A stretch of 64,000 nucleotides of DNA from Enterobacter sp. RHBSTW-00994. GTDB lineage: Bacteria; Pseudomonadota; Gammaproteobacteria; Enterobacterales; Enterobacteriaceae. The notes below the pieces were generated by a model, which worked only from the letters and a program-made list of their open reading frames with translations, had not been told where the DNA came from and did not search any database. Positions 1 to 64,000 of the stretch are shown here, in pieces; position 1 is the stretch's first letter; each line of letters opens with the position of its first letter. Both the position numbers and the translations under genes were made by a program. The stretch lies in the NCBI RefSeq assembly GCF_013782625.1, contig NZ_CP056199.1, forward strand, positions 2,374,588 to 2,438,587, written 5' to 3'.

Positions 1-99
1 GTTGTGCTGCAAATGCAAGGCGCGAAGGGTATCAAGATCGACCGAAACGGGCTTCTGCCAGCCCGTACGGGCGAAATACGCGTTCAGAAATGGAGACAT
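1..99 (-). CDS. nhoA: Arylamine N-acetyltransferase, N-terminal 33 residues (cut by window edge)
   Basis: Only the start of the gene is inside the window; translation begins at the ATG whose complement is 97-99 and runs off the left edge. The visible residues include FARTGW and DTLRALHLQHN, which match the N-terminus of E. coli NhoA (N-hydroxyarylamine O-acetyltransferase). That family transfers acetyl groups from acetyl-CoA to arylamines through a Cys-His-Asp triad, and none of the triad lies in the visible part. The gene lies in the ansP-nhoA-pptA-yddH neighbourhood known from E. coli, which supports the call. Confidence 0.8.
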   Translation of the reverse strand, partial: MSPFLNAYFARTGWQKPVSVDLDTLRALHLQHN

Positions 100-173
100 A
101 TTTGAGCTTCCTTGTTTAGATATTCCCTGTTTATAAACTATTTTTATCCGCTCACTGGTGCAAAAGTGCTTTT

Positions 174-1829
174 TTATCCGCGCGCGCTACGCTGCATGAT
201 CCCGAGTGCACTCAGCATCAAAACCAGCCCGGTCAAAAGCGTCAACGTCGCCATGGCCATACCTTGTCCGACGGAACCTTGCTCAAACTGACGCCAGATA
301 AACACCGACACCGTCTGCGTTCCTGCCGGAGCCAGTAACAGAGATGTCACCAGCTCGCGTGAAGCAATGGCAAACACCATCAGCATCGCGGCCAGCAGTG
401 CAGGCGAAACCAGCGGCATGACAATAAAGCGCAACGCCTGAAACGCAGAAGCACCGTGAACGCGGGCGGCAGGCTCCAGATTCCCCCCCAACTGTCGCAA
501 CGCACTGCTGACGTAACGTACCGGCCACGGAAGCAACAAACAACAATAGGACAGCAACAGAATGACCCAGGTATTGTAAGGCGACACGGGCAAGCCGGGG
601 CGGTTCCAGAGCAGGATCAACCCGACACCGACAACAATTCCGGGGAGTGCGGCAGGCATCAGCGATAGCGCATCAAGCGCGCCGCGCCCTTTTATCTTCT
701 GAACAACGACCAGCCAGGAGGCCAATAACCCTAACCCTCCCGTGAGACACGCTGCGCCAAGAGCCAGCGACAGGCTGGTTCCTAACGCCGCAAGCGCATC
801 CCCTTGCTGGCTAAAGAGCGCCACGTAATGTGACATTGTCACATTTGACAGTGTCACACCGCCGGATAATGTGCCCAGCACTCCAGAAAGTGCCATGGAG
901 AGTCCCGGCAAAATCACCGCGATGATCCCGACGCTGCCCATGATTATCACCATCGGCAGCGCATACACCCCGGCATGTGCCCCCGTGTTTTCCGTCGGCT
1001 TACCGGTGATGCTGGTAACATCATGCTGACCTGTCAGTTTTTTCTGTACACCCCATGCACAAAGCGCAATGACCACGAGGACCACCGACAACATCGAGGC
1101 CCCGGAAAGATCAACCGGCCAGTCCGCCAGTTTTTTCTCGATATCGGTGGTGAGCATCACCACTCCGGCTCGCGTACCCAACGCTGCGGGTACGCCGAAC
1201 TCCTCAATCGCCAGCGTAAACGCCAGTAACATCCCCGCCGCCAGTGACGGAGAAAGCATCGGCAATGTGATATGCCAGAATGCCCTTCCGGCACTTGCAC
1301 CATGCACGCGGGCGACCAGTGCCAGTCGCTGGCCGCTCGCCAGCAAACTGCGCGAGACGGCAAAATAGATCACCGGAAAAATATTCAGCGCCATCACCAG
1401 AACAATACCGGTTTTGCTGAACAGTAAATCATTCAGGTTTAGGCCGGTTAACTGCTGGAGATAGCCGTTGGTTTGCAGAACCAGCATCCACGACAACGCA
1501 GAAATATAGGGCGGCGTTAAAAAAGGAATAAGGAACAGGAGATCCCACATGCGTGGCAGTGGCAGCGCAAACAATCCACGAGCCACACCTAGCGGGAAAC
1601 CTATCAGGGCACTCACCAGCGCGACGCCCAGCGCTATCTGCAACGTACCGCCCAGCATGGCCGGTAATTGCGGCTCCGCCAGTAACACGGTTACACCGCT
1701 AAACGCCCCCTGAAGTGAGCCTGCACTGAACTGGGGAAATACGGCCTGAAACACGATAAATGAGAGCGGAAGCGCGACCAGGATCACCAGCAGTGCCAGC
1801 GTCATCATCGACAAAATTCGTTGATTCAC
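174..1829 (-). CDS. FbpB-type ABC transporter permease with two fused permease domains
   Basis: A 551-residue inner-membrane protein built as two binding-protein-dependent permease halves. Each half has about six hydrophobic segments and an EAA-like coupling loop: HGASAGRAFWHITLPMLSP near residue 180 and HGASAFQALRFIVMPLVSP near residue 465. Fused permeases of this kind serve ferric-iron, thiamine and 2-aminoethylphosphonate importers. It is the last gene of a three-gene operon (ATPase, binding protein, permease) with 41 bases to the binding-protein gene. The substrate cannot be read from the sequence; Fe3+ and phosphonate are the usual annotations for relatives. The transporter type is clear, the ligand is not. 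Confidence 0.85.
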   Translation of the reverse strand: MNQRILSMMTLALLVILVALPLSFIVFQAVFPQFSAGSLQGAFSGVTVLLAEPQLPAMLGGTLQIALGVALVSALIGFPLGVARGLFALPLPRMWDLLFLIPFLTPPYISALSWMLVLQTNGYLQQLTGLNLNDLLFSKTGIVLVMALNIFPVIYFAVSRSLLASGQRLALVARVHGASAGRAFWHITLPMLSPSLAAGMLLAFTLAIEEFGVPAALGTRAGVVMLTTDIEKKLADWPVDLSGASMLSVVLVVIALCAWGVQKKLTGQHDVTSITGKPTENTGAHAGVYALPMVIIMGSVGIIAVILPGLSMALSGVLGTLSGGVTLSNVTMSHYVALFSQQGDALAALGTSLSLALGAACLTGGLGLLASWLVVVQKIKGRGALDALSLMPAALPGIVVGVGLILLWNRPGLPVSPYNTWVILLLSYCCLLLPWPVRYVSSALRQLGGNLEPAARVHGASAFQALRFIVMPLVSPALLAAMLMVFAIASRELVTSLLLAPAGTQTVSVFIWRQFEQGSVGQGMAMATLTLLTGLVLMLSALGIMQRSARG

Positions 1830-1870
1830 GAGACGTTCCTGAATACGGGGGTTGCCCCCCGTCGGGTAAT

Positions 1871-2839
1871 TTAGAGGGCGAAAAGGGTGTTAAAACGCTT
1901 AAGGATCTCGCTGCGCACGCTTGAACCATCGCTCCTGGTCGGCAGGATTTTCAGCTCATTCAACAGCGGGCGTTTGGCCTTCACGTCTTCACGCGCAGGC
2001 ATCAGCCAGGCGTCGGCCACCATGGCCTGACCTTCCGGCGACAGAACATAGTCGACAAAGGCTTTTGCATCATCTGCGTGTTGCGAGGATTTGAGGATCA
2101 TCATCGGGCGTGGCGCAATCACTGTCCCGCTGGCCGGGAAGATTACTTTCAGGGATTCGCCCTGGCTAATGTTGCCATACGAGACATAATCCACCGCACC
2201 AAATACAGCGGCTTTCGCCCCCTGCATGACCGGTGTTACTGCCTGGGCATTTGGGCCGCTGACGACCATGCCATTTTTCTTCAGCTCATCAAATAGCGCC
2301 CAGGCTTTGTCCCCCATGCCGTTTTGCAGACCGATCAGCAAATCAAGTGAGGCGCCTGATAACGCCGGGTCTGGCGTAGTCACTTTGTCTTTAAAGGCCC
2401 CGGAGGTGAGGTCCTGCCACTCTTTTGGCTCCGGCGTACCGCTTTTGGTATTCCAGACGATCCCCAGTGCTGATACCCCCTGAGCTACATAGTCAGTGGT
2501 TTTAAGCTCAGCCGGAACCTTCTCTGCATTCGCACTTTGGTACGGCAACAACCAGCCGCGCGTATGTAAATCTTCCGCCGTGTCCCAGGAGGCAGAGATC
2601 AGAATATCGGCCTGCGGGTTAGCCTGCTCGGCTTCAAGACGGGCCATCACTTTTCCGGTGGTCGCCTGGAAGATATCGACCTTCACGCCGGTTTTCTTTT
2701 CAAACCCGGTCGCCAGATTCTTTGCCAGTGACCCTGGCCCTGCTGTGTATACCGTCAGCGCATGGGCGCTGGACATCATGACGGACGATAACGCCATTGC
2801 GAGCAAAACTCCTTTTTTCACGGACATGGTGGTTTTCAT
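1871..2839 (-). CDS. Periplasmic substrate-binding protein of the FbpA-type ABC importer
   Basis: A 322-residue protein with an N-terminal signal peptide ending near SSAHA (about residue 27), followed by the family-1 binding-protein fold (LTVYTAGPG at the start, LSPEGQAMV near the C-terminus). It would capture the ligand in the periplasm for the permease encoded downstream. The start chosen overlaps the ATPase stop in an ATGA arrangement and has GGGGAG just upstream, so the two are probably translationally coupled; an internal Met four codons later is an alternative. The family includes Fe3+ and 2-aminoethylphosphonate binders. I do not see the paired C-terminal tyrosines typical of many Fe3+-binding FbpA proteins, so a non-iron ligand is possible. 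Confidence 0.82.
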   Translation of the reverse strand: MKTTMSVKKGVLLAMALSSVMMSSAHALTVYTAGPGSLAKNLATGFEKKTGVKVDIFQATTGKVMARLEAEQANPQADILISASWDTAEDLHTRGWLLPYQSANAEKVPAELKTTDYVAQGVSALGIVWNTKSGTPEPKEWQDLTSGAFKDKVTTPDPALSGASLDLLIGLQNGMGDKAWALFDELKKNGMVVSGPNAQAVTPVMQGAKAAVFGAVDYVSYGNISQGESLKVIFPASGTVIAPRPMMILKSSQHADDAKAFVDYVLSPEGQAMVADAWLMPAREDVKAKRPLLNELKILPTRSDGSSVRSEILKRFNTLFAL

Positions 2840-3528
2840 GCGAACTCCCCTGAGGTTGAAATCAAACGATCGGCAGCGATGCTGCCAGCAGATAAATGCA
2901 CGATGCGGTCGGCCAGGATTTCAGCCTCCCGGCGATCATGGGTAACATACACGGCAGTGGTCCCGAGCTGGCGCAACAACGACGACATCTCCAGGCACAG
3001 CGATTCACGCAGTTCGCTGTCAAGGTTGGAGAGCGGTTCGTCAAACAGCAGCACCCTGGGTTCAGCGACAATCGCCCTCGCCAGCGCCACGCGCTGTTGT
3101 TGTCCGCCCGATAAGCCAGCAGGTTTTCGTGCAGCAAACTCTCCCAGCCCGACACGCGCTAAAGCCTGCATGACGCGGCTTTCGCGTTCCTGACGAGGGA
3201 TATTGCGCATCCTGAGGGGAAAGGCCACGTTCTGCCCGACCGTCATATGCGGCCACAGAGCGTAGTCCTGGAAGACCATACCGATATCGCGAGCCTCTGG
3301 AGGCAGGGACCAGCCTGCTTTCGCCACCTGACGTTCAGCAAAATGGATTTCACCCTGTGCGGGGTGTGATAGCCCGGCCAGCAGCCGTAAGAGCGTACTT
3401 TTCCCGCAGCCTGATGGACCCAGCAGCGCAACCACGCTGCCCGCCTCAATGTGCAGATCGATCTGATTCAAAACAGTGTTCGCACCAAAAGCGTACGAGA
3501 CGCCTTTAAGCGTTATTGACGTGAGCAT
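2836..3528 (-). CDS. ABC transporter ATP-binding protein of the FbpABC-type importer
   Basis: This 230-residue ATPase powers the importer encoded with it. Walker A is GPSGCGKST at residues 37-45, the signature is LSGGQQQR, and Walker B is LLFDEPLSNLD. I start at ATG 3528, behind GAGGATAACA; an upstream in-frame start would add 40 residues unlike the family. The protein ends soon after the H-loop (YVTHDRREA), so it lacks the C-terminal TOBE domain found in full-length FbpC/PotA proteins of about 350 residues. Its promoter must lie in the 137-base gap shared with the divergent yddH. Confidence 0.88.
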   Translation of the reverse strand: MLTSITLKGVSYAFGANTVLNQIDLHIEAGSVVALLGPSGCGKSTLLRLLAGLSHPAQGEIHFAERQVAKAGWSLPPEARDIGMVFQDYALWPHMTVGQNVAFPLRMRNIPRQERESRVMQALARVGLGEFAARKPAGLSGGQQQRVALARAIVAEPRVLLFDEPLSNLDSELRESLCLEMSSLLRQLGTTAVYVTHDRREAEILADRIVHLSAGSIAADRLISTSGEFA

Positions 3529-3665
3529 ATTGTTATCCTCTTTGGGATTTACTGCCCGCCACTGTAGGCAGCCAGTGTGACGAATACATGACGCTAATGT
3601 TGCGTCTTGATTTCCTCTGCACTTCAGTCGTTTAATGCCAGCAAGCACATATAAGAGGAATAACG

Positions 3666-4238
3666 ATGAGCCACTTCCGCCCTGTCGATTTAAAACATGC
3701 CAGCCGCTTGCTTAATCATGGCCCGACGGTGCTGATCACCAGCCGGGATGAAACCATTAACCGTCGCAACGTGATGGCGGCAGCCTGGTCGATGCCCGTC
3801 GAATTTGAGCCGCCTCGTATAGCAATCGTGGTCGACAAAAGCGCCTGGTCACGCGAACTGATTGAGCGCAGTGGCAAGTTTGGCATTGTGATCCCAGGCG
3901 TTGCCGCCGCTAACTGGACCTACGCAGTGGGCAGTGTCAGTGGTCGTGACGAAGATAAATTCAACTGCTACGGGATCCCGGTGGTGAATGGCCCGGAACT
4001 GGGTCTGCCGGTTATTGAAGAGAAATGTCTGGCGTGGATGGAGTGCCGTTTATTGCCAGTCACTTCAGCCGCAGAGAAATATGACACCCTGTTTGGCGAA
4101 GTGGTGTCTGCCGCAGCGGATGAGCGTGCATTTGTCGCAGGTCGTTGGCAATTTGATGATGACAAACTGAACACGCTGCACCATCTGGGCGCCGGAACCT
4201 TTGTAACCAGTGGGAAAATGGTGAAAGCACCGGATTGA
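3666..4238 (+). CDS. yddH: Flavin reductase-like FMN-binding protein
   Basis: A 190-residue protein closely resembling E. coli YddH (RLLNHGPTVLITS, AAAWSMPVEFEPPRIAIVVDKS, GSVSGRDEDKFNCYG, TLHHLGAGTFVTSGK). The fold is the FMN-binding split barrel of the flavin reductase-like family; members reduce flavin with NAD(P)H or bind FMN, but YddH itself has no established substrate that I know. The start follows GAGGAATAACG. It is divergent from the FbpABC-type importer and convergent with the EF-G gene. pptA, its neighbour in E. coli, is about 20 kb away here, so the locus has been opened by insertions or rearrangement. Confidence 0.85.
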   Translation: MSHFRPVDLKHASRLLNHGPTVLITSRDETINRRNVMAAAWSMPVEFEPPRIAIVVDKSAWSRELIERSGKFGIVIPGVAAANWTYAVGSVSGRDEDKFNCYGIPVVNGPELGLPVIEEKCLAWMECRLLPVTSAAEKYDTLFGEVVSAAADERAFVAGRWQFDDDKLNTLHHLGAGTFVTSGKMVKAPD

Positions 4239-4357
4239 TTAAGTCAATCATATCCAGCTGAAATATAATGGTTTTCCATAACATCTCATGCTTATCGTTA
4301 TGACAGGAATCGGTGGATGTTTTCGAAGCTGCATTCGCTACTTCTCTTTAATAGAAA

Positions 4358-4387
4358 TGACACGGCAGCCTTATGGCCACCGTGTCA
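4358..4387 (-). terminator. Hairpin terminator after the EF-G paralogue
   Basis: An 8-base inverted repeat (TGACACGG ... CCGTGTCA) with a mostly complementary inner part lies just past the EF-G stop. On the minus strand it is followed by TTTCTATT. It separates the convergent EF-G and yddH genes. Confidence 0.5.
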
Positions 4388-4393
4388 GACTGA

Positions 4394-6496
4394 TTAACTC
4401 TTCACTCGCCGCGCTATAATCTCATCCGCCACATTGCGTGGTGCTTCCGCGTAATGGTGGAACTCCATGCTGTAAGTCGCACGCCCTTGTGACATGGAGC
4501 GCAGCGTGGTGGCATAGCCAAACATCTCGGCCAGCGGGACATCGGCGCGAATAATTTGGCTGCCATACCGCTCTTCCATCCCCTGCACCATACCGCGACG
4601 GGAAGAGAGATCGCCCATGATATTCCCGGCGTACTCTTCCGGTGTTTCCACCTCCACATGCATGATCGGTTCGAGGATCGCCGGGTCAGCTTTACGCGCC
4701 CCCTCTTTAAAGCCAAAGATCGCCGCCATGCGGAAGGCCATTTCAGACGAGTCGACATCATGATACGAACCAAATGTCAGCGTCGCTTTCACATCAACAA
4801 CCGGATAACCCGCCAGCACACCTGTGTTCATCGCTTCGCGTAGCCCTTTTTCCACAGATGGAATGTACTCACGCGGAACCACACCGCCTTTGGTGGCATC
4901 TTCGAAAACAAAGCCACTCCCCGCCGCAAGCGGTTCAAGACTGAGGACAACGTGTCCGTATTGCCCTTTCCCGCCGGACTGACGAACAAATTTCCCTTCA
5001 ATGTCTTTCACGGCTTTGCGCAAGGTTTCACGGTAAGTCACCTGCGGACGTCCGATATTCGCCTCAACGCCAAACTCACGTTTCATGCGGTCAACAATGA
5101 TTTCCAGGTGCAGTTCGCCCATACCGGAAATAATCGTCTGGCCAGACTCTTCGTCAGTATGCAGACGGAATGACGGATCTTCCGCCGCCAGGCGCTGCAA
5201 CGCGATGCCCATTTTTTCCTGATCGGCCTTGGTTTTCGGCTCGATCGCCAGTGAAATAACCGGGTCCGGGAATTCCATTCTTTCGAGCGTAATCACGGCA
5301 TCCGGGTCGCAGAGCGTGTCACCCGTGGTGACATCTTTTAATCCTACACAGGCCGCGATATCGCCCGCCCGCAACTCGTCCACTTCATGACGATCGTTCG
5401 CGTGCATTTGCACAATACGGCCAATGCGCTCTTTCTTGCCCTTCACCGGGTTATAAACCGCATCGCCTTTTTTCAGCACGCCGGAATAGACGCGGATAAA
5501 GGTCAACTGGCCGACATACGGGTCAGTCATCAGTTTGAACGCCAGCGCGGAGAACGGCTCGTCATCAGAGGGATGTCGTTCTGCATGCTGGCCTTTTTCA
5601 TCCAGGCCATCAATCGCAGGCACGTCCAGTGGCGACGGCATCAGCTCGACAACAGCATCGAGCATGCGCTGTACCCCTTTGTTTTTAAAGGCACTGCCGC
5701 ACAACATCGGCTGGATCTCCCCCGCAATAGTACGGATACGTAACCCCTTGATGATTTCAGCTTCATCAAGTTCGCCCGTTTCCAGATACTTATCCATTAG
5801 CTCGTCACTGGCTTCAGCGGCGGCTGACACCATTTTCTCGCGCCAGGTTTGCGCCGTCCTCAGCAGGTCATCCGGAACGGGACCGTAACTGAAGGTCATC
5901 CCCTGGGTTGCGTCGTCCCACAAAATGGCGCGCATTTTAATGAGATCAACCACACCGGTGAAATGTTCTTCTGCACCGACCGGGATCACAATCGGAACCG
6001 GGTTCGCTTTCAGACGGTCCTGCATCATCTGCACTACACGGAAGAAATCAGCCCCCGGGCGGTCCATTTTGTTGACGAAAGCCAGACGTGGCACATGGTA
6101 TTTGTTGGCCTGCCGCCACACAGTTTCCGATTGCGGCTGTACGCCACCAACCGAGTCATACACCATCACTGCGCCGTCAAGCACACGCATGGAACGTTCC
6201 ACTTCAATGGTGAAATCCACGTGCCCTGGGGTGTCGATGATATTGATCCGGTGCGGTTCAAAACCTCTGTCCATACCCGGCCAGAAACAGCTCACGGCAG
6301 CAGACGTGATAGTGATCCCGCGCTCCTGCTCCTGCGCCATCCAGTCCGTTGTTGCCGCGCCATCGTGGACTTCACCCAGTTTGTGGCTCATACCGGTGTA
6401 AAACAGGATGCGCTCAGTGGTGGTCGTTTTACCGGCATCGATATGCGCGGAGATACCGATGTTGCGATAACGTTCGAGAGGGATGGGTCGGGGCAT
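4394..6496 (-). CDS. Second elongation factor G (EF-G paralogue outside the str operon)
   Basis: A 700-residue, full-length EF-G. GTPase motifs are intact: AHIDAGKT (17-24), RGITIT (59-64), DTPGH (88-92) and NKMD (142-145), and domains II-V follow in the normal order to the C-terminus. By eye it is near 60 % identical to E. coli EF-G, too different to be a recent copy. EF-G drives translocation and, with RRF, ribosome recycling. The canonical fusA sits in rpsL-rpsG-fusA-tuf; here the gene stands alone, so it is an additional EF-G. It is divergent from an ArsR-type regulator gene, which might control it. Whether it is a housekeeping spare, a stress form or a fusidic-acid-tolerant form cannot be told from sequence. 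Confidence 0.9.
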
Positions 6497-6561
6497 GATA
6501 GATCCTTAGTCAGTTTGACATGCAATGAAAGGCCAGGATGGCCTGATGTTCGTTCGTTTGC

Positions 6562-6589
6562 TATAATAGTCCTATTGTACGAGTATAAT
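6562..6589. promoter_or_regulatory. Divergent promoter region with two TATAAT boxes
   Basis: The 160-base gap between the EF-G paralogue and the ArsR-type gene holds two perfect TATAAT hexamers on the plus strand (6562-6567 and 6584-6589) in an AT-rich stretch. No well-spaced -35 element is obvious for either. A regulator binding here could affect both genes. Confidence 0.35.
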
Positions 6590-6656
6590 CGAACTATTTT
6601 TTACTGATTGACCTATTGTTGATATAGCTCAATCTGATATCAGACGCAGGAAAACT

Positions 6657-6956
6657 ATGATCCCAAACCATCCAGAACCCGAACAAATACAGCTTGAAAA
6701 CGTGCTTTTCGCCCTTGGAAACCCGCTCCGATTGGCGATTATCCGTAAGCTTGCCGACGGGAGTGAACTGAGTTGCAACGCCTTGCGTCCGGAAGATGTG
6801 GTGAAATCCACGATGACACACCACTGGCGGGTGCTGCGTGACAGCGGCGTGATCTGGCAACGACCTCAGGGGCGGGAAAATATGATTTCACTGCGCAGAG
6901 ACGATCTTGACGCCCGCTTTCCGGGCCTGATGGACACATTGCTGCAGGTGATGTAA
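6657..6956 (+). CDS. ArsR-type winged-helix transcriptional regulator
   Basis: A 99-residue protein with a single winged helix-turn-helix: ALGNPLRLAIIRKLADG (about 20-36) is the typical ArsR opening, MTHHWRVLRDSGVIWQRPQGRE the recognition helix and wing. I see no cysteine pair of the metal-sensing ArsR/SmtB type (a single Cys in LSCNAL), so it is probably not a classical metalloregulator. The start follows CAGGAAAACT. It is divergent from the EF-G paralogue and convergent with an NTF2-like gene, and the likeliest targets are itself and its neighbours. The ligand is unknown. Confidence 0.8.
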   Translation: MIPNHPEPEQIQLENVLFALGNPLRLAIIRKLADGSELSCNALRPEDVVKSTMTHHWRVLRDSGVIWQRPQGRENMISLRRDDLDARFPGLMDTLLQVM

Positions 6957-6972
6957 GCCAGGTTGATGGATA

Positions 6973-7004
6973 AACAGCATCGACCCGAAATCGTCGATGC
7001 TGTT
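6973..7004. terminator. Perfect 12-base hairpin between convergent genes
   Basis: AACAGCATCGAC and GTCGATGCTGTT form a perfect 12-base stem with an 8-base loop, between the stops of the ArsR-type and NTF2-like genes. There is no long T-run on either side, so it may act as a bidirectional, imperfect terminator or an mRNA 3'-end stabiliser. Confidence 0.55.
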
Positions 7005-7012
7005 GGTATAAA

Positions 7013-7417
7013 TCAGGCAGATTCAGGATCCAGAAGCGACGTTCCATAAGAATTGTCGACGGTACAGCGCCAGCGGTTGTCATGTTCTTGTCGAAAGACG
7101 TAGGTTGCCCGGCGCGTTGTCTCTGCCATCCCACCCTGACCATCAGGAAAACGCAGCAACGTTTCCATAATCACCAGCGCATTCCCTCCACCTTCGATAA
7201 TCTGCATTTCGCCCTGCTCAACAACCAACTGCCCCTGAAAATAATCAGAAATGGCCATAAAAGCGTTGCGAATATTCTCTTTTCCGGTCGCAATCATGCC
7301 GGGCTTAATCACCAGCGCGGCATCTTCAGCATAGTGATCCATCAGCGCATCATAATCTTTTGCTGAGATCGCCCGGTCACATGATTCAATAATGTGTCGT
7401 ATCGGATGCAACGGCAT
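7013..7417 (-). CDS. NTF2-like (SnoaL/DUF4440-type) small protein
   Basis: A 134-residue protein with the cone-shaped NTF2-like fold: an N-terminal helix (IIESCDRAISAKDYDALMDHYAED) and beta strands ending in WRCTVDNSYGTSLLDPESA. Families with this fold include ketosteroid-isomerase-like enzymes and non-catalytic pocket proteins, so no reaction is assigned. I start at ATG 7417, which has AGGAG at good spacing; a start 12 codons upstream is possible but lacks one. It sits 51 bases beyond the ArgP-like gene in the same direction and may be co-transcribed with it. Confidence 0.7.
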   Translation of the reverse strand: MPLHPIRHIIESCDRAISAKDYDALMDHYAEDAALVIKPGMIATGKENIRNAFMAISDYFQGQLVVEQGEMQIIEGGGNALVIMETLLRFPDGQGGMAETTRRATYVFRQEHDNRWRCTVDNSYGTSLLDPESA

Positions 7418-7468
7418 CTGCGTTTCTCCTGTTAAGTACCCAACCCGCGCCAAAGACCGCTGGAGAGA

Positions 7469-8350
7469 TCATTCGCGAAGCGCTTCACGTGCAGCAACGT
7501 GAACACATTCACTAAGACGTTCTAACAAGGTCAATTTTAAACTCCATCGATGCCAATATAACCGGGTATCGACAGGATTACCCTCTGCTATTTCGACCAG
7601 TATTCCCTTATCCCGAAAAGGTTCAGAAAGGTGTTCGGGAAGCATCCCCCACCCCAGTCCGCGCAAAACTGCGTGAAGATAGGCCGATGTTGAGGGTATA
7701 TATTGTGACGGTGGCTCAATATCACACGATATAACCTTCCGGATGAATTTATTCTGAAGATCATCCTTGTGATTAAACATAATTACCGGTGCATTTTTCA
7801 GCGTTTTTTCAGAAATACCGTCGCGGAAATATTCCGCATAATAATCAACAGAAGCGTAGGCTTTATATCGCATGGTCCCCAGGTACTCAACTTTGCATCC
7901 CTGAACAAGGGTGGGATCGGCACTTACGGCAGCCATAACTTCGCCTTTTTGCAGCAAGGTTGCACTGTAATCCTGGTCTTCGATTCGCACATCAAAAACA
8001 ATGTTTTGCTCCCTGAATGCCGTATTTATTGCAGACAAGAACCAGCCATCGACTGAGTCCGCATTAACCGCAACTACCGCTTTTCCCTGATATTTTTTCT
8101 CCTGAACGGCGAAAAAATCTTTTTCCAGTAATTCTATTTTTTCAGCATATTGATACAGCTCCATGCCCGCCTGGCTGGGTTGACAGGGACTGCCCCTGAT
8201 AATTAATACCTGCCCAACCTCTTCTTCCAGCACCCGGATCCTCTGACTCACCGCTGAAGGCGTGATATGCAATTTTCGGGAGGCCAGTTCAAAACTCCCA
8301 CTCCGGATAATCGCCATAAACGTCTCTAAAAAAGAGTAATTGAGTTTCAT
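7469..8350 (-). CDS. LysR-family regulator, ArgP-like
   Basis: A 293-residue LysR-type regulator. The N-terminal helix-turn-helix (FELASRKLHITPSAVSQRIRVLEEEVGQ, about 20-47) and the VAVNADSVDGWFL segment resemble E. coli ArgP, which senses lysine/arginine and activates argO. It is not ArgP itself: similarity is partial and the locus differs. It is divergent from an arginase-like gene across 101 bases, the usual layout for a LysR regulator and its target. I infer that it controls that gene in response to a basic amino acid or related compound. Confidence 0.8.
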   Translation of the reverse strand: MKLNYSFLETFMAIIRSGSFELASRKLHITPSAVSQRIRVLEEEVGQVLIIRGSPCQPSQAGMELYQYAEKIELLEKDFFAVQEKKYQGKAVVAVNADSVDGWFLSAINTAFREQNIVFDVRIEDQDYSATLLQKGEVMAAVSADPTLVQGCKVEYLGTMRYKAYASVDYYAEYFRDGISEKTLKNAPVIMFNHKDDLQNKFIRKVISCDIEPPSQYIPSTSAYLHAVLRGLGWGMLPEHLSEPFRDKGILVEIAEGNPVDTRLYWHRWSLKLTLLERLSECVHVAAREALRE

Positions 8351-8451
8351 CTTAAGTTTTTCTTACGCATCTGAATTTTAATTAATTTGCCTTAACCCAT
8401 TATTTTCATCAACCTGTATTCAATCAATAAACGTGGCTAAAGGGTAAATTC

Positions 8452-9276
8452 ATGACAACAACACTCACATATTTCCAGGGACGGGCTGGCGATCATAATG
8501 ACCTCGCCATTCCCGGAGCCCTGGCGCTGGCAAAATGGCTGTCAGACATCACCGGGTTAAATCCTGTTTCCGTTGGGGAACCGGCTCCCGCGTTGAATAC
8601 AGGCTGGTCAAGTGAATTAACCGCTGCGATGCCGGATTTAAAAAAGATGAAGGCGCATATGGAGAGCGTTTTTACGCATGGCGGGCGTTCTCTTGCCGCC
8701 ACCAGTCGCTGCGCTGTTTCGCTGGCAACACTACCCGCCCTTGCGAAATACCGTCCTGATGCCTGTATTGTCTGGTTTGATTCGCATGCCGATCTCAATA
8801 CGCCGTCATCAACCGAGAGCGGTTATTTAGGGGGGCTGGCGCTTTCAGGTCCCACAGGACTTTGGGATTCAGGGCTCGGTAGCGGTTTCTCCCTTGCATC
8901 CGTTATCCTCGTGGGGCAACGGGATCTGGATGCATTCGAGAAAAAATGTATTGCTGAAAACAGCGTGGCGTATATTCCATTAGGTGACAATTATCTTGAA
9001 CAATTACGTCAAAACATAAACGGACGCCCTGTCTATATTCATCTTGATTGCGATGTCATGGAGCCGGGAATTGTCCCCACAGACTACGTTCATCCGCAGG
9101 GAATGACGCTTAATGATCTGGAACAGGCTTGTTCCCTGCTGGCGGAATCAACCATCATTGGTCTGGAAATCGCAGAGTTCCAGAATGCATGGACGCCCGA
9201 TTCAGACCCTGTTTCACCCTCGGAATTAATTAACGCACTGCTGCCTGTTATCAATAAAATCGTGAAACCGAATTAA
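8452..9276 (+). CDS. Arginase/ureohydrolase-family protein with an incomplete metal site
   Basis: A 274-residue member of the arginase fold. Three metal motifs are visible: DSHAD with D110, H112 and D114; HLDCDVMEP with D199 and D201; and GLEIAEF with E242. The first motif, normally GGDHS with a manganese-ligand histidine, reads HGGRS (76-80) here, so that ligand is missing. Ureohydrolases cleave arginine, agmatine, guanidinobutyrate or formiminoglutamate to urea or formamide plus an amine. With one ligand lost this may be a one-metal variant, use another residue, or have a different reaction. The start follows AAGGG. The divergent ArgP-like gene is the probable regulator. Confidence 0.78.
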   Translation: MTTTLTYFQGRAGDHNDLAIPGALALAKWLSDITGLNPVSVGEPAPALNTGWSSELTAAMPDLKKMKAHMESVFTHGGRSLAATSRCAVSLATLPALAKYRPDACIVWFDSHADLNTPSSTESGYLGGLALSGPTGLWDSGLGSGFSLASVILVGQRDLDAFEKKCIAENSVAYIPLGDNYLEQLRQNINGRPVYIHLDCDVMEPGIVPTDYVHPQGMTLNDLEQACSLLAESTIIGLEIAEFQNAWTPDSDPVSPSELINALLPVINKIVKPN

Positions 9277-9294
9277 ATACGCTGCAATGAACGC

Positions 9295-9324
9295 AAAAAA
9301 AAGACGACAGTGAGGGTGTCGTCT
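9295..9324 (-). terminator. Intrinsic terminator at the end of the Cfa-like operon
   Basis: Stem AGACGACA / TGTCGTCT (9302-9309 and 9317-9324) followed on the minus strand by a run of eight T. It lies 57 bases past the DUF523-DUF1722 stop and ends minus-strand transcription of the operon. The plus-strand arginase-like gene also ends nearby. Confidence 0.75.
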
Positions 9325-9380
9325 AAAAGTTGAACATCACAGGTCCTTGAGGGTTAGTCAGGACTTCTCGTTATAAAAAC

Positions 9381-10340
9381 TTAATAAGCCATCAGGCGCA
9401 GGGCTAAATCCTCCGGGTAAGGGGAAAAATAGTTCTGCGTCTGCAAATACCGATCAGGATATTCCGCCAGATAATGTTTCAGCAGTGTCAACGGGGCAAG
9501 TATCGGTAACACCCCGGCGCGATAGTGGAGGATCACCTCACGCAGTTCGCCGCGCTGACGGGTATTTAGCTGGTCACGAAAGTAGCCCTGAATGTGCATC
9601 AGCACGTTCGTGTGGTTTTTCCGTGAGGCATTTTTTTTCAGGATCGTCATCAGCTTCTCGCGGTACGCCACGAAGAAAGCGTCCAGATCGTCCCATTCAT
9701 GTAACGAGGCGACAAAGGGGCCAATTTCACGGTAGCCAGCCTGGTGATGCGCCAGAAGCTGAAGCTTGTAACGGCTGTGGAAATCCAGCAACGCACGACG
9801 AGTCAGGCCGTTAGCCCGCAGCGAATTGAGTTCATGCAGGGCGAACACGCGTTCGACAAAGTTCTCCCGCAGTGCCGGATCGTTCAGGCGTCCATCCTCT
9901 TCAACAGGCAGCCACGGGTATTTCTCCAGTAATGACGCGGTAAAAATACCCACGCCCTCTTTTGGCCCACGATTGCCCTGCTCGTCGTACAGTCTCACGC
10001 GCTCCATGCCACAGCTAGGGGATTTGGCGCAGACGATAAAACCGGACAGACCGCCCAGTTGAGGAAGACAGGTGTCGATGAAAGTAGCCATCTTTTCGGT
10101 CATATCGTCGTTGGGCGTTTTACTAAAACGTATCCGGGTCTCCCCTTCGGGGGTTTGCACAAGGCGCAGTGCGGGCCGGGGAACAGGCAGACCAATGGAC
10201 ATCTCCGGACAAACCGGTTTGAACATCACCCATTGTGCCAGCCGGTCCATCACAAAGCTCATCCGTTTATGTCCACCGTCAAACCGCACAGCCGAACCAG
10301 TTAAACATCCGCTGATCCCAATAACAGGTTGAGTGTTCAT
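9381..10340 (-). CDS. DUF523-DUF1722 fusion protein (YbgA-like C-terminus)
   Basis: A 319-residue two-domain protein. DUF523 (about 1-150) has the conserved cysteine segments ISGCLTG and AKSPSCG. DUF1722 (about 190-310) corresponds to E. coli YbgA, whose gene lies next to the photolyase gene phr. No enzymatic activity is known to me for either domain. The start at 10340 has AGAGGA upstream; longer versions would run into the DUF3833 gene. It is the last gene of the operon. From memory, relatives occur near photolyase genes and in light or singlet-oxygen regulons (LitR, ChrR), often with the same companions as here. Confidence 0.8.
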   Translation of the reverse strand: MNTQPVIGISGCLTGSAVRFDGGHKRMSFVMDRLAQWVMFKPVCPEMSIGLPVPRPALRLVQTPEGETRIRFSKTPNDDMTEKMATFIDTCLPQLGGLSGFIVCAKSPSCGMERVRLYDEQGNRGPKEGVGIFTASLLEKYPWLPVEEDGRLNDPALRENFVERVFALHELNSLRANGLTRRALLDFHSRYKLQLLAHHQAGYREIGPFVASLHEWDDLDAFFVAYREKLMTILKKNASRKNHTNVLMHIQGYFRDQLNTRQRGELREVILHYRAGVLPILAPLTLLKHYLAEYPDRYLQTQNYFSPYPEDLALRLMAY

Positions 10341-10353
10341 GGCGCTATCCTCT

Positions 10354-10884
10354 TTACTGCTCTTTTCGGGTGAAGAAAAGCGTGACCGTTCCAACGGTAA
10401 CCTCAAATTTCTTCATCTCGGTTTTATTAAAAAGATGCGTGCCGTCTTGCAGATACATCCAGTCATCAAAATGCAAAAGCAAGGTGCTGCCGCTGGTGTT
10501 AATGTTCATGCTGTAGCGCCAGTTGAAGGCATTGCCCGCGGCCTGACCTGTCGCTACCCCCTCAATATCACTCGCCGTACCTTCGTAGCGATCGGCGCTG
10601 ATACGGCGGATGTACCACGTCCGCTGTTGTTTCTCGCCATCGTCATAGAGGAAGCGTTCGTTCAACGTCAGCGTATCGCCTACGACGTCGCCATTAATCT
10701 CGACATGGAAGCGACGCAGTTGTTTGCCGCTGCGACCCTGGACCATGCCCCACGCTTCCGTTTTCCCCTGGAAAAAATGGAAGATATCGAGTGTGGGCTG
10801 TTGGGGTCGGTAATCATTTATTTCCGCGCTACAGCCCACCAGCAACATCATGAGCGTCAGACCGAGTATCAGGATGCGTTTCAT
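10354..10884 (-). CDS. DUF3833 lipoprotein
   Basis: A 176-residue predicted lipoprotein: a basic-hydrophobic signal and lipobox LVGC with the acylated cysteine at residue 18. Residue 19 is Ser, so outer-membrane sorting is expected. The mature part is DUF3833 (beta-rich, with GKTEAWGMVQ and the NWRYSMNI/DDWMYLQDGT segments). Function is unknown; the domain recurs with Cfa-like and DUF1365 genes, suggesting a role in handling modified lipids in the envelope. The start overlaps the end of the preceding gene by four bases, indicating translational coupling. Confidence 0.8.
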   Translation of the reverse strand: MKRILILGLTLMMLLVGCSAEINDYRPQQPTLDIFHFFQGKTEAWGMVQGRSGKQLRRFHVEINGDVVGDTLTLNERFLYDDGEKQQRTWYIRRISADRYEGTASDIEGVATGQAAGNAFNWRYSMNINTSGSTLLLHFDDWMYLQDGTHLFNKTEMKKFEVTVGTVTLFFTRKEQ

Positions 10885-11405
10885 TTCCTGCCTCCCATTA
10901 ACTGCTGACGCAGATCAGGGTATGTAGTGCGTGGGCTAAGCCAGATCGCCAGAAATTGCGTGCTGAACGCTTCTGACTGACGAGGTCCCAGGCGGATAAA
11001 GTTTTTTTGCGCCGCAGATGCGCGATACCAGAACTGGCCTTGCTTATTTTCGAACACGAAGGCCAGTTGCGTGCCTGATGCCACATCAGGCCAAAGTGAC
11101 AGCAGCATGCGAAGCCACTGCTCGCTCTGCGGCTCACGCGCCAGAATGCCCTGCGCCTGCCACTGTTCACGGGTGGCATCGACCAGTGCCTCACGGTCGA
11201 TATTGCGTTGATAGCGAATGATCAGTGCCTGATCCTGCGAGGGACCGGTATATCGGCCATCTGGCGTACAAAGCTCAGAGGTGTAGAGGGTAAACGGCCC
11301 CCAGGTCAGCGTTGCATCGCCCACCTTTTGCCAGGTTAGCCAATCGTCGGCATGTACCGTCGCGATACCTGTGAGCCACAGCATCAGCAGTAATGAGGTT
11401 CTCAT
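10881..11405 (-). CDS. Secreted chalcone isomerase-like protein
   Basis: A 174-residue exported protein with a signal peptide ending at VHA (about residue 19). The mature part (KVGDATLTWGPFTLYTSELCTPDG, ALIIRYQRNIDREALVDATREQW, LGPRQSEAFSTQFLAIWLSP) resembles bacterial chalcone-isomerase-like proteins, whose eukaryotic relatives bind fatty acids. A fatty-acid-binding role would suit the operon but is inferred. It starts at ATG 11405 inside the last codons of the DUF2878 gene (four-base overlap); a much longer upstream frame is only a shadow of that gene. Confidence 0.72.
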   Translation of the reverse strand: MRTSLLLMLWLTGIATVHADDWLTWQKVGDATLTWGPFTLYTSELCTPDGRYTGPSQDQALIIRYQRNIDREALVDATREQWQAQGILAREPQSEQWLRMLLSLWPDVASGTQLAFVFENKQGQFWYRASAAQKNFIRLGPRQSEAFSTQFLAIWLSPRTTYPDLRQQLMGGRK

Positions 11406-11887
11406 TGCCGTTTCCCCATCAACATATGGAAAAACAGCATCAGAACCAGCCAGCCAGGGGACATCACGCTGACGACAATGACGCTCGGTTCCAGAAAGGT
11501 GATAGCGCCAAGATGGTGACCAATGACATACGCCACCGGTCCACCAACCGTTGCCAGCAGAGCCAGTATCCACCCAGGGATCGTCGCCGTGCAGGTCAGA
11601 CCTGTCCAGACAGTGGCAAACATTAACCACAAGGCCACCATCCACAATGGCAACAGCCCGTCGCCGTTGAAATCGATAAGCCCGGTCAGCACCCAGAATG
11701 CATCCAGTGTGCAGCCAGCAACGGCCAGCAATACTGCGTAAAGACGGTGTGCAGGTGACAGCATGATGCAGGCGAGGATAGCCAGGCCAAGCCATAAAAA
11801 CAGGCCACGTTCACGAAACAACACCACCAGCGTCCAGTAGAGATCGAACGCAACCGCCATCAGAAAAACCTGTACATAGCGCTTCAT
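11402..11887 (-). CDS. DUF2878 integral membrane protein
   Basis: A 161-residue protein made almost entirely of hydrophobic segments (about five), with the conserved GPVAYVIGHHLG stretch near residue 120. This is DUF2878, of unknown function. It overlaps the Cfa-like gene upstream and the chalcone isomerase-like gene downstream by four bases each, so its expression is tied to theirs. It could anchor the lipid-modifying enzymes at the inner membrane or move a lipid; neither is shown by the sequence. Confidence 0.78.
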   Translation of the reverse strand: MKRYVQVFLMAVAFDLYWTLVVLFRERGLFLWLGLAILACIMLSPAHRLYAVLLAVAGCTLDAFWVLTGLIDFNGDGLLPLWMVALWLMFATVWTGLTCTATIPGWILALLATVGGPVAYVIGHHLGAITFLEPSVIVVSVMSPGWLVLMLFFHMLMGKRQ

Positions 11888-13110
11888 ACACGTTCCGCCG
11901 TAAGCTGTACCACGCTGATGGTACGTGCGTTAAATCCGGCCTCGCAGTAACCAAAGTAGTAGAGCCACATTCTGCGGAAGCGGTCATCAAAGCCCAGTTT
12001 TTCAATATCCTGCCAGGCGTGAACAAAACGCTGCCGCCAGTGCGACAGTGTGCGGGCATAATCAGGTCCCATGTCAAACACGTTGCGAACGACAAAATCT
12101 GTATGACGGGTCATCAGATTGTTCATCGCTGTAATACTCGGCAAAAAACCGCCGGGGAAAATGTAGCGCTGGATAAAATCGACGCTCTTGCTGTAATCCC
12201 GGTAGCGCTGATCCTGGATGGTAATGGCCTGGATCGTCATTTTTCCACCTGAGCGAAGACGAGCCTGACAGGTACGGAAGAAAGCGGGTAAGTAACGTTT
12301 CCCAACGGCTTCAATCATCTCAACCGAAACCAGCTTGTCATACTCGCCCGTCAGATCACGGTAATCACATAACAGAACCTGCACCCTGTCCTGCAACCCC
12401 GACCGGGCGATCCGCTCGGTTGCCCACTGGTACTGCTCCTGCGACAACGTGGTGGTGGTAACACGACAGCCATAGTGACGGGCGGCGTACTCCGCCATCG
12501 CCCCCCAGCCCGTACCGATTTCCAGCAGATGATCGCTGGGTTTCAGTTCCAGTTGTTCGCACAGGCGAGACATTTTGGCCTGCTGAGCCAGACCAAGATC
12601 CTGTTCACCGTTGGAAAACAACGCGCTGGAATAGAGCAACTCTTCATCCAGAAAGTGCGAGTAAAACGCATTGCCCAGGTCATAGTGTGCGGCGATATTT
12701 TCCCGCGCCTGTACTCGGTGGTTTCGCCGCATCCAGTGACGTAAACGTTCAGCGGGATTCCCCAGCAAGCGAAAGCCACACTCCAGACGTCCCAGTACCG
12801 ATGAGTTTAACGCCACCATCTGCAACAGCGACGTAAGTTGATGTGTCTCCCACTCGCCGTCCATCCAGGCTTCGGCAGCAGCGAGGCTTCCGCCAGTGAG
12901 CAGACGCCAGTAAACCCCCGGCGAGACAATGCGAACCTCCGCACGCAGCTCGGCTGAGGTATCGCCAAAATGAAACACCTGCGCCCCATCACGAATGGTG
13001 AGTGAGCCTTCCTGAAGGCCGCTCAGCAGACGAAAAAGCAACCAGCGTGCAATACGAACGTTACGCGGAATATCGGGTTCAAGCGCAAAGGCAGGATCGG
13101 TCATGATCAT
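11884..13110 (-). CDS. Cyclopropane-fatty-acid-synthase-like SAM methyltransferase with altered active site
   Basis: A 408-residue homologue of Cfa. The SAM motif is LLEIGTGWG (195-203). Aligned by hand to E. coli Cfa, the five residues that hold the catalytic bicarbonate are C139->S162, E239->E267, H266->Q294, I268->I296 and Y317->Y351, so two of five are replaced. Cfa methylenates phospholipid acyl chains; relatives in furan- and methyl-branched-fatty-acid pathways methylate without closing the ring. Together with the FAD, DUF1365 and SDR partners this suggests an acyl-chain methyltransferase other than the housekeeping Cfa. It starts at ATG 13110, four bases inside the DUF1365 gene, behind GGAGTGA. 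Confidence 0.87.
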   Translation of the reverse strand: MIMTDPAFALEPDIPRNVRIARWLLFRLLSGLQEGSLTIRDGAQVFHFGDTSAELRAEVRIVSPGVYWRLLTGGSLAAAEAWMDGEWETHQLTSLLQMVALNSSVLGRLECGFRLLGNPAERLRHWMRRNHRVQARENIAAHYDLGNAFYSHFLDEELLYSSALFSNGEQDLGLAQQAKMSRLCEQLELKPSDHLLEIGTGWGAMAEYAARHYGCRVTTTTLSQEQYQWATERIARSGLQDRVQVLLCDYRDLTGEYDKLVSVEMIEAVGKRYLPAFFRTCQARLRSGGKMTIQAITIQDQRYRDYSKSVDFIQRYIFPGGFLPSITAMNNLMTRHTDFVVRNVFDMGPDYARTLSHWRQRFVHAWQDIEKLGFDDRFRRMWLYYFGYCEAGFNARTISVVQLTAERV

Positions 13111-13823
13111 TCACTCCTGCTAACGGTGTGGTTGTAAACAGGAACACGCTTGAGCCACAGTCGCAGCGCCTGCCAGTAAATGGCAAGCAGGGTTTTCAGT
13201 GTCATAAACGGAAGGCGACACAACAGCGACGTCAGTGATTTACGTGTCAGCGGCTCTCGCTTCAACGCCAGAGTGGCATCGAAAACTTTTGTGGTCTGGT
13301 GGTTTTCAATGTGCATATGCAGCGTTTTATCCGGGTTGTTAAAACGCCAGTGGTACACCATGTCCATCGGGTTAAAGGGGGATACATGTAAGGCTTTTTC
13401 CAGCGGATGCGCGGCCTGGCCGTCTACGGCATAGTAATGACGTTCATTCCACGGCGTATTCCTCACTTCCGCAAGCACCCAACGCAGAGTCTGGGTACGG
13501 TCATAGCAGTAGTAAAAATTGACCGGATTAAAATGGAACCCAAAGTAGCGCAACTGCGTCAGGAGCATGACGCGGCCATCAGGACGCTCACCGGTCAACG
13601 ACATAAGTTGATTGAGCACGGTGTCTTTAAGCGGTGTGCCCAACGGGTAATCTGCATCATAGAAAGCAGCGGCAGCAAAGCGGTTACGCCGGATACCCAC
13701 CGAAGGTAATGCCTCCAGCTCATCCAGATCGAGCCAGGCCATAAAAACGCTGTAGCGGAAAGTATGCGTTTTCGGCAACAGACGGCGGTGGCGTAGCACG
13801 CCATGGTAAAGGCAGCTATTCAT
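13107..13823 (-). CDS. DUF1365 protein
   Basis: A 238-residue cytoplasmic protein of the DUF1365 family, opening with YHGVLRHRRLLPKTHTFRY and carrying FHFNPVNFYYCYD, WNERHYY and HVSPFNPMDMVYHWRF, the histidine- and aromatic-rich signature of the family. The family is almost always found between a Cfa-like methyltransferase and an FAD amine-oxidase-like gene, exactly as here, and has been implicated in the same fatty-acid pathways. Its own reaction is not established. It overlaps its upstream neighbour by eight bases and its downstream neighbour by four. Confidence 0.85.
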   Translation of the reverse strand: MNSCLYHGVLRHRRLLPKTHTFRYSVFMAWLDLDELEALPSVGIRRNRFAAAAFYDADYPLGTPLKDTVLNQLMSLTGERPDGRVMLLTQLRYFGFHFNPVNFYYCYDRTQTLRWVLAEVRNTPWNERHYYAVDGQAAHPLEKALHVSPFNPMDMVYHWRFNNPDKTLHMHIENHQTTKVFDATLALKREPLTRKSLTSLLCRLPFMTLKTLLAIYWQALRLWLKRVPVYNHTVSRSE

Positions 13824-15084
13824 TTGCGTGACCCTCTCCGGCGGCGATCCCCTTCACCACATCCAGCGCGCTCCGCACCCCATCCTCATGAAAGCCGTTG
13901 TACCAGTAAGCGCCGCAGTACCAGCTTCGATGAAAACCGTTGATCTCGCTACGACGCGTCTGCGCCCGCCAGCTTTTAGGATTAAACAGCGGATGTTCAT
14001 AGACAAAGCGCTGCCAGACATAGCGTTCATCGACGGCGGTTTCCGGATTCAGGGTTACACAGAACAAGGGCGCATCGTGGGGTAACCCTTGTAAAATATT
14101 CATGTTGTAGGTCACACAGGCGCTGGCCTGATCCTGCTCGCTCAGGCGATAGTTCCAGCTTGCCCAGGCACGTTCACGCACCGGGAGCCAGCGTCGGTCG
14201 CCGTGTAAAACCACCTCATTACGCTGCCAGCCGATATCCCCCAGCACGTCGCGTTCGGCCTGGGTTGGCTCGTCAAGCAAAGCCAGAGCCTGCGCGGAGT
14301 GACAGGCGAAGATCACCTGGTCGAAAGTCTGCCCGGATGTTTCAAGCTGAACCTTTACGCCACCGTCATAGCGGATAACCTGCTGAACGGGTGTATTCAG
14401 GTGTAAGGTCAGACGATCGCCAAGCTGGGCCAGTATGGCGCGGATATACTCCCGCGAGCCGCCCGGCACGACGTACCACTGCGGGCGATGGGTAACATCC
14501 AGCAGACCATGATGCTCAAAAAAGCGTAAAAAAAGCGGCAGTGGAAAACGGCGCATCTCCCGTAGCGACGATGACCAGATAGCCGCGCCCATCGGTAGAA
14601 TGTAATGGCGTGCGAAGAACGGGCCGAAGCGGTGCTGTTCAAGGAAGGATTGCAGCGTGGCACTTGGGTCAATGTCGCCCCGCAGCGCCCTCTTCGCCAC
14701 GCGATTAAAGCGGACAATCTCTTTCAGTAGACACCAGAATTTAGGGTTCACCAGATTACGACGCTGCGCAAACAATGAGCCCAGGGTATGTCCGTTGTAC
14801 TCAAGACCGCTTTGCGGGTTATGCACTGAGAAACTCATCTGCGTTTTTTGCCCGCTGATGCCCAGTTCGCTTAACAAGCCCATAAAGCGCGGATAGGTGC
14901 GGTCGTTATAGACGATAAACCCAGTATCAATGGCATACGTTCCATCTGGCGTGGCAACATCCACCGTCGCGGTGTGTCCGCCTGCCGTGGCGCCGGCCTC
15001 GAAAAGCGTCACCTGATGGTGTCCGGCAAGCCGCCAGGCACAGGTCAGGCCGGCAATGCCGCTCCCGATAATCGCGATATTCAT
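13816..15084 (-). CDS. FAD-dependent amine-oxidase-like oxidoreductase
   Basis: A 422-residue flavoprotein of the NAD(P)-binding/amino-oxidase type. The FAD dinucleotide motif is GSGIAG (7-12), followed by LFEAGATAGGHT, the acidic residue and GG pair of this class. The family covers phytoene-desaturase-like and fatty-acyl desaturase or oxidase enzymes. In DUF1365-Cfa operons this partner is proposed to oxidise, desaturate or saturate the acyl chain before or after methylation. It overlaps the SDR gene by four bases at its start and the DUF1365 gene by eight at its end. Confidence 0.85.
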   Translation of the reverse strand: MNIAIIGSGIAGLTCAWRLAGHHQVTLFEAGATAGGHTATVDVATPDGTYAIDTGFIVYNDRTYPRFMGLLSELGISGQKTQMSFSVHNPQSGLEYNGHTLGSLFAQRRNLVNPKFWCLLKEIVRFNRVAKRALRGDIDPSATLQSFLEQHRFGPFFARHYILPMGAAIWSSSLREMRRFPLPLFLRFFEHHGLLDVTHRPQWYVVPGGSREYIRAILAQLGDRLTLHLNTPVQQVIRYDGGVKVQLETSGQTFDQVIFACHSAQALALLDEPTQAERDVLGDIGWQRNEVVLHGDRRWLPVRERAWASWNYRLSEQDQASACVTYNMNILQGLPHDAPLFCVTLNPETAVDERYVWQRFVYEHPLFNPKSWRAQTRRSEINGFHRSWYCGAYWYNGFHEDGVRSALDVVKGIAAGEGHANE

Positions 15085-15800
15085 GAGCGCACCATCCTGC
15101 GCAGTAAAATGTGTTGAACACTTGCCGGAAGTCCCGCCAGCAGGCGCATAACCACACTGAATCCGGTCGGGAACGCAATATGGTTTTTCCCTTTCGCTAC
15201 ACCACGGCGGATCGCCTTAACCGCATCCTCCACACTGACCTGACCGGGCATGGCAAAATCGTTTTTACGGGTCAACGGGGTATCCACAAAGCCCGGCGAG
15301 ACAACGGTGACAGCAATGCCTTTCGGCTCCCAGTCCAGCCGCAGGCAGTTGGCAAACCAGGTCAGCGCGGCCTTCGACGCACCATAAGCTTCAGCGCGCG
15401 GAAAATGCAGCCAGTGCGCCATCGAGCTGATCAGCACCACACGATTACCTGATACCAGCTGTGGCTGAAGTGCAGCCAGGCAGTTCACCGGCCCGAGGAA
15501 ATTGGTGGTCATCACCCTCTCCACCAGTGACGCGTCCACCCTGCCGTGATCCAGATATTCACAGGTTCCCGCGCACAGGATCACGAGATCGGCGCAGCAA
15601 TCCTCCAGCGCCTGGCGACAGACGTCCCTGTCAGTCATATCGAACAGGCGAACCGTGATGTTTGGGCTGTACTGGTGGAGTGCCTCCAGCCGGGCCGGGT
15701 CTCGCCCGCAGGCGATGACGTGACAACCGTCATCGGCCCAGGATTTCGCGAGCCCGGCCCCAATGCCGGAGCTTGCGCCAGTGATGAGGACAGTCATCAT
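15081..15800 (-). CDS. Short-chain dehydrogenase/reductase
   Basis: A 239-residue classical SDR. The NAD(P)-binding motif TGASSGIG is near residues 7-14, the NAG-equivalent is LCAGT, and the catalytic set is visible as the SSM serine and YGASK. Substrate unknown; in this operon a lipid hydroxy or keto intermediate is a reasonable guess. I start at ATG 15800, whose ATGA overlaps the stop of the NTF2-like gene; ATG 15797 is the alternative. A longer upstream frame has no support. Confidence 0.87.
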   Translation of the reverse strand: MMTVLITGASSGIGAGLAKSWADDGCHVIACGRDPARLEALHQYSPNITVRLFDMTDRDVCRQALEDCCADLVILCAGTCEYLDHGRVDASLVERVMTTNFLGPVNCLAALQPQLVSGNRVVLISSMAHWLHFPRAEAYGASKAALTWFANCLRLDWEPKGIAVTVVSPGFVDTPLTRKNDFAMPGQVSVEDAVKAIRRGVAKGKNHIAFPTGFSVVMRLLAGLPASVQHILLRRMVRS

Positions 15801-16231
15801 GCGCGCACCCTCCGTTTCACACCGCGAACCGCCCACCCCAACAGCGGAAGGTGTTCGTAGATCATCTCCCCGGCATCGTAGTAATCGCGCTGGCGAACAA
15901 TCAGGTTATTTTCAACCTCCACCATGGAACACCCCGGTAGCGTGAGCATCTCACCTGCGGCAATGCGTGGGTGCGACCAGTGCATGGTCCAGTTCACGGC
16001 AAAACGGTGTCCCTCACTCAGGGGAGAATCAATGGAAAAACGACACTGTTCCACGTTGGTCAGCAGGTGGGTGAAGTAGCGCTGGATCGCAAAAAGACCT
16101 TTGTGTTCGCCAAAAGGATCAATAAGCGACGCGTCCGCATCATAGAGCGCGACTAATGCCGACGGAGGCTGGTTATCCAGCCCGGCGTAGTAATCAACAA
16201 ACCGATCAATGACGGATGACATTGTGCTCAT
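15797..16231 (-). CDS. NTF2/SnoaL-like protein, first gene of the Cfa-like operon
   Basis: A 144-residue NTF2-like protein (VIDRFVDYYAGLDNQPPSALVALYDADASLIDPFG, then a strand-rich half with NWTMHWSHPRIAAGEMLTLPG cut here into parts). The fold forms a hydrophobic pocket used for isomerisation or ligand binding. It begins at ATG 16231 behind AGGTGAG; a start 13 codons earlier has no ribosome-binding site. As promoter-proximal gene of a nine-gene overlapping operon with SDR, FAD, DUF1365 and Cfa-like genes, it probably serves the same lipid pathway. The exact role is unknown. Confidence 0.78.
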   Translation of the reverse strand: MSTMSSVIDRFVDYYAGLDNQPPSALVALYDADASLIDPFGEHKGLFAIQRYFTHLLTNVEQCRFSIDSPLSEGHRFAVNWTMHWSHPRIAAGEMLTLPGCSMVEVENNLIVRQRDYYDAGEMIYEHLPLLGWAVRGVKRRVRA

Positions 16232-16275
16232 GAGTCTCACCTGGCTGTGAACAACGTGGCGTAATTGCATAATTA

Positions 16276-16305
16276 AAACTTACACAATTACATAAGTTTG
16301 TCCAA
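16276..16305 (-). promoter_or_regulatory. Candidate MerR-type operator/promoter of the Cfa-like operon
   Basis: A perfect inverted repeat AAACTTA-N10-TAAGTTT (16276-16299) lies 45 bases upstream of the first operon gene. On the minus strand it is directly preceded by TTGGAC (complement of 16300-16305), a possible -35 box, so the repeat would sit where MerR-family proteins bind, between -35 and -10. A further AAGTTT copy follows at 16304-16309. The MlrA-like regulator encoded just upstream is the obvious candidate to bind. Confidence 0.5.
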
Positions 16306-16386
16306 GTTTATGGCGAACTATTTTTTATAGTTATTAGTTTTCAACTTGTTATGTATTTATTTTTGGCGCGATCATTTTTGAAAATT

Positions 16387-16430
16387 AGACAGCACATCGC
16401 TGGCCTGCATACGCTGGCGGCGATGTGTCT
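16387..16430 (-). terminator. Hairpin after the MlrA-like regulator gene
   Basis: Long imperfect inverted repeat (AGACA-CATCGC arms) starting 28 bases past the regulator stop. On the minus strand it is followed by AATTTTCAAAA, a weak U-rich tail. It probably separates the regulator transcript from the operon promoter downstream. Confidence 0.4.
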
Positions 16431-16458
16431 ACGGCGAGTCTGATGGAAAGAAACGAAG

Positions 16459-17187
16459 TTACAGGGAGATAACGTCGAGGGAAATAACCTGCTGTTGCCA
16501 GAGATCTATCTGCTTTTTACGGGCTGCCGTCAGTTTGCCCGTTGTGACCAGCAACCATTTCCGTTCCGGGAAGATCTCCGGGGCCAGGGTGGCCGGTGGT
16601 ACGGGCAATACATCGATACGGTGGCCCTGACCAGTACGCTTAAGGGCTTCAAGCCAGATTTCACACGGATCGGTCAAATGCCAGCCGGTAATCAGGCAAT
16701 TATCGCCAGGCGCTCTTTTGTCGCCTTCGAGACAAAACGAGGTGTAGGAGATGATGATCCCATCAAGAATTTCACGCAGGGTCATCATTGCCGGAACATT
16801 AGCTGAGACAAGACTGCGCAGAGGGCGCAACACCTCCGTCACCAGTTCAGGACGCGGATATTCACGACCAGAGTCATAAATGAGCTGCCGCAGGGATTCG
16901 ATTTTCCCCTCTTTCAACCGCTGTAACATGCTCTCTTGCAAGGAGAGCCAGTTGTTAGTCCGTCGTGCACCAGGGCGAGCCAGCAGAGGCTTTACCTGGC
17001 TGACAGGAACCCCTTTTTTCACCCAGTCGAGAATTTTAAGCGCCTGCTGGATGTCGTCATCACTGTACAGGCGATGCCCACCATCGGTGCGCAGCGGTTT
17101 TAGCAGGCCGTAACGACGCTGCCAGGCGCGAAGTGTGGTCGCATTTATGCCGCAAAGCCGGGAAAATTCGCCGATGGAGTAAGACAT
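16459..17187 (-). CDS. MerR-family regulator, MlrA/BluR-like
   Basis: A 242-residue regulator. The N-terminal MerR helix-turn-helix (YSIGEFSRLCGINATTLRAW, then RRYGLLKPLRTDGGHRLYSD) is nearly that of E. coli MlrA, and the overall length matches (243). The C-terminal half corresponds to the cobalamin-binding region of CarH/LitR photoreceptors, but the B12 motif DxHxxG is absent; GWHLTDP is the nearest match. It is therefore probably not a B12 photosensor. I start at ATG 17187; a GTG three codons earlier is possible. The gene lies immediately upstream of the Cfa-like operon on the same strand, so the operon is its likeliest target. Confidence 0.83.
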   Translation of the reverse strand: MSYSIGEFSRLCGINATTLRAWQRRYGLLKPLRTDGGHRLYSDDDIQQALKILDWVKKGVPVSQVKPLLARPGARRTNNWLSLQESMLQRLKEGKIESLRQLIYDSGREYPRPELVTEVLRPLRSLVSANVPAMMTLREILDGIIISYTSFCLEGDKRAPGDNCLITGWHLTDPCEIWLEALKRTGQGHRIDVLPVPPATLAPEIFPERKWLLVTTGKLTAARKKQIDLWQQQVISLDVISL

Positions 17188-17311
17188 GAAGGACACCCGA
17201 TGACAAAGAATATACTCAATATACTATGAATCATGTCAGGTTGGATGCCGTGGGGCATCTTTGCGCACGACTTTCGCCTCGAAACCGGGAGACAAAAGGT
17301 GTTGTCCACGA

Positions 17312-17614
17312 TTATTTAAACAGCGCGGAAGACAACCCGATAACCATAACGACGCTCATAATCAACTGGATTAAAATGATAAAAAACGCAAGCGTACCGA
17401 GAACGGTGATTTTTCGTCGAAGAATGAAGGTAATACCGGAGAGAACGCCCCCAAACAGAACGGTTTTCATCAGGAACGTCAACGGTAAAAATGCGACATA
17501 GCCTGTATAAACACCTGCCAAACCGATGAGGCCGATCAATAAGCCACCGCAGACACCCCACACCCAGAACGTCATCGACAAACTTAGCTGCCCCGTTACC
17601 AGCGTTTTCAACAC
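17312..17614 (-). CDS. Small integral membrane protein, unknown
   Basis: About 100 residues with three hydrophobic segments (MTFWVWGVCGGLLIGLIGLAG, split here by context; FLPLTFLMKTVLFGGVLSGITFIL; TLAFFIILIQLIMSVVMVIGL). The start is uncertain: GTG 17614 has GAAGGGA eight bases upstream and is preferred; TTG 17611 or a start up to 21 codons further upstream are alternatives. I do not recognise the family. It lies between the 2HCT carrier and the MlrA-like gene, all on the minus strand but separated by gaps over 100 bases, so it is probably transcribed alone. Confidence 0.5.
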   Translation of the reverse strand: MLKTLVTGQLSLSMTFWVWGVCGGLLIGLIGLAGVYTGYVAFLPLTFLMKTVLFGGVLSGITFILRRKITVLGTLAFFIILIQLIMSVVMVIGLSSALFK

Positions 17615-17766
17615 AACTGCATCCCTTCTGTAATAGTAATAATCGCCATTAAGCCGAAAGATTCGCAGACGGCTCAATCAACAGCACTGACTTTAGAATA
17701 TCGGCATGCGAAACGGATTATTTAGCTTACGTGTGCAATCAGTATGCCAGGGGAAAAAGGTGAGGT

Positions 17767-17797
17767 CCGGTAAGCCACATATCTCGTGGCTTACCGG
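17767..17797. terminator. Perfect 12-base hairpin after the 2HCT carrier gene
   Basis: CCGGTAAGCCAC and GTGGCTTACCGG pair perfectly around a 7-base loop, nine bases past the carrier stop. The T-run on the minus strand comes late (ACCTCACCTTTTT), so termination may be partial. Confidence 0.55.
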
Positions 17798-17805
17798 AAT
17801 CGCGG

Positions 17806-19131
17806 TTACATGATCCAGCCTAACAGCAGCGTCGCGATAATCACGGTAGATGCACCACCAATGCGGGTCGCGATCTGCGCGAAGGGCATCAGCGACATAC
17901 GATTCGACGCCGATAAAATGGCCACATCGCCTGTCCCACCCAGACCGCTATGGCAGCAGGTGACAATCGCCGCTTCAACAGGGTACATATTCAGCCGTGA
18001 CGCAATAAAATACCCGCTTAATGCCATAGCAATCACAATTGATCCACATACCACAACATAGCCGACAGAGAAGACAGAAACGACGCTTTCCAGCGGCACA
18101 TACAGCATGCCAAGGCCGATCATCAACGGCCACACCAGGGCTGCTGAGACGAATTTGTAGCAACTGTGCGCGCCCTGCTCCATTGATGCCGGGATCACGC
18201 TAAAGTACTTGCACAGTACGGCAATCAAAATCATCAGGACCGGGCCAGGAATGTGTACCAGTTTTTCGAATAATCCCCCAACAATGAAAAAGGCACAGAC
18301 CATCAACAGGCCACCGCCCATCAGTTGAAAGTCGGTCTGCTGCACGCTCTGGGCACTGGCAAACAGACTATTGTCTTCTTTGCTACGCGTTAGCATGCCA
18401 TTGCCGGAAAGTGCAGGTCGTTTTGTCCCCAGGCGAGCCAGTGTGCCTGCACAGATGATCGCAAAGATATTCCCCACCACAGCGGCCGGAGCCAGTTGCG
18501 CAACATAGACATCAGGCGTTTGTCCCAATATCGCCGAGTAGGCTAACGACAGGGGCAAAATCCCCTCACCAATACCGCCGCCGATAATCGGAACGATAAT
18601 GAAGAAAAATGTGTGATACGGGGTATAGCCGAATAAAGAGCCGACCAACAATCCACTCAGTACGGCCATCACCGTCCCCGCCACCAGGGGGACAAACATA
18701 CGGATCATCCCCTGGATCAGCAGTATTCGGTTCATCCCCAAAATACTTCCCACCACCAGACACGCGATGACGAAATAGAGGAGATTGGCTTCTTTCATCA
18801 GCAGATGTACGGTATCCAGCGTATGTTTCTGGAACACCCCGAAATAGACCAGTACCGAAGGCAACATGAGGCACAAGATTGCCGGGCCGCCAATGTCTTT
18901 CAGTATCGGGATCTGGCGACCAATTTTGGCAAAGGCAAACCCCAGCGTCATGATGACAGCCAAACCACCGATCATATTTTTAGGCAGCAATCCGGCCCAG
19001 GCTGACACCGCAACAATGGTTGCGATCCCGACAAACAGCATCAAAGGTACAGCACCCACTTCGGCATTGCTCAACCCCAGGGCAAAACGCGAAGGTGGCG
19101 TTGAAGAAGGAAGTACAGGATTATCTTTCAT
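17806..19131 (-). CDS. 2-hydroxycarboxylate transporter (2HCT/CitS family)
   Basis: A 441-residue inner-membrane secondary carrier with about eleven hydrophobic segments. The two family GGxG re-entrant loop motifs are visible: IIGGGIGEGILP mid-protein and SGLGGTGDVAIL near the C-terminus. 2HCT proteins move citrate, malate or lactate with Na+ or H+, or exchange malate for lactate (MleP, CimH, MaeN, CitS). The malic enzyme gene across the divergent promoter region argues for malate. Start at ATG 19131 behind AGGTGAT; a longer frame has no support. Confidence 0.88.
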   Translation of the reverse strand: MKDNPVLPSSTPPSRFALGLSNAEVGAVPLMLFVGIATIVAVSAWAGLLPKNMIGGLAVIMTLGFAFAKIGRQIPILKDIGGPAILCLMLPSVLVYFGVFQKHTLDTVHLLMKEANLLYFVIACLVVGSILGMNRILLIQGMIRMFVPLVAGTVMAVLSGLLVGSLFGYTPYHTFFFIIVPIIGGGIGEGILPLSLAYSAILGQTPDVYVAQLAPAAVVGNIFAIICAGTLARLGTKRPALSGNGMLTRSKEDNSLFASAQSVQQTDFQLMGGGLLMVCAFFIVGGLFEKLVHIPGPVLMILIAVLCKYFSVIPASMEQGAHSCYKFVSAALVWPLMIGLGMLYVPLESVVSVFSVGYVVVCGSIVIAMALSGYFIASRLNMYPVEAAIVTCCHSGLGGTGDVAILSASNRMSLMPFAQIATRIGGASTVIIATLLLGWIM

Positions 19132-19599
19132 TTTATCACCTGATTTGTGAGTTCGGATAAACAGAGTTGCAGGAATAAACAGACGTTCATTCCTGAGAGT
19201 AAACATGTTCTTAAAAAGAAAATAAAAGTTAAAATGGCCATTTATAAAAACAGGCTCAGTTTGAAAATAGCACGGTGATTTTTAGTGTGAAAGTGACTAC
19301 CTAACAATGAATGAGCGAAATGTGAACAATGCAGTGATTTTATTTTAAATAACTTAATTCATCATTTTGTAATTAAAGTTATTGACGGCGTTGAAATTTT
19401 ATTTTTATTTGTGGTTTTATTGTTATTTATCAAAATATGGCGACACAACATCAACACCCTACCTTATCAAACTAAAACAATCATTTTGAAATTAATTAAA
19501 CCAGAAAGACTGTGACCGTTATCACTCCTGCCCTGTTTTCTAACCGCTAGATTAGCCCATCAACGAAACCCATAAAAAATATACTCTACAGGAAACCCT
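19132..19599. promoter_or_regulatory. AT-rich divergent control region of the malate-use genes
   Basis: These 468 bases separate the 2HCT gene from the AEC carrier and malic enzyme genes. Apart from the CRP-type site listed separately I see no reading frame and no strong hairpin. The stretch 19300-19500 is very AT-rich, as expected for a regulated promoter. No regulator gene adjoins it. Confidence 0.5.
19511..19553 (+). promoter_or_regulatory. CRP-type site and class-II promoter upstream of the AEC carrier
   Basis: TGTGACCGTTATCACT (19511-19526) matches the CRP consensus TGTGA-N6-TCACA at nine of ten core positions. TAGATT at 19548-19553 is a plausible -10. A start site near 19560 would put the CRP centre at about -41.5, the class-II activation position. 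Catabolite control of dicarboxylate use fits. Read by eye only. Confidence 0.6.
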
Positions 19600-20547
19600 A
19601 TGCCCTCATTATTATTACAATCACTGTTTCCACTCGTTTTTATTATGTTACTAGGGTGGTTAAGCGGAAAATTAGGTTATACCCGCCGCGAAGATGCAAA
19701 CGTCCTGGCGACGGTCGTCATTCGATTTGCACTTCCCTTTCATCTTTTTATTGGAGCACTGAATACTGACCCTAATAAGATAAAAAATCTGACGTTTATG
19801 GCCGTTCTGGTTGTCGGTCTGATGGGGTCATATTTACTGACATTATTTATCTCACGCGTGGTGTTTCGCCACGACATCAAGACCAGTGCTATTCAGTCAC
19901 TTGTGTGTGCTTTCCCGGACATGGCCTATTTTGGTGCGCCGGTCCTCGCCGTATTAATCGGACCTGAGGGTTTTATTGGCGTCCTGATCGGCAATATCAT
20001 TACCAGTGTCATTATGATTCCACTGACTATCGTCCTGATTCGTATGGGAGACAAAAGCGACGATGCTTCCCTGAATGCGCTTCACCCTGGGGCCATGATT
20101 GCACAGAATCTGATCAAAGCCGCACGCAACCCGATTGTCTGGATACCAGTATCAGGTGTGTTGCTCAGTCTGGCCGGAGTACAGATCCCACATATTCTCA
20201 GCATGCCTATTGAGATGGTAGGTAAAGTGTCTGGCGGACTTTCTTTGTTTGCTTTAGGTCTGCTGTTTTATGGCGAACGGCCAACACTTAACGTACAGAC
20301 GTTTACCAATATCAGTATTAAAAATCTGATTCAACCTGCCATGATGGCCGCTGCGGGCCTTGCATTTGGCTTAAGCCACACGTTATTACAGCAAGTTGTT
20401 ATTATTGGCGCGACACCATCAGCCATTGCGGCAGGGATGTTTGCCTTACGCAGCGACACCTATATTGATACCGCCTCGTCCTCTATTTTAATTGGCACAG
20501 CCGTCGGCGTGCTTACAGAGGGCGTGATGATTTATTTAATATCTTAA
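19600..20547 (+). CDS. AEC-family transporter, probable malate permease
   Basis: A 315-residue inner-membrane protein with about ten hydrophobic segments in two halves, of the auxin-efflux-carrier family. Bacterial members include MdcF and the malate permease MleP of lactic acid bacteria. Visible landmarks are FPDMAYFGAPVL, NP and LFALGLLFYG in the two halves. The start follows CAGGAAACCCT. It is 54 bases upstream of the malic enzyme gene on the same strand, almost surely one transcript, so malate or a related acid is the likely substrate. Confidence 0.85.
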   Translation: MPSLLLQSLFPLVFIMLLGWLSGKLGYTRREDANVLATVVIRFALPFHLFIGALNTDPNKIKNLTFMAVLVVGLMGSYLLTLFISRVVFRHDIKTSAIQSLVCAFPDMAYFGAPVLAVLIGPEGFIGVLIGNIITSVIMIPLTIVLIRMGDKSDDASLNALHPGAMIAQNLIKAARNPIVWIPVSGVLLSLAGVQIPHILSMPIEMVGKVSGGLSLFALGLLFYGERPTLNVQTFTNISIKNLIQPAMMAAAGLAFGLSHTLLQQVVIIGATPSAIAAGMFALRSDTYIDTASSSILIGTAVGVLTEGVMIYLIS

Positions 20548-20601
20548 CTCTGTCTCAACTCATTTATTTACTGAAATACATCTATTTCCCAGGAGTAACA
20601 C

Positions 20602-22287
20602 ATGTCTCGCAAAGAAGTTCTTTACACCCCGTATAACGGAGCTGTTTTGCTGGAAAATCCGCTGTTAAACAAAGGACTGGCGTTTATTAAAGAAGAACGT
20701 GACAATTTCAACCTTCACGGTTTATTACCCCATAATGTGGAAACCATTGAGGAACAGACGGAGCGCGCCTGGAAACAGTTTTGCCATTTTAAAAGTGATA
20801 TTTCCCGTCACGTTTACCTGCGAAATATTCAGGACACTAACGAGACGTTGTTTTACAATCTGTTGCGTTCACATCTGAAAGAGACTCTGCCGATCATCTA
20901 TACACCAACAGTGGGTGAGGCCTGCGAACATTTCTCCACTATTTACCGTCGGGCACGTGGTCTCTTTATCTCATGGCCCAACCGTCATCGTATTGATGAA
21001 ATGCTACAAAGCTTCTCGCGCAATGATATTCGCGTCATCGTCGTGACCGATGGTGAACGAATTCTGGGGCTGGGAGATCAAGGTATCGGCGGGATGGGAA
21101 TTCCGATTGGGAAATTATCGTTATATACCGCATGTGGCGGTATTCACCCGGCGTCTACCCTTCCGATTATGCTGGATGTCGGAACGAATAATAAAGAACA
21201 CCTGGACGATCCACTGTATATGGGCTGGCGTCATCCGCGCATCAACGACGATCAGTACGCCGAATTTATGGATATGTTTATTAACACCGTCAAAAATCGC
21301 TGGCCGAACGTACTGTTGCAATTCGAAGATTTTGCGCAGAAAAACGCCACTAAACTGCTCCAGCGCTACCGCGATCAACTCTGTTGTTTCAACGACGATA
21401 TTCAGGGAACCGCCGCCGTGACGACCGGTACGCTGATCGCCGCCGCACATACCGCCGGAACCCGCATCCGCGATCAACGTGTAGTCTTCCTGGGCGGCGG
21501 CTCCGCAGGTTGTGGTATTGCTGAAAAAATTGTCGCGCTGATGGTCGATGATGGTCTGAGTGAATCAGAGGCTCGCCGTAACATCTTTATGGTGGACCGC
21601 TTTGGATTGCTGACGGATGACATGACCAATCTTCTCGACTTCCAAAAGAACCTGTTAACCCGGCGGGACGATATTCGCCACTGGCAGGTGGAATCGACCA
21701 ATATTTCACTGATGGAAGTGGTACAGAATGCACACCCAACCGTCATGATTGGCGTTTCCGGGCAGCCAGGTTTGTTCAGTGAAGAGATCGTTAAAGAAAT
21801 GCACCGCCACTGTCCGCGCCCCATCATTATGCCGCTCTCCAATCCGACCTCGCGCGCGGAAGCCCAGCCGCAGGATCTGATCGCGTGGACACAGGGGGCA
21901 GCCCTGATCGCAACGGGGAGTCCATTTGCCCCAGTGTTCTACCAGAATGAGGAGTATGAAATTGCCCAGTGCAACAACGCATATATTTTCCCGGGACTGG
22001 GATTAGGCATTCTGGCAAGTCACGCCCGGCGGGTCACGGAAGAGATGCTGATGGTGGCCAGCCGCACCCTGGCGGCGCACTCTCCGCTGGTCACAACGGA
22101 AAAAGGCGGTTTACTGCCACCGGTCGATCAGATTGAAACCGTCTCTCGCCATATCGCGTTTGCCGTTGCCCGGGCAGCTATCGAAAAAGGGGTTGCCCCT
22201 GCTATCAGCGATGAGGCGCTAATGGAAAGGATTGACGCAACATACTGGCAATCCGATTACGCCCCATACCGACGTTCTGCTCTGTAA
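20602..22287 (+). CDS. Malic enzyme (NAD-type, MaeA-like paralogue)
   Basis: A 561-residue malic enzyme close in length and sequence to E. coli MaeA (565). YTPTVG lies at 100-105, GLGDQGIGG from 156, the metal ligands E242, D243 (FEDFAQ) and D266 (FNDDIQG) are present, and the second dinucleotide loop is GGGSAG (298-303). The reaction is oxidative decarboxylation of malate to pyruvate and CO2 with NAD+. Malolactic enzymes have the same fold, so a malate-to-lactate activity cannot be excluded. The link to two carrier genes suggests a dedicated malate catabolic module and a paralogue of housekeeping maeA. Ribosome-binding site AGGAGTAACAC. Confidence 0.87.
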
Positions 22288-22294
22288 AACGACG

Positions 22295-22337
22295 AGGGAT
22301 AATCGCCAGGGTTAACATAATCCTGGCGATTATCCCT
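22295..22337 (+). terminator. Perfect 16-base hairpin after the malic enzyme gene
   Basis: AGGGATAATCGCCAGG and CCTGGCGATTATCCCT form a perfect 16-base stem with an 11-base loop, eight bases after the stop. It lacks a T-run, so it may stabilise the mRNA 3' end or terminate with help. Confidence 0.6.
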
Positions 22338-22422
22338 GTGCCCTGCTTGATTGGGGGGCTACTCAGAAGAGAGAAATCGACGTACTCTTATCCTGTAAAA
22401 ACCAATAAAAACAGGGATAAAT

Positions 22423-23859
22423 ATGAAAGCTGTACTGCCGATTTTTATCGCGTTGGCATCAGGACTCGCCTTCAGCCCAGCCCAGGCGAGCGAAACGAAA
22501 CCCAGCGCACCTACCGTTACCAGTGCGTATGTCAACCCACTCTATTTCTTCCGCCAAAATGATCGCCTGACCTACGTAACAATGGTGAAATTTGACAACG
22601 GATCAAGCGTCGAGCGCTGGAATACGGTGGATTGCGAGAATAAGAAATACTACAAACTGTACTGGGATTTACTGGGTAAAGAGGGGGATCACCGCGCCCG
22701 TTACTATGGCACAAAGGGTTTCGAACGGTATGCTCCAGCCCAGGAGACGGCCGAGTTAGGTGCAGATATGATCGCGAAAATGTGTGATATCAAAATCCGG
22801 AACAGTGACTGGGTTTACAGCGAAAAGAAAAACACCGAAGGCAAAGATATCAAGGAAGCCTCTTCCCTGGTCGATATCGCAAACATCGTGAAAATCAACG
22901 ATAAACTCGTTGTCAGGCTCGGTTACGGTTATGAAGAGATTGGCTACGATCCGCCCTACGATGCCCCCTTTGATTTAAAGGTCGAATACCATATTTATGA
23001 CTGCAAAGCCGGTAAGGATACGGTCATTGGCGCCACAGACGTCGATTCTCAGGGCTTTGTCACCGACAGCTTGATCGGTGAAGCAATGAAAAAACGCGCT
23101 TCAGGATTCACCAACAGCGAAAAAGTTGTCGCGGCACTCAAGACGCTGTGCAGCATGTCCGATCCTCAGCAGTATCGCGGTGAAGGCAAATACCAGACCC
23201 ATCAGGGAAAATCCGTTGCAAAATACAGCGGACCGAATATGCCTGACTTCAGTAACAACAATCCCACCTGGATAAACAGATTCCCGCTCAATGCAGGCGT
23301 AGAAGAGAAAGGCATCGCATTAATAAAAACCTGGGCCGAACCACGCTTTAAGCAGCTTAAATGGACGGAAACGCAGGCCGGAGACAAAGCAGTCAATATG
23401 GTCGCTGACGTGCAAAGCAACGGTCTGGTCCGCCGTTTGGAAGATTACAACATGTTTACCGCTCAGCGAATTCTGGTCGCGAATGACATTCAGCTTAAGG
23501 GCGCCATGAGCATCAGCTATTCGCCATCGATCACACAAAAGCTTGATACCACGCTGCGCTTCCCCCTATCGCAAGGTCAGCAATACCATGAGTTAACGGA
23601 ATCGGCCGGCCAGGACGAAGGCAACGTCTCCCGTATTGAACGTCGCTGCCGCGTCACCGGTTCGGATGAGGCGAGCAAAATTAATAGCGCCTTTACCGGT
23701 ACTTACTGGCGTGTTGAATGTGATGAATTCAGTAAGGAGGGGCCGGAGAAAACGGTAAAAGCATGGCTCAACGATTTGCGGATTTTCCTGCCGATGGATC
23801 GTATTTATAACGGTAAATCACAGCACGTTCAGATCACCGGAGTCCACATCACGCGTTAA
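22423..23859 (+). CDS. Exported protein of unknown function
   Basis: A 478-residue protein with a clear signal peptide (hydrophobic core IFIALASGLAF, cleavage near AQAS, about residue 24). The mature protein is hydrophilic with several cysteines (VDCENK, KMCDIK, YDCKAG, TLCSMS, RRCRVT, VECDEF) that could form disulfides in the periplasm. I do not recognise the family. Two segments (RFTLV-like WNTVDCENKKYY and YDCKAGKDTVIG) look like repeats of one strand-loop element. It stands alone between hairpins at 22295-22337 and 23869-23895, so it is probably monocistronic. Start ATG 22423 behind CAGGGATAA. Confidence 0.7.
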   Translation: MKAVLPIFIALASGLAFSPAQASETKPSAPTVTSAYVNPLYFFRQNDRLTYVTMVKFDNGSSVERWNTVDCENKKYYKLYWDLLGKEGDHRARYYGTKGFERYAPAQETAELGADMIAKMCDIKIRNSDWVYSEKKNTEGKDIKEASSLVDIANIVKINDKLVVRLGYGYEEIGYDPPYDAPFDLKVEYHIYDCKAGKDTVIGATDVDSQGFVTDSLIGEAMKKRASGFTNSEKVVAALKTLCSMSDPQQYRGEGKYQTHQGKSVAKYSGPNMPDFSNNNPTWINRFPLNAGVEEKGIALIKTWAEPRFKQLKWTETQAGDKAVNMVADVQSNGLVRRLEDYNMFTAQRILVANDIQLKGAMSISYSPSITQKLDTTLRFPLSQGQQYHELTESAGQDEGNVSRIERRCRVTGSDEASKINSAFTGTYWRVECDEFSKEGPEKTVKAWLNDLRIFLPMDRIYNGKSQHVQITGVHITR

Positions 23860-23868
23860 TGGGTAAGT

Positions 23869-23895
23869 TCAACGGCATCCACCGGATGCCGTTGA
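23869..23895. terminator. Perfect 12-base hairpin between convergent genes
   Basis: TCAACGGCATCC and GGATGCCGTTGA pair perfectly around a 3-base loop, between the stops of the exported-protein gene and pptA. No T-run is present on either strand; it probably serves both transcripts. Confidence 0.55.
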
Positions 23896-23917
23896 CGTGC
23901 TAAACGGAAATTGGTCG

Positions 23918-24148
23918 CTACATCGAATAGCCCGGTTTTTTAATCAGCTCATCCATTTTCGGGCCAATTTCCGTGTCCCAGACCTGCGCTTTCCAGTCAT
24001 CTGGCTGAACCTGGTTCAGAGCAACAGATACCGAGCGGTCTTTGCTGTCGAGATGACGAATAATCACATCAGCAATATCCGCTGCCAGCGCAGCTTTTTG
24101 CTCATCATTCAGGTCGCGGGGGAAACATTTGATATCAACGTGCGGCAT
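23918..24148 (-). CDS. pptA: 4-oxalocrotonate tautomerase family protein
   Basis: A 76-residue protein very close to E. coli PptA/YdcE ([26 protein letters not shown] at the end). After removal of the initiator Met the catalytic Pro1 is exposed, as the family requires. PptA tautomerises phenylpyruvate-type enols in vitro; its physiological substrate is unknown. I start at ATG 24148 so that Pro is residue 2; the frame is open 11 codons further upstream, but that would bury the catalytic proline. Confidence 0.88.
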
Positions 24149-24224
24149 GTGCAGGGCTCCTTGTGTTCGAGAGAAATCCACACTAGCAGATTATCGGACC
24201 TGCTCTTAACACCTTGTGCAGTTA

Positions 24225-25112
24225 TCAGTAGGTTATCCCCGGCGGATTCACGTCGGATTGCGCCACCGCTTCGCCCTGTTCACCCCACCGCGCCAGCACG
24301 CTCTGGTACTCACCTTGCTGAATAGCGCCGTCCAGTGCAGCCTGCAAGGCGTATACCAGTCCGTTGCCTTTTTTGGTGGTGGTCGCCACAAACGCTTTTT
24401 TCGGCCCTAAGCCGACCACCCGCGTTTTGCCGGTCAGCGCCGCTTTGTAGGCCGATACCGACTGAGGTCCAAAGAACACATCAGCCCGACCTGACTGAAT
24501 ATATAAATTCCCGGAAGCATCATCGGTCAAATAGACAGGCAACGCAGGTTCGCGTCCGGCGCGTTTATTTTCGTCGTTCCAGCCGAGTAAAATACGTTCC
24601 TGATTCGTGCCGGAACCGACAATCACCTTTTTACCGGCGAGATCTTCCGCACTCTTAATCGACTGAATCTCACTGGTGGACTTCACGGAGAATGCCAGGG
24701 AATCAACGCGATAGGTTGCAAAATCAAACTTCTCTTTTCGCTGCTCGGTCACCGCAATATTCACCAGCGCCACATCATAACGCCCGGAGGAGATCCCCAG
24801 AGGCCAGTCTTCCCATGCGGTTGGAACCAGCTTCAGCTTTAACCCCAGCCGCCCCGCCAGCAAACGTGCGATATCCGGATCGCTGCCAATACGGGTACGG
24901 TTGTCGCTGGCTAACAATGCCAGCGGAGGTGAATTGAGTGCCGAGATGGCGACTGTTAACGTGCCCGGCGCGACAAATTTGTAATCCTTCGGGATCTTCT
25001 CCACGGCCTGCGGATCGACCGTCACAGGCAGTGGCTGCTCATTGGCTTTCAAATCGATGCTGGCCTGGCTTGCGCTCGCAAAGGCCAGGCATACCAGAAG
25101 TCCATATTTCAT
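24225..25112 (-). CDS. Amino-acid-type ABC substrate-binding protein 1 of the sulfur-salvage operon
   Basis: A 295-residue periplasmic binding protein of the polar amino acid/cystine family with a short signal peptide (LVCLAFASASQAS). Family segments include LTVAISALNSPPLALLASDN, WEDWPLGISSGRYDVALVNI and VIVGSGTNQERILLGWNDEN. It is clearly homologous to the second binding protein of the same operon (27334-28266), so the single permease-ATPase pair has two receptors, possibly with different ligand preference. It is the last gene of the operon, 9 bases after the ATPase gene. Confidence 0.87.
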   Translation of the reverse strand: MKYGLLVCLAFASASQASIDLKANEQPLPVTVDPQAVEKIPKDYKFVAPGTLTVAISALNSPPLALLASDNRTRIGSDPDIARLLAGRLGLKLKLVPTAWEDWPLGISSGRYDVALVNIAVTEQRKEKFDFATYRVDSLAFSVKSTSEIQSIKSAEDLAGKKVIVGSGTNQERILLGWNDENKRAGREPALPVYLTDDASGNLYIQSGRADVFFGPQSVSAYKAALTGKTRVVGLGPKKAFVATTTKKGNGLVYALQAALDGAIQQGEYQSVLARWGEQGEAVAQSDVNPPGITY

Positions 25113-25121
25113 GTGCGCTCC

Positions 25122-25895
25122 TTATAGTACTTTCGACAAGAACTGGCGCGTTCGCGCATGCGACGGACGGTTCAGCACCTCATCACTGCTGCCCTGTTCC
25201 ACAATTTTTCCATCGACCATAAACACCACCTGGTCCGCCACTTCGCGGGCAAAACCAATCTCATGTGTCACGACCACCAGCGTTGTGCCGGACCGCGCCA
25301 GCTTTTTGATCACATCCAGCACTTCGCCCACCAGTTCCGGGTCAAGCGCTGAAGTGGGTTCATCAAACAGCATGACACGTGGGCGCAATGCCAGCGCGCG
25401 GGCAATCGCGATACGCTGCTGCTGACCACCGGAAAGATGGCGCGACCAGGCATCCGCTTTATCGCGCAGCCCTACCACATCCAGCAGATCATAGGCCCGA
25501 TCAATCGCCTCTTTTCGGCTCAGTTGCTTGTGCGCAACAGGCGCTTCAATCAGGTTTTCCAGCACCGTGAGATGTGGAAACAGGTTGAAATTCTGGAAGA
25601 CGTAACCCACGTTAATACGTTGTTTGAGGATCGCTTTCTCTTTCAGCTCGTAGAGTTTGTCCCCCTGACGGCGATAACCGATGTAGTCGCCGTCAATCTG
25701 AATAAAGCCTTCATCAACTCGTTCCAGATGGTTAATCGTGCGTAACAGCGTCGATTTACCTGATCCGGATGGCCCCAGGATCACCGTGACGGAACCTGGT
25801 GGGATCTCCAGAGAGACATTATCCAGCGCTTTGTGGCGACCAAAGAACTTACTGACGCCAGTAATTGAAATGTGTCCTTCAGGAGAGGCTTGCAT
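25122..25895 (-). CDS. Amino-acid-type ABC transporter ATPase
   Basis: A 257-residue ATPase of the GlnQ/HisP type: Walker A GPSGSGKST, signature LSGGQQQR and Walker B VMLFDEPTSALDPE are all intact. It drives import of the ligand captured by the two binding proteins of this operon. It overlaps the permease gene by 17 bases. The B. subtilis counterparts would be YtmN and YxeO. Confidence 0.9.
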   Translation of the reverse strand: MQASPEGHISITGVSKFFGRHKALDNVSLEIPPGSVTVILGPSGSGKSTLLRTINHLERVDEGFIQIDGDYIGYRRQGDKLYELKEKAILKQRINVGYVFQNFNLFPHLTVLENLIEAPVAHKQLSRKEAIDRAYDLLDVVGLRDKADAWSRHLSGGQQQRIAIARALALRPRVMLFDEPTSALDPELVGEVLDVIKKLARSGTTLVVVTHEIGFAREVADQVVFMVDGKIVEQGSSDEVLNRPSHARTRQFLSKVL

Positions 25896-26805
25896 GAACG
25901 GGCTCCTGTGTCTGTGTGGTGGTAACAGAACGTGTACGGCTGGCCGTGCGGTTCTGGTTCACGGCGGAACGGCGCTCGCTCCGGGCAAGACCGCGCTCCA
26001 CGACATGCTGAATAACGGACAACACGGTGGTGATCACCAGATACCACACCGCGCCGACCATCAGCAGCGGGATCACTTCCTGCGTGCGGTTGTAGATCAT
26101 CTGAATGGTGTAGAAGAGTTCCGGCATCGCCAGCACGTAGACCATTGCCGTCCCTTTCGCGAGGCTGATGATCTCGTTAAATCCGGCGGGCAGAATGGTG
26201 CGTAGCGCCTGCGGCAGAATGATACGTACCGTACGACGCCAGGCCGGTAAACCGAGTGCCGCCGCAGCTTCATACTGACCGTGGTCGACACCCAGGAACC
26301 CGCCACGGATAATCTCAGCGGTATAGGCGCTCTGCACCAGCGTCAGCCCTACCACGGCAGTGGAAAACTGCCCCAGCACATTGATGGTTTCAAAACTGCC
26401 CCAGGTGATGCGGGTAAAGGGGACGCCGAGAGAGAGCGTATCGTAGAGATACGAAAAGTTGTACAGGATGATCAGGACCACAATCAGTGGCAGCGACCGA
26501 AACAGCCAGATGTATCCCCATGCCAGGCTGCTCAACAGCCAGGAGGATGACAACCGGGCCAGCGCCAGCAGCCCGCCAATCACCACGCTTAATGCCGTAC
26601 CAATAAGCGTTAGCAACAGCGTTTGCCCTAATCCCTCCAGAATCACCGGGTCAAAGAACCAGCGCGCGAATACCGCCCACTCCCAGCGTGGGTTGAAGGC
26701 CACAGACTGTATGACCACCGCCAGTACAAACAGGGCAGCAACTGCGCCAACCGCGCGCAGTGGATAGCGCGCCGGGACCACCTTGATGGTTTCAACGTTG
26801 TTCAT
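25879..26805 (-). CDS. Amino-acid-type ABC transporter permease
   Basis: A 308-residue permease of the HisM/GlnP type, with about five or six transmembrane segments and the coupling loop AAALGLPAWRRTVRIILPQALRT cut here at its key part (LGLPAWRRTVRIILPQA). The C-terminus has a Ser/Arg/Thr-rich tail. Only one permease gene is present, so it probably works as a homodimer. It follows the acetyltransferase gene by 9 bases. Confidence 0.88.
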   Translation of the reverse strand: MNNVETIKVVPARYPLRAVGAVAALFVLAVVIQSVAFNPRWEWAVFARWFFDPVILEGLGQTLLLTLIGTALSVVIGGLLALARLSSSWLLSSLAWGYIWLFRSLPLIVVLIILYNFSYLYDTLSLGVPFTRITWGSFETINVLGQFSTAVVGLTLVQSAYTAEIIRGGFLGVDHGQYEAAAALGLPAWRRTVRIILPQALRTILPAGFNEIISLAKGTAMVYVLAMPELFYTIQMIYNRTQEVIPLLMVGAVWYLVITTVLSVIQHVVERGLARSERRSAVNQNRTASRTRSVTTTQTQEPVHASLS

Positions 26806-26814
26806 CGTCGTTCC

Positions 26815-27324
26815 TCATGCGGTTTTGGTAAACGCTTCGCGTACCAGTGTTTTGGTGAAACGCAGCCGTCCGTCAAACGGCGGCTGGCTGTACTCTTCTG
26901 GATCACGGTCAAGATCGAACTGCGGCTGGTAGCCCTGACCGGTATAGAGTCTGACGGCTTCCGGCTGGCGAAACCCTGTCGTGAGGTAAATCTGGCTATA
27001 ACCCGCCAGCACCGCACGACGTTCCAGCTCTTGCACCACTCGGGCAGCCAGCCCCTGCTGGCGTAATGCTTTGTGCGTCCAGATGCGTTTGATCTCAGCC
27101 GTGTGCTCGTCGAAAGGTTTGTACGCTCCGGTAGCGATGATCTCTCCATCGCGCTCCAGCACAATAAACAGCCCCTGCGGCGCTAAATACCACTCGGTGA
27201 GTTCCACTTCCGCGTCTTTGGAAAAATAGTCACCGTAACGGGCAGCGTATTCACCGAACAACCCATCAATGATGGGCTGAAGATCGGCATCTTCCGGCGA
27301 AACGTCACGAAATTGTTCGCTCAT
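26815..27324 (-). CDS. GNAT N-acetyltransferase, SnaB/YtmI-like role
   Basis: A 169-residue GNAT protein. The acetyl-CoA loop is RQQGLAARVV, preceded by the AEIKRIWTHKALR strand and followed by YLTTGFRQPEAVRLYTGQGY. In the related Bacillus operons this gene N-acetylates an S-modified cysteine so that the monooxygenase can act on it and a deacylase can then release cysteine. That role is inferred from the neighbours. Ribosome-binding site GGAGG. Confidence 0.82.
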   Translation of the reverse strand: MSEQFRDVSPEDADLQPIIDGLFGEYAARYGDYFSKDAEVELTEWYLAPQGLFIVLERDGEIIATGAYKPFDEHTAEIKRIWTHKALRQQGLAARVVQELERRAVLAGYSQIYLTTGFRQPEAVRLYTGQGYQPQFDLDRDPEEYSQPPFDGRLRFTKTLVREAFTKTA

Positions 27325-27333
27325 AGCGCCTCC

Positions 27334-28266
27334 TTAATCACCCAGTCCGGCCGGGTTTACCTCTGAATGTGGAATGCGTTCGACACCTTCACCCCAGCGG
27401 TTCAGCACTTTGTCGTAATCGCCGTTTTTAATTACGCCGTTAAGCGCCGTTTGTACCGGCTCCACAAGACCGCTGCCTTTTTTCAGCGTCACCGCAATGT
27501 GCGCCGCCTTCGGCCAGCCGCCATCGACACTGCCAACCAGTTTGGTTTTACCGGTTAACGCCGCTTTCCACGCACCAATCACGTTCGGGCCAAAGTACGC
27601 ATCAGCACGCCCGGACTGGAGCGCCAGGGTTTGCGCGGCATCATCTTTGGTGTAGACCGGGGTAAAAGGCTTCAGGCCTTTCCTGAGGTTTTCCTCGTTC
27701 CATGCCAGCAGGATGGCTTCCTGATTGGTTCCCGATCCGACGATAATGCGCAACCCGGCGATATCTTCCGCCTTCTCGATCGACTTAAGTGGGCTGGTCG
27801 ATTTCACATAGAAGCCCAGGGAGTCTTTGCGGTAAGTTGCAAAGTCAAACTTCTCCTTGCGATCTTTGGTCACAGTGATGTTACTGATGGCTGCATCATA
27901 TTTCCCGGATGCCACTCCTAACGGCCAGTCCTCCCAGGAAGTTGGCACGACGTTCAGCTCCAGACCCAGGCTGTCGGCGACCAGCCGGGCAACATCGACT
28001 TCACTCCCGAGCAGCGTTTTGTTGTCATCGGAAAATACCGTCAGCGGCGGCTGATTCAGACCCGCCACCGCAACGGTGAATTTCCCCGGCACAGCAAAAC
28101 GGTAATCTTTTGGCAACTGCGCCACCGCGTCGCTATTTTTGGCGGTATTAACAGGCGTTTTATTGGCCTCAATGCTCACGCCGGTTCCGTTAATGTTCAC
28201 ATTCTCTGCCCAGACGGCAGGGGTAAAGGCCAGCGCAAGCGCCAGAATAAGCGATGTTTTCTGCAT
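27334..28266 (-). CDS. Amino-acid-type ABC substrate-binding protein 2 of the sulfur-salvage operon
   Basis: A 310-residue periplasmic binding protein with signal peptide ending at AVWA (about residue 20). It shares long segments with binding protein 1 (SWEDWPLGVASGKYDAAISN, KEKFDFATYRKDSLGFYVKS, IIVGSGTNQEAILLAWNEEN) and is its paralogue. Having two receptors in one operon matches the B. subtilis ytmJ-ytmK pair. It lies 14 bases after the monooxygenase gene. Confidence 0.87.
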   Translation of the reverse strand: MQKTSLILALALAFTPAVWAENVNINGTGVSIEANKTPVNTAKNSDAVAQLPKDYRFAVPGKFTVAVAGLNQPPLTVFSDDNKTLLGSEVDVARLVADSLGLELNVVPTSWEDWPLGVASGKYDAAISNITVTKDRKEKFDFATYRKDSLGFYVKSTSPLKSIEKAEDIAGLRIIVGSGTNQEAILLAWNEENLRKGLKPFTPVYTKDDAAQTLALQSGRADAYFGPNVIGAWKAALTGKTKLVGSVDGGWPKAAHIAVTLKKGSGLVEPVQTALNGVIKNGDYDKVLNRWGEGVERIPHSEVNPAGLGD

Positions 28267-28280
28267 AGCGGGGTTCTCTT

Positions 28281-29597
28281 TTATTGTGTTGTGAACTGAT
28301 TTTTAGGTTCGTCTAAGCCCAGGCTTTCGCGCAGTGTGGTTCCTGGATATTCCGTCCGAAACAGACCACGGGCCTGCAAAACGGGAACAACCTGGTCCAC
28401 AAAACGCGAGAAGGTGTCCGGCGTACCGCCCTGAATGATGAAACCGTCAGCGCCGAGTTGGTCAAACCACTGCTGCAAACCGTCTGCCACCTGTTCAGGT
28501 GTCCCCGAAAAACGGGGACGCGGAGATGCCGCCTCGAGTGCAACCTGACGCAGGGTTAAGTGGCGCTCCCGCGCATTGCGCTTGATCTCGTCCGTCGTGC
28601 TGCGAAAGCTGTTTTTCCCCAAATCACCGATATCCGGGAACGGCTCGTCCAGAGAATATTGACTGAAGTCGTGATGCTCGAAATAGCGTCCCAGATAATT
28701 CAGCGCATCATGAATGGATACCAGCGCGGCCGTTGCCTGGTATTGCTGTTCTACATCATCAGCATCATTTCCGACAATAACGCTGACACCCTGGAATATA
28801 TGTAATTCATCGGGACGACGACCGTGTAATTCCAGCTGATGCTTCACGTCCTGATAAAAAGCTTTGGCTTCGTCCAGGGTATCGTGATGAGTAAATATGG
28901 CGTCAGCATGTTTCGCTGCCAGTTTTTTCCCGTCATTGGATGCGCCCGCCTGAAATACAATCGGGCGACCCTGCGGGGTACGACCAATATTCAGCGGGCC
29001 TGCCACCTGGAAAAAATCACCATGGTGATCCAGCGTATGCAGTTTTTCAGGATCAAAGAATTGCCCACTCTCTTTATTCCGGACAAAAGCATCCTCTTCC
29101 CAGGAGTCCCATAAGCCTTTGACCACATCCAGGTATTCATCCGCAATGCGGTAACGCAGCGCATGTTCCGGGTGCTTTTCACGGGAAAAGTTCTTTGCCG
29201 AGCCTTCCAGCGGCGACGTTACCACGTTCCAGCCGGCACGCCCATTGCTCAGGTGATCCAGGCTTGCAAACTGACGCGCAACGGTGAACGGTTCGCTATA
29301 CGACGTGGACAACGTTCCGACCAGCCCCAGACGAGTGGTAATACTTGCCAGCGCGGATAATACTGTAAGCGGTTCGAAACGATTTAAAAAATGCGGGATA
29401 GATTTTTCATTAATATAGAGGCCGTCAGCCACAAATAAAAAATCAAGCTTACCCTCTTCCGCTTTTAAGGCTGTCTCTTTGACAAATTGAAAATTAATAC
29501 TGGCATCTGCGATCGCCGCAGAATGACGCCAGGCAGACATATTTCCGGATGCACCATGCAATATGGTTCCCAGCCGCAATTGTCGGGTTGCAGACAT
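28281..29597 (-). CDS. FMN-dependent monooxygenase, NtaA/SnaA/DszA/YxeK family
   Basis: A 438-residue flavin-dependent monooxygenase of the NtaA/SnaA/DszA group ([56 protein letters not shown]). The family oxidises nitrilotriacetate, dibenzothiophene sulfone and, in YxeK or YtnJ, N-acetylated S-alkylcysteines. In this operon it would break the C-S bond of an imported acetylated thioether. I start at ATG 29597 behind GAGGTGA; a GTG two codons earlier is possible. A flavin reductase must supply FMNH2; none is in the operon. Confidence 0.86.
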
Positions 29598-29613
29598 ATT
29601 CACCTCTTATTCA

Positions 29614-30735
29614 TTAAACGTGTTGCAATGCTTTTTCCGCGAGCTGAGCAAAATAGCGTGCGGCGGGCTCAATTAATGCTTCATCCGGATTAAACGCCGG
29701 GTGATGCAAACCATACGGGCTGGCGCTGCCAATGCTGACAAACGCGCCAGGGATATTCTGTAAATAGACCGCAAAATCTTCACCGCCCATATGCAACTCA
29801 GCCCGCTGAGTTTCGTACCCCACATCTCTCGCCACCGAAGTGGCAAAGTCGGCCCAGCGTTCATCGTTAATCAGGGCGGTAGGCCCCGCATACCAGGTGA
29901 TATCAATCTGCGCGCTAAAGGCACTGGCAAACCCGGCGGCAATTTCACCGACACGGGCTTTCACATTCTGCTGCACTTCTGTGCGGTGGGTACGTAACGT
30001 CCCTTCCAGCTCAACACTCTCGGGTAAGACGTTCCAGGTGTTACCTCCGGCGATACGCGTGACGCTCAGCACCACGGAATCCAGCGTGTTGACGTTGCGG
30101 CTGGCCACACTTTGCAGTGCGGTAACCAGTTGGCTCGCCAGCACAATCGCGTCGTTTCCTTCATGAGGACGAGCGGCATGCGCGCCTTTGCCAGTTATGC
30201 GGATCACAAACCGATCGACGTTGGCATAAAACGGACCACCCCGGGTGGCAAATTCCCCGACCGGTAAACCCGGTTCGTTATGCATACCAAAAATCGCGCT
30301 GACATCGCGTAATGCTCCGGCGCGCACCATACTTTTCGCGCCGCCAAAGTTTTCTTCAGCGGGCTGAAACAGGATCCGCACACGTCCATTGAGCGAAGTT
30401 TCACGCGCCTTGAGCTGTAATGCCGCACCGAGGATCACGCTGGTGTGGATGTCGTGACCACAGGCGTGCATCACCCCTGGACGCTGTGAGCTGAATGACA
30501 CGCCGCTGCGCTCTTCTATCGGCAGCGCATCAATATCGGCCCGCAGAGCGATCAGTTTCTCCCCTGAACCAATTTCCGCCACCAACCCGGTAGCCAGTTC
30601 ATAGGGTAACGGCGCGATCCCGGCGTTGGTTAGCCACTGACGCAGGCGAGCCGTGGTTTCCACTTCCTGACCAGACAGTTCGGGGTTCTGGTGCAACTCG
30701 CGACGCCAGGCGATAAGCTGTTGACCGAAGCTCAT
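29614..30735 (-). CDS. M20 family amidohydrolase (N-acyl amino acid deacylase)
   Basis: A 373-residue M20D metallopeptidase-like amidohydrolase. The metal-binding motifs MHACGHDIHTS and FQPAEENFGG are intact, as are the C-terminal GGEDFAVYLQ and LHHPAFNPDE. Relatives are HipO/YxeP/YtnL, which remove acetyl or benzoyl groups from amino acids. Here it should deacetylate the product of the acetyltransferase-monooxygenase steps to free amino acid (cysteine). It has a perfect ribosome-binding site (GGAGGTGA) and overlaps the previous gene by four bases. Confidence 0.88.
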   Translation of the reverse strand: MSFGQQLIAWRRELHQNPELSGQEVETTARLRQWLTNAGIAPLPYELATGLVAEIGSGEKLIALRADIDALPIEERSGVSFSSQRPGVMHACGHDIHTSVILGAALQLKARETSLNGRVRILFQPAEENFGGAKSMVRAGALRDVSAIFGMHNEPGLPVGEFATRGGPFYANVDRFVIRITGKGAHAARPHEGNDAIVLASQLVTALQSVASRNVNTLDSVVLSVTRIAGGNTWNVLPESVELEGTLRTHRTEVQQNVKARVGEIAAGFASAFSAQIDITWYAGPTALINDERWADFATSVARDVGYETQRAELHMGGEDFAVYLQNIPGAFVSIGSASPYGLHHPAFNPDEALIEPAARYFAQLAEKALQHV

Positions 30736-31733
30736 GCAATCACCTCCCTGTTAGCATGAGCCTGAGCAAGCAGACGCAGTGACTGAACGCGGGTTTCGCC
30801 ATCGGCCACCGGCGTATCGATAATAAATTCATCAATACCCCATTGCTGATGCAGCGTTTGTAGCTGTTGCAGAACGGACTCTGCGGTCCCCGCCAGCAAA
30901 GACTGCGCCCGACGGGCAATACGAACCGGCTCGCTCCCGGCCTGACGTGCAAAAGCGTAGGCTTGCTCCTCACTTGCCACCGTAACGCGCTGGCCATTTG
31001 CCAGTTCAACGCCCCACACTTCCACATTGCGCGCCAGCGTTTCGGCTTGATCCTGCGTTTCTGCCACAATCGCCTGAACTGCAACAATTACCTCACGGAC
31101 ACTGTTTTTGCGCCAGGTGGCGATAACGTCACGCAGCAAATCGGGATCACCATTCAGATGGGCAGCAAAGACAAAGTGCCAGTCGAGTTTTGCCGCCAGT
31201 AATGCGCTCTCAGGGCTTGCACCCAACAGGAATCCCTGGGCTGGAACCTGAGGCAATGGCGTGGCCCGGACAGCCTCCTCTTCCGACTGAGCTTCAGGGC
31301 GTAGCCAGCCATCCAGTTGTGTTAGCTGTTCAGCAAAGCTGCCCTTTTCCCGTTGATTCAGCCCCTGCTGCAACGCGCGGGTTGACAGCGGCAGACCACC
31401 AGGCGCTTTACCGACGCCCAGATCCACCCGTCCCGGCGCAATTGCCGCCAGCAGGTTAAAGTTTTCAGCGACTTTGTACGGGCTGTAATGCTGAAGCATC
31501 ACGCCGCCTGATCCCACGCGAATGCGCTTTGTTTGCCCCAGGATCCAGGCGATAAGCAGCTCCGGAGAGGGGCTGGCCAGTTGAGTGGTGTTGTGGTGTT
31601 CGGCAATCCAGAAGCGGTGATACCCCAGGTTTTCCGCGTGTTGCGCCAGGCTTAAAGTACGCGCCAGCGCATCGGCGGCCGTTTCGTTTGCTGCGATGGG
31701 GCTTTTATCCAGAATGCTGATTCGCCAGGACAT
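30732..31733 (-). CDS. LLM-class flavin-dependent oxidoreductase (YtmO-like)
   Basis: A 333-residue bacterial-luciferase-like (MsnO8-type) flavoprotein: SILDKSPIAANETAADAL at the start, FWIAEHHNT, GSGGVMLQHYSPYKVAENF and APGRVDLGVGKAPGG. It is the first gene of the operon and a second flavin-dependent oxygenase beside the SnaA-type enzyme. YtmO is the counterpart in the Bacillus ytmI operon. Its substrate is not known; a second oxidation step or a different thioether is possible. Confidence 0.85.
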   Translation of the reverse strand: MSWRISILDKSPIAANETAADALARTLSLAQHAENLGYHRFWIAEHHNTTQLASPSPELLIAWILGQTKRIRVGSGGVMLQHYSPYKVAENFNLLAAIAPGRVDLGVGKAPGGLPLSTRALQQGLNQREKGSFAEQLTQLDGWLRPEAQSEEEAVRATPLPQVPAQGFLLGASPESALLAAKLDWHFVFAAHLNGDPDLLRDVIATWRKNSVREVIVAVQAIVAETQDQAETLARNVEVWGVELANGQRVTVASEEQAYAFARQAGSEPVRIARRAQSLLAGTAESVLQQLQTLHQQWGIDEFIIDTPVADGETRVQSLRLLAQAHANREVIA

Positions 31734-31779
31734 GTTGTAATCTCGTTTGACTTAACATGTCGTCATTATTAAAGGCGTA

Positions 31780-31795
31780 TTTCACCAGTGAGAAA
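31780..31795 (-). promoter_or_regulatory. Candidate operator upstream of the sulfur-salvage operon
   Basis: TTTCACCAGTGAGAAA is a near-palindrome (one mismatch) 47 bases upstream of the first operon gene. On the minus strand it overlaps a weak -35 (TTTCTC) placed about 16 bases before TTTAAT. A CysB/Cbl-type or LysR-type regulator could bind here, but no regulator gene adjoins and I cannot name the protein. Confidence 0.3.
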
Positions 31796-31843
31796 CAATT
31801 AATTTACATTTGGTTTGCCGAAAATCAGATATATAAAACCAGA

Positions 31844-32383
31844 CTAAGAATAAGCCTTTAATTCAGACATCAACAATTCCGCCTCTTTACGACAGGTTAT
31901 GCGGATGAAACGGATATGGGCATAGTCCGGGTTTTGCATATCGGCAGTATAACGAATGCGGTTACTGCGCCATGTTTTAATCGTCCAGATGATGATCGAT
32001 TCCCGGCTAAAGAACGAACGACGAAAACTTTCCCGGTTTCCCGTTCCCGGCCATAACTCCTGTTTGTGCCATGCCCGTTTTGCCGCTCTGCTCACCGCCT
32101 GCCAGAGCGTGCGGGTAAAACTATAGTCCACCCATATCACCAGATCGACATCGCGCCACTTCACCGGACGTGTGCGATTGTAATTTCCGTCCAGAACCCA
32201 GTCCTGTGATGCCGAAAGCGCGTTTTCCAGATTGAGTAAAAACTGTTCGTCTGGTGTCCCCTCCCAGTCAGGAAGCCAGTACAACCGGTCCATTTCGATA
32301 TAGGGGATGGCAATCTCGCTCGCAATGTGTTGAGCCAGGGTGCTTTTCCCGCTGCCGCTCGTGCCGATTAAATTGATTTTCAT
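31844..32383 (-). CDS. Small P-loop protein (adenylate-kinase/FlaR-like)
   Basis: A 179-residue P-loop NTPase beginning MKINLIGTSGSGKSTLAQHI; Walker A is GTSGSGKST (residues 7-15). EMDRLYWLPDWEGTPDEQF and WVLDGNYNRTRP follow, typical of the group annotated as DNA topology modulation protein FlaR or shikimate/adenylate kinase-like. Members probably phosphorylate a small molecule; the substrate is unknown. I start at ATG 32383, where the family begins; an extension of 34 residues is not supported. It is 110 bases upstream of the sulfur-salvage operon on the same strand. Confidence 0.78.
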   Translation of the reverse strand: MKINLIGTSGSGKSTLAQHIASEIAIPYIEMDRLYWLPDWEGTPDEQFLLNLENALSASQDWVLDGNYNRTRPVKWRDVDLVIWVDYSFTRTLWQAVSRAAKRAWHKQELWPGTGNRESFRRSFFSRESIIIWTIKTWRSNRIRYTADMQNPDYAHIRFIRITCRKEAELLMSELKAYS

Positions 32384-32731
32384 GTTCCTACCCGTCGTCC
32401 TGTGGCCAAAAGCCGTTAAATCATAGCGTGTTAATTCTGTTAATGAAACGCTATTTCGAAAGCAAAGTTTCTGTGATGAATACACGTCGCACCGTTTATT
32501 TGCCTTAAGTCATTTATTTAGTTCGGCGTATAAACATAAAGATAAAGATATTTTCATTTTTATTACATAAAGGGCTTTAAAAGATAAAAAATATTTAATT
32601 TAGGTGGTTCCGAATATCATCAGTTTCGTGGAGAATACGCCAGCAGCAAAACAACAGAATAATGTTTATATCTTGCCTGAGTTTTTATCGGGCGGTTTCT
32701 CCTTTACTTGCACATCACCATGGAGTTACTC
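32384..32731. other. 348-base divergent intergenic region with shared 14-base motif
   Basis: No reading frame is convincing here. The right half is AT-rich. At 32498-32511 lies ATTTGCCTTAAGTC, found identically upstream of srfA (49583-49596). It ends 220 bases before the Aer-like start. I did not find a clear sigma-28 promoter for the Aer-like gene. Confidence 0.4.
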
Positions 32732-34267
32732 ATGAAGCGTAACACGCCAGTTACACAGAACGAGTATTTACTTAACGAAGGGTCGACGTTAATGTCGACA
32801 ACGGATACGCATAGCCATATTACCTATGCGAACTCAACCTTTATTGAAGCCAGCGGATATAAAGAAGAAAATCTTCTGGGTGAACCTCATAATGTCATTC
32901 GTCACCCCGATATGCCCCCCGAAGCATTTGGTGACATGTGGTTTACCCTACAGCAAGGCGAGAGCTGGACAGGCCTGGTCAAGAACCGCCGCCACAACGG
33001 CGATCACTACTGGGTTCGCGCCAACGTCACTCCGGTGTATCAGAATGAAATGCTAACCGGATACATCTCAGTCCGTAATATTCCGGCACGCGAAGAGATC
33101 GAAACCAGTGAAAAACTTTATGAAAAGGTGAGAAATAACGAATTAAAACATCACCGTTTTTATAAAGGTGTGTTGGTTCGCCGGGGATTACTCTCTTTTC
33201 TCTCCCTTTTCAAACGACTGAGTACCACCAAAAGAGTCAATACCGGAATAATCACCACAGCATTGCTCTCCTGTTTGCTTTTATTTTTATTACCCAAAGG
33301 GATTACGCTGGCGTGCGGATTAGTCATTCTGTTTATCGCCCAGTCACTGTACCTGAATGCGCAAATATCGCGGCCGATTAAAACCATTGTCCGCCAGATG
33401 CAGCACGTCGTTTCCGGGCGTAAAACAACATATTTTCATTTTGACCGTGTTGATGAAATTGGTCTGATGATGCGTCTTGTCAATCAGTCGGGCTTAAACC
33501 TGAATTCTCTCGTTGATGATGTGGGGACGCAAATCACCGGCATTGGTACGATTAGCCAGCAGGTCGCGAAAGAAGGTGCAGCACTACAGGCTCGCTCAGA
33601 AGAGACCGCCGATGATTTGCAGCAAACAGCTGCCGCGGTAGAGGAAATTGCCAGTGCGGTACAGCAAACGGCTGAAACCGCTAAAGAAGCCATACAGATG
33701 GCAGATCGCACCAGTGACAGTGCGCACAGTGGTGAAGCCATGATGAAACAGACCATCAGCATGATGCAGTCCGTTTCCCAGGATAACAGCCAGATCGTCG
33801 ATATTATAGGTGTGATTGACCGGATTGCCTTCCAGACCAATATTCTGGCCCTTAACGCCGCCGTGGAAGCCGCGCGTGCAGGTGAAGCCGGACGGGGTTT
33901 TGCGGTGGTGGCAGCCGAGGTACGTAACCTCGCACAACACTCAGCGACAGCCGCAAAAGAGATCAAAAACCTGATCGAGAAAAACGTCGCAAGCGTTAAC
34001 ACTGGTGTGGAAATGGTGGAACAAACCGAAACACAGTTGTCCGTGATGATCAGCAACGTATTGCAGATGTCGTCGTTGATTAAAGAGATCGGTCATGCCA
34101 CACAGGAACAGACGCAGGCGTTAAGTCTGATCAACGAGTCCATCTCTCGTATTGGCGTGATGACACATAACAATACCGGCATGGTAGATAACGTGACAAG
34201 CGCCGCCAATCACCTGACGCAGCGAACAACCCGACTGCAGCAGGCGATTGCGGTCTTTGGTGGTTAA
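32732..34267 (+). CDS. Aer-like PAS-domain chemoreceptor
   Basis: A 511-residue receptor of the Aer type. The N-terminal PAS domain (about 20-120) keeps the FAD-binding stretch [19 protein letters not shown] and [18 protein letters not shown], nearly as in E. coli Aer. Two hydrophobic stretches follow around 165-205, then HAMP and the MCP signalling domain with the hairpin tip [20 protein letters not shown]. Aer senses cellular redox state through FAD and steers swimming. Sequence differs enough from Aer to be a paralogue. Start at ATG 32732 with GGAG upstream. Its 3' end overlaps the convergent cupin gene by four bases. Confidence 0.87.
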
Positions 34268-34662
34268 CGCTGCTGATACTGCTCGTCGGTCACTTTTTCC
34301 AGCCACTCTACCGGGCTGCCGTTGACTGCTTCGGCGATGGCAATATGCGTCATCGCCGTCGCAGCACTTGCCCCGTGCCAGTGTTTAACGCCTGGCGGGA
34401 TCCACGCGATATCACCTTGATTTAACTCTTGAGCCTCTTCACCCCACGCCTGTAACCAGCCTCTTCCCTGCGTAACGATCAGGGTTTGTCCCAGAGGATG
34501 CGTATGCCAGGCCGTGCGTGCCCCCGGTTCGAAGGTGACGGTCGCGCCGCCTACCGTGGCCGGTTCTGTTGCCTGGAACGGCGCATCAATACGTACAGTA
34601 CCTGTAAACCAGGCCTCAGGACCGCGTACGGAAGGTAATGAACCACTACGGATAATTTTCAT
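34264..34662 (-). CDS. Small cupin-domain protein
   Basis: A 132-residue single cupin. The metal-binding motif is visible as [23 protein letters not shown], with the second half [11 protein letters not shown]. Proteins of this type bind Mn, Fe or Zn and include lyases and carboxymuconolactone-decarboxylase-associated cupins; the reaction is unknown. It is divergent from a LysR-type gene across a gap holding a perfect palindrome, so it is the probable target of that regulator. Ribosome-binding site AGGAG. Confidence 0.82.
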
Positions 34663-34681
34663 GCTGACTCCTCTTTTGCTG

Positions 34682-34701
34682 TTGCGCTAACAGTAGCGCA
34701 A
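34682..34701. promoter_or_regulatory. Perfect palindrome between cupin and LysR genes
   Basis: TTGCGCTAACAGTAGCGCAA has perfect 8-base arms around a 4-base spacer. It lies 20 bases upstream of the cupin start and about 73 upstream of the LysR-type start. It is a strong candidate operator for the divergently encoded regulator. Confidence 0.6.
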
Positions 34702-34758
34702 AGAGGCAGAGAGCATTAGACTGCATAATCAGAAAGGAACCATGAACGTAATTCATAA

Positions 34759-37074
<2,316 letters not shown>

Positions 37075-38571
37075 ATGAAAACAAGCAATAAAAGCGCAGC
37101 AGAACATCATGCTGCGAAACGTCGCTGGTTGAACTCTCATGAAGAGGGCTATCACAAAGCGATGGGTAACCGTCAGGTACAGATGATCGCCATCGGTGGC
37201 GCAATTGGTACAGGTCTGTTTTTAGGTGCAGGCGCACGTCTGCAAATGGCAGGCCCTGCTCTCGCCCTGGTTTATCTGGTGTGCGGGATCTTCTCCTTCT
37301 TCATTCTTCGGGCGCTTGGCGAACTGGTTTTGCATCGCCCTTCCAGCGGCAGTTTTGTCTCCTATGCCCGTGAGTTTCTCGGCGAAAAAGCAGCCTACGT
37401 TGCCGGCTGGATGTACTTCGTCAACTGGGCCATGACCGGAATCGTTGATATCACCGCGGTCGCTCTGTATATGCACTATTGGGGTGCATTTGGCGATGTG
37501 CCACAGTGGGTATTCGCCCTGGGCGCACTGGCCATTGTCGGGACCATGAACATGATCGGCGTGAAATGGTTCGCCGAGATGGAGTTCTGGTTTGCCTTGG
37601 TTAAAGTGCTGGCGATTGTTGTGTTCCTGGTGGTCGGCACGATATTCCTTGGCAGCGGTAAGCCGCTCGATGGAAATGCCACCGGCTTCCACCTGATAAC
37701 CGACAACGGCGGATTCTTCCCGCATGGCCTGATGCCTGCCCTGGTGCTGGTTCAGGGTGTGGTCTTTGCCTTTGCCTCTATTGAACTGGTCGGTACAGCG
37801 GCGGGCGAATGCAAAGATCCGCAGACCATGGTTCCGAAAGCCATCAACAGTGTGATCTGGCGTATCGGCCTGTTCTATGTTGGCTCCGTTGTGTTGCTGG
37901 TTCTGTTGCTGCCATGGAATGCCTATCAGGCAGGTCAAAGTCCGTTCGTGACCTTCTTCTCCAAACTGGGCGTACCGTACGTGGGCAGTGTGATGAACAT
38001 CGTGGTTCTGACGGCTGCGCTGTCCAGCCTTAACTCCGGTCTCTACTCAACGGGCCGTATTCTGCGCTCCATGTCGATGGGCGGTTCTGCGCCTAAGTTC
38101 ATGTCGAAGATGAGCAAGCAACAGGTCCCTTACGCTGGCATCCTCGCGACACTCGTCATCTATGTGTTCGGTGTGTTCCTGAACTATCTGGTTCCGTCTC
38201 AGGTCTTTGAGATTGTACTGAACGTGGCGGCGTTGGGCATTATCGCCTCCTGGGCCTTCATCGTGGTCTGCCAGATGCGTCTGCGTCAGGCGATCAAAGA
38301 AGGTAAAGCAGAGGATGTGCGCTTTAAATTACCTGGCGCACCGTTCACCTCGTGGTTAACGCTGCTGTTCCTGTTCAGCGTGCTGGTCCTGATGGCGTTT
38401 GACTACCCGAACGGGACTTACACCATTGCGACCATCCCACTGTTGGCCGTACTGTTGGTAGCTGGCTGGTTTGGCGTGCGTAAGCGCGTTCAGGAAATTC
38501 AGAGCACTGCGCCGGTTCACCCGGACGATGAAAAACGCGACGCGTCACTGATTGAAGAGACCTCACGTTAA
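37075..38571 (+). CDS. ansP: L-asparagine permease
   Basis: A 498-residue amino acid/H+ symporter of the APC superfamily, almost identical over long stretches to E. coli AnsP (499): AKRRWLNSHEEGYHKAMGN at the start, GGAIGTGLFLGAGARLQMAG in TM1, LHRPSSGSFVSYAREFLG. Twelve transmembrane segments are expected. It imports asparagine. I start at ATG 37075 behind AGGTAA, which gives the E. coli length; an upstream frame adds 29 unrelated residues. It is followed by a strong terminator and then convergent yncE, the same order as E. coli. Confidence 0.95.
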   Translation: MKTSNKSAAEHHAAKRRWLNSHEEGYHKAMGNRQVQMIAIGGAIGTGLFLGAGARLQMAGPALALVYLVCGIFSFFILRALGELVLHRPSSGSFVSYAREFLGEKAAYVAGWMYFVNWAMTGIVDITAVALYMHYWGAFGDVPQWVFALGALAIVGTMNMIGVKWFAEMEFWFALVKVLAIVVFLVVGTIFLGSGKPLDGNATGFHLITDNGGFFPHGLMPALVLVQGVVFAFASIELVGTAAGECKDPQTMVPKAINSVIWRIGLFYVGSVVLLVLLLPWNAYQAGQSPFVTFFSKLGVPYVGSVMNIVVLTAALSSLNSGLYSTGRILRSMSMGGSAPKFMSKMSKQQVPYAGILATLVIYVFGVFLNYLVPSQVFEIVLNVAALGIIASWAFIVVCQMRLRQAIKEGKAEDVRFKLPGAPFTSWLTLLFLFSVLVLMAFDYPNGTYTIATIPLLAVLLVAGWFGVRKRVQEIQSTAPVHPDDEKRDASLIEETSR

Positions 38572-38580
38572 TCATTAAAA

Positions 38581-38606
38581 AAGGGAAGGCAAATGCCTTC
38601 CCTTTT
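38581..38606. terminator. Bidirectional intrinsic terminator between ansP and yncE
   Basis: AAGGGAAGGCA / TGCCTTCCCTT stem flanked by A-rich sequence on the left and TTTTCTTTT on the right. U-runs are available on both strands, suiting the convergent genes. Confidence 0.85.
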
Positions 38607-38627
38607 CTTTTATCGCTTATCGCGTTT

Positions 38628-39689
38628 TTACAGCGTAATACGAATCACATCATCCGGCAGAGTCGCTTCCTGCTGACGGCTGGATTTCTGTTTCACCGTC
38701 ACATACAGCGTCTTGCCATCGGCCGAAAGCGCAAGGCTGTTCGGGTGCACCGGCGTATCAAAGGTTTTGGTCACTTTATAGCTTTTCGCGTCAATGACGC
38801 TCACCTTACCGGCTTCACGGTGCGTCACATAGACTTCATTGCGGGTTGGGTTAAACAGCACCGCCAGCGATTCTGGCGCGGCGATCTTCTCAAGTACCTT
38901 GCCATCTTTCAGGCTCACAACCAGCACTTCCGGCTGTTTTGAATCGGTCAGGAATGCCCGCTGTCCGTCCGTGTCGAGGCTCAGGTTCAGATAGAAATGC
39001 TCTTTTCCGTCGTCCTGAACTTTTTTGCGGCTCAGTATCTTGTTCGTTGCTGTATCAATGGTCAGCAGTTCACCATCCGCATTGGTGGTATACAGACGTT
39101 TAGCCTGTGCATCCAGGGCCAGCCCGGTGCTGAACGTCCCGGTATTGGCAATGGTGTCTTTCAGCTTCAGCGTTGCGCCATCAATAACCCAAATCACGCT
39201 CTCTTTGCCGATCCCGGAGATATAGACGGTATTGGTGGTGTCATCCGCCACCAGTTGACGCGGCTGTAGCGGTTTGACCGTTTCGCTACGTTGACGATCG
39301 TCCAACACCAGACGTCCTTTCACGTCACCCGTCTTCGCATCAATAGCCGTCACGGTGCTGCTGGTGGTATTCCCGAACCACAGTGTCTGCGTGGCATTGT
39401 TAATGGTTGCGCCAAACGGCTTCAGATCGTTATGAATCGCTTGTGTGACATCCAGCGTGACCGGATCCAGGCGATAAACAATACCGCCTTTATCGGTTTT
39501 ACGGCTTTGCGACGTCGCAACCCACAGCGCATTCTCCTGTTGGCTGAGGGCCATTTCATAAGCGCCTTTGCCTACCGCTTTACGCAGCATGTCTTCTGCG
39601 GCCTGAACCTGGAAGGTTCCGGCGAACAGTAATGATCCTAACAGCAGAGAACTCCGCAGACGCGGCGAGCACAGATGACGTAAAGACAT
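38628..39689 (-). CDS. yncE: Periplasmic beta-propeller protein YncE
   Basis: A 353-residue exported seven-bladed propeller closely matching E. coli YncE: signal peptide to QVQA (about residue 30), then blade repeats such as LYTTNADGELLTIDTATNKI and EVYVTHREAGKVSVIDAKSY. E. coli YncE binds DNA in vitro and is induced under iron limitation, but its true function is unknown. It is divergent from yncD with a Fur-like box between, as expected for iron control. Confidence 0.93.
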   Translation of the reverse strand: MSLRHLCSPRLRSSLLLGSLLFAGTFQVQAAEDMLRKAVGKGAYEMALSQQENALWVATSQSRKTDKGGIVYRLDPVTLDVTQAIHNDLKPFGATINNATQTLWFGNTTSSTVTAIDAKTGDVKGRLVLDDRQRSETVKPLQPRQLVADDTTNTVYISGIGKESVIWVIDGATLKLKDTIANTGTFSTGLALDAQAKRLYTTNADGELLTIDTATNKILSRKKVQDDGKEHFYLNLSLDTDGQRAFLTDSKQPEVLVVSLKDGKVLEKIAAPESLAVLFNPTRNEVYVTHREAGKVSVIDAKSYKVTKTFDTPVHPNSLALSADGKTLYVTVKQKSSRQQEATLPDDVIRITL

Positions 39690-39763
39690 AACAATTCCTT
39701 TTTATAAGAGGGGTGTACTGCTGACATCGCTTCCTGCAGGTAAAGTCATGGCTTTACCGTTGT

Positions 39764-39786
39764 ATTAATGAGAATAGTAATCATTA
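39764..39786. promoter_or_regulatory. Fur-box-like site between yncE and yncD
   Basis: ATTAATGAGAATAGTAATCA with its continuation TTA resembles the Fur consensus (GATAATGATAATCATTATC) in its alternating AAT/ATT pattern. It lies 75 bases upstream of yncE and 146 upstream of yncD. Iron repression of yncE is known in E. coli. Exact boundaries are approximate. Confidence 0.55.
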
Positions 39787-39931
39787 ATCTGTTAAATGTG
39801 GAGTATTTCTTTCCCGCCGAGACTTACATTAACGCAATGTGCGGTTATAGTTTTCAAAACATTTACAAAAGATTTAACATGTATGCACATGTTCCATTTG
39901 GTTCGTTTCTTATCCTTAACCGGTTTATTTC

Positions 39932-42046
39932 ATGAAAATCATTTCTGCCAGTAAGGCAACGCTTCCCTTGTTGTTGGTTCCTGCCATTCTCTCCCCTCTG
40001 ACGGTGACGGCAGCAGAAGAACAAACCATGATCGTCAGCGCCGCACCACAGACCGTATCGGAGCTGGACACTCCTGCGGCGGTCAGCGTCGTGAATGGCG
40101 ACGATATGCGCCAGGCAATGCCGCGCATTAACCTCTCAGAATCACTCGGAAGCGTCCCAGGCCTGCAAATTCAGAACCGCCAAAACTATGCCCAGGATCT
40201 GCAACTCTCAATGCGCGGATTCGGTGCACGTTCAACTTTTGGTGTGCGCGGTATTCGTATGTATGTGGATGGTATTCCGGCCACCATGCCTGATGGGCAA
40301 GGCCAGACCTCTAACATTGATCTCTCAAGCGTCGAGAGCGTTGAAGTCTTACGCGGCCCCTTCTCTTCCCTGTACGGTAACGCATCCGGCGGTGTCATTA
40401 ATATCAACACTCAGACCGGAAAACAGCCGCCAACCCTTGAGGCCAGCAGCTATTACGGCAGTTACGGAACCTGGCGCTACGGGATGAAAGCGACAGGCGC
40501 ACTGGGAGATGGCACGCACCCAGGGGACGTGGATTACACCGTTTCAACGACCCGCCTGACGACGAAAGGTTATCGTGACCATAGCGGTGCGCGTAAAAAC
40601 CTCGCCAACGCCAAACTGGGCGTGCGTATCGATGATGCCAGCAAACTGAGCCTGATTTTTAACAGCGTGGACATGAAAGCCAATGATCCTGGCGGGCTGG
40701 ACTATCAGGAGTGGCGGAACAATCCGCGCCAGTCTCCGCGCGGAGAACAATACAACACGCGTAAAACGATTAAACAAACGCAGGCCGGTCTGCGTTATGA
40801 GCGCCAGTTGAGCGCCCAGGACGATCTCAGCGTAATGATGTACGCCGGTGAGCGTGAAATGACGCAATACCAGTCGATTCCGTATCAGCCACAGCTTAAA
40901 GCCAGCCATTCCGGCGGCGTGATTGACATGCAGCGCCACTATCAGGGGATTGATACCCGCTGGACGCATCGCGGTGAGCTCCTGGTTCCAGTGACGTTCA
41001 CCACCGGGCTTAACTATGAAAATATGAGCGAAGACCGTCGCGGTTATCAGAACTTTGTGATGGATAACGGCGTACCCGATTATGGCGTAAAAGGGGAAAA
41101 ACGCCGTAGTGAACGTAACCTGATGTGGAACGTCGATCCCTATCTGCAAACCAGCTGGCAGTTGACACAAAAACTGTCGGTGGATGCAGGCGTTCGCTAT
41201 AGCTCCGTGTGGTTTGATTCCAACGATCATTATGTCACCCCAGGCAATGGTGATGACAGCGGTGACGCGAGTTACCACAAATGGCTTCCGGCGGGGTCGG
41301 TGAAGTATGCGGTGACCGATAGCTGGAATCTGTATGCCGCCGCGGGACGCGGTTTTGAAACCCCTACCATCAATGAACTCTCTTACCGCGCTGATAACCA
41401 GGGTGGGCTGAATATAGGCCTGAAGCCATCCACCAACAATACCTATGAAGTGGGCAGCAAAACCCGTATAGGAAATGGTCTGCTGACCGCGGCGCTGTTC
41501 CGTACCGATACGGACGACGAGATCGTGGTTGACGCCAGTTCCGGCGGCCGTACAAGCTATAAAAATGCCGGGGAAACACGTCGCCAGGGTGCTGAAGTCT
41601 CAGTCGATCAGCAGTTTGCTGACAACTGGAAGCTGAAAATGGCATGGACCTACCTGGATGCCACCTACAGAACCAACGTGTGCAGTGACGCTGACTGCAA
41701 TGGTAACCGTATGCCAGGCATCGCCCGTAATATGGGATATGCTTCGTTTGGCTGGCAGCCTGAAGAGGGCTGGTATGCCGGAACGGATGTTCGCTACATG
41801 AGTGATATCATGGCCGACGACGAGAACACGGCAAAAGCGCCGTCGTACACGACCGTGGGGCTGAATACCGGTTATAAATTCAATTACGGCAACTGGGGAA
41901 TGGACGTCTTCGGGCGAGTCGACAACCTGTTTGATCGTGAATATGTCGGATCGGTTATCGTAAATGAGTCAAACGGGCGTTATTACGAGCCGGCTCCAGG
42001 CCGCAACTATGGCGTGGGCATGAGCGTTTCATATCGTTTCGAGTAA
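39932..42046 (+). CDS. yncD: TonB-dependent receptor for pyrroloquinoline quinone
   Basis: A 704-residue outer-membrane receptor matching E. coli YncD, renamed PqqU for its role in PQQ uptake. A signal peptide ends near TVTAAE. The TonB box region is EEQTMIVSA, the plug includes VPGLQIQNRQNYAQDLQLSM and VEVLRGPFSSLYGNASGGV, and a 22-strand barrel ends in the terminal aromatic residue (YRFE). Many bacteria cannot make PQQ and import it for periplasmic glucose dehydrogenase. The start has no good ribosome-binding site, so translation may be weak. Divergent from yncE; followed by a strong terminator. Confidence 0.94.
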   Translation: MKIISASKATLPLLLVPAILSPLTVTAAEEQTMIVSAAPQTVSELDTPAAVSVVNGDDMRQAMPRINLSESLGSVPGLQIQNRQNYAQDLQLSMRGFGARSTFGVRGIRMYVDGIPATMPDGQGQTSNIDLSSVESVEVLRGPFSSLYGNASGGVININTQTGKQPPTLEASSYYGSYGTWRYGMKATGALGDGTHPGDVDYTVSTTRLTTKGYRDHSGARKNLANAKLGVRIDDASKLSLIFNSVDMKANDPGGLDYQEWRNNPRQSPRGEQYNTRKTIKQTQAGLRYERQLSAQDDLSVMMYAGEREMTQYQSIPYQPQLKASHSGGVIDMQRHYQGIDTRWTHRGELLVPVTFTTGLNYENMSEDRRGYQNFVMDNGVPDYGVKGEKRRSERNLMWNVDPYLQTSWQLTQKLSVDAGVRYSSVWFDSNDHYVTPGNGDDSGDASYHKWLPAGSVKYAVTDSWNLYAAAGRGFETPTINELSYRADNQGGLNIGLKPSTNNTYEVGSKTRIGNGLLTAALFRTDTDDEIVVDASSGGRTSYKNAGETRRQGAEVSVDQQFADNWKLKMAWTYLDATYRTNVCSDADCNGNRMPGIARNMGYASFGWQPEEGWYAGTDVRYMSDIMADDENTAKAPSYTTVGLNTGYKFNYGNWGMDVFGRVDNLFDREYVGSVIVNESNGRYYEPAPGRNYGVGMSVSYRFE

Positions 42047-42053
42047 GAAACAA

Positions 42054-42085
42054 CCCGGCAGCCGCGCGCTGCCGGGAATATTTTT
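42054..42085 (+). terminator. Intrinsic terminator of yncD
   Basis: Stem CCCGGCAGC / GCTGCCGGG with a 5-base loop, followed by AATATTTTT. The T-run overlaps the stop codon of the convergent chemoreceptor gene. Confidence 0.85.
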
Positions 42086-43625
42086 ATGCCACTTGCGCGT
42101 GATGTTCCAGGCGGAACGCCGCGACAAGGTCCTGCAACAGACGCGCCTGATCTTCCAGCGCCCCTGCCGCTGTTGAGGAGGCCCCCACCAACGATGCATT
42201 CTGCTGTGTCGTCGTATCCAGTTCCATGACCGCACGAGAAATCTGTTCTATCCCGCGACTCTGCTCCTCAGAGGCTGATGAGATCTCCCCCATGATGTCA
42301 TTCACACGCGTCACCGATTCCACCACCTGCTCCATCGTCTGACCCGCTTTCACTACCAGATCGCTGCCTGTCGTGATACGGGAAACCGATTCGCTGATCA
42401 GCTGTTCGATATCCCTGGCCGCTTGCGAACTGCGCTGCGACAGGCTGCGCACTTCACTTGCCACGACGGCGAAACCCCGTCCCTGCTCACCGGCACGAGC
42501 CGCTTCGACTGCCGCGTTCAACGCCAGAATATTAGTCTGGAAAGCAATGCTGTTAATGACTGCGGTGATGTCGGCAATTTTCTGCGAGCTGGAATTGATA
42601 TCACTCATAGTACTGACAACGTCGCGCATCACGCGTCCACCGTGGGTGGCGGTTTGCGATGCTTCTGCCGCCAGTTTGCTGGCATGACGAGCGTTATCGG
42701 CGTTATTTTTCACTGTCGCCGTTAACTCTTCCATGCTGGCAGCCGTTTCCACAACGGCAGCCGCCTGTTGTTCGGTTCGTGAGGAGAGATCGGTATTTCC
42801 TTCTGCGATATCGCTCGCAGCCTGAGATACCTGAGTCACACTACTGCGCACTTCACCGATCATTGCGCGCAGTTTGTCGTTCATCCGCCCCATGGCCCCG
42901 GTTAGCTTCCCTAACTCATCATCACCCTGAGGGCGGATATCCGAACTCAGATCGCCGCTGGCGATGCGTTCCGCCAGTAGCAGGTTATGTTTCACCGGAC
43001 GAGTGATCTGCCGGGTCACCCACCATGACACCAGGACCCCAAACAGAATCGCCACAATGCCCACGATCGCTGTGATCGTACTTGAGCTGTAAGCCAGCGC
43101 GTCATTATGGGCTTTCACCAGCACAATGATCTCTCTGATGGCAGCACTGCTATCATCCCCGGCTGATTTGACCTTATCCTCAGCGACTTTCAGTGCCTGT
43201 GCTGCCGCTGAATCGTCTTTATTGGCATTGACCGCATTCATCGCAGTTTGCATTTCTGCCACACTGCTGTCGAAACGAGCCAGATGTCCGCCAATCGCAT
43301 CGACAATTGCCGCTTCTTTTGTTGTCCAGCCAAGTTTTTTCGCTTCCGACGCCAACTCTGCTGCGTGTTTCACATAGCTCGCCAGCAACTGACCCGATTT
43401 TTCATCACTGGTATAGAGGTACTTCAGGCGGTTGATCTTGGCCTGAAAGACTTCAATATTAATGTTGTAGATAAGATTGGTTTGTTGATAGACGTCGCGG
43501 ATCTCTTTAAAGCGCAGCACACTCATGGTGGTCGAAATCGCTACCAGCAGCAATACCACGCCAAAACCTGCTGAAAGCTTTCTGCTCATTTTTATATTTC
43601 GTAATCGTTGGCTAAGACTAAACAT
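42084..43625 (-). CDS. Methyl-accepting chemotaxis protein
   Basis: A 513-residue chemoreceptor of the Tar/Tsr architecture: TM1 ([17 protein letters not shown]), a periplasmic four-helix sensor (about 40-185), TM2 ([20 protein letters not shown]), HAMP, and the signalling hairpin with the tip [20 protein letters not shown]. The ligand is unknown. The C-terminus ends HHAQVA, without the NWETF pentapeptide, so it should depend on other receptors for CheR/CheB docking. Start ATG 43625 behind AAGGAG. A good sigma-28 promoter lies just upstream. It interrupts the yncD-mcbR order of E. coli, so it is an insertion relative to K-12. Confidence 0.9.
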
Positions 43626-43661
43626 CCTGGGCTCCTTAAAAGGCAACTATGCCTTATCCCG

Positions 43662-43688
43662 TTATCGGCAGGATGGAGCGTTATTTCA
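43662..43688 (-). promoter_or_regulatory. Sigma-28 (FliA) promoter of the chemoreceptor gene
   Basis: On the minus strand TGAAATAA-N11-GCCGATAA. The -10 octamer is a perfect match to the FliA consensus, the spacer is the preferred 11 bases, and the -35 is weaker. The 37-base distance to the start codon is normal for flagellar class-3 genes. Confidence 0.8.
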
Positions 43689-43811
43689 TAGCGGGGCTGG
43701 TCTTATCAGTCAGAAAATGAAATAACGTTCCCGGTGACACAGTGCCACCAGGAAATTATTCATGAGATGAAAGTTTAAATTTAAAAAATGTCGTCCTTAC
43801 TAAATAATCCC

Positions 43812-44480
43812 CTAACTGAAATATTGCCTTTGTAAAAGTACATTAGCTTCATCAATCAGTTTATCAATCGCTTTTTGGCACGCGTCCACATCCCTTCGTT
43901 CGAGGGCAGAAAGCAAATCCGCATAATGATAAGGGGATGAGGTGATATCGTTCAGCTCTTCATGCAGATAGTTAATGCATGGGCCAATACGCACCCAGAG
44001 CTGTTCAATTAATGCGCTAAGCGTCGGCATTTCCGCATATTGATAGAGCGTAAAGCGGAAAACCCGGTTGGCGTGTAATGCCTGCTGCACATTCCCGTTA
44101 CGCATTGCCTCATGGAAAGCATCCGAGAGTTCCCGCAGTGCATTCAATTTGCTGTCAGACATTTGCACACATGCCGCAGCAACCGCCATGGGTTCAAGCT
44201 GTTTTCTGATCGCATTAATTTCGTTATAACGATCCAGTGTCACCTCAGGCACAAGAAAGGCCTGGGCTGGTGTCGCGTTCAACGCCCCCGCCGATACCAG
44301 ACGCAGTAATGCCTCCCTGACGGGGGTGATACTGGTTCCTAATTTATCGGCAATCTCTTTGGTAATCAGCCTTGCCCCTGGTTTTAGTGAGCCGGTAATT
44401 AATGCCCCTTTCAGGCTGACCTCAACTTGCATAGTAAGACTGATTCGCTGCGCTTTTTCTAAATGATCCAAATCAAGCAT
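43812..44480 (-). CDS. mcbR: GntR/FadR-type regulator McbR
   Basis: A 222-residue GntR-family regulator with a winged helix (GSLKPGARLITKEIADKLGT, then SITPVREALLRLVSAGAL) and a helical FCD ligand-binding domain (ANRVFRFTLYQYAEMPTLSA, LIEQLWVRIGPCINYLHEEL). It corresponds to E. coli McbR/YncC (221 residues), which represses mcbA and affects colanic acid and biofilm; its gene neighbours curA as here. Start ATG 44480; a TTG two codons upstream is less likely. Similarity to E. coli is moderate, so targets may differ. Confidence 0.85.
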   Translation of the reverse strand: MLDLDHLEKAQRISLTMQVEVSLKGALITGSLKPGARLITKEIADKLGTSITPVREALLRLVSAGALNATPAQAFLVPEVTLDRYNEINAIRKQLEPMAVAAACVQMSDSKLNALRELSDAFHEAMRNGNVQQALHANRVFRFTLYQYAEMPTLSALIEQLWVRIGPCINYLHEELNDITSSPYHYADLLSALERRDVDACQKAIDKLIDEANVLLQRQYFS

Positions 44481-44703
44481 GTTCAATTCCCGTAGCTAAA
44501 GCAAAACGCTATTTTCGGCGTCGGTATAAAAAACGACGTCGGTTTGATATATCCTGTATCTGCATGCCTGGTATTGGGAACTGCACAAAAAAGTAAATAC
44601 AACAAATGATAAATTTTATACATGCCTGGCTCACCAATTCTGATGGCACTTGAGGCTATGCTGATTTAATTAAAGACAATATATCGTATCTTCACAAATA
44701 AAT

Positions 44704-44723
44704 ATGGCGGGTATTCCCGCCAT
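44704..44723 (-). terminator. Intrinsic terminator of curA
   Basis: ATGGCGGG-TATT-CCCGCCAT, a perfect 8-base stem with a 4-base loop, nine bases past the curA stop. The minus strand continues ATATTTATTTG. Confidence 0.7.
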
Positions 44724-44731
44724 AATCGATT

Positions 44732-45772
44732 TTATTTGTGATCCTGTGCGACGCGAATCGCCACTTTGCCGAAGTTTTTCCCTTCGAGAAGGCCAATCAA
44801 TGCCTGCGGTGCATTTTCAAGTCCGTCTGTAACCTGTTCACGATAGTGGATTTTACCCTCGGTGACCCAACGTCCCATTTCAGCCTGGAATTCGCCGATG
44901 CGATGACCATAGTCCTGCCCGATGATGAATCCCTGCATCCGAATGCGTTTTTTCAGAAGCGTCGCCATTAACAACGGTAAACGATCCGGACCTTCCGGCA
45001 ACCCGGTGGCGTTATAACCACTGACCAGGCCACAGAGCGGTACTCGCGCCGAGGTATTGAGTAACGGCAGTACAGCATCAAACACTTTGCCGCCCACATT
45101 TTCATAATAGACGTCAATTCCGTCCGGGCAGGCATTTGCCAGTTGAGCCGCGAAATCAACGGCGTGGTGATCCAGACACTGATCAAATCCCAACACCTCA
45201 ACGGCATACCGACATTTCTCTTCACCACCGGCCACACCGATTACCCGGCAGCCTTTAATTTTGCCAATTTGCCCCACCGTTGCGCCAACCGGGCCGGTAG
45301 CGGCCGCGACCACCAGCGTCTCACCAGCTTTCGGTTGCCCGATATCCAGTAACCCCATATAAGCGGTAAAGCCCGGCATCCCTAAAATGCCCAGCGCCCA
45401 TGACGGATGTTCAGGGTTATCGCCAAGCTTAACCAGCCCGTTCCCCTCCGACACGTCGTACTCTTGCCAGCCGCTATAGCCTAATACCCATTCACCAGGT
45501 TTATAATCCGGATGGCGAGAATGTTCGACACGACTGACCGTTCCCCCCACCATCACTGCACCAATTTCCACTGGCGGCGAATAGGACGGCGCATCGCTCA
45601 TCCGGCCTCGCATATACGGGTCCAGCGATAACCAGATGGTTCGGAGCAGAACCTGCCCCTCGGTGAGCTCAGGGATCGGTTGTTCTTCCAGTCGGAAATT
45701 TTCAGCCACCGGTGCGCCATGCGGGCGCGAAGCCAGAACCCAGCGACGGTTTTGCGTTGCAGAATGACTCAT
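44732..45772 (-). CDS. curA: NADPH-dependent curcumin/alkenal reductase
   Basis: A 346-residue medium-chain dehydrogenase/reductase matching E. coli CurA/YncB (345): NRRWVLASRPHGAPVAENF, LSLDPYMRGRMSD, and the NADPH loop AAATGPVGATVGQIGK. Members reduce C=C bonds of alpha,beta-unsaturated ketones with NADPH, and CurA reduces curcumin in two steps. No zinc site is present, as is usual for this subfamily. Start ATG 45772 behind AAGGAG. It has its own terminator and is transcribed toward mcbR. Confidence 0.94.
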   Translation of the reverse strand: MSHSATQNRRWVLASRPHGAPVAENFRLEEQPIPELTEGQVLLRTIWLSLDPYMRGRMSDAPSYSPPVEIGAVMVGGTVSRVEHSRHPDYKPGEWVLGYSGWQEYDVSEGNGLVKLGDNPEHPSWALGILGMPGFTAYMGLLDIGQPKAGETLVVAAATGPVGATVGQIGKIKGCRVIGVAGGEEKCRYAVEVLGFDQCLDHHAVDFAAQLANACPDGIDVYYENVGGKVFDAVLPLLNTSARVPLCGLVSGYNATGLPEGPDRLPLLMATLLKKRIRMQGFIIGQDYGHRIGEFQAEMGRWVTEGKIHYREQVTDGLENAPQALIGLLEGKNFGKVAIRVAQDHK

Positions 45773-45837
45773 AAATCGCTCCTTATCGTGCAAATGTCAT
45801 AAGAGCCTGGCTCATTATCTTCCTGACCGCATTACCA

Positions 45838-46413
45838 TTACGAGCCAGATTGATTAAGCCGCACGACCAGATAAACACAGGTTTCATCGGTTTCATTGAT
45901 AAACCGGCAATCGTTCGGCGGCCCCAGTTCAAGGCAATCCCCAGCCTTCATCTCATGCCGGGTCTCCCCCTCCTGGAACACCAGTTCCCCGGACTGCAGC
46001 CAGATAAGTTGCCGTGCCAGCGCATATGAAGACGCAGGCATCGGCACGTCACTGCCTGCAGGCAGTTCGACCTGGACAAGATCAATAGGGAGATCGGTAC
46101 GCGGAGAAACATGGCGACGAAGATAATGCGTCTGGGGATCGCGCCAGACAGGCTGATTGGCCTGACGCAACAGTTTGCCCTCCTGCATTTCGGCTCTGGC
46201 GATCAGCATCGACATGCTGATACCAAAAGCACCGGACAAGCGCGCAAGTAGCGTCGCCGTTGGGCTGCTATCCCCTCGTTCAATCTTATGGATCATGGCG
46301 CGCGACACGCCAGCCCGATCGGCAAGCTCGCTCAGCGACCATCCGCGCGACTCGCGTTCAATGCGAATTCGGGCGCTAATCCGTTGATTCATATTGTCTG
46401 TAATAGTGTTCAT
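45838..46413 (-). CDS. XRE-family regulator with C-terminal cupin
   Basis: A 191-residue regulator: XRE helix-turn-helix at about 12-66 (RGWSLSELADRAGVSRAMIH, KIERGDSSPTATLLARLSGA) and a cupin effector domain (about 110-190, LIWLQSGELVFQEGETRHEM, KAGDCLELGPPNDCRF). Such proteins sense small molecules through the cupin. It is divergent from mnaT-ydcZ, and repeated TACTATAGTG elements lie in between. It does not match E. coli SutR/YdcN closely. I infer autoregulation and control of mnaT. An alternative start is Met8. Confidence 0.83.
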   Translation of the reverse strand: MNTITDNMNQRISARIRIERESRGWSLSELADRAGVSRAMIHKIERGDSSPTATLLARLSGAFGISMSMLIARAEMQEGKLLRQANQPVWRDPQTHYLRRHVSPRTDLPIDLVQVELPAGSDVPMPASSYALARQLIWLQSGELVFQEGETRHEMKAGDCLELGPPNDCRFINETDETCVYLVVRLNQSGS

Positions 46414-46420
46414 GCCGTCA

Positions 46421-46539
46421 TACTATAGTGTATGCACACCATTTCAATGCTGTTTTCATAACAAAAAAATATGGCTTATGCCGTAGCGTTGCACTAATAC
46501 CTGCGTGTAATATTGTGACATAATTGTATTACTATAGTG
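46421..46539. promoter_or_regulatory. Two TACTATAGTG elements in the XRE-cupin/mnaT gap
   Basis: TACTATAGTG occurs at 46421-46430 and again at 46530-46539, each with the palindromic core ACTATAGT, one near each divergent start codon. A related TAATAGTG lies at 46402-46409. The cores also read as -10 boxes (TATAGT), so repressor binding would block both promoters. Confidence 0.5.
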
Positions 46540-46563
46540 AACAATACATTCAGAGGTTCAATC

Positions 46564-47082
46564 ATGATAATCCGTCATGCCTGTAAAGAAGATTGCGCCA
46601 CCATCGGTGAAATATATAACCACGCGGTATTGCATACGGCAGCTATCTGGAACGACAAAACCGTCGATACCGACAACCGCATTGCGTGGTTTGAAGCGCG
46701 TACTCTTGCGGGTTATCCGGTTCTGGTCAGTGAAGAAAATGACGTCGTGACGGGATATGCCTCATTCGGGGACTGGCGTGCTTTCGACGGTTTTCGCCAT
46801 ACGGTTGAGCACTCGGTGTATGTCCACCCAGACCACCAGGGGAAAGGAGTAGGCCGGGTCCTGATGAAAGCTCTGATCATCGAAGCCCGCACGATTGGCA
46901 AGCATGTCATGGTGGCTGGCATTGAGGCGCAAAACCATGCGTCGATCCATTTGCATGAGACACTCGGTTTTGTCACGACCGGGCAAATGCCACAGGTAGG
47001 GACAAAATTTGGGCGCTGGCTGGATTTGACCTTTATGCAGCTACAGCTAGATGAACGCAGCGACCCGGATGCGATCTCATGA
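46564..47082 (+). CDS. mnaT: L-amino acid N-acetyltransferase
   Basis: A 172-residue GNAT protein with the same length as E. coli MnaT/YncA, which acetylates methionine sulfone and sulfoximine, phosphinothricin and similar amino acids. Visible are HAVLHTAAIWNDKTVD, the acetyl-CoA loop HQGKGVGRVLM and NHASIHLHETLGF. Start ATG 46564 with AGAGG upstream. It overlaps ydcZ by four bases, so the two are co-translated. Control by the divergent XRE-cupin regulator is likely. Confidence 0.93.
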   Translation: MIIRHACKEDCATIGEIYNHAVLHTAAIWNDKTVDTDNRIAWFEARTLAGYPVLVSEENDVVTGYASFGDWRAFDGFRHTVEHSVYVHPDHQGKGVGRVLMKALIIEARTIGKHVMVAGIEAQNHASIHLHETLGFVTTGQMPQVGTKFGRWLDLTFMQLQLDERSDPDAIS

Positions 47083-47528
47083 ATCAATCGCTGACGCTCG
47101 CTTTTCTGGTGGCCGCCGGGATTGGTCTGGTGGTGCAAAACACGCTGATGGTGCGTATTACCCAGTCTTCGTCCACAATCCTTATCGCTATGCTGCTGAA
47201 CTCGCTGGTCGGGATTGTATTGTTCGTTAGTATATTGCTGTTTAAGCAAGGCGTTGCCGGGTTTACTGAACTGGCTTCGACGGTACGATGGTGGACGCTG
47301 ATCCCAGGTCTGTTAGGGTCATTTTTTGTTTTTGCCAGCATTAGTGGATATCAAAACGTCGGCGCAGCAACCACAATTGCCGTGCTGGTGGCTAGCCAGT
47401 TGATTGGTGGTCTGGTGATGGATGTACTGAAAAGTCATGGCATTCCACTGCGGGCGCTGATCGGCCCGGTTTGTGGCGCAGTCATGCTGGTTGTTGGCGC
47501 CTGGCTGGTCGCCCGACGCCAGTTCTGA
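47079..47528 (+). CDS. ydcZ: DMT-type inner membrane protein YdcZ
   Basis: A 149-residue protein, identical in length to E. coli YdcZ, of the DUF606/EamA-like half-size transporter group: about five transmembrane segments, with TLMVRITQSSSTILIAML and GYQNVGAATTIAVLVASQLI. Half-size members act as dimers. Coupling to mnaT suggests export of an acetylated amino acid or uptake of its precursor, but this is inference only. Confidence 0.92.
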   Translation: MNQSLTLAFLVAAGIGLVVQNTLMVRITQSSSTILIAMLLNSLVGIVLFVSILLFKQGVAGFTELASTVRWWTLIPGLLGSFFVFASISGYQNVGAATTIAVLVASQLIGGLVMDVLKSHGIPLRALIGPVCGAVMLVVGAWLVARRQF

Positions 47529-47531
47529 CGC

Positions 47532-47765
47532 TTAAAGGATCGTGCCGCCTTTGGTGAGCTGCTCGTGGCGCGCCTCCATCTCTTCTTTATGCTGCTTACC
47601 GTGATGCGCAATCGCGGTACGCAGACGCTGTTGCTGCGTAAAACGCTCTTCGCGGCTCAGCTCTGCATCATCGCTCAGGGCGATCAGCAGTTCATTCATA
47701 TGCGTGATCACGCTCTCTTCGAGCGCAGCATCGACACGCGCGATGATTTCATCTAAATGTGACAT
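47532..47765 (-). CDS. ydcY: DUF2526 protein YdcY
   Basis: A 77-residue soluble, charged helical protein nearly identical to E. coli YdcY (77): MSHLDEIIARVDAALEESVI and HEQLTKGGTIL at the end. Function unknown; in E. coli it appears to belong to the stationary-phase set. It is convergent with ydcZ, with only three bases between the stops. Start ATG 47765 behind AAGGAG. Confidence 0.92.
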   Translation of the reverse strand: MSHLDEIIARVDAALEESVITHMNELLIALSDDAELSREERFTQQQRLRTAIAHHGKQHKEEMEARHEQLTKGGTIL

Positions 47766-47803
47766 TGTCACTCCTTTTCAAATGTCGGGTGATGCGATGT
47801 TTA

Positions 47804-47836
47804 GCGCCGGGTCAGACACAGTCACTCACCCGGCGC
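47804..47836. terminator. Hairpin after the peptide-binding protein gene
   Basis: GCGCCGGGT / ACCCGGCGC, a perfect 9-base stem around 15 bases, ten bases past the stop. No T-run follows on the minus strand. Confidence 0.5.
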
Positions 47837-47845
47837 GTCATTCAC

Positions 47846-49444
47846 TTAGTTCAGTTTTGCTTTCGAGAAATCACTGCCCATCAGGCTTACGCTGTAGCCC
47901 GTCACATTACTACGGGTCGCGTAGAAGGTTTTTCCGTTCGCCAGCGCAATCCACGGTGCTTGCTGATAGAAAATGTCCTGCGCCTGGCTGTACAACTTCG
48001 CACGCTCAGCCGGATTGCTGGTCAGTTTCGCTTTCTGCACCAGGCCATCATAACCTTTGTCGCACCAGCGCGCGGCATTGGATCCGGTTTTGATACTGTT
48101 GCAGCCCAGCAGTACATCGGCAAAGTTATCCGGGTCGCCGTTATCTGACATCCAGCCAAAGAGCGCAGAATCGTGTTCGCCTTTACGCATGCCGGAGAGA
48201 TATTCCCCCCACTCGTAAGAGACAATTTTGGCCTTAATGCCCACTTTCGCCCAGTCGCTTTGGATCATCTCCGCAATGCGGCGTGAATTCGGGTTATACG
48301 GACGCTGGACCGGCATTGACCACAACGTGACTTCAGCCCCCTGCTCAAGACCAGCTTGTTTCAGCAGCGCTTTCGCCTTTTCAGGATCGTAGCTGTAGTC
48401 TTTGAGGTCTTTGTTATAGCCGAGCATATTCGGTGGAATCGGTGATTTTGCTACCGTACCGGACCCCATAAACACGGCATTCACAATCGCTTTTTTATCC
48501 GTGGCATAGTTCAACGCCTGGCGTACCAGCACATTATCAAACGGTTTCTTCTCGGTGTTAAAGGCCAGATACCCCACGTTGAGCGCATCCACTGAATGCA
48601 ATGTCAGGTCTTTGTTGTTTTTGATCACATCGAACTGTACCGGTGACGGCGCAGGAATGATCTGACATTCATTGGTCTGCAGTTTCGCCAGGCGGGTTTC
48701 AACATTAGGGGTGATGGAGAAGATCAGGTGTTTGGTCGGCACTTCGCCATCCCAGTAATTCGGGTTAGCTGCATAGCGGATCAGCGAGTCAACTTTGTAC
48801 TGCTGAAGCACGTAAGGTCCGGTCCCGATTGGCCAGGTATCAACGTTCTCTGGCGTGCCTTTTTTCAGCATCACATCCGCGTATTCAGCAGACAAAATAG
48901 AGGCAAAATCCATCCCCCAGTCGGCCAGGAACGCGGCATTCGGTTCACTCAGCACAAACTGAACGTGGTAATCGTCGATCTTTTTGACATCCTGAATCAG
49001 CTTATCCAGACCGACGTCATTAAAGTATTCGTAATTGCCCTGGGACACATTGTGATACGGGTGTTTAGGGTCTTTCTGACGCATGACGGAGAAAATCACG
49101 TCATCCGCATTGAAATCACGGGTCGGTTTGAAATATTTATTGCTATTGAATTTCACCCCTTTTCGCAGGGTAAAGGTATAGGTCTTGCCATCCGGGGAGA
49201 TGGTCCACGACTCTGCCAGGGATGGAACTGGCGTATTTTTCACTGGATCAAAATTAATCAGGCGATTGTACAAAACCTGAGAGCTGGCAACAAATGACGG
49301 GCCAGAACTGGCAATTTGCGGATTGAACGATTCCGGTGAGGCTTCGGAGCAATAAATAATCGTATCGTTGTTTGCCGCCCACGCAGCACTTGCCGGTAAA
49401 AGAGTGCTCAGCGCGAGAGCGAGCAGCGTTTTCCCTGTAGACAT
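47846..49444 (-). CDS. Orphan peptide/nickel-type ABC substrate-binding protein (DppA-like)
   Basis: A 532-residue periplasmic binding protein of the DppA/OppA/SapA family. Signal peptide to AAWAA (about residue 23). Family landmarks are TIIYCSEASPESFNPQ, PVPSLAESWTISPDGKTYTF, GTGPYVLQQYKV and LGYLAFN-like VGYLAFNTEKKPFDNVLVRQ. No permease or ATPase gene is nearby, so it must share the Dpp or Sap transporter or act in sensing, like MppA. Start ATG 49444; an upstream extension of 26 residues would disrupt the signal peptide. It is divergent from srfABC. Confidence 0.88.
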   Translation of the reverse strand: MSTGKTLLALALSTLLPASAAWAANNDTIIYCSEASPESFNPQIASSGPSFVASSQVLYNRLINFDPVKNTPVPSLAESWTISPDGKTYTFTLRKGVKFNSNKYFKPTRDFNADDVIFSVMRQKDPKHPYHNVSQGNYEYFNDVGLDKLIQDVKKIDDYHVQFVLSEPNAAFLADWGMDFASILSAEYADVMLKKGTPENVDTWPIGTGPYVLQQYKVDSLIRYAANPNYWDGEVPTKHLIFSITPNVETRLAKLQTNECQIIPAPSPVQFDVIKNNKDLTLHSVDALNVGYLAFNTEKKPFDNVLVRQALNYATDKKAIVNAVFMGSGTVAKSPIPPNMLGYNKDLKDYSYDPEKAKALLKQAGLEQGAEVTLWSMPVQRPYNPNSRRIAEMIQSDWAKVGIKAKIVSYEWGEYLSGMRKGEHDSALFGWMSDNGDPDNFADVLLGCNSIKTGSNAARWCDKGYDGLVQKAKLTSNPAERAKLYSQAQDIFYQQAPWIALANGKTFYATRSNVTGYSVSLMGSDFSKAKLN

Positions 49445-49582
49445 GGTTATAACCCTTTCGGTTTTATTATATAGAACAGTAATAACAGCACAGCCCCGAT
49501 GGACTGGCAAATAACGAAACACTATCAGGTTATTCTAAAGCAGTGTATTTCGCTGGTTTTGCAATCAGTGCCTGAAAAATTG

Positions 49583-49596
49583 ATTTGCCTTAAGTC
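49583..49596 (+). promoter_or_regulatory. Shared 14-base motif upstream of srfA
   Basis: ATTTGCCTTAAGTC here is identical to 32498-32511 upstream of the Aer-like gene. In both places a GC-[GA]-TA element follows 16 bases later (GCATAACT here, GCGTATAA there). An 11-base version (ATTTGCCTTAA) is at 8385-8395 upstream of the arginase-like gene. It could be a promoter element or activator site; its binding protein is unknown. Confidence 0.35.
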
Positions 49597-49727
49597 CCCT
49601 TATTCGTCAAGCATAACTGCGACGATCTATGCTGCAAGAAATCGCCGCTTTTGCCGTCTCATCACCCGTTTGGTTGCTTTTCTATTTCGGTAAAGTAGAG
49701 AGGTGAAGAAGTATATGGGACCAAATC

Positions 49728-51074
49728 GTGGCAAAAACTCTTTTACGCAGCGGTAATCTGGATGACTTTCAGGCCGTTGGCGGCGGCGGACAAGCCGTTT
49801 TTGAATCAGCATTGCAGATCCGTGAAGCACTCCGCTTACGCAAACAGCAGACGATTGTCGATTGTCTGGCCATTCCTCAAGTTAACGATGGTGGCGATCG
49901 TGTCGACTGGTATTCGCCTGTAGACGGTGCGGTCTCCAGCTGGAAAACCGCCGACGAAGATGAACGTTTTCGTGCGTTGCGCTATCTGGAAAATACGCTT
50001 GCAAGCGTAGAGTCGCTGAGTAAAAAGTGCCTCCAGTCGCCTAAAACCGCACAGCAGCTTTTTGGCTCCCTGCTCTCCAAAGCTTTTCAGTTCCCCGGTG
50101 AAAATTTCCTGTTTCTGGTTGATGGCAAACCGGTCATCACCTTTTGGGGATTTGTGAATCTCAACGAGAATGCACGTGATGATGTTCTCGAATGCCTGCG
50201 CGAATCACTTATCCCGGAACCAGAACCCGTTCAGATCGAAGATCCGGAGCCAGAACCTACGCCAGTCATTACCTTTGAACAGGCTGATGAACCGCTGATT
50301 GCCCCGGCGACGGTCGTTCGTATTACACCTGACGAGTTGTACGAACCTGAACCCACACCGGTGATTATTCCGCCCGTCGTCGAAGCGGTGTCAGTTCCTG
50401 TTTCTGAACCTGTGCGTAAAAAACGTCGCGTTCCTCTGTGGTCCCTGCCGGTAGCCGCTGTGATCGTCGCGGCGGTTGCTGCGCCACTGCTGTGGCCAAA
50501 ACCTGCGCCGTCATCCGAACCTGAACCAGCGCCCGTTCTTGCACCTGTGGCTATTGCGCCAAAACCTGTTCAGCCTGTTGAACCGCTGGCGATGAATCTC
50601 CCGCTGCATCAGGCAGAAGTTCTGGCCACGAAAACCAAAGAACCAGCACCCGCTCCTGTCGCCGAGCCTGTAGTTATTGCGGCGATCCCGAAAGATGTGA
50701 TGGTGATGGATGCCAGCCAGGTGAAAGCCGGTTCGACCCGGTTCCTGAACGGTAACTGGCGCGCAATTCTGGATGTGAAAGACCCGGTGACAGGCAAACC
50801 GCCGTCACTGCGTTACCAGATCCAGAACAACAAAGGTATCGCTCGTGTCGTTCATGGCGATAACGTCGTTTGCCGCACAGAGATTTTCTCCGGGTTACAC
50901 AGCAATGGCGAACTGATGATCAAAAGTCGCGGTAATGCACGTTGCACTGACGGTTCTCGCTACCCTATGCCTGAGATTGCCTGCAAAGCCGGAACCAGTG
51001 ACGTGGCGGAATGCAGCGCCCGTTATGATGCCAAAACCGTCGTTTCATTGACGTTCAAAAAAGTAGGTGCGTGA
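49728..51074 (+). CDS. srfA: SrfA family protein
   Basis: A 448-residue protein of the Salmonella SrfA type. The N-terminal domain (about 1-160) opens AKTLLRSGNLDDFQAVGGGG. A Pro/Glu-rich linker (EPEP, TPVI repeats) leads to one transmembrane segment (about 237-257, LPVAAVIVAAVAAPLLW), a second Pro-rich linker and a C-terminal domain with cysteines. This suggests an inner-membrane protein with a cytoplasmic N- and periplasmic C-terminal domain. The start is GTG 49728; the nearby ATG at 49715 is out of frame. In Salmonella srfABC was found as SsrB-responsive and, as I recall, in the flagellar regulon. Biochemical function unknown. Confidence 0.87.
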   Translation: MAKTLLRSGNLDDFQAVGGGGQAVFESALQIREALRLRKQQTIVDCLAIPQVNDGGDRVDWYSPVDGAVSSWKTADEDERFRALRYLENTLASVESLSKKCLQSPKTAQQLFGSLLSKAFQFPGENFLFLVDGKPVITFWGFVNLNENARDDVLECLRESLIPEPEPVQIEDPEPEPTPVITFEQADEPLIAPATVVRITPDELYEPEPTPVIIPPVVEAVSVPVSEPVRKKRRVPLWSLPVAAVIVAAVAAPLLWPKPAPSSEPEPAPVLAPVAIAPKPVQPVEPLAMNLPLHQAEVLATKTKEPAPAPVAEPVVIAAIPKDVMVMDASQVKAGSTRFLNGNWRAILDVKDPVTGKPPSLRYQIQNNKGIARVVHGDNVVCRTEIFSGLHSNGELMIKSRGNARCTDGSRYPMPEIACKAGTSDVAECSARYDAKTVVSLTFKKVGA

Positions 51075-51078
51075 CCCT

Positions 51079-54060
51079 ATGCTGGTAAATCTTTGCGACT
51101 ACAAACAAAGTGTTACGCTCATTGCAAATAGCGGCGTGCAATTTCTGGATTTTGGCCTGACGCCACAGGACACCGCCAGCAATGGACGCTTCGTGCGTAA
51201 AACGGCGAACGGTCCGCTGCTGCGCCTGGATTATGATCTGGTGAATGGGCGCTATACTCTGCCCGTCTCTGGCGGCGGTCAGCCGGAAGTGGTTAAACCT
51301 GAAAGCACTATCCCGTTACTTCAGTCATTAACTGTGCTGGATGGTGTCTGGCTTCCCGTTCCTTTCCTGCGTTTTAACCCGCCAAGAACCTTCGTTGATG
51401 GACCAGACAACTGGGCGCGCGTTCAGGTACGTAAACTGGAAACCCCTGACAGTGCCGGAAATACGCACCGGGTCACCTTCGCGCTCGACAGCCAGATTGC
51501 CGGGCATGCTACATCAGCCCTCTCGCCTGTTGAAAACGACATTCTGAACGGAACCCGTTTTGCGCTTGCCTGGGGTGATGAAGAGGTAGAGAGTTTCCTT
51601 GATCAAACCTGGATAGACGGCTGGCTGCGCGAAGCATTCAGTCAGTTTGCAACCAACGTTGAAAATCGTTCGGATCGTGACCTTCAGCAAGCAATGCGGA
51701 GCTTTGAGTACCAGGCCCACTGGCTCAATCTGCTGACCATGCTCGGTGAACAAATCACCGTGCCTGAAGTCAAGTTTGTGACCCATACGCTTAGCACGCC
51801 GGCGATTCCGGTAGACCTGATCCTCGACGTCGGTAACACCCATACCTGCGGCGTGATTATTGAAGATCATGGTGATGCAAACGACGGTCTGCGCCAGACC
51901 GCCGAGCTTCAGGTTCGTTCGTTAAGCGAACCTCAGTTTCTCAACGAACCGCTCTTCACCAGCCGCCTGGAGTTCTCGGAAGCGCGTTTCGGCAAGCAAC
52001 ACTTCTCGGTTGAAAGTGGCCGGGAGGATGCCTTTGTCTGGCCGTCAATCGTTCGTGTTGGCGATGAAGCCCGCAAACTGGCGATGCAGCGCCTGGGGAC
52101 AGAGGGTAACAGCGGGATCTCAAGTCCTCGTCGTTATTTATGGGATGAAACGCCTGTTGTACAGGACTGGCGCTTCAGCCAGATGAACAGCAAAACCCAG
52201 CGAGAGCCTCTTGCAACCGCGTTCCCGCTGATGAACCTGATGAATGATGACGGCGAACCGCTCTTCACGTTGCCACAGGATGAACGTCTGCCCGTCTTTT
52301 CGCCGCAATACAGCCGTAGTACGCTGATGACCCATATGCTCTGCGAGCTACTGGCACAGGCACTGGGGCAGATTAACAGCGTCGCAACGCGTTTACGTCT
52401 GGGCTTCCCGGCCTCTCCGCGCCAGTTGCGAACCCTGATCCTGACGCTGCCCTCGGCAATGCCAAAACAAGAGCGCGAAATCTTCCGCCGCCGTATGTTC
52501 GAAGCGATCGCTATCGTCTGGAAAGCAATGGGATGGCATCCTCAGGACGAGGATTTTGCCAGCCGGAAGCAGCAAGAAAAAAGCGTGATTCCGGTCCCTG
52601 AAATTCAGATGGAGTGGGACGAAGCCAGTTGCGGTCAACTGGTGTGGCTGTACAACGAGGCGATCTCCCATTTTGGTGGTCAGACGGAGGCGTTCTTTAC
52701 CTCACTCGCCCGACCGGATCGCGAGCCTGAACCGGGGGTAAACCCGGGTCGTTGCCTGCGCGTTGCGTCTATCGACATTGGCGGCGGGACAACGGACATG
52801 GCGATCACTCACTACCAACTGGATGACGGTTCCGGCAATAACGTCAAAATTACGCCACAGCTTCTCTTCCGTGAAGGTTTTAAAGTTGCTGGGGATGACA
52901 CACTGCTGGATGTTATCCAGCGTTACGTGCTGCCTGCCCTGCAAACCCAGTTACAAAAATCCGGGATCGCTGATGCCTCTCTGCTGATGGCTTCGCTGTT
53001 CGGGGATTCAGGGCGTATTGATACCCAGGCGGTGTTACGTCAGCAAACGGCGCTTCAGCTCTTTATGCCGATCGGTCACGCGATTCTGGCGGCCTGGGAA
53101 TCCAGCGATATTGACGATCCTGTTGCCGGGTTGCATGCCACCTTTGGTGATTTACTGCGCCAGAAACCCACCCGCAACGTGATGAACTATTTGCAGCAGG
53201 CAATCGACCACGCCCTGCCGGCGGGATCAGCCGCATTCGATCTCTTTGCCGTGCCGCTGCACATCAGCTTCCGTGAAATGCAGGATGCCATGCTGGCAGG
53301 TCAGTTCACGCTGGCAGCCCCGCTTCATGCAGTGTGCGAGGCTATCTCCCACTACAGTTGCGATATTCTGCTGATCACCGGCCGTCCGGGATGTTTACCC
53401 GGCGTACAGGCACTGATCCGCCACCTGCAACCGGTTCCGGTCAACCGCATTGTCTGGCTGGATAAATATCAGGTTCACGAATGGTATCCGTTCAGCCAGC
53501 AAGGTCGCATCGGAAACCCGAAATCCACCGCAGCCGTCGGGGCCATGCTGTGCAGCCTGGCGCTCGACTTGCGTCTGCCACGGTTTAATTTTAAAGCTGC
53601 TGATATTGGGGCGTACTCCACCGTGCGTTATCTGGGGGTACTGGATAACACGGTAAATACCTTGCGTGAAGAGAACGTCTGGTATCAGGATATCGACCTC
53701 GATAAACCCGGCGCAAAACTGGATGCCCGCCTGCACTTCCCTCTGCGTGGCAACGTGACGCTCGGTTTCCGCCAACTGGAAAATTCACGCTGGCCTGCCA
53801 CGCCGCTCTATACGCTGAGCATCAACTCTGCTGAACTGGCAAAAACCATCGCCGGTGACGGAGTGCTGAACGTTCGCCTTAAATTGCGCGGCGGGACGAA
53901 ACAGGAAGGCCCTGAATCGTTCGAATTGAGCGATGCATGGCTTCAGGATGGCACGCCTGTTTCGGCTGATGCATTGACATTTAAACTGAATACCCTGGCC
54001 GATCGCCGACACAGCGGCAGCCACTACTGGATCGACAGCGGGAGCGTATACCTGAAATGA
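51079..54060 (+). CDS. srfB: SrfB family protein, actin/Hsp70-like ATPase fold
   Basis: A 993-residue protein of the SrfB family. Two phosphate-binding loops of the actin/Hsp70/sugar-kinase fold are visible: LDVGNTHTCGVI with D250, and SIDIGGGTTDMAI with D566 to D573, far apart as if a large insert or extra domain separates the lobes. Such proteins couple ATP binding to assembly or conformational work. I start at ATG 51079, four bases after srfA, with AGGTG upstream; a GTG four codons earlier overlaps srfA. srfC follows with a four-base overlap, so the three proteins are made together and probably act as one complex. Confidence 0.88.
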   Translation: MLVNLCDYKQSVTLIANSGVQFLDFGLTPQDTASNGRFVRKTANGPLLRLDYDLVNGRYTLPVSGGGQPEVVKPESTIPLLQSLTVLDGVWLPVPFLRFNPPRTFVDGPDNWARVQVRKLETPDSAGNTHRVTFALDSQIAGHATSALSPVENDILNGTRFALAWGDEEVESFLDQTWIDGWLREAFSQFATNVENRSDRDLQQAMRSFEYQAHWLNLLTMLGEQITVPEVKFVTHTLSTPAIPVDLILDVGNTHTCGVIIEDHGDANDGLRQTAELQVRSLSEPQFLNEPLFTSRLEFSEARFGKQHFSVESGREDAFVWPSIVRVGDEARKLAMQRLGTEGNSGISSPRRYLWDETPVVQDWRFSQMNSKTQREPLATAFPLMNLMNDDGEPLFTLPQDERLPVFSPQYSRSTLMTHMLCELLAQALGQINSVATRLRLGFPASPRQLRTLILTLPSAMPKQEREIFRRRMFEAIAIVWKAMGWHPQDEDFASRKQQEKSVIPVPEIQMEWDEASCGQLVWLYNEAISHFGGQTEAFFTSLARPDREPEPGVNPGRCLRVASIDIGGGTTDMAITHYQLDDGSGNNVKITPQLLFREGFKVAGDDTLLDVIQRYVLPALQTQLQKSGIADASLLMASLFGDSGRIDTQAVLRQQTALQLFMPIGHAILAAWESSDIDDPVAGLHATFGDLLRQKPTRNVMNYLQQAIDHALPAGSAAFDLFAVPLHISFREMQDAMLAGQFTLAAPLHAVCEAISHYSCDILLITGRPGCLPGVQALIRHLQPVPVNRIVWLDKYQVHEWYPFSQQGRIGNPKSTAAVGAMLCSLALDLRLPRFNFKAADIGAYSTVRYLGVLDNTVNTLREENVWYQDIDLDKPGAKLDARLHFPLRGNVTLGFRQLENSRWPATPLYTLSINSAELAKTIAGDGVLNVRLKLRGGTKQEGPESFELSDAWLQDGTPVSADALTFKLNTLADRRHSGSHYWIDSGSVYLK

Positions 54061-56231
54061 CAGCGACGACCACCACCACTCAGGCCTTAATCGGGTGGAT
54101 TAATGAGACGCGCCTGAACGCCCCGATTCTGGACAACGATGCGGATGCACTTCTGGCCCGGTTGAATGCGGTTCAAGCGCGCGAGCACGCCATAAACGCG
54201 GCACTTGCCCGACCTGCCAGTATTGGCCTGTATGGCCATTCCCAGGCGGCAAAAGCGCATTTGTTGACATCCCTCTGTGGCAGCGGCAATGCCCGCCTGA
54301 ATGTTGCCCCAGGCCAGCGCACATTTGACTATTTCTCGCATATCAATCCGGGGCATGCCCTGACCAATATGGCGATCCGTTTCACCCGGGAAAACCACGA
54401 CGTTGCCGATGAAGCATTTCCGTTACGTCTGAGCCTGGTTACAGAAGCTGAACTGGTACAGTTGTTTATCGCCCGAACGGCCCTCCACCCGCAGATCCGT
54501 CCGGTGGATAAATCGGTCATTGAAACCCGTCTTGAGAAATGGCGCGCATTGCGTCAACCGCAAGGTGTTCCGGGGATGACGTCAGAGGAAGTGGGCGCCA
54601 TTGCGCGCTTCTGGCAAAGCACAGTCCCAGGTGCGAAACAGCAAATTGATGATGCTCTCTGGCATCAGTTCGCCCTGCTGGTCCCCTCGCTGGATTTAAG
54701 CACGCGCGCCAGCGTGTGGTCACTTCTGTGGGGTGAACAACAAGAGTTAACTCAGCAGTGGCTAAAACTGGCCCATGTTCTGAACCAGACCAGTCATGCT
54801 CAGGTGCTTGCCGCACCACTTAGCCTGCTCGTTGATAACTTTGGTCTGCCGAGCGAAGGCTTCCTCACGCACGGTGCATTCGCCTCTTCTGAAGCACAGG
54901 AAGCGTTGCTTCACCCACTGAGCAACGGAGAGATGTTGAATGCCATCAGTATTCCCGTCGATACTCTCGCATTCCTGACCCGTGAACTGGTGCTGCCCGT
55001 AGAGGGATGTGTACTGGATAACGTTGATATTATTGATATTCCGGCCTTCTCTGATCAAAGCGCTCCTCTGCTGACTCAGGCTAAGTGCCAGTGGTTGCTC
55101 GAACATTATCGCCAGCAGCTTCAGCCAGATGTGCTGGTTATTTGCAATGCAACCGCACAGCACGAGCACACGGCAAAAACGGCAAAAGTTCTCCTGAACT
55201 GGGTTAAAGAAACGCAGCCTACGGCAGACTCCGCCTTGCCGGGACTGGTCTGGGCTATTACTCCGCATGACGCACGTTTTACCACGAAACAAAACCTTGA
55301 TGAGGCGGTCCAGCACCTGCTGGGTAAACCAGGCCAGCGCTGGGGCACATTACAGGCGCTGGATAGCCACAGCATGCAGCGTGTAGTGGAATGGTTGTCT
55401 CAGGCAACGCTCAGTTCCCAACGTCAGACCCGGCTGCATACCCTAAAAACACTGTTGCAGCATGAACTGTCGGCACTAATGCACAGTTATCTTGCGCCGG
55501 TGACGCTGGAACCTGGTATCCGCCGTGCTCAGGCTGAAAGCATGGTGCGTATGCTGCAAAGCAGTGCGGCACGTCACGGTGAGTTGCTCGATGGGATTTT
55601 GCCACCGTTAAGCGCATTTGAAACACTGTTAGCGGTACAGCAACCCCGGGAAGAACAGGTTAATGGCCTGTTCACGGATGTCATTGACCTCTTCGCCGAA
55701 CAGACTCAGGACAACAGCGGTCAGTTCCAGACGAAGGACAAAGCGCGACTGGCGCACAAAGTCTGGATCAATCACCTGCGGCAGTGGAGTCGCAACGAGG
55801 CCGCAGCTGCCCGCTTAGGTCTTGAGCCTGGGGTATTGCAGCAGATAGCTGACGTTCTGGTCATAAGCAGCTATCGCCTGAATCTGCCTCAGCAACTCCA
55901 GGGTATTGTCGAGACGGACAAGAGCAGTGCTGCACAGTTACATGCCGTGATGGGGAATTTCGTTGGTTGGCTGGGATACGAACAGACGCCTGCTGCGCAA
56001 CGTCCGGCAAGCCGTGTTCGTAAAGGCCAGGCTATTTTCGTCACTCCGGTAGTAAACAGCACGACGCCACGCCTGGTACGCCTTGGCGAACAACCGGTTC
56101 ATGCCGCCACGGCTTATGTTTACGACTGGCTGGTTGCCCTCTACAGCCGGGCAATTGAGAACATTGATTACCAGCACCCTCACGATGTACAGCCTGCCGC
56201 CCGGCAAGCTTTACAGGCAATATTGCGGTAA
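54057..56231 (+). CDS. srfC: SrfC family protein, degenerate P-loop GTPase-like
   Basis: A 724-residue protein of the SrfC family, annotated as a virulence factor. An N-terminal dynamin-like GTPase core is suggested by SIGLYGHSQAAKAHLLTSL (P-loop region) and NVDIIDIPAF (G3 region). The P-loop GHSQAAKA (60-67) keeps Lys66 but has Ala in place of the second Gly and of the Ser/Thr. The C-terminal half is helical. In Xenorhabdus srfABC products have been reported as cytotoxic, but the mechanism is unclear. Co-translated with srfB. Confidence 0.87.
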   Translation: MTATTTTTQALIGWINETRLNAPILDNDADALLARLNAVQAREHAINAALARPASIGLYGHSQAAKAHLLTSLCGSGNARLNVAPGQRTFDYFSHINPGHALTNMAIRFTRENHDVADEAFPLRLSLVTEAELVQLFIARTALHPQIRPVDKSVIETRLEKWRALRQPQGVPGMTSEEVGAIARFWQSTVPGAKQQIDDALWHQFALLVPSLDLSTRASVWSLLWGEQQELTQQWLKLAHVLNQTSHAQVLAAPLSLLVDNFGLPSEGFLTHGAFASSEAQEALLHPLSNGEMLNAISIPVDTLAFLTRELVLPVEGCVLDNVDIIDIPAFSDQSAPLLTQAKCQWLLEHYRQQLQPDVLVICNATAQHEHTAKTAKVLLNWVKETQPTADSALPGLVWAITPHDARFTTKQNLDEAVQHLLGKPGQRWGTLQALDSHSMQRVVEWLSQATLSSQRQTRLHTLKTLLQHELSALMHSYLAPVTLEPGIRRAQAESMVRMLQSSAARHGELLDGILPPLSAFETLLAVQQPREEQVNGLFTDVIDLFAEQTQDNSGQFQTKDKARLAHKVWINHLRQWSRNEAAAARLGLEPGVLQQIADVLVISSYRLNLPQQLQGIVETDKSSAAQLHAVMGNFVGWLGYEQTPAAQRPASRVRKGQAIFVTPVVNSTTPRLVRLGEQPVHAATAYVYDWLVALYSRAIENIDYQHPHDVQPAARQALQAILR

Positions 56232-56241
56232 TACACCGTAG

Positions 56242-56263
56242 CAGCCCGCCTGAGTGCGGGCTG
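56242..56263 (+). terminator. Terminator of srfABC
   Basis: CAGCCCGC-CTGAGT-GCGGGCTG, a perfect 8-base stem with a 6-base loop, 10 bases past the srfC stop and followed by TTATTCTTCC. The convergent hydrolase gene ends directly next to it. Confidence 0.7.
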
Positions 56264-57028
56264 TTATTCTTCCGTCATACTTACACTGGTGGCTATGGCT
56301 TTCGCCAGTGCCGACGGTGTTTCCCACGACATGGAATGTCCGGCATTGGGCAGGATCTTAACGTCAACACCCTGAGCCTGAAGGGCATCAACATCCGCAT
56401 CGGGTAATGAAAGTTCACCAAAAATGAGCGTCACCGGGCAGGATAGTGATAAAAATTGAGCTGACCAGTCGGGGCTGACACCCGCAACCAGGCTGGTCGA
56501 ACCTCGCCATACCGCATAGGGGGCTGAGTTTTGCAGACACCCTGCCCAGGGTGTTTTTTCCGCTGAGAGCAAAGCGTGATACCCGTGTTCAACGAACTGA
56601 TGTTCAGTTTGTTTGGCAATAGATCGACTAAACATTCCCCCGCCTGCGTGGAAATTAGGCTCTGAAACCATTAATCCCTTGATGCGATCCTGCATTAATA
56701 CCGCAGTCTCTATCGCAATGCTGCCGCCCATACTGTGTCCATACAGCCAGAAAGTCTCGATGCCCAGGTGATTAAGCCATTCAACAACAACCCGCGCCTG
56801 ATCGCTTGTGCGATAGCGGTAATGCTCAGGTTTGTCGCTGTAGCCGCTGCCAGGCAAATCAATGAGAAGGGCTCTGCGCGTACCAAAATTCGGGTCGCAG
56901 ACAACACGAGGATATTCATAGGAAGAGGCACACCCAAGGCCGTGAATAAACACGATGGGATCGCCATGTCCGGGAAGATCTTGCCAGCGAACCACGCAGT
57001 CCGCATGTTGCGAGTAAAAACTGTTCAT
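56264..57028 (-). CDS. Alpha/beta hydrolase
   Basis: A 254-residue alpha/beta hydrolase. The oxyanion region is VFIHGLGCASSYEY, the nucleophile elbow GHSMGG has Ser99, and the catalytic His is in NAGHSMSWE near the C-terminus. DLPGSGYSDKP is the usual second conserved loop. There is no signal peptide, so it is cytoplasmic. The substrate (ester, lactone, C-C bond or halide) cannot be predicted. Start ATG 57028 with GGAG upstream. It is convergent with srfC and 86 bases after ortT on the same strand. Confidence 0.83.
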   Translation of the reverse strand: MNSFYSQHADCVVRWQDLPGHGDPIVFIHGLGCASSYEYPRVVCDPNFGTRRALLIDLPGSGYSDKPEHYRYRTSDQARVVVEWLNHLGIETFWLYGHSMGGSIAIETAVLMQDRIKGLMVSEPNFHAGGGMFSRSIAKQTEHQFVEHGYHALLSAEKTPWAGCLQNSAPYAVWRGSTSLVAGVSPDWSAQFLSLSCPVTLIFGELSLPDADVDALQAQGVDVKILPNAGHSMSWETPSALAKAIATSVSMTEE

Positions 57029-57114
57029 AGGCACTCCATTTGTGATGCACTGTTTATTTATACAGTTATCAGTAATGAAATGCTACGACTCTCTTGTAAA
57101 AGCGGAATCGGGCT

Positions 57115-57288
57115 TCAGAAAAGCGATATCAACAATGCGACCGGGAAACTCATGGGCCAGGTGGACCCTACCAGGAAAGCGCTCAGGAGGCGAATACGTT
57201 TACGATCTTTAGACAGGAACCAGGTAATTAACGCGCAGATTGACGCCATGATTACGTAGAAAACCAACATTTTTTGATACAGCGTCAC
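57115..57288 (-). CDS. ortT: Small membrane toxin of the GhoT/OrtT family
   Basis: A 57-residue protein with two transmembrane segments: the N-terminal MLVFYVIMASICALITWFL and the C-terminal LLSAFLVGSTWPMSFPVALL, ending ISLF. It matches E. coli OrtT/YdcX (57 residues) and the GhoT toxin, which damage the inner membrane and lower ATP. OrtT is an orphan toxin without a GhoS-type antitoxin, and none is seen here. I start at GTG 57288 to give the E. coli length; it has GGTGAG upstream. In E. coli the gene lies between patD and ydcY, so position is conserved apart from the inserted srf block. Confidence 0.85.
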   Translation of the reverse strand: MTLYQKMLVFYVIMASICALITWFLSKDRKRIRLLSAFLVGSTWPMSFPVALLISLF

Positions 57289-57450
57289 CTTGCTCACCCA
57301 ATCTGTAAAAAATAACCGCGCGCAATATGCGACATATGTTGATACAGATCAAGTTTTTTCATTACATAATAACCACTTAAATAACAAGGATAATAACAAG
57401 TAGGTATCTATTGTTACAACTCCGGATAAGCCGAGATTATCTTTCCTGAT

Positions 57451-57473
57451 AACATGCATTATAAATGCACTTT
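57451..57473 (+). promoter_or_regulatory. NsrR-type operator upstream of the yeaR genes
   Basis: AACATGCATTATAAATGCAC with trailing TTT contains ATGCATT-N3-AATGCAC, close to the NsrR consensus ATGCATT-TNA-AATGCAT. It is 61 bases upstream of the first yeaR-type gene and overlaps a TTGACA at 57474-57479. E. coli yeaR-yoaG is repressed by NsrR and activated by NarL on nitrate. Confidence 0.75.
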
Positions 57474-57533
57474 TTGACAAATCCTCGCTCCTGGAAAGCA
57501 GTTTAATAAGACAGGGTTTTTAAGGGAGGCATT

Positions 57534-57860
57534 ATGCTACGCATTCCGCAGAGTTGTATTCATACCCGTTCCACACCGTTCTGGAACAAAGAGACCGCCC
57601 CTGCTGGTATTTTCCAGCGCCATCTCGACAAGGGAACACGCCCTGGCGTTTACCCTCGTCTGAGCGTGGCGCAGGGGGCAGTTCGCTATTTAGGTTACGC
57701 CGATGAATCCACGCCAGAGCCAGAACACGAGCTCATCATCAAAGCAGGTCATTTCGGTGTGTTCCCACCGGAGAAATGGCATCACATTGAAGTAATGACC
57801 AAAGACACGGTGTTCAATATCGATTTTTTTGTTGAGCCGGACGTGCTGAGATCTCTTTGA
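57534..57860 (+). CDS. yeaR: DUF1971 protein YeaR, first copy
   Basis: A 108-residue cupin-like DUF1971 protein. IHTRSTPFWNKETAPAGIFQ, HLDKGTRPGVYPRLSV and GVFPPEKWHHIEVMTKDTVF match E. coli YeaR almost residue for residue, with a C-terminus about 11 residues shorter. YeaR is strongly induced by nitrate and nitric oxide, and the domain is also linked to tellurite resistance (TehB N-terminus). Its reaction is unknown. It begins the operon behind AGGGAGG and is followed after 27 bases by a second copy. Confidence 0.88.
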   Translation: MLRIPQSCIHTRSTPFWNKETAPAGIFQRHLDKGTRPGVYPRLSVAQGAVRYLGYADESTPEPEHELIIKAGHFGVFPPEKWHHIEVMTKDTVFNIDFFVEPDVLRSL

Positions 57861-57887
57861 CTGACTGATATTAAAAAGGAAAATTGT

Positions 57888-58241
57888 ATGCTGCGTATTC
57901 CTGAGAATTTTGTTCACACCCGCGCGACCCCATTCTGGAATAAAGAAACCGCGCCAAAAGCCCTCTTCACTCATCACAATACAAAAGCAGGCGTTTATGG
58001 CCGATTATCCGTGATGCAAGGGGCTGTGCGTTACTTTGGCTTTGCCGATGGCGACGCAACCGAACCCGATCTTGAACAGGTTATCGAAGCGGGCTCATTC
58101 GGTATTTCACCGCCGCAAAAATGGCATCGCATTGAGCTATTGACCGACGATACCTATTTTAACATCGACTTTTTTGCCGACCCGGCAGTCACACTCAGCG
58201 GTGCTGGCATCGGTAGAGTGGTCAACACGCATAAGGAGTAA
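57888..58241 (+). CDS. yeaR: DUF1971 protein YeaR, second copy
   Basis: A 117-residue paralogue of the preceding gene: FVHTRATPFWNKETAPKALF, then HHNTKAGVYGRLSVMQGAVR and FGISPPQKWHRIELLTDDTY. Its C-terminus (VTLSGAGIGRVVNTHKE) reaches the length of E. coli YeaR, whereas the middle is more diverged than in copy 1. Two adjacent copies point to an old tandem duplication with divergence rather than a recent copy. It is four bases from yoaG. Ribosome-binding site AAGGAAA. Confidence 0.87.
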   Translation: MLRIPENFVHTRATPFWNKETAPKALFTHHNTKAGVYGRLSVMQGAVRYFGFADGDATEPDLEQVIEAGSFGISPPQKWHRIELLTDDTYFNIDFFADPAVTLSGAGIGRVVNTHKE

Positions 58242-58245
58242 CATC

Positions 58246-58428
58246 ATGGGCAAAGCAACGTACACCGTGACCGTCACCAATAATAGCAACGGTGTGTCGG
58301 TGGACTACGAGACACAAGCCCCGATGGAGCTATTGATTCCGGATGTTGCCGCTGAAGTGGTAAAAGAGCTTGTGAACACCGTACGCGCTTACGATACGGA
58401 AAATGAACACGAGGTTTGCGGCTGGTAG
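58246..58428 (+). CDS. yoaG: DUF1869 protein YoaG
   Basis: A 60-residue protein nearly identical to E. coli YoaG (60): MGKATYTVTVTNNSNGVSVD and the ending YDTENEHEVCGW. YoaG forms a small dimer of unknown function and is co-transcribed with yeaR under nitrate/nitric oxide control. ATG 58246 follows the stop of yeaR copy 2 by four bases with AAGGAG upstream. A longer in-frame extension to 58174 would overlap the yeaR copy and is not needed. Confidence 0.92.
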   Translation: MGKATYTVTVTNNSNGVSVDYETQAPMELLIPDVAAEVVKELVNTVRAYDTENEHEVCGW

Positions 58429-58435
58429 AAAGCGA

Positions 58436-58459
58436 GCCCGGCAGTACAGACTGCCGGGC
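58436..58459. terminator. Hairpin between convergent yoaG and patD
   Basis: GCCCGGCAG-TACAGA-CTGCCGGGC, a perfect 9-base stem, 7 bases after the yoaG stop and 8 before the patD stop. No T-run follows; it probably serves both transcripts. Confidence 0.6.
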
Positions 58460-58467
58460 GTAAGTGC

Positions 58468-59892
58468 TTAATGTTTGATCATTACGTGGCGAACAACCGT
58501 ATAATCCTCAAGCCCGTACACCGACATATCTTTGCCGTAGCCTGACAGCTTCATCCCACCGTGAGGCATTTCGCTGACCAGCATAAAGTGGGTATTCACC
58601 CAGGTACAACCATACTGCAAACGTGCGCTAAGGCGATGCGCGCGACCCACATCATTTGTCCAGACCGACGAGGCCAGGCCATATTGCGAGTCATTGGCCC
58701 AGGCGAGGACTTGCGCTTCATCATCGAAGGCCGTGACGCTGACCACAGGGCCAAAGACCTCACGCTGAACAATCGCGTCTTCGTGTTTTGCACCAGCCAG
58801 CAGTGTTGGCTGGAAATAGTATCCCGCCCCCTCTCTTTTACTGCCGCCCGTCACCACGCGGATGTGGCTGAGTGCCTTTGCATCATCCACCGCTTTGCAC
58901 ACGCGCGACAGATGAGCAGCCGAACTGAGCGGCCCCAGCTCGGTTGATTCATCCTCTGGCGCGCCCATTTTCAGGGTGGAAACTGCTGCACCAAGTTTCT
59001 CCACCAGTGCGGCGTAAATGCCCTTTTGGGCATAGATACGACACGCTGCGGTGCAGTCTTGTCCGGCGTTGTAAAAACCAAAGGTTCGCACGCCCTCAAC
59101 AACGGCATCCAGGTCTGCATCATTAAAAACAATCACCGGTGCTTTGCCCCCCAGCTCCATGTGGGTGCGCTTAATGGATGATGCCGTGTGAGCGATAATG
59201 TGTTCCCCGGTCGCAATCGACCCCGTGAGCGAAACCATGCGCACTTTTTCATGTCCGGTCAACGGGTCGCCGACCGTTTTTCCTCGCCCGAACAGGACGT
59301 TCAGAACGCCTGCCGGGAAGATATCTTTCGCCAGTTCAGCCAGCTTCAGCGCCGTCAGCGGTGTGATCTCTGAAGGCTTAATCACCACACAGTTACCGGC
59401 TGCCAGCGCCGGTGCGAGCTTCCAGGCCGCCATCATCAGTGGATAGTTCCAGGGTGCAATGGATGCGACGACCCCGACCGGATCACGGCGGATCATGGAG
59501 GTATGAGCATCCAGATATTCCCCGGCAGCCAGACCATTCAGGGTTCGCGCCGCCCCGGCAAAGAAGCGGAATACATCCACGACGGCCGGGATTTCATCCC
59601 CCAGCACGCAATGCAGCGGCTTGCCGCAATTCAGTGATTCCAGTTGAGCGAACGCTTCAGCATGCGCTTCAATCGCGTCAGCCAGTTTCAGCAGACACTC
59701 AGAACGCACTTTTGGAGTGGTCTGCCCCCATGCCCCAAACGCGCGGTCTGCGGCCAGAACAGCGGCATCGACTTGCCCAACGGATGCCTCCGCGACCTCC
59801 AGCAGTACCTCTCCCGTAGCGGGGTTATATACCGGCTGCTTTTCGCCTTCGCCGGTCGTCAGTTCACCATTAATCAGCAGTTGATTTTGCAT
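58468..59892 (-). CDS. patD: Gamma-aminobutyraldehyde dehydrogenase
   Basis: A 474-residue NAD+-dependent aldehyde dehydrogenase matching E. coli PatD/YdcW. The catalytic Cys280 is in [11 protein letters not shown], the general base Glu246 in HMELGGKAP, and the NAD loop is [10 protein letters not shown]. It oxidises 4-aminobutanal (1-pyrroline) to GABA in putrescine breakdown, downstream of the transaminase PatA. It ends the ydcSTUV-patD operon, 24 bases after ydcV, linking polyamine import to catabolism. Confidence 0.95.
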
Positions 59893-59916
59893 AGCATAGT
59901 CCCGTTTAAATCGACG

Positions 59917-60723
59917 TTATTTCCCGCTACCGGCGAGAGTGTCGCCTTCACGGGTTAGCCACCAGGCCCCCAGAATAGGAAAGGTTGTCACCAGCATCAC
60001 CAGCAGAGCGACCACGTTGGTCACCGGGACATCGCGGGGACGCCCCAACTGATTAAGCAACCACAGCGGTAACGTGCGCTCGTGTCCCGCCGTAAATGTG
60101 GTGACAATAATCTCATCAAACGACAGCGCAAACGCCAGCATGCCGCCCGCCAGTAGTGCTGACCCAAGATTAGGCATCACGACATAACGGAAGGTTTGCC
60201 AGCCATCGGCCCCTAAATCCATCGACGCTTCGACCAGGCTCCAGGAGGTGCGTCTGAACCGGGCGATCACGTTGTTAAAGACCACCACCACACAGAACGT
60301 GGCGTGCCCGACCACAATGGTGAAAAAACCCGGTTCCAGATTGATGGCCTTGAAAGCCGTCAACAGTGCCAGACCGGTGATGATCCCCGGAAGGGCGATA
60401 GGTAATAACAGCAATAGTGAGATGGCATTTTTACCAAAAAACTCACTACGCCAGAGCGCTGCTGCAGCAAGCGTGCCAAGCACCAGCGCTATGGCCGTCG
60501 ATAAGGCGGCAATTTGAAGTGACAACGTCACGGAATCAATAATGTCCCCACGCGATGCCGCCACGCTGAACCACTTGAGCGTCAGCCCCTGTGGCGGAAA
60601 ACTGAAAGCGGCATCTTCCGTATTAAAGGCATAGGTGGCGATAATCAGCAGCGGAAAGTGCAGGAAAATCACCCCGCCCCAGGCTGCCACTTTCAGGAAC
60701 AACGGTGCGCGTTCAGAGTGCAT
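59917..60723 (-). CDS. ydcV: Polyamine-type ABC transporter permease YdcV
   Basis: A 268-residue inner-membrane permease (PotC-type), nearly identical to E. coli YdcV (264): [20 protein letters not shown] and the coupling loop [20 protein letters not shown]. It pairs with YdcU to form the channel of a putative spermidine/putrescine importer. It overlaps ydcU by 11 bases; GGGAG precedes the start. Confidence 0.94.
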
Positions 60724-61657
60724 CGAATGCTCCCAGACGTTTCACGAACGCCAGATAGAGAGAGATAAGAATAATGGGAACCAGCGTGAACGCGGCCGCC
60801 ATTGGCATATTCCCGATGGCCCCCTGCTGGGAGTAGACCATGTTGCCAATAAAATAGCCCGGCGGCCCAACCAGTTGCGGGACAATAAAATCGCCCAGCG
60901 TCAGTGAGAAGGTAAAAATGGACCCTGCGGCGATACCGGGGATCGCCAGCGGCAACACCACGTAGCGGAGCGTCTGACGAGGACGCGCGCCCAGGTCGGC
61001 TGACGCCTGCAAGAGCGACGGAGGAAGACGTTCTAGCGCAGCCTGAACCGGCAGGATCATAAATGGCAGCCAGATGTAGACGAAGACCAGGAATCGCCCC
61101 AGACCTGACGTCGACAACGTATTCCCGCCGATGGCCGGGATCGTAAGAATCGAGGTCAGAACCGGCTCCAGCCCCATATGCCCGAGAAACCACTGTGCGA
61201 CACCGTCTTTTGCCAGCAATAGTGTCCAGGCGTAGGCCTTAACAATATAGCTTGCCCACATCGGCAACATGACCGCGATATAGAAAAACGCCTTCCACTT
61301 ACCACGGGTATAACGTGCCATGTACCAGGCCATCGGAAAAGCCAGGATGGCGCTGGCTACTGTGACAGCAATCGCCATCACCAGCGTGCGCACAATGATG
61401 TCGTAGTTTGCCGGATTAAAGAGTGCCCGGATGTTTGCAAAAGTCAGGTCCGGCGTGACCGACATGGTGAAATCGTCAAAGGTATAGAACCCTTGCCACA
61501 GCAAGGTCAGCAGCGATCCTAAGTAGACAATACCGAACCACATCAACGGGGCGAGCAGAAGCAGGAATAATCCCAGCGACGGTTTACGCCAGAACAACGC
61601 GGTCATTCGGCTTAACCGCCCATGGGATGTGGGAGTATGCGAAACGCTCATATCCAT
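60713..61657 (-). CDS. ydcU: Polyamine-type ABC transporter permease YdcU
   Basis: A 314-residue permease (PotB-type) matching E. coli YdcU (313): [20 protein letters not shown] in TM1 and the coupling loop [20 protein letters not shown]. Partner of YdcV. The start ATG at 61657 follows GAGAGGTGAA; a second Met two codons on is possible. It directly adjoins ydcT (one base between). Confidence 0.93.
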
Positions 61658-61658
61658 T

Positions 61659-62672
61659 TCACCTCTCCTCGTGCAGCAGAACCATGGCCTCGCGTGACCA
61701 CGATGCCATCACCTGCTGACCCGGTTCCGTATTCGCAGGCACGGGGTGGCCACTAAGGTTGGCCTGGCTCACAAGCAGTTTTGCACCATCGGCAAGTCGC
61801 AACTCAAAGCGTGTTGCCGCCCCCTGGTATTGTACGGCCTGCACCACGCCCTGAACCTGAACCTCCCCGCCTTCATTCAGACGAATATGCTCCGGTCGCA
61901 ATGCATACATACCGTCCATGCCGCACACACGCTGGGCAATGCCCGCATCGAACACGTTAGACGTGCCAACAAAACCAGCTACGAATGGCGTTCGCGGGCG
62001 CATGTACAGTTCGCGAGGAGTATCGACCTGCTCAATTCGCCCGTTGTTGAACACCGCCACCCGGTCAGACATCGAGAGCGCTTCGCCCTGATCGTGGGTG
62101 ACGAAAATAAAGGTAATACCCAGTTCCTGCTGAAGTTTCTTCAGTTCAAACTGCATCTGTTCCCGGAGCTTAAGATCGAGTGCCCCTAAAGGCTCATCAA
62201 GCAGCAACACCCGAGGCTCATTGACCAGGGCGCGCGCAATGGCAACACGCTGACGTTGCCCGCCGGAAAGCTGCGACGGTTTACGTTTATCGGCAAAACC
62301 CAGACCGACCTTTTCCAGCGCATCGCGCGCCTGCGATTGCCGTTTTTTCTTGTCGATGCCTTTCACCATCAGGCCGTAAGCCACATTCTCGAGGATCGAC
62401 ATATGCGGGAACAGCGCGTAATCCTGAAACACAGTGTTCACATCGCGCTCCCAGGGCGGGAGCGCGCTGGCTTCTTTACCGAAAATCGTGATCGTACCGC
62501 CACTCAACTGCTCAAAGCCCGCAATCAGACGCAGGCAGGTGGTTTTGCCGGAGCCCGAAGGCCCCAGCATGGAGAAAAACTCCCCGTCACGAATAGCAAT
62601 GGTGACACCATCCACAGCCCGAACGTCACCGTACAGGCGGGAAACATCATTAAACTCTACCGCGTACGTCAT
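61659..62672 (-). CDS. ydcT: Polyamine-type ABC transporter ATPase YdcT
   Basis: A 337-residue ATPase, equal in length to E. coli YdcT: Walker A GPSGSGKTT, signature LSGGQRQR, Walker B VLLLDEPLGALD, and a C-terminal TOBE domain (about 240-337) as in PotA. It energises YdcUV. GGGAG lies upstream of the start. Confidence 0.95.
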   Translation of the reverse strand: MTYAVEFNDVSRLYGDVRAVDGVTIAIRDGEFFSMLGPSGSGKTTCLRLIAGFEQLSGGTITIFGKEASALPPWERDVNTVFQDYALFPHMSILENVAYGLMVKGIDKKKRQSQARDALEKVGLGFADKRKPSQLSGGQRQRVAIARALVNEPRVLLLDEPLGALDLKLREQMQFELKKLQQELGITFIFVTHDQGEALSMSDRVAVFNNGRIEQVDTPRELYMRPRTPFVAGFVGTSNVFDAGIAQRVCGMDGMYALRPEHIRLNEGGEVQVQGVVQAVQYQGAATRFELRLADGAKLLVSQANLSGHPVPANTEPGQQVMASWSREAMVLLHEER

Positions 62673-62689
62673 GCTCTGCTCCCGGGCGA

Positions 62690-63835
62690 TTAACGGCCGC
62701 CCATGATGGCGATGTAATCCTGCGTCCAGCGGCTGTAAGGGACAAATTTCCCACCTTCCGCAATCGGCGTTTTCCAGAACATAATTTTGTCGAAGTAGTT
62801 ATATCCGTTGGTTTCACACCCTTTGTCGCCCAATAGCGTGCTGGCTTTACATCCTTCAGCCACCACCGGCAACGAGCCAAACCATGCCGCCAGATCGCCC
62901 TGCACTTTTGGCGTCAACGACCAGTTCATCCACTTATAGGCACACATCGGATGTTTCGCTTCGGCATGCAGCATGGTGGTATCAGCCCAGCCGGTGACCC
63001 CCTCTTTCGGGAACACGGTTGCTATAGGCTGGTTTTCACCTTTCAGGGCGTTCGCCTGATAGGGCCAGGCGCTGGATGCCACCACACCTTCATTTTTGAA
63101 GTCACTCATTTGTACCGTGGTGTCATGCCAGTAGCGGTGAATCAACGCATGCTGATCGCGAAGCACTTTCAGAACGGCGGCATACTGTTTTTCCGTGAGC
63201 TGGTACGGATCGGTGATCCCCAGCGCTGGCTGTGTGGCTTTCACAAACAACGCGGCATCGGCGATGTAAATCGGGCCATCATAGGCCTGGACGCGGCCCT
63301 GGTTGGTTTTGCCGTCCGGCAGATCCTGTTTGACGAATACCACGCTCCAGCTGTCTGGTGGTGTCGGGAAGGTTTTGGTGTTATACATCAGCAGGTTTGG
63401 CCCCCACTGATACGGCGTACCGTACACCTTGCCCCCCACGTTGAACCACTCACCTTTGACGATGCGCGGGTCGATGGTTTTCCAGTTTGGAATGAGGTCG
63501 GGATTAATCGGCTGGACGCGTTTACCCATTACAAGGCGAAGAGAGGCATCACCGGATGCCGTTACCAGGTCATATCCGCCTTTCGCCATCAGGCTGACCA
63601 TCTCATCGGAGGTCGCAGCGGTTTTAACATTCACCGCACAACCCGTCTCTTTTTCAAACGGGGTCACCCAGTCATAATTTTTATCCGTCTGACCGCGTTC
63701 GATGTATCCCGGCCAGGCAATAATATCCAGTCGTCCTTCCCCATCGCCGATAGCCTTTGGTGGCTCAGCGGCTTGCACGGTCATGATGGTCATACCGAGC
63801 GCACACAGGCTGCTGCGGGCAAATTTTTTGCTCAT
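62690..63835 (-). CDS. ydcS: Polyamine-type periplasmic binding protein YdcS
   Basis: A 381-residue periplasmic binding protein of the PotD/PotF type, equal in length to E. coli YdcS. Signal peptide to VQAAE (about residue 22); landmarks are IIAWPGYIERGQTDKNYDWV and MAKGGYDLVTASGDASLRLV. E. coli YdcS has also been reported to have polyhydroxybutyrate synthase activity and to aid DNA uptake. First gene of ydcSTUV-patD; the start follows AGGAG. Confidence 0.95.
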   Translation of the reverse strand: MSKKFARSSLCALGMTIMTVQAAEPPKAIGDGEGRLDIIAWPGYIERGQTDKNYDWVTPFEKETGCAVNVKTAATSDEMVSLMAKGGYDLVTASGDASLRLVMGKRVQPINPDLIPNWKTIDPRIVKGEWFNVGGKVYGTPYQWGPNLLMYNTKTFPTPPDSWSVVFVKQDLPDGKTNQGRVQAYDGPIYIADAALFVKATQPALGITDPYQLTEKQYAAVLKVLRDQHALIHRYWHDTTVQMSDFKNEGVVASSAWPYQANALKGENQPIATVFPKEGVTGWADTTMLHAEAKHPMCAYKWMNWSLTPKVQGDLAAWFGSLPVVAEGCKASTLLGDKGCETNGYNYFDKIMFWKTPIAEGGKFVPYSRWTQDYIAIMGGR

Positions 63836-64000
63836 TAGATTTACTCCTGTCGCAATGAAATTTAGCGGCAGCCGTGCCGTAAAAATATCTCCCTAACTAA
63901 ACGTAGACCGCGTAAATGCGCCGCACCCGACGCGTCGGGGAAATTTCACCAGGTTGTGACCGAGGGCGCATTCCCCGTTAACTGGATTATAGACAAGGGG
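63836..64000 (-). promoter_or_regulatory. Leader and probable promoter of the ydcS operon
   Basis: A perfect TATAAT on the minus strand (complement of 63986-63991) lies 150 bases upstream of ydcS; its -35 would fall at or beyond the window edge. The leader between contains a GC-rich inverted repeat (CCGACGCGTCGG, near 63927-63938). In E. coli the operon is RpoS-dependent. Confidence 0.4.

Follow-up and report, generated by a model that had tools for sequence, protein, structure and literature searches.

What does a tightly packed set of nine genes around a Cfa-like methyltransferase do in an enterobacterium? In the window analysed here, a 64,000-nucleotide stretch of Enterobacter sp. RHBSTW-00994, the preliminary description had recognised a nine-gene overlapping operon and taken it for a fatty-acid modification system akin to the singlet-oxygen/furan genes of Rhodobacter and to light regulons. 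Recomputed open reading frames bear out the minus-strand layout: seven of the eight junctions overlap by 4–8 bases (4, 4, 8, 4, 4, 4 and 4, counted from the first gene), and the last, between the DUF3833 and RudS genes, is a gap of 13 bases. The set of nine stands, though it left out an adjoining MerR gene and the candidate operator (Table 1; protein families assigned by Pfam/NCBIfam profile matches). We take the ATG at 16231 as the start of the first gene and disfavour a longer frame reaching 16270, because annotation of the K. pneumoniae gene begins at the equivalent ATG, which congeners also have. Over the operator, the one weak sigma-70 match is no better than in shuffled sequence (1 versus a mean of 0.7), and no –10 or –35 element is claimed. 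Our reading, to which we assign a probability of roughly 0.78 as a whole (both arms and the regulator), is that the nine genes are transcribed together as a single unit that protects against photo-oxidative stress (near-UV/blue light, singlet oxygen). The gene set is not new: it is the enterobacterial version of a photo-oxidative-stress operon of Pseudomonas, Shewanella, Vibrio and Rhodobacter. The operon lacks a photolyase gene, and the sole photolyase gene of the genome lies elsewhere.

Table 1. Features of the operon and its upstream region (window positions)
Feature	Position	Strand	Basis
Terminator-like hairpin with T run	9302..9324	–	Just past last gene; 1 found versus shuffle mean 0.0
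RudS (TudS-DUF1722), predicted tRNA 4-thiouridine desulfidase	9381..10340	–	2-thiour_desulf and DUF1722 domains; residues intact
DUF3833 lipoprotein, ten-stranded barrel	10354..10884	–	Family match and structure; lipobox LVGC (by sight)
Chalcone-isomerase-fold protein, candidate fatty-acid binder	10881..11405	–	Model mean pLDDT 85; Foldseek; signal-peptide-like start (by sight)
Hydrophobic DUF2878 protein, by sight probably of the inner membrane	11402..11887	–	Family match; in DUF1365 block at 86/141 loci
UfaM-type SAM methyltransferase (Cfa-like)	11884..13110	–	CMAS family, residue pattern, tree, comparison with Rhodobacteraceae operon proteins
UfaO-like DUF1365 protein (putative furan-forming oxygenase)	13107..13823	–	Family and Rhodobacteraceae comparison; UfaO/DUF1365 function from PMC7380195
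UfaD-like FAD desaturase (Amino_oxidase family)	13816..15084	–	37–41% identical to four proteins of Rhodobacteraceae operons (E 5e-92 to 2e-101); function of UfaD after PMC7380195
Short-chain dehydrogenase (SDR; adh_short)	15081..15800	–	Family counterpart of SDR in Rhodobacteraceae operons
NTF2/SnoaL-like protein, first operon gene	15797..16231	–	Family match; in DUF1365 block at 106/141 loci
Candidate operator AAACTTGGACAA-N10-TTGTGTAAGTTT	16276..16309	–	Inverted repeat, 10/12 arm positions complementary; one exact match in own genome
MlrA/MlrB-like MerR regulator	16459..17187	–	MerR_1, MlrA_helical and MlrA_C; no B12-binding domain found

Conservation was assessed in 141 neighbourhoods baited with DUF1365, namely the window and 140 hand-chosen loci. 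On the same strand block as DUF1365 we found FAD in 139 loci, CFA in 129, SDR in 116, NTF2 in 106, DUF2878 in 86, DUF3833 in 81, CHI in 74, photolyase in 64 and RudS in 58. At order level, FAD, DUF1365 and CFA stand together in 99 of 100 loci, and the eight genes other than rudS do so in 63. A survey of this co-occurrence had been proposed with the preliminary description; since the Enterobacter genome has a single DUF1365 match and a single DUF1722 match, a chance neighbourhood is unlikely. No DUF1365 match was found in one congener (G248), and blastn with a 1,940-base query gave no match among 5,426 E. coli genomes at the sensitivity used.

The ninth gene, a DUF523-DUF1722 fusion at first counted into the fatty-acid system, is by its domains and residues RudS, which removes 4-thiouridine (s4U) from tRNA, and no lipid gene. 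It has the domain fusion of the RudS (TudS-DUF1722) tRNA s4U desulfidases of PMC11417400, and all seven catalytic or cluster residues checked are intact (the three cluster cysteines Cys12, Cys44 and Cys110, with Glu46, Arg55, Ser107 and Ser109); unlike those desulfidases, it is encoded at the end of a furan-lipid operon. The operon is therefore more than a lipid pathway, and of the earlier interpretation the fatty-acid modification system survives while the lipid-only view does not. RudS would turn the 4-thiouridine of tRNA position 8 into uridine, and the tRNA would lose the near-UV chromophore through which it becomes crosslinked.

What would join the two arms is the candidate operator, which precedes the operon beside the MlrA-like MerR gene. 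Its 17-base core has 15 exact matches in 295 family genomes, against an estimated chance expectation of about 0.1 for 17 fixed bases; eight lie before this operon and seven before rudS or rudS-like genes, and they include two congeners in which the operon and the rudS/rudS-like gene are far apart. Fourteen sites carry one mismatch, and a reversed-pattern control at the same looseness gave 9 matches. In four of the seven family genomes found to carry DUF1365 (G126, G198, G228 and G276), no site within 4 mismatches was seen, and two of these siteless operons adjoin MerR genes that are only 40–42% identical. The window MerR protein is 65–87% identical to six operator-bearing regulators beside rudS or this operon, and 42% identical to the other MlrA-like protein of its genome. 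At two of the seven rudS-side sites (L299 and L304) the RudS-like proteins lack the three cysteines, so s4U erasure is not the sole cargo. Joint control is proposed because all 15 exact core matches precede the operon or rudS/rudS-like genes: one regulator probably governs both furan-lipid synthesis and the erasure of s4U from tRNA. This regulator would be the adjacent MlrA-like MerR protein, bound to the upstream inverted repeat. The operator shared by operon and rudS is new here. We give about even odds to the broader proposal that, in part of the Enterobacteriaceae, a B12-free MlrA-type MerR protein runs a two-target sunlight programme of tRNA s4U erasure and conversion of vaccenate to furan fatty acids.

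The MlrA helical and C-terminal Pfam domains both score over cut-off, placing the regulator in the MlrA/MlrB family. A LitR/CarH B12 photoreceptor was rejected (the Pfam matches include no B12 domain; CarH model at 59 bits versus a cut-off of 400), and no known light sensor was seen beside the MerR regulator. ChrR/RpoE2 control was also set aside, as the promoter TGATC-N18/19-CGTA, present at 8 of the 141 loci, is missing from the 350 bases that precede those window genes that were tested. By analogy, light would be the trigger. In V. cholerae, blue light substantially raises expression of VC1122, which encodes a putative Cfa. The related nine-gene operon of P. mendocina is light-induced, with phrB and ufaM rising 25–33 fold (PMC9758184). 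Alternatively, the MerR protein might resemble the curli regulator MlrA and respond to stationary phase, c-di-GMP or the host, with FuFA and RudS serving against general oxidative stress. The MlrA-type domains of the regulator, without a B12 domain, would suit such a role, as would the Salmonella MlrA homologue MlrB, which represses csgD within host cells (PMC13304067 and PMC9275015). PMC13304067 equates MlrB with ORF319, which PMC11417400 gives as RudS. A regulon not driven by light is nevertheless unlikely given the light induction of related sets in Pseudomonas and Vibrio, the photolyase and RudS genes in 64 and 58 of the 141 blocks, and the fall of tRNA s4U in E. cloacae after UVA, as told in PMC11417400.

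For the lipid arm of the proposed photo-oxidative unit, the window encodes all three furan-pathway enzyme families (UfaM, UfaD and UfaO) together, in line with the kinship first proposed. According to PMC7380195, UfaM, UfaD and UfaO of R. sphaeroides suffice for 9M5-FuFA, and their R. palustris homologues do likewise; Halomonas UfaM, from a consecutive ufaD-ufaO-ufaM cluster, yields 11-methyloctadec-12-enoate in E. coli (PMC12089945). By the same route, UfaM would place a methyl group on C11 of cis-vaccenoyl phospholipid, the cation losing a proton to give 11-methyl-12-trans-18:1 with no cyclopropane closure. The UfaD-like flavoenzyme would convert this to the 10t,12t diene, from which the UfaO-like DUF1365 protein, with O2-derived oxygen, would form 9M5-FuFA, a methyl furan fatty acid that acts as a scavenger. 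The operon very probably converts ordinary membrane fat to protective furan fat. Bacterial furan fatty acid synthesis is known from alphaproteobacterial work (PMC7380195) and one Halomonas UfaM (PMC12089945); a limited literature search found no report from Enterobacteriaceae, which is weak evidence of absence.

The SDR, NTF2-like, DUF2878, chalcone-isomerase-fold and DUF3833 proteins are regarded as accessory; in the envelope they probably bind or process acyl chains that are oxidised or carry a furan. The published genetics do not support such roles, nor the handling of an acyl chain across the envelope suggested in the preliminary description: deletion of RSP1087, RSP1088 or RSP1089 left the fatty acid profile (FuFA) of R. 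sphaeroides unchanged, as reported in PMC7380195. The chalcone-isomerase fold comes from a structure model, whose Foldseek matches are chalcone isomerases and the plant fatty-acid-binding AtFAP1 and AtFAP3; the Chalcone_3 profile scores 19.8 bits, under its cut-off of 27. Could the trio instead make a furan or methyl-diene intermediate that these five proteins process further, or carry as product to the outer membrane? The same deletions, and loci with hardly more than the FAD/DUF1365/CFA trio (L193 and L194, for example), make this rather unlikely, even though the folds of both envelope proteins serve elsewhere to hold hydrophobic ligands and the eight non-RudS genes stay together in 63 of 100 order-level loci.

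The Cfa-like protein has a UfaM-type active site and clade. Its residues are Ser139, Glu236, Glu239, Gln266, Ile268 and Tyr317 in the numbering of the genome's own Cfa, which we take to agree with that of E. coli Cfa. Glu236, Glu239 and Gln266 are common to 153 of 166 CMAS proteins of the sampled loci (frames under 330 aa or 150 bits left out), and the own Cfa has Gly, Glu and His. The same columns hold Glu and Gln in hydroxymycolate synthase Hma, and Gly and His in the four cyclopropane synthases aligned. Hma likewise does not close the ring, and the MmaA1 product resembles the UfaM product. In a quick tree with long outgroup branches, the window enzyme falls apart from the own Cfa in a 61-row clade (SH-aLRT 97), which also holds Rhodobacteraceae enzymes encoded next to a photolyase and enzymes of FAD-DUF1365-CFA triplets; the anchors for R. 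sphaeroides and R. palustris were placed by gene neighbourhood, not as the named proteins RSP2144 and RPA2569. A canonical cyclopropane synthase was rejected on Glu and Gln for Gly236 and His266, on the tree and on an NCBIfam Cfa model score of 272.8 (cut-off 400). That the operon gives ordinary cyclopropane lipids under stress through a second cyclopropane synthase (or makes some other methyl-branched acid) is highly improbable on the same residues and score, on the UfaD- and UfaO-type genes that accompany CFA in 99 of 100 order-level loci and on the canonical Cfa already encoded in the genome, despite membership of the CMAS family (287.6 bits) and the cyclic fatty acids also found in E. coli overexpressing Halomonas ufaM (PMC12089945).

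An operator shared by lipid and tRNA-eraser genes offers a concrete, testable hypothesis for the sunlight adaptation of non-photosynthetic enterobacteria, and MlrA-type regulators beside rudS gain a candidate ancestral job. If it is true, the UVA-induced loss of tRNA thiouridine in Enterobacter cloacae would accompany furan lipid synthesis in operon-carrying strains.

Among known systems, Rhodobacter sphaeroides RSP1091-1087 with RSP2144 (sigma-E/ChrR regulon) shares the UfaD-, UfaO- and UfaM-type enzymes and the photo-oxidative context, whereas its UfaM is unlinked, control there is by an ECF sigma factor (PMC7380195) and the window has a single operon beside a MerR-type regulator. Rhodobacteraceae loci also carry SDR and DUF3833 genes, as the window does; relative to the R. 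sphaeroides set the window adds RudS, NTF2, DUF2878 and the chalcone-isomerase-fold protein, and RudS occurs in none of 80 named Rhodobacteraceae-type loci. The idea that a Cfa homologue comes third in the R. sphaeroides operon was abandoned, a CMAS gene above 200 bits being present in only 18 of the 80 named loci (some short). CMAS adjoins photolyase in Rhodovulum strictum and Pseudorhodobacter ferrugineus, a pair that presumably corresponds to RSP2143/RSP2144. Shewanella SO_3386-SO_3374 (ybgA, phrB, cfa; RpoE2/ChrR) likewise unites ybgA (DUF1722) and cfa in one stress operon, but has an RpoE2 promoter and a photolyase within (PMC4336711); in the window operon the photolyase is absent and no strict match to the RpoE2 promoter turned up. 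In the class II LitR operon of Pseudomonas (P. mendocina PME6650-6610), light induces nine genes that overlap or lie close together, SDR, FAD oxidoreductase and ufaM among them; a MerR-type regulator is encoded nearby, as in the window, and so is phrB (PMC9758184). Its PmlR1 and PmlR2 keep a B12-binding_2 domain, PmlR2 working with a LOV protein, and its operators are T(G/A)TACA and TGTACA (PMC9758184), whereas the window has an MlrA-type regulator and AAACTTGGACAA-N10-TTGTGTAAGTTT. Presence in an enterobacterium, on which the preliminary description had remarked, is not singular: K. pneumoniae NZ_CP129856.1 has the same ten genes in window order, with MerR in front and RudS last. K. pneumoniae CP125156.1, whose gene table is incomplete, has eight of the ten, with gaps where MerR and CFA would sit. 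The operator arms are identical in both K. pneumoniae sequences, while spacer and flanking genes differ, and the K. pneumoniae and window DUF1365 proteins are 83% identical.

The nine operon genes lie on one strand of a 4.89-Mb, single-contig genome, and their packing is as the preliminary description had it, with seven of the eight junctions overlapping by 4-8 bases: recomputation gives overlaps of 4, 4, 8, 4, 4, 4 and 4 bases, then a 13-base gap. The named best relatives of two window proteins are from Enterobacterales (Serratia, Cedecea, Pectobacterium, Lelliottia, Kosakonia, Klebsiella). Photolyase is present as a single copy in the same genome, away from the operon. Elsewhere in the window, three frames were named by sight (see table).

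Features located in the window and in fetched loci (L-numbers; G-numbers are the genomes compared, G000 being the host)
Feature	Location	Strand
Nine-gene operon, read leftward: NTF2-like, SDR, FAD oxidoreductase, DUF1365, Cfa-like (CMAS), DUF2878, chalcone-isomerase-like, DUF3833, TudS-DUF1722 (RudS)	16231-9381	(-)
Terminator-like hairpin past operon end	9324-9302	(-)
Candidate operator AAACTTGGACAA-N10-TTGTGTAAGTTT, upstream of operon	16276-16309	
MlrA-type MerR gene, upstream of operon, on its strand	16459-17187	(-)
Possible second elongation factor G, 700-aa frame (from the look of the sequence start)	4394-6496	(-)
Small SnoaL/NTF2-like-looking frame, downstream of operon	7013-7453	(-)
Adjacent LysR-type regulator	7469-8350	(-)
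BLUF protein gene, outside the window	L302, G000:C1:2305168-2305440	
RudS-like genes behind operator	L299 1588-2463 (G797); L304 2-847 (G727)	
Small protein gene between MerR gene and rudS, two congeners	L296 2888-3298; L297 2306-2716	

DUF1365 was present in 166 genomes of the 295 surveyed at order level and in 73 of the 249 at phylum level; from these, 100 and 40 neighbourhoods, hand-chosen among those listed, were fetched and their ORFs classified with profiles built from the window proteins. The survey of Enterobacterales suggested earlier bears out the gene set: of 100 order-level loci, 99 have FAD, DUF1365 and CFA in a single strand block, 63 have all eight genes other than RudS there, and 54 have RudS with photolyase in the block. 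The most frequent full order-level string is RudS-(MerR)-photolyase-NTF2-SDR-FAD-DUF1365-CFA-DUF2878-CHI-DUF3833. Among the 141 loci, the window included, a same-strand RudS at the operon 3′ end is found in the window only; at L123 and L142 it lies downstream on the opposite strand. The nine operon genes and the MerR gene of the window occur in identical order in K. pneumoniae NZ_CP129856.1, and 8 of these 10 are listed for K. pneumoniae CP125156.1, with gaps at the expected MerR and CFA places. Among the own-family genomes listed, 23 in number, DUF1365 was seen in 7 and was absent from the congener G248; a 1,940-base blastn query found no match among 5,426 E. coli genomes. PMC8465259, an LED light study, reports an Erwinia amylovora amplicon that runs from the end of a Cfa-like gene to the start of a DUF3833 gene and was obtained from pear-shoot cDNA after inoculation, which suggests that a related operon is expressed in planta.

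In R. sphaeroides, according to PMC7380195, cis-vaccenate is converted to 11Me-12t-18:1, 11Me-10t,12t-18:2 and 9M5-FuFA by UfaM (RSP2144), UfaD (RSP1091) and the DUF1365 protein UfaO (RSP1090); deletion of RSP1087, 1088 or 1089 is reported there as having no effect. The FAD protein of the window shares 37.8-40.8% identity (E 9e-94 to 2e-101) with those of Rhodobacter sp. SY28-1, Rhodobacter sp. NTK016B and Rhodovulum strictum (L259, L249, L230), and DUF1365 33-41% with its Rhodobacteraceae counterparts. Of 71 CMAS rows placed in a quick tree, 61 form a clade (SH-aLRT 97) that contains the window enzyme together with photolyase-adjacent enzymes (Rhodovulum strictum, Pseudorhodobacter ferrugineus) and FAD-DUF1365-CFA triplets; the host's canonical Cfa, 34% identical, lies outside it on a long branch. 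PMC12089945 describes a Halomonas UfaM, encoded in a cluster of consecutive ufaD, ufaO and ufaM genes, that produces 11-methyloctadec-12-enoate in E. coli, with cyclic fatty acids also detected in that strain.

Aligned to the host Cfa (C139, G236, E239, H266, I268, Y317), 153 of 166 CMAS proteins carry Glu236, Glu239 and Gln266, two keep the canonical pattern and one is aberrant (Glu236 and Gln266 with Gly239). Because residue 139 varies among the 153 (Ser 123, Ala 18, Cys 11, Gly 1), we left it outside the signature. PDB alignments place Gly/His at columns 236/266 in the cyclopropane synthases 6bqc, 7qos, 5z9o and 1kp9, and Glu/Gln, as in the window enzyme, in the hydroxymycolate synthase Hma (2fk7). 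In Hma the carbocation is said to end as a methyl alcohol, Glu146, Glu149 and Ser178 holding water close to bound fragments (PMC8708032); we infer that the Glu/Gln pair turns the cation away from ring closure. A second type (Glu236, His266, Phe268) accounts for 10 of the 166; a gene of this type follows DUF2878 (FAD-DUF1365-CFA-DUF2878-CFA) at L145, L148, L152, L166, L186 and L187, and may be FufM-like, methylating the furan ring.

The 28-base operator pattern has one exact match in the host genome and one with 3 mismatches; because reversing the pattern also yields 2 hits at up to 3 mismatches, we count the exact one alone. With up to one mismatch, the core TTGGACAA-N10-TTGTGTAAG matched 29 times in 26 of 295 family genomes, against 9 matches for the reversed control. 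Fifteen matches were exact (13 genomes, 13 different spacers), where we estimate about 0.1 by chance for 17 fixed bases, and gene context was read for all 15. Eight precede an NTF2-first operon (G000, G188, G166, G776, G597, G668, G586, G702) and seven a rudS or rudS-like gene (G188, G166, G756, G797, G615, G727, G752). The congeners G188 and G166 have a site before the operon and another at a distant MerR-rudS locus, with no MerR gene beside the operon within the stretch fetched. The operator is not general across the family: G126, G198, G228 and G276 have the operon with no site within 4 mismatches. At two of these four, MerR genes 40-42% identical to the window's lead the operon; identity is 87% beside the G776 operon, 65-81% beside the rudS genes compared, and 42% for the host's other MlrA-like protein. 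Read from genome comparison, the operator would link the furan-lipid operon, with its neighbouring MlrA-type regulator, to the removal of tRNA thiouridine.

No B12 domain was found by Pfam in the window MerR regulator. The host has one BLUF blue-light sensor protein, whose candidacy as a partner of the MlrA-type regulator is only a guess. In the review PMC13304067, the Salmonella MlrA homologue MlrB is identified as ORF319, whereas PMC11417400 assigns that ORF to RudS; as these assignments conflict, MlrB is not used as support.

RudS proteins are TudS-DUF1722 fusions whose expression in E. coli lowers tRNA 4-thiouridine (s4U), as described in PMC11417400, which also notes a MerR gene close to E. 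cloacae rudS and, citing others, a fall in E. cloacae tRNA s4U after sublethal UVA. Window RudS has Glu46, Arg55, Ser107, Ser109 and Cys12, Cys44 and Cys110, the cysteines numbered as in Salmonella RudS (PMC11417400). The small gene between MerR and rudS at L296 and L297 fits the E. cloacae locus-tag spacing told in that paper. The RudS-like proteins of L299 and L304 lack the three Fe-S cysteines and catalytic Glu in the TudS half, with the DUF1722 half still well conserved, and resemble a stage on the way to E. coli YbgA.

The DUF3833 model is a ten-stranded barrel (mean pLDDT 92) with nine hits in the PDB (E <= 0.001; TM-scores 0.46-0.64 to the query), including a phycobiliprotein lyase, the fatty-acid-binding-protein-like Ycf58 and a de novo barrel. 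The model of the chalcone-isomerase-like protein (mean pLDDT 85) has structural matches to chalcone isomerases as well as to the plant fatty-acid-binding AtFAP1/AtFAP3. Both folds are compatible with binding of hydrophobic ligands, which does not establish a role for either protein.

A strict RpoE2 promoter pattern occurs in 8 of 141 loci versus 18 of 10,240 shuffled tests and was not found in the window. Relatives are under light or singlet-oxygen control: light is reported to raise phrB and ufaM 25-33 fold in a nine-gene P. mendocina operon (PMC9758184), V. cholerae VC1122 is described in a blue-light response with ChrR and MerR regulators (PMC5241685), and Shewanella SO_3386-3374 is given as an RpoE2 operon (PMC4336711). 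The operon is an enterobacterial arrangement of this known kind, a photo-oxidative furan-lipid gene set.
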